Source: Methanoregula sp. (GTDB taxonomy: Archaea; Halobacteriota; Methanomicrobia; Methanomicrobiales; Methanospirillaceae). Taken from it: 32,388 nucleotides of DNA. The DNA lies in assembly GCA_026394605.1 (NCBI GenBank), contig JAPKXY010000060.1, positions 1 through 32,388 on the forward strand. Direction: 5' to 3'. The notes under the pieces were generated by a model. It saw only the letters and a program-made list of their open reading frames with translations, did not search any database and was not told the origin of the DNA. Numbering within the stretch: position 1 is the first letter of the stretch; each line of letters begins with the position of its first letter. A program made the position numbers and the translations under genes. Shown piece after piece: positions 1 to 32,388 of the stretch.

Positions 1-2103
1 ACCGCGGTTGCGATCGAAAACAGCACGGTAAGCTGTTCTGATATAGTGAAATTTTACAGTACAGATCCCGTGTATATGGTGGTAACTGCCAACCCCCAGA
101 CGATGCCAAGCAGAGATGTTCCGGCGAGCCAGCCAGCAGAAATTATTGCGAATATCATGGATGAAGGGGGTAACCCGAGTGAGAATCAGATCGTAACGTT
201 TACAATATTGGGATATACGAATACCACTGTTTTCACAACGCGTCCCTCGTTTTCTTCGAGCACATACCTTACTGTAACAAGTGCAACAACAGATGCCAAT
301 GGTACAGCGATTGTCAATTTCTATCCTGGCGAATTCCCTGTATCCGGTCCATACTATAATTCGACTGCCACAGGAACTGCAAATGTCATTGCAACATGGA
401 GGGGCAACTCGACGCCAATCATTCTCACGTTTAAAAACTATCCCTACCTCAGAATAGAGACCAGCGTAAACCCTCAGACGATGAATGTAAGCAGTACCTT
501 TGATGTTGACATCAAACTGATAGGGGATGGATGGCGACTGCAGCAAAAACCAATTGATGTCGTGATGTGCACAGACCGGTCGGGGAGTATGTTGCAAAAC
601 CAGACCGATAACATCATCCATGACCGGATGGTCCACGCGATGAACGCGGGCAAGATCTTCAATGCCCAGATGAGTGCCAATGACCGGGTCGGGCTTGTGT
701 CATTTGGAGACAATAGTGCCACCAATGGATGGGCAAAACTGAGTGGGACTTCGACGAACCGATACGGTAGTTACCAATGGGCCGGTGTGGATAGTCTGAC
801 CACAGACAACGCCGCGTACGTTGGACTCTACTATCCGGCAAGTCCACGCAACTATGGAACCACCCAATTTGCGAGTATCGAACAGACCTTAAGCTTTACG
901 CGCACAACCGTGAATACATCAATCGGAAATATGGTCCCTGCCGGTGGCACACCGATGCGGGAAGGCCTCTACCGCTCTGTAAAGATGCTGATCGATAATC
1001 CTCGTTCAAATGCCGTAGCTGCAGTCGTTCTTCTCACCGATGGAGCCTGGAACACGGGCGGAGATCCGCAGGGTGGATCAGGGGCGACCTCGTTTTCCGG
1101 CGTTGGAACGGGGAGTGTTATTACCTGGGCAAAAAATAATAAAATAAAAATATATGCAATTGCGCTTGGCAGTGATCCCTCGCAAACCGAACTGCAGGCA
1201 TACGCAGATGAGACCGGAGGAAAATTCTATGCTGCTCCTACTGCCACTCAGCTCGCTGGGATATATCAGCTGATTGCTGGTGATTTGAGGGAGATGGCCG
1301 GTGTCAATACCCAGATGAACCTCAATTTCCAGAATGTAAACGTGACCTTCAGCAATGTGACTACTTCAATGCCCGGGCAGCAGGTGTTTGATTACAACTA
1401 TACGCGAGGGGAGTCCACATGGGTCACCAGCTGGAACGGAACCATGAATCCTCTGCCAGATCAGGTACCCAAACCTTCTTATCCAAATGTTGATCCGGAT
1501 CTGGGAACATACACGACATACCCCTATAGTTTCAACCAGAGAAATGAATGGCTGTCCACCAGCGGACTCAATTTCAATGCAGGCAACATCTCCGTCAACC
1601 AGACATGGGAGACAAAATTCCGGTTTAGAGTTAATCAGACCGGAATTATTGAAATTTTCGGCCCTGGATCCAAAATTGTATTCAATAATGGAGAATCAAC
1701 AATTGACATGCCGCGAACGTACATCAGTGTGCTGCAAAATATGACAAATTATGGTATAAATTCAACGATATTGGACATATCAGACCTCCATACAACAGCG
1801 ACGGGCGTCATCAAAGACTTTATCCCCCTCGAATGGCAGGTCAAGTATGATGGCAACCAGACCGTGACAGAACGTGTCTCATATTCAAACAACGATGGGC
1901 ACACGTGGGTTCTGTTTGATACCAACTACGTCACAAAAAGTACCCTCACTGATTACTCCAGTCTGGACGTCCGGTTGCTGCCACCAGGTGAATACTGGAT
2001 TAGAGTAGATGCAAGCGCTGTTGATGCACCGAGTGATCGGGAGATGATATTAGAGCCAATCATCGTCGGTACGGCAGGTCGTGCGTACATTAAACTCGAA
2101 TAA
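1..2103 (+). CDS. Secreted VWA-domain protein with Ig-like repeats (5' end outside window)
   Basis: The reading frame is open from the first base, so the GTG at 46 is probably internal and the N-terminus lies outside the window. Two Ig-like/invasin-type segments come first, each opening with the same NPQTM motif (codons near 91 and 469). A von Willebrand A domain follows, with a complete MIDAS metal site: DRSGS (574-588), GGTP (about 943-954) and TDG (about 1036-1044). The C-terminal part is beta-rich. There are more than ten N-x-S/T sequons and very few cysteines, as expected for an exported, N-glycosylated archaeal surface protein. No C-terminal membrane anchor is visible, so anchoring or a signal peptide would have to be upstream. 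A role in adhesion or cell-surface assembly is inferred from the VWA family; no ligand can be named. It ends in a T-run terminator and converges on tRNA-Arg. Confidence 0.85.
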   Translation, partial: TAVAIENSTVSCSDIVKFYSTDPVYMVVTANPQTMPSRDVPASQPAEIIANIMDEGGNPSENQIVTFTILGYTNTTVFTTRPSFSSSTYLTVTSATTDANGTAIVNFYPGEFPVSGPYYNSTATGTANVIATWRGNSTPIILTFKNYPYLRIETSVNPQTMNVSSTFDVDIKLIGDGWRLQQKPIDVVMCTDRSGSMLQNQTDNIIHDRMVHAMNAGKIFNAQMSANDRVGLVSFGDNSATNGWAKLSGTSTNRYGSYQWAGVDSLTTDNAAYVGLYYPASPRNYGTTQFASIEQTLSFTRTTVNTSIGNMVPAGGTPMREGLYRSVKMLIDNPRSNAVAAVVLLTDGAWNTGGDPQGGSGATSFSGVGTGSVITWAKNNKIKIYAIALGSDPSQTELQAYADETGGKFYAAPTATQLAGIYQLIAGDLREMAGVNTQMNLNFQNVNVTFSNVTTSMPGQQVFDYNYTRGESTWVTSWNGTMNPLPDQVPKPSYPNVDPDLGTYTTYPYSFNQRNEWLSTSGLNFNAGNISVNQTWETKFRFRVNQTGIIEIFGPGSKIVFNNGESTIDMPRTYISVLQNMTNYGINSTILDISDLHTTATGVIKDFIPLEWQVKYDGNQTVTERVSYSNNDGHTWVLFDTNYVTKSTLTDYSSLDVRLLPPGEYWIRVDASAVDAPSDREMILEPIIVGTAGRAYIKLE

Positions 2104-2118
2104 TTTTTTTTAAAAAAA
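2104..2118. terminator. Bidirectional T8/A7 terminator
   Basis: Eight T residues start directly after the VWA stop codon and are followed by seven A residues. The T-run ends plus-strand transcription of the VWA gene. The A-run reads as a T-run just downstream of the minus-strand tRNA-Arg. Archaeal RNA polymerase commonly terminates at oligo-T. Confidence 0.7.
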
Positions 2119-2123
2119 CCCAG

Positions 2124-2195
2124 CGGACCCAGCGGGAATCGAACCCGCGTCCTTGGGTCCGAAGCCCAAGAGGATGTCCTCTACCCCATGGATCC
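2124..2195 (-). tRNA. tRNA-Arg (anticodon UCG)
   Basis: The reverse strand folds into a 72-nt cloverleaf. The acceptor GGATCCA pairs with TGGGTCC (one G-U pair). The D arm GGGT is closed weakly, with a U-U mismatch at 13-22. The anticodon stem TTGGG/CCCAA encloses the loop CTTCGGA, giving anticodon TCG for the Arg codons CGA/CGG. The variable loop has four nucleotides, and the T arm is GCGGG-TTCGATT-CCCGC. The discriminator is G, and CCA is not encoded (the sequence continues CT). No intron is present. A T-run lies 6 bases past the 3' end. Confidence 0.95.
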
Positions 2196-2219
2196 GTTTC
2201 CATGGTATCTCATCAAAAG

Positions 2220-2226
2220 TTATTAA
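2220..2226. promoter_or_regulatory. Putative shared TATA box for dut (+) and tRNA-Arg (-)
   Basis: TTATTAA is the only A/T-rich box between the divergent tRNA and dut. Its centre lies about 25-28 bases before the tRNA 5' end in one direction and about 27-30 bases before the dut ATG in the other. That fits two divergent starts from one box and a leaderless or nearly leaderless dut mRNA. This is inference from spacing only. Confidence 0.4.
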
Positions 2227-2252
2227 GCGTTTTTACACAAAATCACTACTGG

Positions 2253-2696
2253 ATGATTTTATCCGGAACAGAAATCCGCAGACGTCTCGGTGATCGGTCT
2301 TTGCAGGGCGATCTGGTAATACGACCGTACAGCGAAGAATGCCAGCAACCTGCCTCATACGATCTCCGGGCACATGACAACGCAGTACTTAAAAAAGGGA
2401 CCTGCACTCTTATTTCCAGTCTTGAATGGGTGGAACTTCCACCCGACCTTGCGGGAACGATCCGCTGCCGTTCGTCATTTGGGAGAAGGGGGGTTATTCT
2501 GGGTGCAGGTTTTGTGGATCCCGGATTCCGCGGACAGCTCACACTTTGTCTATCCAATTTGGGCAGCACAGATATCGATATTTATCAAAATGATCGCGTG
2601 GTACAGATGGTTTTACAGGAAGTCAGAGGTAAAGGACAGCTCTATGACGGACGGTATCAGGATAGTAATGGGGTTGTGGAGGCGGACAACGCATGA
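2253..2696 (+). CDS. dut: Archaeal-type dUTP diphosphatase (dCTP deaminase fold)
   Basis: This 147-aa protein hydrolyses dUTP to dUMP and pyrophosphate, keeping uracil out of DNA and supplying dUMP for dTMP synthesis (family role). The start MILSGTEI matches the family, and the upstream in-frame ATG at 2202 would add an atypical extension that overlaps the expected promoter. Recognisable elements are PYSEECQQPASYDLR, the trimer active-site stretch CRSSFGRRGV, and GFVDPGFRGQLTL. In true dCTP deaminases the LTLE-type segment carries the catalytic Glu. Here it reads LTLCL, so deaminase activity is unlikely, and the length and motifs fit the archaeal dUTPase subfamily. Its stop overlaps the next start (ATGA), so it is translationally coupled to the NrpR-like gene. 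A Dcd assignment is the alternative. Confidence 0.85.
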   Translation: MILSGTEIRRRLGDRSLQGDLVIRPYSEECQQPASYDLRAHDNAVLKKGTCTLISSLEWVELPPDLAGTIRCRSSFGRRGVILGAGFVDPGFRGQLTLCLSNLGSTDIDIYQNDRVVQMVLQEVRGKGQLYDGRYQDSNGVVEADNA

Positions 2697-3643
2697 TGCG
2701 CACAGAGCGGAAATATATTGAGATCCTGCGGATTTTAAAGGAGCACCGGGAACCAGTAGGCGCAAAACGTCTCTCGGAGCTCATGGCAGAGCGCGGTTTT
2801 ATTTTAAGCGACCGCGCCGTGCAATACTATCTGAGTTACCTCGATACGATGGGCTTTACAGAAAAAATCGGAAACCAGGGCAGGTTACTGACCCCGGCAG
2901 GATGGCAGGAGACGGACAACGCCCTTGTCGATGACCGCATCGGGTTTGTCATTTCCAAACTTGAGCGACTTGCGTATCGGAGCACGTTTGATCCTGCTAC
3001 CGGCACGGGAGACGTTGCATACAACCTCTCAATTGTTCCCGAAGATTCCCTCGATCGGACCCGGGCAGCCTTTGATGAAGTAAAGAAGGCAGGCTGCGGA
3101 TTCTTTTCCTCCTACCGCATTGTCGAACATGACATTCGGATCCCAAAAGGCTCGGTGGGAATCATCACGATCTGCAGCATTTCGATGGATGGCGTCTTTC
3201 AGAGAGATGGTGTGCCGGTAAAAATGGCGTATGGGGGTCGGCTCGAGATAGCCGGCGGAGTGCCCAAACGGTTTGTCGATCTGATCGGCTATCGGGGAAC
3301 GACCATCGACCCCCTTGAGCTGTTTATATCATCGGGACTTACATCGATCAACAGTTACTGCAAAACACGATCGGGGATTGCACTTGCAAACGTGCGCGAG
3401 GTTCCCTCATCTGCTCAACAACAGGTAAAAGTAACGATTAAAAAGATGAAACAGTGTGGATTTATCTTTCCGGTAATTTTGGGAAATCAGGTCTTCAACC
3501 TGCCACATAACCCATACCGTCTGTCCATTATCGCTTTCAGCGGGTTGAATTTCATCGGGAATGCCGTCGAGCAGAAAATTGACATTAAAACAGAGATCGG
3601 TGCCGGCACAATCCAGTTTGCCAAAGTGATGGAGACGAACTGA
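2693..3643 (+). CDS. NrpR-like transcriptional repressor (winged helix + one NrpR/DUF128 domain)
   Basis: The 316-residue protein has an N-terminal winged helix-turn-helix (about residues 1-72, recognition region SDRAVQYYLSYLD). One NrpR/DUF128 domain follows (about 80-316), with the family signatures GGRLEIAGGVP, GYRGTTIDPLELFI and the late FSGLNFIGNAVEQ. NrpR proteins repress nitrogen fixation and assimilation genes and are relieved by 2-oxoglutarate. The Methanococcus protein has two tandem NrpR domains, while a single-domain form with HTH is known from Methanosarcina (NrpRI). The true target here is not visible: no glnA, nif or amt gene is in the window. Two adjacent ATGs (2693, 2696) are possible starts. 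The gene is coupled to dut by a 4-base overlap and ends 1 base from the convergent tubulin-like gene. Confidence 0.8.
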   Translation: MMRTERKYIEILRILKEHREPVGAKRLSELMAERGFILSDRAVQYYLSYLDTMGFTEKIGNQGRLLTPAGWQETDNALVDDRIGFVISKLERLAYRSTFDPATGTGDVAYNLSIVPEDSLDRTRAAFDEVKKAGCGFFSSYRIVEHDIRIPKGSVGIITICSISMDGVFQRDGVPVKMAYGGRLEIAGGVPKRFVDLIGYRGTTIDPLELFISSGLTSINSYCKTRSGIALANVREVPSSAQQQVKVTIKKMKQCGFIFPVILGNQVFNLPHNPYRLSIIAFSGLNFIGNAVEQKIDIKTEIGAGTIQFAKVMETN

Positions 3644-3644
3644 A

Positions 3645-5912
3645 TCATCTCACCCAGGTGACATCATCAGATCTCTTTTTATCCTGCTTTTTTGACACAG
3701 GTTCGATCTTTTTTACCTGTTCTGGCTCTTTGATCCCATCAGTTGGCTCATGACGTTTTATGGGTGCCCGTTCACGTTTCAGATTGGTATGCAGTAATGC
3801 AGCATCGCGTGCGGTCTTCGGGGCATCTTTCAGTTTGACGCCCTCATTGTCAGTGAATTCTTCCTTTGTCCGCAAGGATGCCTGCCCGATCCATGCATCG
3901 ATGGGATCTGCCCCCTCTCGTTGAACCCCGCCTGAACCAGAATCCCCGTCTGTTGTCCGTTTTTCTTCTTCCGGCGGTTCTTTGTCACGGCGGGGTGGCA
4001 CGGGTGAGCTGCCCTGATCTGTGCGATCCTTTTTTTTGTGGAACACGATCTTTTTCATCACCTGTTTTTTTAAGATCACGCGGGTTGCAGGAAGTGGCGT
4101 TGGCAAAGGAGCATTGTGTTTTTTATCCATTGTGGCATCTGGTTGATGTACCCTGTGAGCTGGGACTTCACCTGCATGAATCCTGCGGTGCAGATCCGCC
4201 GTTGCGTCTTTAGGCGAAATCGCCATTGCCCGCTGTTTTTGCAGTTCCCGTTCAATTTTATATCGTTCCTGCTCTTTGATTTGTCCGCGGTTTTTGTCAT
4301 TTGAAACCGGCATGATCTTCTTTGTTAAGGAGGGGGAATGGGACGCCAGTATCTTTTTTATTGTTGGGGAGAGGGCTTTTTTGTCCTTTGTCAAAACCGG
4401 TTCTCCCGTCCGTTTCAATATCTCATCATCCGGAATGACAGCACCCTCTCGGTGCTGATGGGGTTCGTTGGTTACACGAGCAGATAAAACAGACCGTTGT
4501 TGTGGACCTTTTGTCCCAGACAACAATTCATGCGATGCCCCGTGTTGCGGCTGGCGGGGCACTCCTTCTTTATCAATACCCCGATAGTCTTCCTGACCTG
4601 ATTTTTTACTGGATGAGAGGGAAATCATCTCATCCCTGATCTGTGGTGCTGGTGATGCAGCGGACGAGGGCACAGCGCCCCCCTGATGCAGGAGGGTACC
4701 ATCCGATCCTGCACGTGATGCCGAAGCAGATGGGGTCTCTCCAATGTTACCTCTATACTGGGCGCGGATCTCCCTGAGTTCTTCGATCCGGGGGATATTT
4801 AAAAGTCCCGAGAGCATGATGATAATCGCAACAAATTTGGTGCTCGTAACAGGATAATCGCCGGATCGCGTCTCAAGCCCTGCAATGCTCCGATCGATCC
4901 ATTTCCGCACCGTCATATATCCCCTCAGGGAAAGTTCATGGGAAGGGCCGGCGATCAGCACAAGCGCTTTGTGGGCGCTGGTTATATCACAGGGAACAGA
5001 AATCTCGTGATAAATTGCCTGCTTTGCCAGATCGACGATCCGTGATGCCTTCTTCTGGTGCTCATCGGCAAAAAAGCCTACCGGTCGCCACTTTGTAAGA
5101 AAACTCAGGGGGGTTGATGGCAATTGTTCCACGGCATATCCGATCGCCATAAAACCCATGCCCCGCATCGTATTGAGTACTTCACCAGCGTCCAGCACCA
5201 CCTCTGCAAGTTCTATCCCGCCATCCGCTTTGAATTCGCCTGCGCGGAGGATAAGGCTGATCCGTCGCACAATTGCTTCATTCAACAGGGAATAGATCTT
5301 CTGGGCAGGGGACATCCCCGGGTCCTGTTTTTTCCCAAACCCCAGCCGTTTCGCAAATCCAGCATCCTCATGCGCCAACGTTTTCTGCTTCGCCTGAATT
5401 TTTTTAAACCAGGTCTCATTATCAAAAATGATTACCCCGTCCAGCAGGGGGGCTATCATCTCAAGATCATCTGCTGCCTTTGCCGAGCAGCGCTCGCCTT
5501 CATTAAGACAAGGCAGGGTCAAGAGCCCGAATATCGGTTCGGTCACCGATGAGCGGAGGGATGTGATGAGGTGCGGGGCGATATCCACAAGACTGCCACC
5601 CAGCCCTGCGCAGATGAAAAGTGCATCGTTCTCACTCGTTGTCAACGTATGGACACGTGAAGAAATTTCACCAACATCGATGGTCGCTGTCGGGGCCGAA
5701 TCATCCGAATCCTGTGGGGGGGCAAAGTCGATTGGGGGAAAATAGATCTTACCCTTGTCAGGGAGTCCGATCAGCCTGGCAAGGGAATCAGTATCGACAT
5801 CGACAGCGAGAGCCTCGACACATGCCACCTTGCTGCTCCGTCGGTCGGTTCTGTAGAGCATATCCACGATTCTCCCGCCTGCCCCGCCAAGCCCTATCGC
5901 AAGGATTCTCAT
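3645..5912 (-). CDS. FtsZ/CetZ-like tubulin-superfamily protein with long disordered tail
   Basis: The 755-aa protein has two parts. Residues 1-390 look like an FtsZ/tubulin GTPase module: MRILAIGLGGAGGR (T1 loop), AGLGGSLVD at 102-110 in the place of the tubulin signature GGGTGSG, LPCLNEGER at about 133-141, and IIFDNETW at 161-168, which resembles the FtsZ nucleotide-contact Asn region. A C-terminal tubulin-like subdomain lies at about 285-385. Residues 390-755 are a hydrophilic Lys/Pro/Glu/Ser-rich tail with no predicted fold and no membrane segment. Tubulin-family proteins polymerise with GTP in division or cell-shape control. The altered signature makes normal GTP hydrolysis uncertain. 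No partner gene is obvious nearby. It stands alone on the minus strand and could be a divergent FtsZ, CetZ or FtsZ-like family member. Confidence 0.75.
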   Translation of the reverse strand: MRILAIGLGGAGGRIVDMLYRTDRRSSKVACVEALAVDVDTDSLARLIGLPDKGKIYFPPIDFAPPQDSDDSAPTATIDVGEISSRVHTLTTSENDALFICAGLGGSLVDIAPHLITSLRSSVTEPIFGLLTLPCLNEGERCSAKAADDLEMIAPLLDGVIIFDNETWFKKIQAKQKTLAHEDAGFAKRLGFGKKQDPGMSPAQKIYSLLNEAIVRRISLILRAGEFKADGGIELAEVVLDAGEVLNTMRGMGFMAIGYAVEQLPSTPLSFLTKWRPVGFFADEHQKKASRIVDLAKQAIYHEISVPCDITSAHKALVLIAGPSHELSLRGYMTVRKWIDRSIAGLETRSGDYPVTSTKFVAIIIMLSGLLNIPRIEELREIRAQYRGNIGETPSASASRAGSDGTLLHQGGAVPSSAASPAPQIRDEMISLSSSKKSGQEDYRGIDKEGVPRQPQHGASHELLSGTKGPQQRSVLSARVTNEPHQHREGAVIPDDEILKRTGEPVLTKDKKALSPTIKKILASHSPSLTKKIMPVSNDKNRGQIKEQERYKIERELQKQRAMAISPKDATADLHRRIHAGEVPAHRVHQPDATMDKKHNAPLPTPLPATRVILKKQVMKKIVFHKKKDRTDQGSSPVPPRRDKEPPEEEKRTTDGDSGSGGVQREGADPIDAWIGQASLRTKEEFTDNEGVKLKDAPKTARDAALLHTNLKRERAPIKRHEPTDGIKEPEQVKKIEPVSKKQDKKRSDDVTWVR

Positions 5913-5951
5913 ACAGTCCGCTTATTCCCTCACAAATTCCGTCTTGGTTGT

Positions 5952-5960
5952 GTTATTATA
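5952..5960 (-). promoter_or_regulatory. Putative TATA box for the tubulin-like gene
   Basis: The minus strand reads CCCCATATAATAAC here, about 40 bases before the start codon. A start site about 25 bases further on would leave a short leader containing GTGAGGG. Assigned by spacing and composition only. Confidence 0.4.
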
Positions 5961-6077
5961 TGGGGTACTTTTAGTTCAATATCTTATAGGAGTGCCGTTT
6001 CCTGCATATTGATTGGTGCCGGATCATCAAATGAACAACCGTACGTCACGGCGATGCCCTCTGGGAACGTGTCCCAC

Positions 6078-6125
6078 CAGCAGGAATCCGTCAGCAGGAA
6101 TTATTATTCAATTCCAGTAATTGAA
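6078..6125. repeat. Short direct repeats followed by an inverted repeat upstream of mer
   Basis: CAGCAGGAAT occurs twice (6078-6087, 6092-6101) with a 14-base period. Immediately after is a perfect inverted repeat, TTCAATT-n5-AATTGAA (6107-6125). They lie about 150-190 bases upstream of the mer TATA box in the 405-base gap 5913-6317. That gap otherwise holds only the two divergent promoters. It may be a regulator site, but no function is shown. Confidence 0.4.
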
Positions 6126-6270
6126 ATTTTCCCCTAGTAACCATGGGACGCTGAAATGCCGGTGCTTTATTGTCAATACGAGGTCTGCAGGAAGAAATCA
6201 AACATAAGAAAAATCGTCATAATTCCCCGTTGTTAAAAGAACCGGGCAGGGTCATCAACGTTAAATCATA

Positions 6271-6290
6271 ATTTATTTAAGTGCGCGCAC
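6271..6290 (+). promoter_or_regulatory. mer promoter: TATA-like box with adjacent palindrome
   Basis: ATTTATTTAA (6271-6280) is a TATA-like box placed to start transcription near 6300. It is directly followed by the perfect 10-base palindrome GTGCGCGCAC (6281-6290). A palindrome between the TATA box and the start site is where an archaeal repressor would block polymerase. The Shine-Dalgarno sequence GAGGTGA is at 6304-6310. Confidence 0.5.
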
Positions 6291-6317
6291 GGTAATAGTC
6301 AATGAGGTGAACTAGCC

Positions 6318-7304
6318 TTGTCATATGGAATTGAATTTGTCCCAGGAAATGTTAATGTAAAACAAGTTGTCAACTTCTGTAAACTTGCAGAGTCTAAAGA
6401 CATAGATTTTGCATGGATCACCAACCACTACAACAACCGCCACTGCTACCCAACCCTCGCTGCGATCGCGCAGGCGACCACGACCCTCAAGATGGGCCCG
6501 GGTATCATGAACTCATTCACTGACACGCCAGCGGCGATGGCGTCCTTCATTTGCACACTCAATGAGATCTCCGACGGTCGTGCCGTGCTCGGTATTGGAC
6601 CCGGTGACCTCTCCACACTCCCAAAACTCGCGATAAAGGCCGAAAAACCAGTCGCCCGTCTGGAAGAGGCTGTGGAACAGATCCGGAAACTCTGCGCCGG
6701 TGAAGAGATTAAAAAGTCCGGCAAAGTGTTCTTCGACTATGACGGTGCCAAGCTGACCGGTGTCACGCTGCCCGGCAAAAAGGGTATCCCGGTCTATATC
6801 GGTGCACAGGGACCAAAAGTCCTCGAGCTCGCCGGAAAAGTCGGCGACGGTGCGCTGATCAACGCATCCAACCCGAAAGACTTCCAGATTGCCATCCCGA
6901 TCATCAAGAAGGCCAGCGACGCAGTCGGCAAGAAGGGCTTTGATGTCGGTGCGTACACCGCAATGTCCATCGATAAGGATGTCAAAAAGGCACGCAACGC
7001 CGCAAAGATCGTTGCAGCGTTCATCGCTGCCGGCTCACCGCCCGACCTCCTGACCCGGCATGGCCTCAACCTTGACACCGTTGCAAAGATCAAGGCAGCG
7101 CTCTCAAAGTTCGACTTCAAGACCGTTGGAGAACTTGTCAGCGACAAGGAGATTGACGCATTCACCATTGCGGGAACACCTGAAATGGTCAAGCAGAAGT
7201 GCGAAGATCTCACAAAAGCCGGTGTTACCCAGATCATCTTCGGTTCCCCGCTCGGTCCCGACATGACAAACTCCATCCGCCTGCTCGGCAAGTATATCGT
7301 GTAG
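6318..7304 (+). CDS. mer: F420-dependent 5,10-methylenetetrahydromethanopterin reductase
   Basis: Mer reversibly reduces methylene-H4MPT to methyl-H4MPT with reduced coenzyme F420, between Mtd and Mtr in CO2-reducing methanogenesis; it is cytoplasmic. The 328-aa sequence shows the bacterial-luciferase-like TIM barrel typical of the family: GIEFVPG at the N-terminus, WITNHYNNR, GPGIMNSFT, LGIGPGD, VYIGAQGPK, DGALINASNPKDF, FIAAGSPPD and the C-terminal GSPLGPD. The start is a TTG. It is the only codon well placed after the Shine-Dalgarno GAGGTGA (7-base spacer), and it yields the family N-terminus; the nearby ATG at 6325 is out of frame. The gene is monocistronic by signals, with its own promoter and a hairpin terminator at 7354. 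Codon use is strongly biased, as expected for an abundant enzyme. Confidence 0.98.
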   Translation: MSYGIEFVPGNVNVKQVVNFCKLAESKDIDFAWITNHYNNRHCYPTLAAIAQATTTLKMGPGIMNSFTDTPAAMASFICTLNEISDGRAVLGIGPGDLSTLPKLAIKAEKPVARLEEAVEQIRKLCAGEEIKKSGKVFFDYDGAKLTGVTLPGKKGIPVYIGAQGPKVLELAGKVGDGALINASNPKDFQIAIPIIKKASDAVGKKGFDVGAYTAMSIDKDVKKARNAAKIVAAFIAAGSPPDLLTRHGLNLDTVAKIKAALSKFDFKTVGELVSDKEIDAFTIAGTPEMVKQKCEDLTKAGVTQIIFGSPLGPDMTNSIRLLGKYIV

Positions 7305-7353
7305 ACTGGTTGCATACCCTTCTACATCGAGTACCGCAGAGCATCACCATACG

Positions 7354-7391
7354 GTGGGGCGGAACCCCACAAACCTTTCTTATTTTTGTCA
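7354..7391 (+). terminator. Hairpin plus T-rich terminator after mer
   Basis: A perfect 6-bp stem, GTGGGG/CCCCAC (7354-7359 and 7365-7370) with loop CGGAA, is followed by the T-rich tract CTTTCTTATTTTTGTC. It lies 50 bases after the mer stop and separates mer from the GalT-like gene. Confidence 0.7.
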
Positions 7392-7465
7392 TTCTTTCAG
7401 CTATCCTGAATTATGGTATGAAAAATGATATCTTACCATCTGCCGATATCAAAACCTGAGACGAC

Positions 7466-8407
7466 ATGTTCACCGTTACCGAGATCGCAGTCGGAGGGGG
7501 AATCCTGCAATACCGTGAGGAACACTATACAGGTATAAGGTGCAAGATTAGCCCGGAGCGCGTTAAACGACATATTGACCAGGCGATAAAAATCCAGAGT
7601 GATCCTGCCGGATGCCCTTTCTGTCCTGAAAATGTCACCATGGTCACCCCCACGTTTACCGACTCACGCCGTGTCATTAAGGGAGAAAGCGTCACCTTCC
7701 CGAACCTCTTCCCGTTCGCTGAATGGCACACCGTCACCGTCATCACCCGGGAGCACACGGTCAGGGAATTTTCGCACCGGCAGATAGCGGACGCCCTCTT
7801 ATCACAGATCGAAACCCTCCAGCGTTTCGACGGGTACCCGAGTATCAACTGGAACTTTTTATCATCCGCCGGTGCAAGCCTCGTCCACCCTCACCTGCAG
7901 GGACTTTCTGACAGGCGCCCATCAACACTGGCAGAGCGCTACATCAGGGCAAGTGACCAGTACCGCAGTAACAACAAAGAAACCTACTGGGACGCGGTCA
8001 GAAAGCAGGAACGCGATTCAGAGCGGTACCTCTTTGGTGACGAAATTCTCTGGTATGCCCAGGCCGTCCCTTTGGGTGAAAAGGAGGTGCGTGGAATTCT
8101 CCCGGTATCCGGCATCCGGGAACTTGAGAGCTACGTGGATCGGCTGGCAGTGGATCTGCTCACCGTCATTTCCCTGTACCGTAAACTCAGTACCCATGCA
8201 TTCAATATGTCCATCTTTTTTGATACGGCGGGGGGTGATCACGGTTTTTGTGCATTCTGTTCCCTCATTTCGCGCATCAACCCTAACCCCGCATCAACAA
8301 GCGATTCGGCGTTCATGGAACGGCTGCATATGGAACCTGTAATCCTCACGTTGCCCGAGGATCTTGGTAAATACTACAGGAACTCTGAAAAAAAAGAAGA
8401 TGAATGA
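7466..8407 (+). CDS. GalT-like HIT-superfamily nucleotidyltransferase
   Basis: The 313-aa protein resembles galactose-1-phosphate uridylyltransferase and its archaeal relatives. It has a zinc-type motif CPFCPEN near residue 51. The segment NLFPFAEWHTV follows at about 80. The catalytic signature is HPHLQ at about residue 140, in SAGASLVHPHLQG, matching the GalT/HIT H-x-H-x-Q with the second His as nucleophile. A C-terminal segment contains FFDTAGGDHGFCAFC. The family transfers NMP between sugar phosphates or nucleotides; the actual substrate (a sugar-1-phosphate or a dinucleotide) cannot be told. No Leloir-pathway partner is nearby. The start is the only ATG giving the full N-terminus, and the ribosome binding site is weak. 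It ends one base from the convergent mtd stop. Confidence 0.75.
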   Translation: MFTVTEIAVGGGILQYREEHYTGIRCKISPERVKRHIDQAIKIQSDPAGCPFCPENVTMVTPTFTDSRRVIKGESVTFPNLFPFAEWHTVTVITREHTVREFSHRQIADALLSQIETLQRFDGYPSINWNFLSSAGASLVHPHLQGLSDRRPSTLAERYIRASDQYRSNNKETYWDAVRKQERDSERYLFGDEILWYAQAVPLGEKEVRGILPVSGIRELESYVDRLAVDLLTVISLYRKLSTHAFNMSIFFDTAGGDHGFCAFCSLISRINPNPASTSDSAFMERLHMEPVILTLPEDLGKYYRNSEKKEDE

Positions 8408-8408
8408 T

Positions 8409-9248
8409 TTACTCAAATTTTGCGACAAGTTTGTTCTTAGATACAATCACGCCATCCTTCTTGTGTGGTTTGCGGATGACACCATCACATCCCTTCTCGA
8501 TCTCACGTGCCTCATCACAAAGAACTGCTGCTGCCTTCATCATCTCGTGAGCACTTGCGACGATCGGGATGTACTTCTCCCACTCCTTGGTCATGAAACA
8601 GCCTTTCACGTTGACCATCGCAACTGCCGATGCAATTTCATAGGCAGCGCGTGCTTTGGCGAGTGCATAAGGATTCGTGAATTCTCCCTCGACTGCCTTG
8701 TCTGCGGACATAATAATCTTGGGGAGCTCAAGTGCGTCGCCCTTCTTGCCTGCCTTGACCTGGTCGATGACTTTATCGATTCCCTGCTGGAGCTTGCGGA
8801 ATGCACCGGTGAGGGCGAGGACTTTCACAAGGTTCCCGTTGTAATCGGCCATCTCGACCGGGTCGAGGAATTCGCGGCGGGCGCCGATCATGGAGTCAGC
8901 CTTCATGATGATGTAGCCAAACTTGCTGGCCTTGATACCTTCCCATTCCTTTTTGGTGGTCACATCATCAGTGATGACAATGCAGGGAATGCCTGCTGCG
9001 GCAAGCGCCTCGCGGGCACCGGTGGGCCCGGGCAGGACACCGTTGGGGGATACAACGATACAGAAGTCCGGCTTCCATGCTTTCATATTGGAGACAACAC
9101 GGTCAATATCCTCGGGCTGGAGTTTTGTGCCGCTTGTTGCCATGAAGGTCTGCATATCCTCACGGTCTGCGCGCTCATCAAGGAGGAGCTCAGCCATCAC
9201 GCCACTTGCAATGTTGCCCAATTTGGCAACTCCGACTTTAACAACCAT
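8409..9248 (-). CDS. mtd: F420-dependent methylenetetrahydromethanopterin dehydrogenase
   Basis: Mtd reduces methenyl-H4MPT+ to methylene-H4MPT with F420H2, the step before Mer. The 279-aa protein has the family sequence throughout: [94 protein letters not shown] chose the ATG at 9248. An in-frame GTG at 9257 lies inside the Shine-Dalgarno sequence GAGGTG, and family members start with MVVK. It is transcribed from its own promoter (TATA on the minus strand at 9291-9298), back to back with the Tfx-type regulator. It converges on the GalT-like gene with a 1-base gap, so there is no room for a terminator between the two stops. Confidence 0.98.
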
Positions 9249-9290
9249 CGTTTTCACCTCGTTTGTAACACGATATTATAACCGAGTAGT

Positions 9291-9298
9291 CATATAAA
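9291..9298 (-). promoter_or_regulatory. mtd TATA box
   Basis: The minus strand carries GTTTATATG here. A start about 26 bases downstream (near 9268) would give a 20-base leader containing the mtd Shine-Dalgarno sequence GAGGTG. The position fits an archaeal promoter well. Confidence 0.6.
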
Positions 9299-9393
9299 CA
9301 TTTTGAAATAACCTTTCCCGATGTCGCTTGAGGAAAAAATGAAATAATTTTTGGGTTTTATCCACGGAACAGGGATGCGCTCATACAAAGTTA

Positions 9394-9410
9394 ACGAAAA
9401 GTGTTTAAAT
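9394..9410 (+). promoter_or_regulatory. BRE/TATA of the tfx-like gene
   Basis: ACGAAAA (BRE-like) is followed by GTGTTTAAAT (TATA-like, centre about 9406). Initiation about 25-27 bases on falls at 9431-9433, which is on the ATG at 9432. The mRNA is therefore probably leaderless, and this box argues against the upstream ATG at 9423. Confidence 0.6.
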
Positions 9411-9431
9411 TTCGGCAGTTGAATGGATAGT

Positions 9432-9836
9432 ATGAAAGACGGGTTACTCACTGAACGGCAGATGGAGGTGTTGAGGTATCGCAAACAGGGGCTGACCCAG
9501 CAGCAGATTGCCGATATCATTGCCACATCGAAGGCAAATGTATGCACCATCGAGAAATCTGCGATGGAGAATATCCGAAGGGCAAAAGAGACGCTGGACT
9601 TCCTTTACACCCTCGACTCCACACATCTCTGTACGATTCCATCAGGAACTGATCTATTTGACGTTCCATCGATGATCTTTTCAGAAGCCGAAAAACTCAG
9701 CATCAAGGTCAAATACGATACCATTTCCTTAATTAACCACCTGCGGGAATCGAAACCGAAAAGCTATACGGCACGCGCCCTCTCAGAAAATGTTGAAGCA
9801 TACATTACCAATGAAGGTGAAATCTACTTCGGCTGA
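9432..9836 (+). CDS. tfx: Tfx-family DNA-binding protein
   Basis: The 134-aa protein begins MKDGLLTERQMEVLRYR and continues GLTQQQIADIIATSKANVC, a helix-turn-helix of the sigma-70 region 4/LuxR kind at residues 5-55, then IEKSAMENIRRAKETL. This is the layout of Tfx, first described in Methanothermobacter as a protein binding near the fmdECB (molybdenum formylmethanofuran dehydrogenase) promoter. The C-terminal half (about 60-134) is the conserved Tfx effector-like domain of unknown ligand. ATG 9432 fits the family N-terminus and the TATA spacing; ATG 9423 would add three residues. It is divergent from mtd, so regulating mtd or itself is a reasonable inference, not shown. It is followed by a gene-free stretch of about 670 bases. 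Confidence 0.88.
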   Translation: MKDGLLTERQMEVLRYRKQGLTQQQIADIIATSKANVCTIEKSAMENIRRAKETLDFLYTLDSTHLCTIPSGTDLFDVPSMIFSEAEKLSIKVKYDTISLINHLRESKPKSYTARALSENVEAYITNEGEIYFG

Positions 9837-9880
9837 ACCGTATTGGATCAAAGGAAAAATTATCGTAATAATTTGATGAG

Positions 9881-9915
9881 GGATTTCAATTGCTATAATT
9901 CCTCAATTGGAATCC
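9881..9915. repeat. 12-bp stem-loop / inverted repeat downstream of tfx
   Basis: GGATTTCAATTG (9881-9892) pairs with CAATTGGAATCC (9904-9915) over 12 bp with one T-G wobble, loop CTATAATTCCT. It lies 45 bases after the tfx stop and 16 bases before a good TATA box. No T-run follows directly, so it may be a protein-binding operator as readily as a terminator. Confidence 0.6.
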
Positions 9916-9930
9916 TGTGAATGAGCATAC

Positions 9931-9938
9931 GTTTATAT
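9931..9938 (+). promoter_or_regulatory. TATA box ahead of the candidate structured RNA
   Basis: GTTTATAT is a strong archaeal TATA match. Initiation about 25 bases on (near 9956-9960) coincides with the 5' strand of the terminal helix of the candidate RNA. It is the last clear TATA box before the ribosomal operon that begins at 10506. Confidence 0.6.
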
Positions 9939-9955
9939 CCTTTTTTATGCAAGTA

Positions 9956-10220
9956 TTAAGGAAGCCGATATGAGGGTATCCCATGGATGAGTACGGGGAA
10001 ATTTCCTGAAAGGAACCCCCGATCGCTCCAGATGGCGGCCATAATGCTCCTGACACAGGATGCCGGTCTGCCGTGGGTCGTCCTCGATTGGTGACCCCTG
10101 TCCGTATAAGGTGGGCAGGGGCTCCCGAGAAGGAGTTGTGATCCGTCACAACGGGCTGACAGAGTAGGATCTGACGATAACGCATGGGTGGAACGTCTGT
10201 GCGACGTGCCTGTTCCTTGG
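9956..10220 (+). ncRNA. Candidate structured RNA (about 265 nt) or operon leader
   Basis: The two ends pair: TTAAGGAA (9956-9963) with TTCCTTGG (10213-10220). A second long-range helix is nested inside: CCCATG (9980-9985) with CATGGG (10183-10188). Local hairpins fill the interior: CGGGG/CCCCG with inner TTCC/GGAA (9994-10021), TCCTG/CAGGA (10048-10060), GGGTC/GACCC (10075-10097) or the alternative CCCCTG/CAGGGG (10095-10121), CTCC/GGAG (10122-10135), GTTGTGA/TCACAAC with loop TCCG (10135-10152), and ACGTC/GACGT (10193-10207). No convincing ORF covers it. I see no 5S, RNase P (no GAGGAAAGTCC or ACAGAA elements) or SRP domain IV motif. A TATA box sits 25 bases upstream. It could be an independent RNA or the 5' leader of the ribosomal operon. 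Confidence 0.45.
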
Positions 10221-10505
10221 AGTGCTAAAAAAAAGCAGTCTCAGGATGCGTTGCGGTCAGGATCTTCTTTCGCGAGACAGGAACGCCGGAGCACACCGGC
10301 AGCGCTGCGGGTATCTTCATCATCAGGCACCGGGGATCTCGTCTGACAAACAGCGACATCACGTGCACTGATATAGCAGGAAGCGATCGCCCGTATTCGC
10401 GTGTTGGCTTCTGTAATGAGCGTACCAGTCTCTTTCATCTCGGAATAATCGCATGTCGTATCGAATTGAGACAAACCTACACGCAGAAGAAGGATTGATG
10501 AATAC
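10221..10505. other. Gene-free stretch before L3
   Basis: It begins with TGCT-A7-AGCA, whose A8 tract (10227-10234) reads as a T-run on the minus strand. No good TATA box is visible before L3. GGATTGATGA at about 10490-10499 could serve as the L3 ribosome binding region. A 65-codon minus-strand frame (10241-10438) is open here, but I could not support it as a gene. Confidence 0.4.
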
Positions 10506-11519
10506 ATGCCAAAGATAAACAGACCACGCAGGGGTTCGCTTGCATACAGCCCGAGAACGCGTGCAAAGAGCCCGATCCCGAAATACCAGTCGTGGCCTAT
10601 GTACCAGGGGGCACCGGTATTGCAGGGTTTTGCCGGGTATAAAGTAGGTATGACACACGTCATCATGGTGGACGATCACAAGGACAGTCCCACCGAGGGT
10701 AAAGAGATCATGGTGCCGGTGACGGTTATCGAGGTACCGGCAATGAAGGTCGCTGCCATCCGTGCCTATACACGGGACACCTACGGCAAACATGCCCTGA
10801 CCGAAGTCTGGGCAGACCAGCTCGACAGCGTGCTCGCGCGGCGCATCACCATGCCCAAGGACTATAATCCGGAAACGGCAAAAAAGGCAATTTCAGATGC
10901 AATCGCCGCAGGCAATGTCGCTGAACTCTATGCCCTCATGTATACCCAACCGGTCACCCTCTCCGGTGTGCCCAAGAAGGTCCCCGACCTGATGGAGATC
11001 AGAGTCGCGGGGGGGCCCATCGACAAGCAGTTCGAATTTATCATGGGGCTGCTGGGAAAAGAGGTCAACCTGACAAATGTGATCCATTCAGGTTCCTATG
11101 CAGATATCACTGCAATCACAACGGGAAAGGGAACGCAGGGTGCGGTCAAGCGCTGGGGGCTCAGTCTGCGCAAGCGGAAACACTCCCGCGGCGGGAAAGA
11201 ACGTCATGTCGGAACGCTCGGTCCATGGAACCCACACCACGTCCGCTGGCAGGTTCCGCAGATCGGACAGCTGGGGTTCCAGCAGCGTACAGAGTTCAAT
11301 AAGCGGATCCTTAAGGTCGGCGAGAACGGAAATGAGGTTACGCCAGCAGGCGGCTTCCTGCATTATGGAAAGATGAACAGCCCGTATGTGCTGGTCAAGG
11401 GATCCATCCCGGGCCCGGTCAAGAGGCTGGTGCGCATCCGTCCGGCTATCCGGCAAGGTGAACACGTTGTGAGAATACCCACGATCCAGTTCGTGAGTGT
11501 AGAGAGCAAGCAGGGATGA
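10506..11519 (+). CDS. rpl3: 50S ribosomal protein L3 (uL3)
   Basis: uL3 is an early 23S-binding protein near the peptidyl-transferase centre. The 337-aa archaeal form begins [17 protein letters not shown], as in other archaea, and contains the conserved core [35 protein letters not shown] and [11 protein letters not shown]. The length is normal for archaea, which carry insertions relative to the bacterial protein of about 210 aa. It is the first gene of the long ribosomal operon, with six bases between its stop and the L4 start. No clear TATA box lies in the 280 bases upstream, so transcription may start at the promoter at 9931. Confidence 0.98.
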
Positions 11520-11525
11520 TCAGAG

Positions 11526-12272
11526 ATGAAAGCGCAGGTTAAAACCATTGAAGGCGGAGTCGCACGTGATATCGAGCTCCCTGCCCTGTTCAGAGAGGAA
11601 TACCGTCCTGATCTGATCAAAAAGGCAGTGCTGGCACTCCAGAGTACCCGCCGGCAACCACACGGGACCTACCCGTATGCGGGCATCTGCTCGTCAGCGG
11701 TGGGCTGGGGAAGCGGACGCGGCGCATCGCATGTACCACGCATCAAGAACGGTTCGCGGGCGGCAAAGGTCCCACAGGCGAAAGGTGGGCGTGAAGCACA
11801 CCCGCCGGTTGTTGCTAAGGTGCTGGTCAAGGCGATCAACGTAAAGGAGAAACAGAAGGCATTTCGCTCAGCCGTCGCTGCAAGTGTGAGAGAGGATCTC
11901 GTCCGCGGGCGCGGGCACATCTTTGACGGTTCAGTGCCGGTTGTTATCGAAGATAAATTTGAGTCGCTGGACCGTACCCGGGATGTTGTCTCCGCGCTCT
12001 CCGCTGTAGGTGTCTACCAGGACATCGAGCGTGCAAAGGAAAGCCGCAAGGTCCGTGCCGGAAGGGGTAAGATGCGCGGCAGGCGGTACAAGCAGCGCAA
12101 GAGCCTGCTTATCGTTACTACCGCAAATCCCCTGCGTTCTGCACGCAACCTTGCCGGTGTTGACGTTGTCACGATTGACCAGTTGAACGTCGAGCACCTT
12201 GCACCCGGTATGCAGGCAGGGAGGCTCACGATCTGGACAGAAAGTGCACTCTCGCGTCTGGAGGGGAAATAA
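11526..12272 (+). CDS. rpl4: 50S ribosomal protein L4 (uL4)
   Basis: uL4 (248 aa) lines the exit tunnel through a long basic loop. The archaeal/eukaryal-type sequence is clear: PALFREEYRPDLIKKAV, the loop segment around STRRQPHGTYPYAGI, GSGRGASHVPRIKNGSRAAKVPQAKGG, and the C-terminal NLAGVDVVTIDQLNVEHLAPG. The stop abuts the L23 ATG (TAA then ATG) with the Shine-Dalgarno GGAGGGG just ahead of that start, so the two are translated together. Confidence 0.98.
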   Translation: MKAQVKTIEGGVARDIELPALFREEYRPDLIKKAVLALQSTRRQPHGTYPYAGICSSAVGWGSGRGASHVPRIKNGSRAAKVPQAKGGREAHPPVVAKVLVKAINVKEKQKAFRSAVAASVREDLVRGRGHIFDGSVPVVIEDKFESLDRTRDVVSALSAVGVYQDIERAKESRKVRAGRGKMRGRRYKQRKSLLIVTTANPLRSARNLAGVDVVTIDQLNVEHLAPGMQAGRLTIWTESALSRLEGK

Positions 12273-12521
12273 ATGACCCTGAAATACCCGTTTGTCACGG
12301 AAAAGGCGATGGTTCTTCTTGAGAACCAGAACAAACTCCAGTTCATTGTCAGAAGGGAAGCGACAAAAAACCAGATTAAGCGGGAGATCGAGAAAGCGTT
12401 TGACCAGAAGGTAACAAGCGTCCGTACCCTGATGAACACGCATGGGGAGAAAAAGGCGATTGTGAGCTTCGAGAACCAAAAAGCTGCTGAGGAGATCCTC
12501 AGCAGGCTCGGTATCATGTAG
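12273..12521 (+). CDS. rpl23: 50S ribosomal protein L23 (uL23)
   Basis: uL23 sits at the tunnel exit and is the docking site for SRP and other nascent-chain factors. The 82-aa protein has the standard fold cues: TEKAMVLLENQNKLQFIV, the basic patch KNQIKREIEKAF and the end KAAEEILSRLGIM. It starts immediately after the L4 stop, and its TAG is followed by the L2 Shine-Dalgarno sequence. Confidence 0.97.
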   Translation: MTLKYPFVTEKAMVLLENQNKLQFIVRREATKNQIKREIEKAFDQKVTSVRTLMNTHGEKKAIVSFENQKAAEEILSRLGIM

Positions 12522-12530
12522 GTGGGAACC

Positions 12531-13247
12531 ATGGGACATCGTATTACAACACAGAACAGGGGCAGGGGAGGCCCGACATACAGGGCGCCATCCCACCGGT
12601 ATAAAGCCGAGCTTCGGCATATCGGGGACGGCTCGAAGACGATCAGTGGCGCGATCATCGATATCGAACATGATCCGGCACGCAACGCTCCGATCGCACT
12701 CGTCAGGCTCGAAGACGGTACAAAGACCTACATGCTCGTTACCGAGGGTGTCGGTGTCGGCGATGCAGTGGCGTGGGGTGCGGATATTGAAGTCAGGAAC
12801 AGCAACACCCTCCCGCTCGAAAATATACCCGCCGGTTCGTATATCTGCAACATCGAATCCCGCCCGAATGATGGCGGCAAGTTTGTCCGGTCCACGGGTG
12901 TTCAGGCAATCGTGGTTGATAAAACCGAAGGGCGCGTCGGTGTCCGGATGCCCAGCGGCAAGACGAAATGGTTCAACGCCCGGTGCCGTGCGACGATTGG
13001 GATTGTCGCCGGCGGCGGACGTGTCGAAAAGCCGTTTGTCAAGGCCGGAACCAAGTACCACAAGATGAAAAATACTGCGTCCAACTGGCCCCGTGTCCGT
13101 GGTGTCGCGATGAACGTCATCGACCACCCCTTTGGGGGAGGAGGTCACCAGCATCCAGGACGTCCCAAAACAATCGCACGCGGCACATCGCCGGGCAGGA
13201 CAGTCGGACATGTGGCTGCACGCAGGACAGGTAAGAGCAGGAAGTGA
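12531..13247 (+). CDS. rpl2: 50S ribosomal protein L2 (uL2)
   Basis: uL2 (238 aa) is needed for subunit association and peptidyl transfer. The start is the ATG at 12531 (MGHRITTQNRGRGGPTYRAP), preceded by GGTGG at 12521-12525. The in-frame GTG at 12522 lies inside that ribosome binding site. Recognisable elements are PSHRYKAELRH, the OB-fold region IIDIEHDPARNAPIA and the C-terminal peptidyl-transferase-proximal NVIDHPFGGGGHQHPGRPK, including the conserved His of GGGHQH. The stop overlaps the run-in to S19. Confidence 0.98.
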   Translation: MGHRITTQNRGRGGPTYRAPSHRYKAELRHIGDGSKTISGAIIDIEHDPARNAPIALVRLEDGTKTYMLVTEGVGVGDAVAWGADIEVRNSNTLPLENIPAGSYICNIESRPNDGGKFVRSTGVQAIVVDKTEGRVGVRMPSGKTKWFNARCRATIGIVAGGGRVEKPFVKAGTKYHKMKNTASNWPRVRGVAMNVIDHPFGGGGHQHPGRPKTIARGTSPGRTVGHVAARRTGKSRK

Positions 13248-13252
13248 TTGGT

Positions 13253-13672
13253 ATGGCAGCACCCAAAAAGACACAGAAGAGAATGCCCAGGCGGCGTGAA
13301 GAGTTCACGTACCGGGGGTATAAGGTCGATGAGCTGAAGGCGATGGGACTGACAGAGCTCCTGCCAATCATGCCGGCACGTGCACGCCGCAAGGTGGTAC
13401 GCGGCCTTTCCCGCGGCGAAGAGACGTTCCTTGAAAAGATCCGCGGGGGGAACCAGAAGATCCGAACCCATCTGCGCGACATGATCGTGATGCCGGAAAT
13501 GGTGGGGAAATCGATTGAGATTTACAACGGCAAGGAGTTCGTCAAAGTAGAGTTCCAGCCAGAATCGGTTTTCCACTATCTGGGGGAATTCGCGCTGACC
13601 AGAAAGAGAGTCACGCACGGTTCTGCCGGTATCGGTGCAACGCGGTCGAGCAAATACGTTCCGCTGAAGTGA
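13253..13672 (+). CDS. rps19: 30S ribosomal protein S19 (uS19)
   Basis: uS19 (139 aa) lies in the 30S head near the decoding site and contacts S13 and the A-site finger. The start [20 protein letters not shown] is used, with GTGAT a few bases upstream as ribosome binding site. The in-frame GTG at 13244 overlaps the L2 stop and is not needed. Archaeal-type features include [31 protein letters not shown] and the conserved end [17 protein letters not shown]. Confidence 0.97.
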
Positions 13673-13677
13673 TGAAC

Positions 13678-14142
13678 ATGGCACGAACTGATTATTCACA
13701 GAAGATTAGCGGCGACAACATCGCGAAAGCGAAGGCGAACGAACTTAACATGTCGCCGAAACATTCGATCGAGATTGCCGGTTTCATCAGGCACAAACGC
13801 ATTAACGAAGCGATTGCGTATCTCAACGAGGTCATCGCGCTTAAGAAGGCGATCCCGTTCAGGCGCTTCAACAGGAACGTGGCGCACAAACGCGGTCTTC
13901 CCGGAACCTGGGATGCCGGGAGGTACCCGGTCAAGGCTTCGAAGGCATACATCAGGTTGCTTGAGTCCGTCAAGAAGAATGCCGAATACCTCGGGCTTGA
14001 TGCGGAAAACCTTGAGATAGTCCACGTCTCCGCAAACCGCGGGCGGGCTCAAAAGTCCTTTTTCCCCCGTGCAATGGGGCGTGCCACACCCAAGGTGCAT
14101 GAGACGGTAAATATTGAGATTGTAGCGCGCGAGGTGGCGTAA
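13678..14142 (+). CDS. rpl22: 50S ribosomal protein L22 (uL22)
   Basis: uL22 (154 aa) forms part of the exit tunnel with its beta hairpin. The start at ATG 13678 ([19 protein letters not shown]) follows AAGTGATG; GTG 13669 and ATG 13672 overlap the S19 stop and give an atypical N-terminus. Features are [22 protein letters not shown], the tunnel region [19 protein letters not shown] and the C-terminal [18 protein letters not shown]. Its TAA overlaps the S3 ATG (TAATG). Confidence 0.97.
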
Positions 14143-14840
14143 TGGCAGTAGAAAGGAAATTTGTTTCAGAAGGGGTACGCAAAGCCCGCGTCGAGAAGTA
14201 TCTGACAAAGGAATTGAAGCGTGCAGGGTATGGCGGTATGGATATCGCACGGACACCGCTCGGGACACAGGTGACCATCTTTGCGGAAAAACCGGGGATT
14301 GTCATCGGCAAGGGCGGCAAGCTGGTTCACCAGCTGACACAGGACCTTGCCCAGAAGTACGCTGTCGAGTCCCCGCAGATCGAAGTCCAGCAGGTGGCAA
14401 ATCCCAGCTTCAACGCCCAGATCATGGCAGAACGGCTGGCAAACGCCCTTGAACGCGGCTGGTACTTCCGTAAAGCAGGTTCCAGCATCCTGCGACGGGT
14501 CATGGACTCAGGGGCACTCGGTTGCGAAGTCATCATTGCCGGAAAACTGACAGGTGCCCGCGCACGCACCCAGAAGTTTACCGAGGGCTACATCAAGCAT
14601 TGCGGTGAACCGAGCAACACGATTGTCGAAAAAGGCTATGCCGTTGCGATCAAGAAGCTTGGCGTCATTGGAGTTCAGGTGAAGATCGTACCTGCCGGCG
14701 CAAAGATGCCGGATCACTTTGAGGTTATCGAGCAGGAGAAGAAAAAACCGGAACCTAAGCTCACGGTCATCAATGTCGGTGAAGAAGTAGACAGTGAACC
14801 GGCTCTTCCCGATGATATCGGACCTGTGGAGGATCTGTAA
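14142..14840 (+). CDS. rps3: 30S ribosomal protein S3 (uS3)
   Basis: uS3 (232 aa) forms part of the mRNA entry site. It has an N-terminal KH domain with the invariant GxxG in GIVIGKGGKLVHQ (about residues 50-62) and the C-terminal S3 domain with AGKLTGARARTQKFTEGY. The final 40 residues are acidic, ending PALPDDIGPVEDL, a common variable tail. GAGGTGG ahead of the start and one-base overlaps at both ends (TAATG) show tight coupling with L22 and L29. Confidence 0.98.
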   Translation: MAVERKFVSEGVRKARVEKYLTKELKRAGYGGMDIARTPLGTQVTIFAEKPGIVIGKGGKLVHQLTQDLAQKYAVESPQIEVQQVANPSFNAQIMAERLANALERGWYFRKAGSSILRRVMDSGALGCEVIIAGKLTGARARTQKFTEGYIKHCGEPSNTIVEKGYAVAIKKLGVIGVQVKIVPAGAKMPDHFEVIEQEKKKPEPKLTVINVGEEVDSEPALPDDIGPVEDL

Positions 14841-15043
14841 TGGCAATATTCAGGGCGCAGGAGGTCCGGCAACTTTCTGATGTCGAACTGCAGGAGCAGA
14901 TGGGGAAGCTCCGCATGGAGCTCGTCCAGCACTACGGTAAGGTGAGTGCGGGCGGTTCCACGGAGAACACCGGGCATATCCGTGAATTGCGCAGGACAAT
15001 TGCCCGCTTGATGACCGAGCAAAACCGCAGGAGAACCGTATGA
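14840..15043 (+). CDS. rpl29: 50S ribosomal protein L29 (uL29)
   Basis: uL29 (67 aa) is a two-helix protein at the tunnel exit next to L23. The sequence MAIFRAQEVRQLSDVELQEQ starts the first helix. GHIRELRRTIARLMTEQNRR is the conserved second helix. GGAGG is 6 bases before the start. The stop overlaps the rnp1 start by ATGA. Confidence 0.95.
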   Translation: MAIFRAQEVRQLSDVELQEQMGKLRMELVQHYGKVSAGGSTENTGHIRELRRTIARLMTEQNRRRTV

Positions 15044-15324
15044 TCGCTCCCCAGAACGTCCTGTCCCACGAACTGATCGGCCTTGACGTTCTGGTGGTTG
15101 CCGCCAGCAATGCCTCGCATATCGGGGTTTCCGGTTCTATCTTCGATGAGACAAAACATATGCTTGCCATCCAGACAGCACAGGGGGTCAGAAAGATCCC
15201 CAAACGGCACAGCATATTCCGGCTTCACCTTTCGGAGGGCCGGATTGTTGAGATCGATGGATCGGTGATTGCACTGGCTCCTGAAAAAAGGATCAACCTG
15301 CATATTAAAAAGAGGATACCATAA
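15040..15324 (+). CDS. rnp1: RNase P protein component 1 (Rpp29/Pop4)
   Basis: This 94-aa protein is the archaeal homologue of Rpp29, which with Rpp21 binds the specificity domain of RNase P RNA for tRNA 5' processing. The Sm-like barrel is visible: [48 protein letters not shown], and [16 protein letters not shown]. It sits between L29 and S17, the usual archaeal position, with ATGA and TAATG overlaps on either side. Confidence 0.96.
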
Positions 15325-15650
15325 TGGCACGTAACATAGGATTGAACGTACCTGCCCCGCAACAGGAATGCAAGGACGTTAATTGTCCGTTTCACGGCAC
15401 TTTACCGGTGCGCGGCCAGGTGATCACCGGTAAGGTCGTAAGCGATCGAATGATGGGAACGGTCGTGGTTGCACGCAACTACCTGCACTACGTCCGGAAA
15501 TACAAGCGGTACGAGAAACGCAGTTCCAAGATCCATGCGCACAACCCGCCGTGCATCCAGGCAAAGGTTGGTGACACGGTGAAAATTGCCGAGTGCCGGC
15601 CGCTCTCGAAAAGCACGACATTTGTCGTAGTGGAGGTCGAGCAGCCATGA
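15324..15650 (+). CDS. rps17: 30S ribosomal protein S17 (uS17)
   Basis: uS17 (108 aa) is a primary 16S-binding protein with an OB fold. The archaeal form has a Cys-containing N-terminal extension ([12 protein letters not shown]), then [41 protein letters not shown] and [20 protein letters not shown]. The stop overlaps the L14 start by ATGA, and GGAGGT lies ahead of that start inside the S17 coding end. Confidence 0.97.
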
Positions 15651-16045
15651 AGGCGAAGCAGTCAAAGACCCCGCGTGCACTTGCCACAGGGACGAGACTT
15701 GCATGCGCTGATAATACCGGTGCCAGGACAGTGCAGATCATTTCTGTCTTTGGCTACCACGGTGTCCGGCGCCGTCAGCCTAAGATGGGGCTGGGGGATC
15801 TCGCCACGGTGAGTGTGCAGAAAGGCACACCCGATATGCGCCGCAAGCTTGTGCGAGCTGTCGTCATCCGGCAGAAAAAAGAGATACGCAGACCCAACGG
15901 GTTGCGGGTCTCTTTCGAGGATAACGCAGTTGTCATCGTTGATGAAAAGAACGAGCCGAAGGGAACGGAGATCAAAGGTCCGGTCGCCCGCGAAGTGGCA
16001 GAACGGTTCCCGAAGCTTGGATCTATGGCAACAATTATCGTGTGA
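15647..16045 (+). CDS. rpl14: 50S ribosomal protein L14 (uL14)
   Basis: uL14 (132 aa) binds 23S RNA at the subunit interface and is the docking site of the anti-association factor aIF6. The start [18 protein letters not shown] fits the archaeal family; the frame is also open upstream inside S17, but that extension is not conserved. Motifs are [35 protein letters not shown] and [20 protein letters not shown]. Confidence 0.97.
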
Positions 16046-16055
16046 GGTGTGAATC

Positions 16056-16421
16056 ATGGCACGAATTGAAAGCCAGCAGCCCAGAAAACAGAGAAAGGCA
16101 CGATACAATGCACCTTCACACGAGAAAAGCCGGTTCCTGAATGCCCCGCTCTCCTCAACACTCAGTGAGAAATATGGCAGAAAGACTTTTCGCGTGGTCA
16201 AGGGTGACACCGTCAAACTGACCCGCGGAGATTTTACCGGGGAAGAGGGCATTGTTGATGCGGTTGACACCGGTCGGGCGAAACTCGTCGTGCATGGCGT
16301 ATCCGCAACCAAAGCAGACGGCACTGAGGTTCCACGGGTGGTTGATCCATCCAAGGTGGAGATCACCAAGCTAAACCTCAATGACAAGCGTCGCGAGGAA
16401 AAACTCGAGGGGGGGAAATAA
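16056..16421 (+). CDS. rpl24: 50S ribosomal protein L24 (uL24)
   Basis: uL24 (121 aa) is an assembly initiator near the tunnel exit. It has a KOW motif at about residues 46-72 (VVKGDTVKLTRGDFTGEEG) after the archaeal basic N-terminus QPRKQRKARYNAPSHEK. The C-terminus is Lys/Glu-rich. GAGGTG precedes the start, and the stop directly abuts the S4e ATG. Confidence 0.97.
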   Translation: MARIESQQPRKQRKARYNAPSHEKSRFLNAPLSSTLSEKYGRKTFRVVKGDTVKLTRGDFTGEEGIVDAVDTGRAKLVVHGVSATKADGTEVPRVVDPSKVEITKLNLNDKRREEKLEGGK

Positions 16422-17147
16422 ATGTCGAACCACTTAAAGCGCCTCAATGCACCGGACTCGTGGCATATCGCAAAAAAGACTACCAAATTCATCACCAAGA
16501 CCTCGGCAGGGCCACACAATGCGAATGCGTTGCCAGTTGCAGTCTGGCTCCGTGACCACATGGGCTTTGCCCGCACAATGAAGGAGGTCAAGCAGATCCT
16601 TTCCCAGAATGATCTCATCGTCAACGGACGAACGTGCAGGGATCCGAAGATGGGGATCGGGATCTTTGACATCATCAAGCTCCCGAAGATCGGGAAGCAG
16701 TACCGTATCCTGCGCGACAAGGATGGTCGCCATGTCTCCATCGAGATTGATGCAGAGGCAGCAAAAACCCGTCTCTGCAAAGTAAAAAACAAAACGGTCA
16801 TCAAGGGGGGAAAGGTCCAGCTGAATATGCGGGATGGCGCCAACATTCTTGCTGACAACACCTACAAATCCGGGGATTCAATTGTCCTCTCACTCGAGCC
16901 GGAAACCCGGTTCAAGATCGTTGACCACTTCCCATTCGCAGTCGGCAACATGGCGATGGTGATCGGTGGAAGGCACTCCGGCAAGGTTGCCCGAATTGTT
17001 GACATCACGAAGGTGCCGGGCAGTGTACCGAACAGGGTTATCCTTGAGGATGTGGCGACAAAGACGCGGTTTGACACTATCTCGCCCTACATTTACATGG
17101 TAGGCAGGGAGACGCCCGCGCTGGCACGATGGGGGATTGAACAGTGA
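16422..17147 (+). CDS. rps4e: 30S ribosomal protein S4e (eS4)
   Basis: eS4 (241 aa) is shared by archaea and eukaryotes only. It has the N-terminal HLKRLNAPDSWHIAKKTTKF, an S4 RNA-binding domain (about 43-105, with KQILSQNDLIVNGRTCRDP), a central eS4 domain and a C-terminal KOW-like segment (AMVIGGRHSGKVARIVDI). Order L24-S4e-L5 is the normal archaeal arrangement. Its TGA overlaps the L5 GTG. Confidence 0.97.
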   Translation: MSNHLKRLNAPDSWHIAKKTTKFITKTSAGPHNANALPVAVWLRDHMGFARTMKEVKQILSQNDLIVNGRTCRDPKMGIGIFDIIKLPKIGKQYRILRDKDGRHVSIEIDAEAAKTRLCKVKNKTVIKGGKVQLNMRDGANILADNTYKSGDSIVLSLEPETRFKIVDHFPFAVGNMAMVIGGRHSGKVARIVDITKVPGSVPNRVILEDVATKTRFDTISPYIYMVGRETPALARWGIEQ

Positions 17148-17650
17148 CACCGATGCGCGATGTGTATATCGACAAGGTTGTCGTCCACATGGGTGTTGGC
17201 GAGAGTGGTGACAAGCTCGTCAAAGCCGAAGAGATCATGAAAACGATAACCAGGCAGACCCCGGTCCGTACCATTGCCAAGAAGACCCAGCCGGCATTCA
17301 ATGTAAGAAAAGGGGCACCGATCGGGTGCAAGGTTACGCTGCGTGGAAAACCGGCCCGGGATTTTTTCAAAACATCGCTGGGTATCATAGACAGGATCCT
17401 GTTTGATACCCAGTTTGACAGAAGCGGCAACTTTTCCTTTGGTATCGAAGAGCACACCGATTACCCGGGAATGTCCTATGACCCGCAGATCGGCATCTAC
17501 GGTATGGACATCAATGTCGTACTTGAACGCAGGGGCATCCGCATCACGCGCAGGCGCATGGAGCAGAAACGGCTTCCGGCAAAACAGCGCGTGAACAAAG
17601 AGGATGCAATCCAGTTCCTCAAACAGAACTTTCAGGTAGAGGTGCGCTGA
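17144..17650 (+). CDS. rpl5: 50S ribosomal protein L5 (uL5)
   Basis: uL5 (168 aa) binds 5S rRNA and contacts the P-site tRNA. I kept the GTG start at 17144, overlapping the S4e stop by four bases. It gives M-T-P-M-R, the archaeal family N-terminus, whereas the ATG at 17153 would remove it. Features are [53 protein letters not shown] and [15 protein letters not shown]. Its TGA overlaps the S14 ATG. Confidence 0.96.
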
Positions 17651-17805
17651 TGGCAGGAGAGAGAAAGAAGAAATACGGTCGCGGCGCAAACGAGTGCAAG
17701 ATGTGCGGGCGCAAACAGGGACTGGTACGCAGGTACCACATCATGTTCTGCCGGCAGTGCTTCCGTGAATGGGCCCGGAAGATGGGTTTCAAAAAGATGA
17801 GCTGA
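17650..17805 (+). CDS. rps14: 30S ribosomal protein S14, zinc-binding type (uS14)
   Basis: This 51-aa gene is clear from the sequence and synteny. The product starts [20 protein letters not shown] and has the two zinc knuckles C-x2-C (ECKMCG at 16-20, FCRQCF at 34-39), followed by [12 protein letters not shown]. It belongs to the head of the 30S subunit. The start overlaps the L5 stop by one base (TGATG), and S8 follows after 12 bases with the Shine-Dalgarno GAGGGTGA. Confidence 0.97.
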
Positions 17806-17817
17806 GGGTGAAGTATA

Positions 17818-18210
17818 ATGACACGTATGAATACTATAGCAGACGGGATGTGCACCCTCAAGAATGCCGGCGACACCGGAAAGTCCGAATGCATCATCGA
17901 GCCAGCAAGCAAGCTTCTCGGTGCCATGCTGCGCATCATGCAGGAAGCAGGCTATATCAAGGGCTTCGAGTTTGTCGATGATGGCAGGGGCGGACATCTT
18001 GTTGTGCACCTTACCGGAAAGATCAATAACTGCGGCGCCATCTCGCCACGGTTTTCCGTTCAACTGGACGAAATGGAATACTGGGAGAAACAGTACCTAC
18101 CAGGCAAAAATTTCGGTATTCTCATGCTCTCCACATCGCGCGGCGTGATGTCACACGAGCAGGCACGAACAGAGGGCATCGGCGGGGAACTGCTCGGGTA
18201 CGTCTACTGA
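17818..18210 (+). CDS. rps8: 30S ribosomal protein S8 (uS8)
   Basis: uS8 (130 aa) binds the central domain of 16S rRNA. The sequence [19 protein letters not shown], then [24 protein letters not shown], and the C-terminal [22 protein letters not shown] with GGELLGYVY is typical of the archaeal form. A second in-frame Met is at residue 4, but the Shine-Dalgarno spacing favours 17818. Confidence 0.97.
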
Positions 18211-18219
18211 GGTGCAATC

Positions 18220-18744
18220 ATGGCAACAGTACGAAAGGTCAAGATCCCTGAAGGGGTCAAAGTTCAGATAGACGGTACAATCCTCCGTGTAACGGGCCCG
18301 AAAGGACAGCTTGAACGCAATGTCAGGTTCCCGCAGGTGAGTGTCACCTGCGATGGCAAGGAGGTCACGATCGCGACGGAGTCCAGGCGAAAGGAGATCG
18401 TGGCAATGGTCGGCACGTTCGAAGCGCACACCAAGAATATGTGCAAAGGCGTGCATGATGGCTTCGAATACCGTATGAAGGTGTTCTACAGCCATTTCCC
18501 AATCCAGCTCAAACTGCAGGGAAACCGGCTTGAGATCAATAACTTCCTTGGCGAGAAGAAGGCGCGTTATGCACGGATCGAGACCGGCGTTTCGGCGAAA
18601 GTCGCCAGTGATGAGGTCGTCCTGACCGGCATCAACCGTGAACTTGTCGGTACCAGCGCAGCAAATATCGAACATGCCACTCACATCCGGGACCGTGATC
18701 CGCGGGTGTTTCAGGATGGTATCTTTATCGTGCAGAGGGGTTGA
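18220..18744 (+). CDS. rpl6: 50S ribosomal protein L6 (uL6)
   Basis: uL6 (174 aa) lies by the sarcin-ricin loop and factor-binding site. Two tandem L6 folds are present: one with VKIPEGVKVQIDGTILRVTGP and one with FSHFPIQ-type text in the centre (VFYSHFPIQLKLQG). The end RDPRVFQDGIFIVQRG is archaeal-specific. The stop overlaps the upstream region of L32e; GGTG precedes its own start. Confidence 0.97.
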   Translation: MATVRKVKIPEGVKVQIDGTILRVTGPKGQLERNVRFPQVSVTCDGKEVTIATESRRKEIVAMVGTFEAHTKNMCKGVHDGFEYRMKVFYSHFPIQLKLQGNRLEINNFLGEKKARYARIETGVSAKVASDEVVLTGINRELVGTSAANIEHATHIRDRDPRVFQDGIFIVQRG

Positions 18745-18749
18745 AGCGG

Positions 18750-19562
18750 ATGGCAGATGAAATCAGACGACTGATCCGCGTGCGCACCCGGAAGGGAGCG
18801 ACATTCAAGCGCGACGGATTCGGCAAGAAGAAACAGCTCTCCAGTTCGTGGAGAAAACCCCGTGGTCAGCACAACAAGCAACGGGAGCAGAAAAAGGCAA
18901 AAGGCGCCCTTCCGAAACCCGGGTTTGGGAGCCCGATTGCTGTACGCGGTATGCACCCAAGCGGTTTTTACGAGGTTCTGATATATACTCTCGACGATCT
19001 TGAGAGTCTGAACCCGAAGACCCACGCGGTCCGGATTGCCGCAAATATTGGTGGTCGCAAGCGTGGGGCCCTCCAGGAAAAGGCACTGTCAGCAGGTCTG
19101 AAAGTGCTGAATGCGAAGGAGCTGCCGTCCGCAAAGAACGTGCAGCCAGAGCCTGCAAAGAAGGCAAAGGAAGAGAAACCACACAAGGAACCTGCGCCAA
19201 AGCCAAAACCAAAACCAAAGCCAAAGCCAAAGCCAAAACCAAAACAAGAACCAAAGAAGAAGGAAGAACCTGCAAAGAAGGCAAAGGAAGAGAAGAAGGA
19301 GCCGGCAAAACAAGAACCAAAGAAGAAAGTAAGAGCCGAGCCATCCGGTGAAGGAAAACCCAAGAAGACAGAAAAGCAAAAGGTGCAGAAGGCAAAGGAA
19401 GAGAAACCACACAAGGAACCTGCGCCAAAGCCAAAACCAAAGAAATCGTCAAAGCAAAAGTCTGAATCTGCGAAAGGGACAAAGGCAGGGCACAAGACTG
19501 CATTAAAACCAACAACAAAACCTAAAAAAAAGACCGGCACAGGAGTGAAAGACAATGAGTGA
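18750..19562 (+). CDS. rpl32e: 50S ribosomal protein L32e (eL32) with 140-residue repeat-built tail
   Basis: Residues 1-130 are a normal eL32: RLIRVRTRKGATFKRDGFGKK, SSSWRKPRGQHNKQREQ, KPGFGSPIAVRGMHPSG, THAVRIAANIGGRKR. The start is ATG 18750 (MADEIRR); the in-frame TTG at 18741 overlaps the L6 stop. Family members are about 125-150 aa, but this one continues to 270 aa with a Lys/Pro/Glu/Ala-only tail. The tail contains a (KP)n run at about residues 152-167 and a duplicated block KAKEEKPHKEPAPKPKPK. The tail is probably disordered and polybasic, so it may contact rRNA or lie on the ribosome surface. The frame is intact and L19e overlaps its end by 8 bases, so it appears to be a genuine extension. 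Confidence 0.95.
   Translation: MADEIRRLIRVRTRKGATFKRDGFGKKKQLSSSWRKPRGQHNKQREQKKAKGALPKPGFGSPIAVRGMHPSGFYEVLIYTLDDLESLNPKTHAVRIAANIGGRKRGALQEKALSAGLKVLNAKELPSAKNVQPEPAKKAKEEKPHKEPAPKPKPKPKPKPKPKPKQEPKKKEEPAKKAKEEKKEPAKQEPKKKVRAEPSGEGKPKKTEKQKVQKAKEEKPHKEPAPKPKPKKSSKQKSESAKGTKAGHKTALKPTTKPKKKTGTGVKDNE
19159..19213 (+). repeat. 55-bp direct repeat, copy 1, in the L32e tail
   Basis: A perfect 55-base copy recurs at 19387-19441. The first 17 bases also recur within a 26-base partial copy at 19269-19294. Both full copies are in the same frame and encode the same tail peptide. Confidence 0.9.
19198..19253 (+). repeat. Hexanucleotide (CCAAAR)n tract in the L32e tail
   Basis: About nine near-identical units CCAAAG/CCAAAA in tandem encode alternating Pro-Lys. 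Length changes in multiples of six would keep the frame, so the tract can vary by slippage without loss of the gene. Confidence 0.85.
19387..19441 (+). repeat. 55-bp direct repeat, copy 2, in the L32e tail
   Basis: Identical to 19159-19213; the copies are 228 bases apart and in frame. The match ends where copy 1 continues with another A and copy 2 with G. Confidence 0.9.
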
Positions 19563-20007
19563 TCTCGCCAGTCAGAAACGGATTGTCGCCTCGGTTCTCA
19601 AGTGCGGTGTCAACCGTGTCTGGTTCAATCCAGACCGGCTCTCTGATATTGAGAATGCCATATCCCGTGAAGATCTGAGAGGGCTTGTTGCCGACGGTGC
19701 AATCAAGGCTCGCCAGAAGAAAGGCGTAAGCCGCGGCAGGGCACGGGCAAAGATCGCAAAACGGTCGTACGGGCACTGTAAGGGACCTGGACGGCGGAAA
19801 GGTGCAGAAGGTGCTCGCAACCCGAGCAAGCGGGCATGGATCCAGAAGATCCGTGCGATCAGGAAGGCACTTGTCGCGCTCAGGGACGCCGGCACGATTG
19901 ACCAGCACATATACCGGGTTCTCTACCGGAAAGCTGCTGGCGGGCAGTTCAGGAGCGTTGCACACATGAAAGCGCAGATGGAGATCCTTGCAGGGAGGCT
20001 GAAGTAA
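19555..20007 (+). CDS. rpl19e: 50S ribosomal protein L19e (eL19)
   Basis: eL19 (150 aa) is an archaeal/eukaryal protein bridging the subunits. Typical text includes [62 protein letters not shown] and [18 protein letters not shown]. Its ATG lies inside the end of L32e (8-base overlap), preceded by GGAGTG. Confidence 0.97.
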
Positions 20008-20008
20008 C

Positions 20009-20533
20009 ATGGCGACAGGATCACGGTATTTCGTACCCTACCGCAGGCGTCGGGAAGGCAAGACCGATTACTATAAGAGGACAAAACTGGTCGTCGCCGA
20101 TGCGCCGCGCATGGTAGTCAGAAAGACGAACCGCCACATTATTGTGCAGCTCGTCACTGCGGAGATGGATGGCGACCGTACGCTGGTTGCAGCAAACTCA
20201 TCCGAACTTGCACAGTACGGCTACATGGGTTCGATGTCCAGTACACCGGCAGCGTACCTTACGGGGCTGCTTTTTGCCGCAAAGGCACGCAAGGCACAGT
20301 ATACCGGGGCAGTATTGGATATCGGTCTGAACCGCGCCACTCCTGGTGCACGCGTCTTTGCGGTACTGAAGGGAGCGGTTGAGGCCGGGCTTGATGTGCC
20401 ACACAGCGAAAAAATCCTTCCGGACAATGGACGGGTCAGGGGTGCGCATATCGCTGCATACAACAAAACCGCAGCGGAACTTGTAAAGAATGTTGAACAG
20501 GTGGCTGACGCCATAAAAAAGGAGCTGGTGTAA
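20009..20533 (+). CDS. rpl18: 50S ribosomal protein L18 (uL18)
   Basis: uL18 (174 aa) binds 5S rRNA together with L5. Features are the basic N-terminus [73 protein letters not shown] and [20 protein letters not shown]. The length is normal for archaea. The start follows GGGAGG, one base after the L19e stop region. Confidence 0.97.
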
Positions 20534-21151
20534 ATGGCATATGAAAAGCAGGAGTGGCGCCCGGTCACCGGTCTTGGCAAGCGCGTCGCCTCGGGAGAAA
20601 TCAAAAGCATTGACTCGGTGCTGGAAAGTGGCAGGCCAATCAAGGAACCCGAGATCGTCGATATGTTCCTTCCCGATCTCGAGGACGAAGTACTCGATAT
20701 CGCCATGATGCAGCGGATGACCGACTCGGGCCGCCGCGTGCAGTTCCGTGCGGTTGTCATCGTCGGAAATCGGAATGGCTACATTGGTTTCGGCCAGGGC
20801 AAGGACGTACAGGTCGGCGATGCGATCAAGAAGGCAATCGTAAGAGCGAAGATGAACATCATTAAAGTCAGGCGAGGCTGCGGCAGCTGGGAATGCGGTT
20901 GCGATACATCGCACTCGATTCCGATGCGGGTTAACGGAGCCGCGGGAAGTGTACGCGTCACCCTCAAACCGGCACCGCAGGGGATCGGGCTTGTTACCGG
21001 TGATGTGAGCAAGAAGGTGCTCGAACTTGCAGGCATCAAGGATGCCTGGACCTTCGCCCGCGGACAGACCCGCACGACAATTAACTTTGCCAAAGCAACC
21101 TTCAACGCGCTAAAACAGACGAACATGACCCGTATTGGGGGGTCACCGTAA
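20534..21151 (+). CDS. rps5: 30S ribosomal protein S5 (uS5)
   Basis: uS5 (205 aa) lies at the mRNA entry channel and affects decoding fidelity. The archaeal N-terminal extension is followed by the double-stranded-RNA-binding-like S5 domain with [19 protein letters not shown] (about 73-91) and the C-terminal domain with [22 protein letters not shown] precedes the start. Its TAA overlaps the L30 ATG. Confidence 0.97.
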
Positions 21152-21612
21152 TGTACGCGGTTGTACAGGTTCGTGGCGTAGTTAATACCCGCCGCGACAT
21201 CAAGGACACGCTCAAGATGCTTCGCCTGCACCACATCAACCACTGCGTGCTTGTATCGGACACACCCGAAAACCTCGGCATGATCCGGAAGGTTAAGGAC
21301 TATGTTGCTTATGGTGAGGTTGATGCAGTGACTATCGAGACGCTGCTGAGCACCCGCGGGCGTATAATCGGTGATGCAGCGCTGACAGATGAGTACATCA
21401 AAACGAATTCGACCTACAACGGCATTGCTGAGCTCGCGCAAGCCCTTGCCAGCGGGGAGACCCGTCTCCGGGACATCCCGGGGTTAAAACCGGTTCTGCG
21501 CCTCCATCCCCCGCGCAAAGGCTACAGGACCACCAAGCGCACGTTCGTTCAGGGCGGAGCGCTTGGCTATTATGGTCAGGAGATCAATACTCTCCTCCAT
21601 AAGATGAGGTGA
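21151..21612 (+). CDS. rpl30: 50S ribosomal protein L30 (uL30)
   Basis: uL30 in archaea is about 150 aa, longer than the bacterial protein; this one is 153. Typical text: [47 protein letters not shown] and the end HPPRKGYRTTKRTFVQGGAL. The stop overlaps the L15 ribosome binding site GAGGTGA. Confidence 0.97.
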   Translation: MYAVVQVRGVVNTRRDIKDTLKMLRLHHINHCVLVSDTPENLGMIRKVKDYVAYGEVDAVTIETLLSTRGRIIGDAALTDEYIKTNSTYNGIAELAQALASGETRLRDIPGLKPVLRLHPPRKGYRTTKRTFVQGGALGYYGQEINTLLHKMR

Positions 21613-21618
21613 CCGAGG

Positions 21619-22047
21619 ATGCCAACCAACAAACGTTCAAAATACCGCGGGTCGCGGACCTGTGGCGGAGGCACCCACAAGAACCGTCGGGGTGCAGGCA
21701 ACCGTGGCGGCAGGGGACGCGCCGGCATCAACGCCCACCACTTTGTGAAGTGGTATTTGGAGTTCGGAGGGCCTGTATTCGGGAAAGACGGCTTTGTGAA
21801 TAAAACACAGAAGACCGTAAGTACCATCGATGTCGGGGTTATTGATCAGATTGTACCATCGCTTCTGGCACAGGGCATTGCCAGGAAGGAAAGTGATACC
21901 ATTGTAATCAACGCTTCAGATATGGGCATTGAAAAGGTGCTGGGCAGCGGCAGGGTCACGAAAAAACTCAACATCTCCGCGCAGGCATTTTCAGAGCAAG
22001 CGAAGGCAAAGATCGAAAAGTCTGGCGGTAAGGCGCAGGTCGTCTGA
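21619..22047 (+). CDS. rpl15: 50S ribosomal protein L15 (uL15)
   Basis: uL15 (142 aa) is a late-assembly 23S binder. The Gly/Arg-rich N-terminus KRSKYRGSRTCGGGTHKNRR and RGGRGRAGINAHHFVKWY is distinctive. The C-terminal globular part carries VLGSGRVTKKLNISAQAFSEQAKAKIEKSGG. It is the last ribosomal protein of the cluster and is followed by secY after 24 bases. Confidence 0.97.
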   Translation: MPTNKRSKYRGSRTCGGGTHKNRRGAGNRGGRGRAGINAHHFVKWYLEFGGPVFGKDGFVNKTQKTVSTIDVGVIDQIVPSLLAQGIARKESDTIVINASDMGIEKVLGSGRVTKKLNISAQAFSEQAKAKIEKSGGKAQVV

Positions 22048-22071
22048 TCCATTACCATTTTTGGTGATACA

Positions 22072-23505
22072 ATGGGAGAATTGCTGGATCGAATGGAACC
22101 CCTGCTTGCTGCGATGCCCGCAGTAAAAAGCCCCGAGGGGCATGTCCACTTCAAGGACAAACTATTATGGACGCTGGCAGTCCTGGTCCTGTATTTTGCG
22201 CTCACGAATATTCCCGTGTTCGGGCTTGATTCCAGTTCACAGGATGTTTTTTTATACTGGCGGGCACTGCTTGCCGGCGCGAGCGGGTCGATTATTCATC
22301 TCGGTATCGGACCGATCGTCACGGCATCCATTGTGCTCCAGCTGTTAAAAGGTGCGGATATCCTCAACATCGATACGAGTGAGACCCGCGGACAGGTCAT
22401 GTACATGGGCCTGCAGAAGGTCCTGATCATGGTTATGATCGTGATCGAAGCAGCGCCAAACCTTGTCGGGGGGTTCATGCGCCCCGATCCGGTTATTGCT
22501 GCCAACTTCTTTGGTGGCAATCTGTTTGCAGTCTCCCTCCTTATCTTCGTGCAGATCTGTATCGGCGGGGTGCTGGTCTTTCTTCTCGATGAAGTAGTGA
22601 CAAAATGGGGTATCGGGTCCGGCGTTGGTCTCTTCATCATCGCAGGCATATCCCAGGCGATCGTAAACGGTTTCATCAACTGGTCACCGGTGAGCGATCC
22701 CTACCCAATCGGATTCTTCCCGCGTCTTATCGCGATTGGCCTGGATGGAGCGAGCTTTTTCCAGTATTTCGCAAAGGACATCCTTGCCTTTGTCACGACC
22801 ATTGCAATTTTCTTAATTATCGTCTATGTTGAATCGACGCGCATCGAGATCCCGCTCGCCCATGCGCAGGTACGCGGGGCGCGCGCACGGTTCCCGGTGA
22901 AACTGATCTATGCCAGCGTTCTGCCCATGATCCTTGTCCGCGTCCTGCAGGCAAACGTCCAGATGCTCGGCATGTTCCTCTCTAACCTCGGTATCACCGT
23001 GCTCGGAAAATTCAGCGGTCAGCGGCCAGCTGGCGGCATTATGTATTTCCTTGCGCCGATCAATGGACCTCAGGACTGGATGTGGTGGGTGACCGATCTC
23101 GGTCACCCTGCAGGGGAGGTCATTTTACGTCTCGGCGTTGATATCACTTTCATGGTAGTCGGTGGGGCTGTCTTTGCACTGTTCTGGATCAAGACTGCCG
23201 GTCTCGATTCAAAAGACGTCGCCCGCCAGATCCAGCTCTCGGGCATGTCTATCCCCGGCTACCGCCGGAACCCACAGGTGCTCGAGAAATATCTCGACCG
23301 GTATATCCCCAAAGTTACCATTATCGGTGGCGTTTTCATTGGCATACTCAGTGTGATCGCAAACCTTTTCGGTGTCATTGGAGCCGTGAGCGGCACCGGA
23401 CTGCTGTTGACGGTCAGCATCACGTACCGCCTGTATGAAGAGATCGCCAGCCAGCAGATCATGGAGATGTACCCGTTCATGCGGACGTTCTTTGGCAAGG
23501 AATAA
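22072..23505 (+). CDS. secY: Protein translocase subunit SecY
   Basis: SecY (477 aa, Sec61-alpha homologue) forms the protein-conducting channel in the cytoplasmic membrane. About ten hydrophobic helices are visible. Hallmarks are the plug-proximal region after TM1 (FALTNIPVFGLDSS), IHLGIGPIVTASIVLQLLKG in TM2, VEVARI-like VYVESTRIEIPLAHAQVRG before TM6-7, and the archaeal cytoplasmic loops with KFSGQRPAGG. The start follows GGTGAT. Its neighbours are L15 and adkA, as in most Euryarchaeota; the Oxa1-like DUF106 gene two genes on also acts in membrane-protein insertion. Confidence 0.98.
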   Translation: MGELLDRMEPLLAAMPAVKSPEGHVHFKDKLLWTLAVLVLYFALTNIPVFGLDSSSQDVFLYWRALLAGASGSIIHLGIGPIVTASIVLQLLKGADILNIDTSETRGQVMYMGLQKVLIMVMIVIEAAPNLVGGFMRPDPVIAANFFGGNLFAVSLLIFVQICIGGVLVFLLDEVVTKWGIGSGVGLFIIAGISQAIVNGFINWSPVSDPYPIGFFPRLIAIGLDGASFFQYFAKDILAFVTTIAIFLIIVYVESTRIEIPLAHAQVRGARARFPVKLIYASVLPMILVRVLQANVQMLGMFLSNLGITVLGKFSGQRPAGGIMYFLAPINGPQDWMWWVTDLGHPAGEVILRLGVDITFMVVGGAVFALFWIKTAGLDSKDVARQIQLSGMSIPGYRRNPQVLEKYLDRYIPKVTIIGGVFIGILSVIANLFGVIGAVSGTGLLLTVSITYRLYEEIASQQIMEMYPFMRTFFGKE

Positions 23506-23522
23506 TTGCGGAAAGTGTAAGT

Positions 23523-24095
23523 ATGGTCGGCAAGAAGGTCATCATCACCGGTGTGCCGGGCGTCGGAAAGACGACGGTTGTAAATGAGGCATTGAAGGAG
23601 CTCAAACAGGAAGGTATCGAATACCAGTCGATTAATTTCGGTACGTTTATGTTTGATGTCGCGAAAGCCGATGGCACAGTAGTGGACAGGGATCAGATGC
23701 GAACACTCGATCGCACAGTTCAGAAGCGTCTCCAGCAGCATGCAGCGAAGGCGATTGCCCAGATCGAGGGCAACGTGCTGATTGATACTCATGCATCCGT
23801 AAAGACCCTGAAGGGCTACCTCCCGGGGCTTCCCGAATGGGTGCTGCGCGAGATCATGCCCGACCTCATTGTCCTCGTTGAAACCGATGACGACCAGATC
23901 CTGAACCGGCGGCTCGCCGATGAGACGAGGAGCAGGGACAGGGAGGGTTCGAAGGCGATCGCCGAACACCAGCAGTTCAACCGCGCTATCGCTGCGTCGT
24001 ATGCGATGCTCACCGGCTGTACGATCAAAATCGTTACGAATGCAGATTTCCTCCTTGAACGTGCGGCCAGCGACATGGCTGCCGTGCTCAGGTGA
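23523..24095 (+). CDS. adkA: Archaeal adenylate kinase
   Basis: AdkA (190 aa) interconverts ATP + AMP and 2 ADP. The archaeal, trimeric type is recognised by the P-loop GVPGVGKTT at about residues 10-18, YQSINFGTFMFDVAK, LIDTHASVKTLKGYLPGLPEWV (AMP/lid region), and RRLADETRSRDREG with the conserved arginines. It is unrelated in detail to bacterial Adk. It sits between secY and DUF106 in the standard archaeal order; DUF106 starts 4 bases after its stop. Confidence 0.97.
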   Translation: MVGKKVIITGVPGVGKTTVVNEALKELKQEGIEYQSINFGTFMFDVAKADGTVVDRDQMRTLDRTVQKRLQQHAAKAIAQIEGNVLIDTHASVKTLKGYLPGLPEWVLREIMPDLIVLVETDDDQILNRRLADETRSRDREGSKAIAEHQQFNRAIAASYAMLTGCTIKIVTNADFLLERAASDMAAVLR

Positions 24096-24099
24096 ATAC

Positions 24100-24711
24100 A
24101 TGGGTCTTGGAGAAATCTGGGAAAAATACGGGCTCTACATTGCGCTCATCTTCATGATGCTGATGATGTTCTCATACAGCATTCCGGGGCTCCGTCAGGG
24201 CGTTGGCGCGCAGATCGATCTCATCTTTGCTCCACTGGTAAACGAGTTCAAGATCCCCTTCTTCATCTTAATTGTGATCCTTTCGGCGATCACGGGCTTA
24301 TACTCATCCATCATCCAGAAATATACTATTGATTATGAGAGGATGGCAGACGTACAGCAGCGGATGAAGGAGTTCCAGAAGGATTACCGGGAGGCACAGC
24401 TTTCGCAGGATGAGAAACGGATAAAAAAACTGGACGCAAAAAAAGACCGGGTCATGCGCGAGCAGCTCGAACTCTCCCAGCAGCAGTTCAAACCGATGGC
24501 ATACATCCTTGTCCTGACCGTCCCCATATTTTTCTGGCTTCTCTACCGGCTCAGTCAGGTTCAGACAACGATCACCATGCCATACTCAGGACTGCATAAC
24601 CTGACCGATCCTGCAGTCTGGGTTATTCCAGCTTGGATCCTCTGGTATATGATCTGTTCCCTGACCATCAGCCAGGTGATAAGGAAGGCCTTAAACATCG
24701 GGGGCATCTGA
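24100..24711 (+). CDS. DUF106 membrane protein, Oxa1/YidC-superfamily insertase homologue
   Basis: The 203-aa protein has about three to four hydrophobic segments: IALIFMMLMMFSYSIPGL, IPFFILIVILSAITGLYSS, PMAYILVLTVPIFFWLLY and the end WVIPAWILWYMICSLTISQV. Between segments 2 and 3 lies a long charged coiled-coil (MADVQQRMKEFQKDYREAQL to LDAKKDRVMREQ). This is the layout of archaeal DUF106 proteins, which are placed in the Oxa1/YidC/EMC3/TMCO1 superfamily of membrane insertases. The start is ATG 24100 after AGGTGA; the frame is also open upstream within adkA, but that extension is not hydrophobic or conserved. Location next to secY supports a role in membrane-protein biogenesis. Confidence 0.92.
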   Translation: MGLGEIWEKYGLYIALIFMMLMMFSYSIPGLRQGVGAQIDLIFAPLVNEFKIPFFILIVILSAITGLYSSIIQKYTIDYERMADVQQRMKEFQKDYREAQLSQDEKRIKKLDAKKDRVMREQLELSQQQFKPMAYILVLTVPIFFWLLYRLSQVQTTITMPYSGLHNLTDPAVWVIPAWILWYMICSLTISQVIRKALNIGGI

Positions 24712-25241
24712 TGCGTATTACCGTGAGCGGACTGCCCGGCAGCGGCACCACCTCACTCTCACGGTATCTTGCCGAACATCACGGGTTTGAGGTGATCTCT
24801 GCCGGGGAGGTCTTCCGCCAGCTTGCACAGGAGCACACCATGGAGCTTGCGGAATTCGGGAGGCTCGCCGAACAGAACTCCTCGTTTGATACCATGATTG
24901 ATGCGCGGCAGAAGGAGATTGCATCCCAACGGGACAACATTATTGTCGAGGGTAGACTGTCCGGTTGGATGGTCACCGACGCCAATCTTAAAATCTGGCT
25001 CGTTGCCCCGATCGGGTGTCGGATTAAGAGGATCATATTCAGGGACCATGTCATAAATGAAGAGACCGCAAAGCAGATCACCATTGAGCGGGAGCGGTGC
25101 GAGGCGGAGAGATACCGTTCATACTATAACATTGATATCAACGATCTTTCTCTCTACCATCTGGTGCTCAATTCAGAACACTGGGGTATTGCAGCGCTCG
25201 GGGCGATTGTCGATACCGCAATCGATGGATTGAAGAAATAA
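24711..25241 (+). CDS. cmk: Cytidylate kinase (archaeal type)
   Basis: Cmk (176 aa) phosphorylates CMP/dCMP to CDP/dCDP. It has a P-loop GLPGSGTTSLSR at residues 6-17, the NMP-binding SAGEVFRQLAQE, IVEGRLSGWM and the lid/base region with ERERCEAERYRSYYNIDIND. The start overlaps the DUF106 stop (TGATG). In many archaea truB follows here; instead this genome has a gap and a GNAT gene. An inverted repeat directly follows the stop. Confidence 0.95.
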   Translation: MRITVSGLPGSGTTSLSRYLAEHHGFEVISAGEVFRQLAQEHTMELAEFGRLAEQNSSFDTMIDARQKEIASQRDNIIVEGRLSGWMVTDANLKIWLVAPIGCRIKRIIFRDHVINEETAKQITIERERCEAERYRSYYNIDINDLSLYHLVLNSEHWGIAALGAIVDTAIDGLKK

Positions 25242-25245
25242 TCTG

Positions 25246-25283
25246 ATGACAAACCGGATCAGGTAAACTCACCCTGTTGTCAT
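25246..25283. repeat. Inverted repeat just after cmk
   Basis: ATGACAA (25246-25252) pairs with TTGTCAT (25277-25283), and an inner CAGGT/ACC-CTG stem closes most of the loop. It is the only strong structure at the end of the ribosomal operon. No T-run follows, so it may be an mRNA-stabilising or processing hairpin and not a terminator. Confidence 0.5.
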
Positions 25284-25400
25284 GAACCGGCGACAGGAGG
25301 TTTCCTGATCAGTACATCCCGTTTATGGCACAAGGTAGGGATCAGAACGGCGCACTCTATTGAAATCCGATTAGTCGACCATTGGGATAGTGACGAGATT

Positions 25401-25763
25401 GTGGCGCTGTACCGTGCGGGTGGGTGGTGGAAAGAAGAGCATACGTCTTCTGGCATACCCTCCCTCATCACGGGAAGCTTTATATTCGCCGTAGCGGTTG
25501 ATTGTGGAAAAGCCGTTGGCATGGGGCGCGTAATATCTGATGGTATTGCAGATGGCTACATCCAGGATGTCGTGGTGTTCCCTGAATACCGACAGAGAGG
25601 TATCGGAAAAAAGATCGTCTCTGTGCTTCTTAAGGCATGTAAGAAACGGGGTCTGGGGTGGATTGGGCTTATTGCCGAACCCGGTTCTGAAGAGTTTTAC
25701 CACATGCTGGGGTTCAGGCGGAAAAAAGGATATGTGCCCCTGATCTATAACGGGAGTGAGTAG
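25401..25763 (+). CDS. GNAT-family N-acetyltransferase (start uncertain)
   Basis: The GTG start gives 120 aa, with the acetyl-CoA-binding core VVVFPEYRQRGIGKKIVSVL (Q/R-x-x-G-x-G/A) at about residues 56-75, then the C-terminal EEFYHMLGFRRKKGYVP. The frame remains open upstream to beyond cmk. It encodes IEIRLVDHWDSDEI just before the GTG, which looks like the missing first GNAT strand. No ATG, GTG or TTG is available there. A good ribosome binding site GGAGG (25296-25300) stands 4-7 bases before in-frame CTG (25305) and ATC (25308). The real protein may therefore start there with a rare codon. The substrate is unknown. It directly abuts the DUF2156 gene. Confidence 0.75.
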   Translation: MALYRAGGWWKEEHTSSGIPSLITGSFIFAVAVDCGKAVGMGRVISDGIADGYIQDVVVFPEYRQRGIGKKIVSVLLKACKKRGLGWIGLIAEPGSEEFYHMLGFRRKKGYVPLIYNGSE

Positions 25764-26657
25764 ATGCTATCAGCAGATGATTTTGTTCCCGTTACCATCG
25801 ATGATCGCGGGTTTTTCGTAGATCATTATGCACAGTACCCCCAGACGCACAGCGATAATACATTCACCAACATGCTCTGCTGGAATCATTTTGCCCACTA
25901 CCGGTACGCTGCTGTCAACGGGTCGGTGCTCATTTCCAGCACGATCGATGGAACGACCCGGTTCCGCCCACCTATCGGTCCCCGGGATCCTGACCTTTCA
26001 AAGGCACTTATCAGGTTTGCATATCGGGAGAGTGACAAGGAACCCGTCGTGCTCATCGATCCGGACACAACCTCGTGGATTCACGGACTCTGCCCGGCCC
26101 TGAATATCGTTGCCGACCGGGACCATTTTGAATACGTGTACAGGGTAAAGGATCTTGCCGCCCTTTCCGGTGGACCGTATCTCAATATACGTCGCCAGCT
26201 CAACCGGTTCAGGAAAAATTGTGCATATTGTGTGGAACCCATAACAGCTGAGAACCGCGAGGAGGTAAAGTATTTCCTTATCAAGTGGTGTGAATGGAAG
26301 GGATGCGAGAACGAACGGGTTCTTGCCCACGAAAAGGACGCCGTTTTCTATGGGATCGATCATTTCCTCGAACTGGGACTCTCTGGGCTGATCATACGGG
26401 TCGATCAGAACATTGGTGCCATCTCGTTGTATGAACCGTTTACCGCAGACACCGCACTTGTGCATTTTGAAAAAGGGCTTCCGGACTGTGAAGGGATCTA
26501 CAAGGCAATCAATGCCGAAACAGCATCAGTGCTTTTACGAAATTTCACCTACCTCAACCGTGAGAGTGACCTTGGCGTTCCCGGGCTGCGGGAAGCAAAG
26601 ACACGATACCACCCCCACCACATGGTCGAAGTGTATTCCATAAAGAAGACCGGATGA
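25764..26657 (+). CDS. DUF2156 family protein (LPG-synthase C-terminal-like, GNAT fold)
   Basis: The 297-aa protein matches the DUF2156 family, related to the C-terminal aminoacyl-transferase domain of phosphatidylglycerol lysyltransferases. Telling parts are NTFTNMLCWNHFAHYRY (about 33-49), YLNIRRQLNRFRKNC, the catalytic-type segment TALVHFEKGLPDCEGIYKAI and the end LNRESDLGVPGLREAKTRYH. Soluble stand-alone members are common in methanogens, and their acceptor is not known; no membrane half (flippase) is attached. It starts with no gap after the GNAT gene, so both are co-translated. A T7 run follows at 26685-26691. Confidence 0.85.
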   Translation: MLSADDFVPVTIDDRGFFVDHYAQYPQTHSDNTFTNMLCWNHFAHYRYAAVNGSVLISSTIDGTTRFRPPIGPRDPDLSKALIRFAYRESDKEPVVLIDPDTTSWIHGLCPALNIVADRDHFEYVYRVKDLAALSGGPYLNIRRQLNRFRKNCAYCVEPITAENREEVKYFLIKWCEWKGCENERVLAHEKDAVFYGIDHFLELGLSGLIIRVDQNIGAISLYEPFTADTALVHFEKGLPDCEGIYKAINAETASVLLRNFTYLNRESDLGVPGLREAKTRYHPHHMVEVYSIKKTG

Positions 26658-26684
26658 TCACGCCCTTGATTAATAATAAGAGAA

Positions 26685-26691
26685 TTTTTTT
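26685..26691 (+). terminator. T7 terminator after DUF2156
   Basis: Seven T residues lie 28 bases past the stop, just before the convergent permease gene. It is the first long T-run on the plus strand outside a coding region after the ribosomal operon. Transcription from L3 could in principle run to here. Confidence 0.6.
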
Positions 26692-26698
26692 GTTGGCA

Positions 26699-27859
26699 CT
26701 AAACGATGAAATAGATGATAAGTATTGCTGCCGTCGACAACATGCCGGTACCGGAGATAATACGGTGTTTTAGTGATGGGTCAAGGAGCCATGCTGCAAC
26801 ACAGAAAAAGATGTAGGGTATCAGTGTTGTAATTACTGAGATTCTTGCAAGATCGGAGAAATGGTTGGAATAGAGGAGGAGGGCACCGCTCATGATACAG
26901 CCTGCAATAAGTGCTGCCACCGGTGTACCACGGTGCGAAAGGTCCCGAAATAACGGGACTGAGCATCTCACTGCAACATTCTGGAGCACGCGGGAGGTGC
27001 CGATAATGTATGCATTCAGGGCGGAAAGCATCGCGACGATGCCAACACAGGCGATCAGTGGGCCGGAATGTGAAAAGATGATACCTGATGCTGTGGCTAT
27101 CGGGGCAGGGGATTGGGCAAGAGCCTCAGAACCCACGCTGCCGATAAGGGAGATATTCAGGACAATATAGACAGAAACCACGATCATCATTACGAGAAGA
27201 AGCGATCGCCTGATGATCTTTGGGTTTTTTGTCTCCTCAACGGGGATCGCACTTATTTCAAACCCGGTAAAGGGCCAGTAGACTATGATTACGGTCGCAA
27301 GGAGCGCCCCTGTACTTACCGGCGTGCCCGGCACAAGATTTGCAAAATTAACAAAAGGGAGGAGCATCACAGCTATCAGGACCAGGGGGATAATCTTAAT
27401 GAGGGTCAGGATATTTTCCGTCATCCCTGAAAGGGAGATCCCGATGATGTTGATGAGGCAGAAGCAGGTGAGGATGGCAACCTCGATTATAATCACATGA
27501 CTGATGCTGAAATAGGTCAGGTACTGGCCAATACCCGATGCAATCGTGGCAACACCAGAAATCGATGAGACGAGATAGAGGAGTATGAGGGGAACTGCGA
27601 TGGTAATCCCGAAAACGGATTCAAACAAAGAAAAAAAACTGCCGGTCCTGATGAGATGTGTTGAGACATATGCAAGGGAAAGCAGTACCGATGAAGCAGA
27701 AACAGCAACAATTATCCATGCAATAAGAGAAGCAGGGCCTGCGATTCTTGCCGCGATGCCAGGGACGACAAAGATCCCCGATCCAATCGTGCCTCCCACG
27801 CCAAGACTTACCAGCTCAAAGAGGCCAAGACTCCGTCGGTAAGCCGGTTGTTTGTTCAT
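26699..27859 (-). CDS. APC-superfamily amino-acid/polyamine permease
   Basis: The 386-aa integral membrane protein begins with LGLFELVSLGVGGTIGSGIF and VVPGIAA, the TM1 substrate/Na-site motif of the APC family (G-x-G-G-x-I-G-S-G-I-F). About eleven hydrophobic helices follow. TM6 carries VYWPFTGFEISAIPVEETKNP, also typical (F-x-G-F-E). The protein is somewhat short for the family, ending at the eleventh helix. The substrate cannot be predicted. It is the distal gene of the minus-strand group following the molybdopterin protein and the small haem-like anchor, with 41 bases before it. Confidence 0.88.
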   Translation of the reverse strand: MNKQPAYRRSLGLFELVSLGVGGTIGSGIFVVPGIAARIAGPASLIAWIIVAVSASSVLLSLAYVSTHLIRTGSFFSLFESVFGITIAVPLILLYLVSSISGVATIASGIGQYLTYFSISHVIIIEVAILTCFCLINIIGISLSGMTENILTLIKIIPLVLIAVMLLPFVNFANLVPGTPVSTGALLATVIIVYWPFTGFEISAIPVEETKNPKIIRRSLLLVMMIVVSVYIVLNISLIGSVGSEALAQSPAPIATASGIIFSHSGPLIACVGIVAMLSALNAYIIGTSRVLQNVAVRCSVPLFRDLSHRGTPVAALIAGCIMSGALLLYSNHFSDLARISVITTLIPYIFFCVAAWLLDPSLKHRIISGTGMLSTAAILIIYFIV

Positions 27860-27900
27860 ATACTATCCACACGGTTCTGCATCTCCGTCAGACTCCCCTC

Positions 27901-28140
27901 TCAACCTCTTGTTTTTGGTTGTACCCTTAAGAACAATGAGATGTGCAGGATGAGCAGGATCAGAAACGGCCCCCAGAGCAGGACGTGGAGTTTATACGAC
28001 GCTGTCTTGTTAAGAATGCCCAGCGTGAGAGGGGTGACAATCTCGTATCGCGTGATCCCGAGTCCTGTGAGCACAAGCATCACTCAAATCCCCCCCAGTA
28101 ACCAGCTTACGAGCCGGATAAAAAACCTCCGTGAAATCAT
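27901..28140 (-). pseudogene. Two-helix haem-b-like membrane anchor interrupted by in-frame TGA
   Basis: A good ribosome binding site (AGGAGA, 6-base spacer) precedes ATG 28140. Translation gives MISRRFFIRLVSWLLGGI, then TGA at 28084-28086, and the same frame continues VMLVLTGLGITRYEIVTPLT to a stop at 27901 (78 sense codons in all). The TGA falls inside the first transmembrane helix, and the downstream part holds a second helix with two histidines 15 apart (LHVLLWGPFLILLILH), as in small cytochrome-b-type anchors. The unbroken product would be about 79 aa. Likely a nonsense mutation (TGG to TGA) or a sequencing error; internal GTG/ATG restart at 28083/28080 is possible. It lies downstream of a sulfite-oxidase-type protein, its likely partner. 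Confidence 0.65.
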
Positions 28141-28261
28141 AATGTATCTCCTGCTGGTAATCCTCTGTGACTTTGCGTCATTTGAATACATTCACTACGA
28201 TCAGCAAGTCAATTTTTTGCACCTGGCGTTCTCTTTTATCTTATGAAATGGATCATGACCA

Positions 28262-28945
28262 TCAGCCAAAGAAACTGCGGTTCAGATCTCCATTGTTGGA
28301 ATATCCCCGCTGCTCCCAGTATCCCCGGTACTGCTGGTTATCACTGAGTTCGATCCGTTCAATCCACTTGATCCACTTGTACCCCCATTTGTCTTCCGCC
28401 ACAAGCTGGAAGGGGAAACCCCGTTCTGCAGGAAGGGTCACATTGTTCATTTTGTATGCCATGATGATGTCACGTTCAACGAGGTCTTTGAGAGGAAGCG
28501 AGGTCGAGTACCCGTCATGGGCATACAAGATCACGGTTGTTGCGCGGGGATCGATACCCGCGTCATTCAGGATGTCACGCACGAGCATTCCCTCCCAGAG
28601 GATTGTCGCGTCCCATCCCTCGACACAATAGAGGGTCACGACCTTGGAGTAGTGCGGGTAGTGGTCAAGCACTTCATGGTACTGGTACGAAACCGTCCTG
28701 TTCACGAGCCCGTCCACAACGAAACGGTACTGATCCTCATCAATTCGCTGCGGCCCTTTGATTGAGTTTTCCCGGAAGTCGTTACTTGACGAGAGCCGTT
28801 CGCCCTGATAGGATCGGATCTCTAAAGGAGCGAGCTGTGTCATCCGGGTACCAGATACTATTTGCGGGCTGGAGGAGATATCGAGAATATAGATGACGGC
28901 GACTGCGGATATGACAAGAAAGGCAATCACCCACTTGACTGACAT
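28262..28945 (-). CDS. Membrane-anchored molybdopterin-dependent oxidoreductase (sulfite oxidase/MsrP fold)
   Basis: The 227-aa protein starts at ATG 28945 (MSVKWVIAFLVISAVAVIYIL), an uncleaved signal anchor; the frame is open further upstream, but that text is not membrane-like. The extracytoplasmic part has the Moco domain layout. FVVDGLVNRTVSYQYHEVLD is the entry strand. VVTLYCVEGWDATILWEG holds the Cys expected to ligate Mo. GYSTSLPLKDL and the end GFPFQLVAEDKWGYKWIKW are typical of archaeal SUOX-like proteins. The substrate is not predictable (sulfite, methionine sulfoxide or other). The small haem-like anchor downstream would pass electrons but is interrupted. Confidence 0.85.
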   Translation of the reverse strand: MSVKWVIAFLVISAVAVIYILDISSSPQIVSGTRMTQLAPLEIRSYQGERLSSSNDFRENSIKGPQRIDEDQYRFVVDGLVNRTVSYQYHEVLDHYPHYSKVVTLYCVEGWDATILWEGMLVRDILNDAGIDPRATTVILYAHDGYSTSLPLKDLVERDIIMAYKMNNVTLPAERGFPFQLVAEDKWGYKWIKWIERIELSDNQQYRGYWEQRGYSNNGDLNRSFFG

Positions 28946-29027
28946 GGTACAGTACTCACGGTTGAATGTGGTGCGAGGCAACGTATGAATTATTGGATGG
29001 TGACGTTTCTTACATTGCATCAATCAT

Positions 29028-29037
29028 AATACATATT
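29028..29037 (+). promoter_or_regulatory. Putative TATA box of the double-rubredoxin gene
   Basis: AATACATATT lies 85 bases before the rubredoxin ATG. A start about 25 bases on would leave a leader of roughly 60 bases. The box is nearly palindromic (TAATACATATTA) and could also serve the divergent molybdopterin gene. Confidence 0.35.
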
Positions 29038-29121
29038 ACGGAGGAATCGCCATGTTCCATACAGAGGCTCTCTTGCGGTATGCATCGTCCGCACGAAGGG
29101 CTGATTTGATGGAGGCGTCCA

Positions 29122-29604
29122 ATGGCAAAGACAGCAGTAAAAGTAAAAAAGGCGAGTTCATCGGTAAAAAGGAGTATCCAACCGAAAGGTAAAGCGAAGA
29201 AGACCAGGGTAGCAAAGGCACCGGTCGTCCGTCGGTATAAGTGCCTGTACTGCAACTATATTTACTCACCGCTGCGGGGTGAACCGCATAACGGGATCCC
29301 TGAAGGGACGGAGTTTGATGACCTTCCCGACACCTACGTGTGTCCCATCTGTGGCTACGAGGGGAAGGGAAAAATCGGAACGTGGGGGTTTGAGGAGTGG
29401 AAGCCCACCAAATACATCTGTTCGATGTGCGGCTATATTTACGACGAGGCACGGGGGGAACCCCATCACGGGATCAAACCAGGCACGAAATTCGATGACC
29501 TGCCGGATGATTATCGATGTCCTGTCTGCGCACTTGATCCAAAGATCACGAAGTTTTTTGGAAAGGTTCTCAAGCAGGGTTTTGATGCTATAGATGTTGT
29601 ATAA
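29122..29604 (+). CDS. Double-rubredoxin protein with Lys-rich N-terminal extension
   Basis: The 160-aa protein has a basic, low-complexity N-terminus (about residues 1-38, [18 protein letters not shown]), then two full rubredoxin domains. Domain 1 (about 39-85) has [17 protein letters not shown] and VCPICGY. Domain 2 (about 95-140) has [17 protein letters not shown] and RCPVCAL. Each provides four Cys for one Fe, so two Fe(Cys)4 centres are expected. Rubredoxins carry single electrons, often to oxygen- and peroxide-reducing enzymes in methanogens. GGAGG at 29111-29115 sets the start. It is divergent from the molybdopterin oxidoreductase, and a redox link is possible but inferred. Confidence 0.93.
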
Positions 29605-29621
29605 AGCACTCAATCTCATCC

Positions 29622-29628
29622 TTTTTTT
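29622..29628 (+). terminator. T7 terminator after the rubredoxin gene
   Basis: A run of seven T residues lies 17 bases after the stop; another T6 follows at about 29658. It fits the simple oligo-T terminators seen elsewhere in this window. Confidence 0.6.
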
Positions 29629-29772
29629 CTTGTTCAAATTATGAAAAAGAGAACGCCTTTTTTAACCAACGATCTCTTTTATTAAAAACGACAGAAGAAT
29701 CTCAGGGAATGCACCGGCACCCTGTCGGGGTCGGGGTGTTTATGTATGAACATAATCCTGAATCTGTCACGT

Positions 29773-29866
29773 CATATATACGGAAGTACAGGAGCTGCCA
29801 GGGGCACTGGCTGATGATCCGGGCAGGCTCGGGACAAACGAGCACCCGCCGACCATGATCTGACAG
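29773..29866 (+). other. Orphan TATA box followed by a hairpin
   Basis: The gap 29605-29979 has no convincing gene. CATATATA (29773-29780) is a strong TATA match with no ORF at a suitable distance. About 40 bases on, a 9-bp interrupted stem forms: CGGG/CCCG (29820-29823, 29845-29848) and GCTCG/CGAGC (29827-29831, 29839-29843). TGATGA (29812-29817) and CTGA (29860-29863) flank it, spaced like C and D boxes, but no D'/C' pair is visible. A small RNA is possible and unproven. Confidence 0.25.
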
Positions 29867-29998
29867 AACATCTGGTTGGCGACTTTTTGATCTATTGTCT
29901 CTGCGGGTCGGGTTATCTCTCCCGATTGCCCATTGAACCAACAGTACTTCCCGGATAAAAGCCCGTCCTGATCCCCGATATGTCCCCGACCTCCTACA

Positions 29999-30006
29999 TC
30001 TATAAA
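29999..30006 (+). promoter_or_regulatory. Putative TATA box of the secreted-protein gene
   Basis: TCTATAAA lies just ahead of the gene at 30022; initiation about 25 bases on would fall near 30028. That would favour a leaderless start at the ATG at 30031, whereas GGTGGT at 30012-30017 favours 30022. Confidence 0.4.
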
Positions 30007-30021
30007 CTTCCCGGTGGTCTA

Positions 30022-30735
30022 ATGTATAGAATGAGTCAGAAAATGGCTGTTCATGATCAGCACACCAGGCAGAGGAGAGGGGTTCTCTTTCTCGTGCTTA
30101 CCATCATGGTGAGCTTGGTGCTGGTCATTGCGGTATCGGCAGCATCGGACAGTATTGAAGCGTATATGGGAGAGACTATCACATTCCACGGTGTCTCCTA
30201 TAGCAGCACCACCGTCTACCTCTTCCTGACGGGACCGAACCTTCCTGTAAACGGGGTGCCGCTCAATGATATCACGCAACGTGCTGATCAGGGTGCCTTC
30301 ACCATCATAGATGTGGACAGTGACCAGCAGTGGTCGTACCGCTGGGACACGTCACGGCTGCATAACCGGCTTGACTATGGCACCTATACGGTCTATGTCG
30401 TTACCGATCCGGCAGACCGCTCGCAGCTTGCCGGACACCAGTTCAGTACCATATCCGTATTCCTGAAAAACCCGGGACTCTCAAGCGTGTCGATATCTGG
30501 TGGGACGTCCTATACGTTGAATCCGGAAGACCGCACTTCAACACCACAGAGAACAGCACCTCCCGTAACGACACTCCCGTTAGCGACACCAACCACGAGT
30601 GCCATAATGGTCTCTTCCACGCTGCCAACCCCGCCCTCTCCCACACCTAAAAGCGGCGTTTGCATGGCTGCGATGTTCGTTGAAACCAGTAGTATTATCG
30701 GGGGGTTGGCGATCCTTTTTCGTCGTGGTTCCTGA
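30022..30735 (+). CDS. Secreted Ig-like (DUF3821-type) protein with C-terminal sorting-like tail
   Basis: From ATG 30022 the protein is 237 aa. A signal peptide is clear: basic RQRR, hydrophobic GVLFLVLTIMVSLVLVIAV, then the SAAS cleavage region. The middle (about 45-150) is a beta-rich domain with YSSTTVYLFLTGPNLPVNGV and YGTYTVYVVTDPADRS, of the type found repeatedly in Methanomicrobiales surface proteins (DUF3821-like). A Thr/Pro-rich linker (about 165-210) leads to a short hydrophobic stretch and FRRGS, a layout resembling archaeosortase-type sorting tails, although no PGF motif is present. Start choices are 29980, 30022 and 30031. It is a surface protein of unknown role. Confidence 0.7.
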   Translation: MYRMSQKMAVHDQHTRQRRGVLFLVLTIMVSLVLVIAVSAASDSIEAYMGETITFHGVSYSSTTVYLFLTGPNLPVNGVPLNDITQRADQGAFTIIDVDSDQQWSYRWDTSRLHNRLDYGTYTVYVVTDPADRSQLAGHQFSTISVFLKNPGLSSVSISGGTSYTLNPEDRTSTPQRTAPPVTTLPLATPTTSAIMVSSTLPTPPSPTPKSGVCMAAMFVETSSIIGGLAILFRRGS

Positions 30736-30949
30736 TTCCTTCATCGTTTTTGACACAAACTGGATCGAACGAACGTATCATCTTAATTCGAATTGCTCCC
30801 CTATTTTGCAAAGCGCCGGAGTTCAATTCAGTCCCCCGTTTGTGGGGTACATCAGGTTGATTGCATGGTGGAATGTCAGGCAGGTTTGATGAACCATATC
30901 CCTGCATCACGAGGATTAACTTCCTTATGTACAGGAGAACCTGATACGC

Positions 30950-30957
30950 TTTTTTTT
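30950..30957 (+). terminator. T8 terminator, plus strand, facing the mtr operon
   Basis: Eight T residues end the plus-strand region after the secreted-protein gene. The gap 30736-30949 otherwise shows only a small CCCC/GGGG hairpin (30834-30847) and no supportable gene. Confidence 0.55.
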
Positions 30958-30970
30958 AAATAAACCAAAT

Positions 30971-30979
30971 AAAAAAAAA
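30971..30979 (-). terminator. T9 terminator of the mtr operon
   Basis: Nine A residues on the plus strand read as nine T residues on the minus strand, immediately after the mtrH stop codon. mtrH is the last gene of the mtr operon, so this is its natural end. Confidence 0.7.
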
Positions 30980-32017
30980 TTAGATGAGTTTGAAGATGGG
31001 GTGGTTTTCTGTCTTGACATCGACCCCGATCGAACGCATTGCTTCGAGTGTCACGATATCCATGTATGCCTGTGCGGTGATCATTGGCTCCACGTTCTCG
31101 ATGGGGCCGTACATGATCAGGTTGGCACCGAGTGTGCTTGCAATCAGGTTGCAACCGATATCGGGAGCGGACCAGGCTGCCTGCTTGATACCTTCCAGAC
31201 CACCAAGGTAGTGTTTGGACATTTGCTCGAGGAGGAGATCTTTGCCCTTGTAGCCTTCTGCTAGTACTGAGGGGGTTTTGCTCGTCCCCTTCCAGCGTTT
31301 GAGCCAGGTCCAGGCAACTGTCATGTTGTGGTAGGCACCACCGGTCGGGTAACCGTGAATCGCCTTGCACGCAAGGATCTCGCGGTATGCACTTCCTGAA
31401 CCGAGCCCGAGCGGTGTTGCCGCAGTGTCAAGGATCGGGCGGGTGATACCGCAGTCTTCTGAAATCGGGATCATACCCTTTGCCTGACCTGCAACACCGC
31501 CCGCAACGAGCACCTTTTCCCTTCCCGCAACTGACGGGTCGGCGGGATTAAAAGCGAGCACGATGGCTGAGTCCACATCGCTGTTCTTCAGCGCCTCGAT
31601 GTTCTCCGGCAGGATCGAACCGTTGATCGAGTTGTAGATCGCACGGTGCGCAAGCCCGACCTCGGTTGCATACTTGCAGGCATGGGCGAGCGCCTTTGGT
31701 ACTGATGAGTCCATCAGGAATGCGGTCTTGTTGTCAATACTGTCGAACCATGTGAAGTAGCTCTCGAACGCCGCAGGGTATTCAGCCATGATCTGGATCA
31801 TGTGCGGAACACCGGTCGTGTCAGATAGTACCTGACAGCGGTTCCACAGGGCCTCTGCCTTCGGTTTGTCGATCTTTCCCGTCTTGTCATCGAGCACAAT
31901 CTCGTGCTTGTTGTAGAAGATCGAGGCTGCCAATACGGTCGGGTACTCGCCGGGCTGTCCACCAAGCTTGGTGCCGTTGAAGTCCCAGACGCTTTGTTCC
32001 TTTTCGAATTTGAACAT
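30980..32017 (-). CDS. mtrH: Methyl-H4MPT:coenzyme M methyltransferase subunit H
   Basis: MtrH (345 aa) transfers the methyl group from methyl-H4MPT to the corrinoid of MtrA in the sodium-pumping Mtr complex. It is a cytoplasmic TIM-barrel methyltransferase. Clear family text: KFEKEQSVWDFNGTKLGGQP, GEYPTVLAASIFYNKHEIV, FLMDSSVPKALAHACKYATE, RAIYNSINGSI, ILDTAATPLGLGSGSA, PTGGAYHNMTVAWTWLK and the end NHPIFKLI. It is about 30 residues longer than the thermophilic homologues, mainly around KRWKGTSKTPSVLAEGYKGK. GGAGGTG lies 9 bases before the ATG. It is separated from the upstream MtrG-type gene by 16 bases. Confidence 0.97.
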   Translation of the reverse strand: MFKFEKEQSVWDFNGTKLGGQPGEYPTVLAASIFYNKHEIVLDDKTGKIDKPKAEALWNRCQVLSDTTGVPHMIQIMAEYPAAFESYFTWFDSIDNKTAFLMDSSVPKALAHACKYATEVGLAHRAIYNSINGSILPENIEALKNSDVDSAIVLAFNPADPSVAGREKVLVAGGVAGQAKGMIPISEDCGITRPILDTAATPLGLGSGSAYREILACKAIHGYPTGGAYHNMTVAWTWLKRWKGTSKTPSVLAEGYKGKDLLLEQMSKHYLGGLEGIKQAAWSAPDIGCNLIASTLGANLIMYGPIENVEPMITAQAYMDIVTLEAMRSIGVDVKTENHPIFKLI

Positions 32018-32033
32018 TTCTTTTACACCTCCA

Positions 32034-32388
32034 TTACATGAATGCCATCAATTTCTGGAGCAGGAACAACAGCATCACAAATACGGTTAATCCTGCGACC
32101 AAGCCGTACAGTATGCCGATATCCCGTCCGATCTTTCTCCCTACACGCTGCGCGACCTCTGCATCGACAAACTCGAGCTTCTTCTCGATCTTGTCGAGCC
32201 GCTTCTCAATCTCGAGGAACTGGGGGTTTGCACCCGCAGCCGCAACCTCGACACCACCGGCAGCCTCTTTGACCTGGACGACCATGGGTTCAGCGGCGAA
32301 TGCGCCGGGGTCCCTGGCTTTGAGTTCATCGATTTTTGCCTTAATGGTTTTGAGGTCTTCAGCCTCCATGATGTTGACGCATTCGACC
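32034..32388 (-). CDS. mtrG: MtrG-type subunit, apparently fused to the C-terminus of MtrA (5' end outside window)
   Basis: The last 60 residues are MtrG: EKRLDKIEKKLEFVDAEVAQ, RVGRKIGRDIGILYGLVAG, then one transmembrane helix. MtrG is normally about 75-85 aa. Here the ATG at 32369 gives 111 aa, has no ribosome binding site, and the frame stays open to the window edge as VECVNIMEAEDLKTIKAKI. That text, with KARDPGAFAAEPMVVQV, resembles the C-terminal part of MtrA, the corrinoid-carrying subunit. The simplest reading is an MtrA-MtrG fusion, or an MtrA whose own anchor is MtrG-like, cut by the edge. The alternative is an MtrG with a long N-terminus. MtrG is thought to help hold MtrA/MtrH to the membrane part. 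Confidence 0.8.
   Translation of the reverse strand, partial: VECVNIMEAEDLKTIKAKIDELKARDPGAFAAEPMVVQVKEAAGGVEVAAAGANPQFLEIEKRLDKIEKKLEFVDAEVAQRVGRKIGRDIGILYGLVAGLTVFVMLLFLLQKLMAFM

Follow-up and report, generated by a model that had tools for sequence, protein, structure and literature searches.

Closest described systems

In Escherichia coli, the leader of the S10 operon is bound by L4. This operon is homologous to the one studied here and includes L3 and L4; the likeness drawn is one of operon. In archaea, where to our knowledge few cis-regulatory RNAs are known, the autoregulation of L1 provides a further precedent, since in Methanococcus its site lies inside the L1 coding region. It shares with the present case a ribosomal-protein control element in archaeal coding sequence, but operon and ligand are different and the L1 element sits in the gene of its own ligand. 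The closest relative is the L4-Archaeoglobi ribosomal-protein leader (RF03135), published for Archaeoglobi with 85 positions (Eckert and Weinberg, 2020; PMC7247131), and the available main text of that report makes no mention of the motif within a coding sequence. Finally, the family PF02598 (COG2106) comprises SPOUT RNA methyltransferases with an OB-fold insert (PMC1829167).

The leader described below belongs to a known family but is larger than the form described; its core is embedded in relatives in a protein-coding gene that has since been lost here. Like RF03135 of Archaeoglobi, it precedes an L3-L4 operon and its core is similar in sequence and helices (41.2 bits), whereas it belongs to Methanomicrobiales, measures 319 nt and adds a long stem (D1), two hairpins (D2 and Pa) and a conserved tail. 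With respect to the PF02598 gene, its OB-fold coding region and the leader core have homologous DNA, but here there is no intact reading frame and the protein is absent. Neither the element in Methanomicrobiales nor RF03135 in a coding sequence had an earlier report in the main texts of the papers searched.

The locus upstream of rpl3

The DNA analysed, hereafter the window, is a whole stretch of 32,388 nt from Methanoregula sp. (contig JAPKXY010000060.1). Genes tfx (9423-9836) and rpl3 (from 10506) are separated by a gap of 669 nt, in which the ORF list contains no + strand ORF of at least 60 aa. ORFs read as rpl4, rpl23, rpl2 and rps19 follow rpl3, giving the L3/L4/L23/L2 operon, and in protein searches the window's rpl3 product shared 87-88% identity with its counterparts in Methanoregula sp. 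and in uncultured relatives, as befits a Methanoregula-like genome (Methanoregulaceae, Methanomicrobiales).

The initial annotation had singled out positions 9956-10220 as a strongly folded segment, and this was reproduced: its MFE was -106.2 against a mean of -93.96 (sd 5.2, z -2.35) for 200 dinucleotide shuffles, of which 4 were as good, and several local hairpins were present in the MFE structure. The TATA box reported upstream (TTTATAT, 9932-9938) lies about 25 nt before the segment and is also kept in related leaders; judging from the sequence, the transcript would start near 9957-9960. In agreement with the reading by eye that the segment is none of 5S, SRP or RNase P RNA, Rfam gave no such match in it, and the RNase P RNA of this genome is on another contig.

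The Rfam search yielded instead a family match, RF03135 at 10171-10260, and thus spoke against a new RNA. The right border of the segment was wrong because position 10220 splits this known element in two; the conserved element extends to 10278. Neither of the two long-range helices put forward survived as such. The pairing of the ends, TTAAGGAA/TTCCTTGG, is seen in the lone MFE structure but is unconserved, its 3' arm falling within the variable last hairpin of RF03135. Regarding the nested helix CCCATG/CATGGG, CATGGG (10184-10189) belongs to an RF03135 helix, and the partner of CCCATG is CGTGGG (~10072-10077), as part of the longer stem D1. The idea of a new stand-alone RNA, against which the initial annotation had itself named a hit to a known family, is therefore unsupported, since the segment matches RF03135 and the proposed pairings are not the conserved ones. 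The other suggestion, a leader of the L3 operon, was borne out by the family inside it, by covariation, by conservation and by its constant place 5' of rpl3; the tfx-rpl3 gaps of relatives share conserved pieces with compensatory changes, and from the position of the leader we infer that it autoregulates the operon.

A further stretch just 5' of rpl3 (10398-10505) is kept among Methanoregula relatives and is not kept in Methanolinea-type leaders. In it, CGCGTGTTGGC (10398-10408) is a possible pairing partner of ACCTACACGCA (10475-10485), after which comes the ribosome-site-like AGGATTGATGA.

Anatomy of the leader

Positions 9960-10278 form a compound rpl3-operon leader of 319 nt, consisting of a long stem, two hairpins, of which the first is variable and the second conserved, and RF03135. 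Its features and surroundings, 5' to 3', are:

9932..9938, + strand: TATA box TTTATAT, promoter of the leader, read from the sequence and kept in the family alignment
9960..9985, + strand: 5' arm of stem D1, GGAAGCCGATATGAGGGTATCCCATG, pairing with 10072-10098 (partner-swap test)
10072..10098, + strand: 3' arm of stem D1, CCGTGGGTCGTCCTCGATTGGTGACCC, pairing with 9960-9985 (partner-swap test)
10093..10123, + strand: hairpin D2, free in sequence with its pairing kept (partner-swap test)
10123..10278, + strand: whole conserved core, model R1 (match of 118.9 bits)
10135..10152, + strand: hairpin Pa, GTTGTGA-tccg-TCACAAC (46-sequence alignment)
10171..10260, + strand: RF03135 (L4-Archaeoglobi) ribosomal-protein leader (Rfam, 41.2 bits, gathering score 34.5)
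10261..10278, + strand: tail on the 3' side, GATCTTCTTTCGCGAGAC, conserved and with homology to the PF02598 codons for (V)RIxSR (alignments)
10506..11519, + strand: rpl3, first gene of the operon, 3' of the leader (ORF; relatives by protein search)

The RF03135 match spans the full model (1-85). R1 is a covariance model of the core that has the window sequence among its 46 building sequences. No usable consensus was obtained when RNAalifold was applied to a MAFFT alignment of the entire 5' domain, and for this reason D1 and D2 were studied by swapping arms between leaders. In 23 diverse leaders the D1 arms paired with their own partners at -22.9 kcal/mol against a mean of -19.9 kcal/mol, and in 27 leaders the own pairing of D2 reached -14.3 against -9.7 kcal/mol; in both cases 0 of 5000 permutations were as good, results that are strong and not exact because the partner-swap test, like the column-shuffle test, ignores relatedness. 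In Pa, which is almost invariant, six pairs are standard in all 46 sequences, and one of the pairs changes from U-A to G-C in 5 of them. For the core, the covariation score of the 46-sequence alignment A2, in which two core helices are poorly aligned, was 0.209, compared with 0.136 when shuffled and at most 0.137 when slid, and 34 columns are invariant across these 46 divergent leaders. Two further candidates were dropped: the family alignment had hinted at a helix AGAAGG/UCUUCU enclosing the core, but its pairing is disrupted in wider relatives, and a conserved small peptide in the leader was rejected as no reading frame is kept.

Distribution in Methanomicrobiales

R1 was found in 205 of the 232 Methanomicrobiales genomes and in 132 of the 135 of high quality; the RF03135 model alone gave fewer matches (27/61 relatives). 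The core is 5' of rpl3 and on the same strand in every related locus whose gap was read. One draft genome (G224) has two R1 matches, on contigs C65 and C67 (L223 and L224); since one copy sits at a contig end, this duplication is likely an assembly effect.

In the order, PF02598 is absent from 228 of the 232 genomes and present in four, each of them also with R1. The window's genome (91.7% complete) gave no PF02598 match, and the window's leader contains no intact PF02598 reading frame.

RF03135 inside the PF02598 gene in relatives

Outside Methanomicrobiales, RF03135 lay within the PF02598 coding sequence in all 49 loci opened (30 from Halobacteria and 19 from other families of the phylum). 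Both intact Methanomicrobiales copies tested also hold it there, which makes 51 of 51 loci, all in the same codon phase. The PF02598 gene is immediately 5' of rpl3, on the same strand and at -7 to +101 nt from it. In a sample of 296 evenly drawn genomes of the phylum, for which co-occurrence was determined by comparing genome lists, RF03135 was present outside the order in 136 of the 142 genomes with PF02598 and in none without it. In Haloferax volcanii, the searches for RF03135 and PF02598 both match.

These data bear on whether the leader could be an independent small RNA, transcribed from the 9932 promoter and ending short of rpl3. Such an RNA would account for a conserved promoter of its own, a compact folded unit of ~320 nt and persistence without the gene, but the place before rpl3 is fixed, in relatives the element is part of the mRNA of a gene that directly adjoins rpl3, and neither a terminator nor a second promoter was identified, in a search that was not rigorous. 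We consider this explanation quite unlikely and keep that of a cis-acting leader.

The in-frame location in all 51 gene-bearing loci checked could also mean that RF03135 is a conserved protein-coding stretch mistaken for an RNA family, and its authors graded the motif as borderline (PMC7247131, main text as available). The RF03135 stretch folded better than synonymous shuffles that preserve protein and codon usage, with a mean z of -3.21 in 12 Halobacteria and of -3.22 in 21 others, while other windows of the same genes ranged from +0.3 to -2.7 and from +0.1 to -1.8, respectively. The two intact Methanomicrobiales copies gave weaker values (-1.3 and -1.7). The loci were picked by a structure-aware model, a selection bias which should be small because 96% of the PF02598 genomes outside the order qualify. 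Among five PF02598 genes without an RF03135 match (L218-L222, from families f18, f23 and f27 of the phylum sample), three had no folding signal at the element and one (L218) had it; in the fifth (L222) the anchor was misplaced in the folding scan. The RNA may have been lost from the signal-less genes or may never have been present in them. In Halobacteria, windows 180 nt on either side of the element also had z values of about -2.4 to -2.7 (-2.7 at -180), which points to additional structure or to an effect of composition.

In addition, in Halobacteria (L148-L177) a TGSxSxGSGS linker encodes a hairpin at the place of D2, ~60-90 nt 5' of the RF03135 match. In 13 distinct sequences this hairpin showed compensatory changes, with 6 double changes against an average of 1.2 and a maximum of 5 in 1000 shuffles. 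According to Rfam 15, R-scape has contributed another three covarying pairs to RF03135 (PMC11701678). Together with the synonymous-shuffle result, the mostly missing folding signal in genes without the match, and the persistence of conservation and covariation where the protein has been lost, these added pairs make a mistaken coding stretch extremely improbable, and RF03135 is treated in what follows as an RNA element.

Probable loss of the gene in Methanomicrobiales

The four PF02598-bearing Methanomicrobiales occupy separate places on the L3 tree, with at least four state changes overall; the tree was built quickly and several of its branches are weak, and the number of changes cannot separate gain from loss. 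In the intact copies, the Pa hairpin typical of the order is encoded as an insertion in the protein and, because of this, loss of PF02598 is more likely than its later gain. The 5' arm of D1 is here located in the untranslated leader, where, read by eye, it appears to pair with coding sequence 5' of the core, while D2 already forms part of the coding sequence.

Traces of the protein were sought in the gene-less leaders with a profile built solely from PF02598 genes outside Methanomicrobiales. Ten translated frames, all on the + strand, matched the OB fold at E<=1e-3, and none did in reversed controls. The best one (leader L049) reads YREGVVIRHNKADRVGSDYNAWVDV, with an E of 1.5e-6; the window's own leader is not among the ten frames at this threshold. 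The gene-less leaders keep no frame, since the distance between two conserved coding anchors modulo 3 is distributed as 34/25/13.

With protein fossils detectable and the gene intact in four relatives, the leader might be regarded as a decaying PF02598 pseudogene without present function, its structure being a remnant of coding conservation. The leaders, however, have kept the 34 invariant columns through their divergence, the element persists in nearly all high-quality genomes (132/135), and compensatory changes occur in D1, D2 and the core although no frame is kept. Neutral decay would erase such conservation and covariation, and a pseudogene is thus disfavoured and, in our opinion, very improbable. 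The same RNA fold lies inside coding sequence in relatives; the lineage of the window has lost the gene and retained the fold.

Proposed function and ligand

We conclude, with a probability of about 0.7, that 9960-10278 is a cis-acting autoregulatory ribosomal-protein leader of the rpl3 operon, an extended RF03135 that was once nested in coding sequence and has outlived the gene. The structure and origin of the leader are well supported: computation shows that its promoter is conserved, that its stems covary, that it occurs across the order and that it is homologous to the PF02598 OB-fold coding region. Promoter position and synteny are both consistent with its being part of the rpl3 mRNA. As to its action, excess ribosomal protein of the operon would bind the core and so lower expression of the rpl3 operon, possibly with D1 and the sequence ahead of the start codon relaying the signal to transcription elongation or to translation start. 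The protein could be uL4, which in the available main text of the source paper is a guess from bacterial precedent (PMC7247131), or uL3, the product of the operon's first gene, or a further protein of the operon. Autogenous control by an operon protein is most likely, given the position at the L3-L4 operon and the precedent of other ribosomal-protein leaders.

Local alignments of the leader to the 23S rRNA of close relatives were no better than those of shuffles, so that no rRNA mimicry in sequence backs a ribosomal-protein ligand. One likeness, between UCGCGAGACAGG (10270-10281) and UCGUGAGACAGG (~2625-2636 of a same-genus 23S, L141, near the start of domain VI), was rejected because by our own estimate chance alone should yield about one match of this kind and the local alignments do not surpass those of shuffles. 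This lack of detectable rRNA similarity, as well as an assignment to uL4 that in the literature comes from bacterial precedent, would fit a leader sensing something other than a ribosomal protein, such as a metabolite, temperature or another RNA-binding protein. Against this, the element accompanies the L3-L4 operon at all loci examined across the phylum, as in other ribosomal-protein leaders, and we judge a different signal unlikely, with control by a ribosomal protein of the operon as the favoured reading.

On a wider scale, it is quite probable that a ribosomal-protein leader has been selected inside an unrelated methyltransferase gene across Halobacteriota, constraining the protein, in which insertions such as TGSxSxGSGS (Halobacteria) and LSHNGMID (Methanomicrobiales) encode hairpins, and that it was kept free-standing after loss of the gene, probably several times within Methanomicrobiales.

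These results change the picture of RF03135, which is phylum-wide and, in the relatives examined, coding-embedded, and not just a leader of Archaeoglobi. As 228 of 232 Methanomicrobiales genomes lack the gene and most keep the element, the methyltransferase is ruled out as a necessary ligand here. The leader of the rpl3 operon is conserved throughout the order and its history can be read, as that of an RNA element which was nested in coding sequence and has survived the loss of the gene.

Follow-up and report, generated by a model that had tools for sequence, protein, structure and literature searches.

Mtr carries out the sodium-pumping, energy-conserving step of methane formation, and this locus raises the question of whether two of its subunits, the corrinoid protein MtrA and the membrane protein MtrG, are made here as a single polypeptide. 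The window (the whole stretch of DNA that was analysed, 32,388 bases, which is the entire contig G000:C60 of a Methanoregula genome) ends on its right-hand side inside a minus-strand frame that contains MtrG, and the initial annotation had seen in the residues ahead of the first ATG a resemblance to the C-terminal region of MtrA. We put at about 0.9 the probability that this frame belongs to the 3' end of mtrA-2b, a second mtrA gene of the Methanomicrobiales that encodes a corrinoid domain and MtrG in one continuous frame.

The frame at the contig end

The frame runs from 32387 to 32034 on the minus strand (base 32388 is not part of it) and codes for 117 aa, and it is indeed open upstream of its first ATG, as far as the end of the window and of the contig. 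Its parts, and the operon gene that follows it, are these:

32034-32387, minus strand: 3' part of mtrA-2b (mtrA-2::mtrG fusion), truncated where the contig ends, with its stop codon at 32036-32034
32256-32387, minus strand: residues 1-44 of the frame, the C-terminal quarter of MtrA's corrinoid domain (positions 127-170 of Pfam PF04208)
32223-32255, minus strand: linker from the MtrA domain to MtrG, without a start codon
32067-32222, minus strand: residues 56-107 of the frame, the MtrG domain, which has one membrane helix (positions 11-62 of Pfam PF04210)
30980-32017, minus strand: mtrH, which follows in the operon and codes for 345 aa (MtrH, 319.9 bits)

The upstream residues do belong to the C-terminal region of MtrA: the search of the frame against both profiles, which had been proposed with the initial annotation, matched MtrA at 46.5 bits and, in frame after it, MtrG at 85.3 bits, both above the curated Pfam cut-offs (25 bits for MtrA and 27 bits for MtrG), and this supports the fusion. 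The finding of both families in one frame is far beyond chance. The NCBIfam scan also matched mtrG and mtrA, with mtrG above its cut-off and mtrA under it because the fragment is short, and the PDB sequence matches include both MtrG (9qtq_S, 8q3v_G) and MtrA (8q3v_A, 9qtq_A). Modelled with AlphaFold, the fusion gave a poor structure (mean pLDDT 55.7), and a Foldseek search with it, in which MtrA structures rank first, added nothing beyond the sequence match.

Only two ATGs could start a shorter gene holding the whole MtrG part, at codon 7 (32369-32367) and at codon 35. Neither has a Shine-Dalgarno-like match upstream, and the remark that the first ATG lacks a ribosome binding site holds accordingly. 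After the stop of the fused gene at 32034, mtrH follows directly. Further away, the window carries a gene for a 160 aa protein with two rubredoxin domains (29122-29604, plus strand; 128.7 bits over two stretches), one for a small protein with an oxidoreductase molybdopterin-binding domain (28262-29023, minus strand; 120.2 bits) and a match to the C-terminal domain of phosphatidylglycerol lysyltransferase (25764-26657, plus strand; 194.4 bits).

The fusion in relatives

The operon of the relatives reads mtrC-mtrB-mtrA1-mtrF-mtrA2::mtrG-mtrH, with an mtrA1 of about 240 aa that has its own membrane helix and a full fusion of about 240-260 aa. These relatives include Methanoregula, Methanolinea, Methanoculleus, Methanofollis, Methanogenium, Methanocalculus, Methanomicrobium and Methanocorpusculum. 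In a scan of 108 loci (30 + 78, some genomes being in both sets), all 93 ORFs with an MtrG match also had an MtrA match. In a further 55 loci, among which some genomes appear twice, MtrA residues were found in frame before MtrG every time: 20 of these frames are full length, 30 are open to the locus edge (for L175, L177 and L182 the MtrA residues, too few to give a search match, were recognised by eye) and five are disrupted at a point further upstream (N runs, a frame break or an ambiguous base). The MtrA-MtrG fusion that had been suspected from the window alone is therefore found across the order, and a free MtrG was found in none of the order genomes inspected (the 93 ORFs and the 55 further loci).

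The order-wide search gave an MtrG match in 179 of 232 genomes, and among the matches listed (150 of the 179) the open frame is at least 236 aa in 100 and shorter in 50. In 21 of the short ones the match is on the plus strand and begins less than 430 bases from the contig start, and these were taken as edge cases, the sequence being inspected for five (L147, L150, L159, L161 and L162). The other 29 comprise the window itself, 25 whose sequences were fetched and three that were left out, two of which (G365 and G459) are covered through the loci L156 and L165, the third being G464, with a frame of 233 aa. Twenty of the 25 fetched frames end at a contig edge, three contain N runs (G415, G413 and G021), one has an ambiguous base and a broken frame (G454) and one a frame break near the contig end (G002); none of the 25 is a free MtrG. 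At the level of the phylum, MtrG was matched in 166 of 294 genomes, and outside the order the frames among the matches listed do not exceed 143 aa, which leaves no room for both an MtrA domain and MtrG.

The initial annotation held that a separate, complete mtrA with its own anchor ahead of this gene would refute a fusion. Such a gene does occur in the relatives, yet the fusion stands, because the fused gene is a second mtrA and not a replacement of the first.

Two corrinoid domains kept alike

We compared the corrinoid domains of mtrA1 (A1) and of the fusion (A2) in the relatives. As a first pass with strict motifs recovered both genes in only 36 of 108 loci, a phmmer pass was used instead, and the comparison covers 155 codons in 55 pairs (65 loci with both genes complete, minus 10 duplicates). 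Within a genome, the mean DNA identity of A1 and A2 is 96.0% (minimum 80.6%), and it is 90.5% at third codon positions; the corresponding means between genomes are 75.5-75.8% and 53.1-53.6%. In 49 of the 55 pairs no orthologue of either copy comes as close as the paralogue from the same genome, and the six exceptions (L016, L097, L101, L104, L111 and L112) have close relatives in the set. The two domains are homogenised within each genome of the relatives examined. L020 and L029, of the same genus as the window, show A1-A2 identities of 1.000 and 0.998; the pairs that have drifted are L111 and L112 (about 0.83) and L024 (about 0.80-0.81). Along the gene, the mean identity is 0.95-0.98 up to codon 150, then 0.91 and 0.70, and beyond codon 180 only 0.22-0.39; the similarity thus ends at the onset of the membrane parts.

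The second domain might then be a passive leftover that recombination keeps similar to the first and that has no catalytic role. Recombination could come easily, since the two copies amount to a long direct repeat within 1 kb, and the six pairs in which the own paralogue is not the nearest indicate a conversion that is not uniform. Against this reading stand the residues at the cobalt. In the numbering of M. marburgensis, His84 and Glu54 are placed at the lower side of the cobalt in the section of PMC4915002 that deals with them, and in the aligned relatives both the His and the Glu are kept in 55 of 55 A1 and in 55 of 55 A2, including the A2 of the drifted pairs L111, L112 and L024. We consider a second domain without a catalytic role improbable.

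The second corrinoid domain would be optional in the complex if the fused frame also yielded a free MtrG, by an internal start or by cleavage. An ATG, GTG or TTG does lie between codon 151 and the MtrG part in 42 of the 55 A2 genes, the commonest being an ATG 17-19 codons before the MtrG part, but the remaining 13 have no start codon at all in this interval, and a Shine-Dalgarno-like match of at least 5 bases accompanies the internal codon in only 2 of 55. The same kind of match is found at the A2 start in 43 of 55 genes and at the A1 start in 51 of 55. A conserved internal start for MtrG is therefore unlikely, as far as such motifs can tell, and was rejected as a route to the free subunit; a free MtrG produced in either way appears very improbable to us.

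The missing part of the gene in this genome

Since the window is the entire contig, the 5' part of the fusion gene lies beyond the assembly. The sole other MtrA match in this genome covers the first 44 positions of the model and sits at the very end of contig C53, where the translation shows the first 47 codons of an mtrA, preceded by mtrC and mtrB (named by their place and look). By comparison with the relatives, the gap between C53 and C60 would be about 1.2 kb. Separate mtrF and mtrA genes, which the initial annotation advised looking for, are both present in relatives, and this genome has the start of an mtrA; mtrF was not found in its assembly, and most of mtrA1 is likewise absent from it. 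There is no overlap between the two MtrA fragments, and the A1-A2 identities above are accordingly those of the relatives; the positions of the cobalt-ligand His and Glu fall outside the MtrA part held in the window. To judge from the relatives, this very genome would carry the full-length fusion, of which the window holds only 117 codons.

In the relatives, two near-identical copies of the MtrA domain lie about 940 bases apart. Such a repeat would trouble short-read assembly, and this probably explains the contig break at the window edge. Many other genomes of the order have a contig break or an N run at the same mtrA repeat. For the users of draft genomes, this means that the operon will often be broken there, and that a truncation or absence of mtrA, mtrF or the fusion can be only apparent. 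An assembler chimera at the repeat, in a real genome with a separate mtrG, would agree with a contig that ends inside the MtrA repeat and with the breaks in other genomes, but it is hardly credible, and for the order it was rejected, since the junction, at which the repeat yields to the linker and MtrG, is inside the contig at some 130-165 bases from the end, since the same junction is found in complete, single-contig genomes (e.g. G010, G025 and G037), and since no inspected genome of the order has a free MtrG.

A candidate Mtr with two corrinoid arms

The in-frame fusion of a second corrinoid domain to MtrG has consequences that depend on where MtrG sits. In the solved complexes, as PMC12774963 and PMC10998594 describe them, the core of the cytoplasmic stalk consists of three MtrA helices, and the central bundle that seals the membrane of three MtrG helices. 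The MtrA domain acts as a mobile arm attached through a flexible linker, and strands of MtrB receive three MtrH dimers, the docking sheet being built from the N-termini of MtrB, MtrF and MtrG. The fused MtrG probably takes the usual place of MtrG in the stalk, as part of the three-helix membrane seal, and every complex would then have to carry the second corrinoid domain. That the fusion would change the stoichiometry of Mtr, as had been proposed for this locus, is a sound inference.

What could be built in this way is an Mtr trimer with six methyl-carrying arms instead of three, three on MtrA1 and three on MtrG, each of which would be able to move back and forth between MtrH and the sodium channel MtrCDE. 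The N-terminus of MtrG, in the region of the MtrH docking sheet, would be the attachment point of the second arm, whose linker in the relatives is similar in length to that of A1. The M. mazei complex has three MtrA for six MtrH, and binding of MtrA by the membrane-distal MtrH is considered unlikely; the second arm could make use of this second MtrH active site. Because MtrG exists only as a fusion in the order genomes inspected, we tentatively propose for the Methanomicrobiales a two-armed Mtr, with two corrinoid arms per protomer and six per trimer, while regarding it as a doubtful reading for now. Six arms would equal the six MtrH of the M. mazei complex, if MtrH is arranged alike. Should both arms be active, each pump would have twice as many B12 groups, and the coupling models with one arm per protomer would need revision for these organisms.

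The MtrH of the window has an extra stretch of residues:

31181-31267, minus strand: stretch of about 28 residues in MtrH (residues 251-279), seen against the MtrH of Methanosarcina mazei and the sequences from outside the order

This stretch is missing from the M. mazei MtrH. The span examined has 31-35 residues in all 109 MtrH sequences of the order (duplicates included), and 6-9 residues in 42 of 42 from outside the order (30 + 12 sequences). The literature search found no title or abstract on extra MtrH residues. The insertion could be an adaptation to the second arm; it is not tied to a second MtrA domain as such, because L216 and L217, which bear mtrA-2a, the fusion of MtrA to MtrF, have an MtrH without it.

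Comparison with known systems

The fusion of MtrA and MtrG has been in print since 2015. In the passages that concern it, Wang et al. 2015 (PMC4632066) describe mtrA-2b as the mtrA-G fusion of the Methanomicrobiales, show gene conversion of the MtrA domain and include two Methanoregula species in their list. Their paper is the only one that our literature search found to name the fusion. With respect to those passages, the gene of the window is in the same order and in the same place directly ahead of mtrH (and, in the relatives, after mtrF), with an MtrA domain that is fused to MtrG and, in the relatives, homogenised with that of mtrA-1 through gene conversion; nothing essential sets it apart, as it is the same gene in another genome, cut by a contig end. 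The present analysis adds a wider sampling, the conservation of the ligand residues in both copies, the test of internal starts and the six-arm reading, which the search did not find in the literature; nor did it find a structure or a cobalt count of a Methanomicrobiales Mtr.

The nearest parallel is mtrA-2a (mtrA-F), which the same paper reports, in those passages, from the Methanococcales and Methanocella arvoryzae. It too is a second mtrA that joins its corrinoid domain to a stalk subunit with one helix, but the partner is MtrF and not MtrG, and the gene is placed between mtrA-1 and mtrG. The two Methanocella-like loci among our sequences, L216 and L217, have mtrA-1 and an MtrA-F fusion with the same MtrA domain. 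One of their genomes, G075, has two MtrG matches about 350 bases apart.

Finally, the canonical Mtr, known from M. marburgensis (8q3v) and M. mazei (9qtq/9qts), has homologous subunits and the same conserved ligand residues, but it carries one corrinoid domain per protomer, and its MtrG is a separate protein of 72-86 aa. The build of Mtr in a whole order of methanogens differs from that of the two solved structures.
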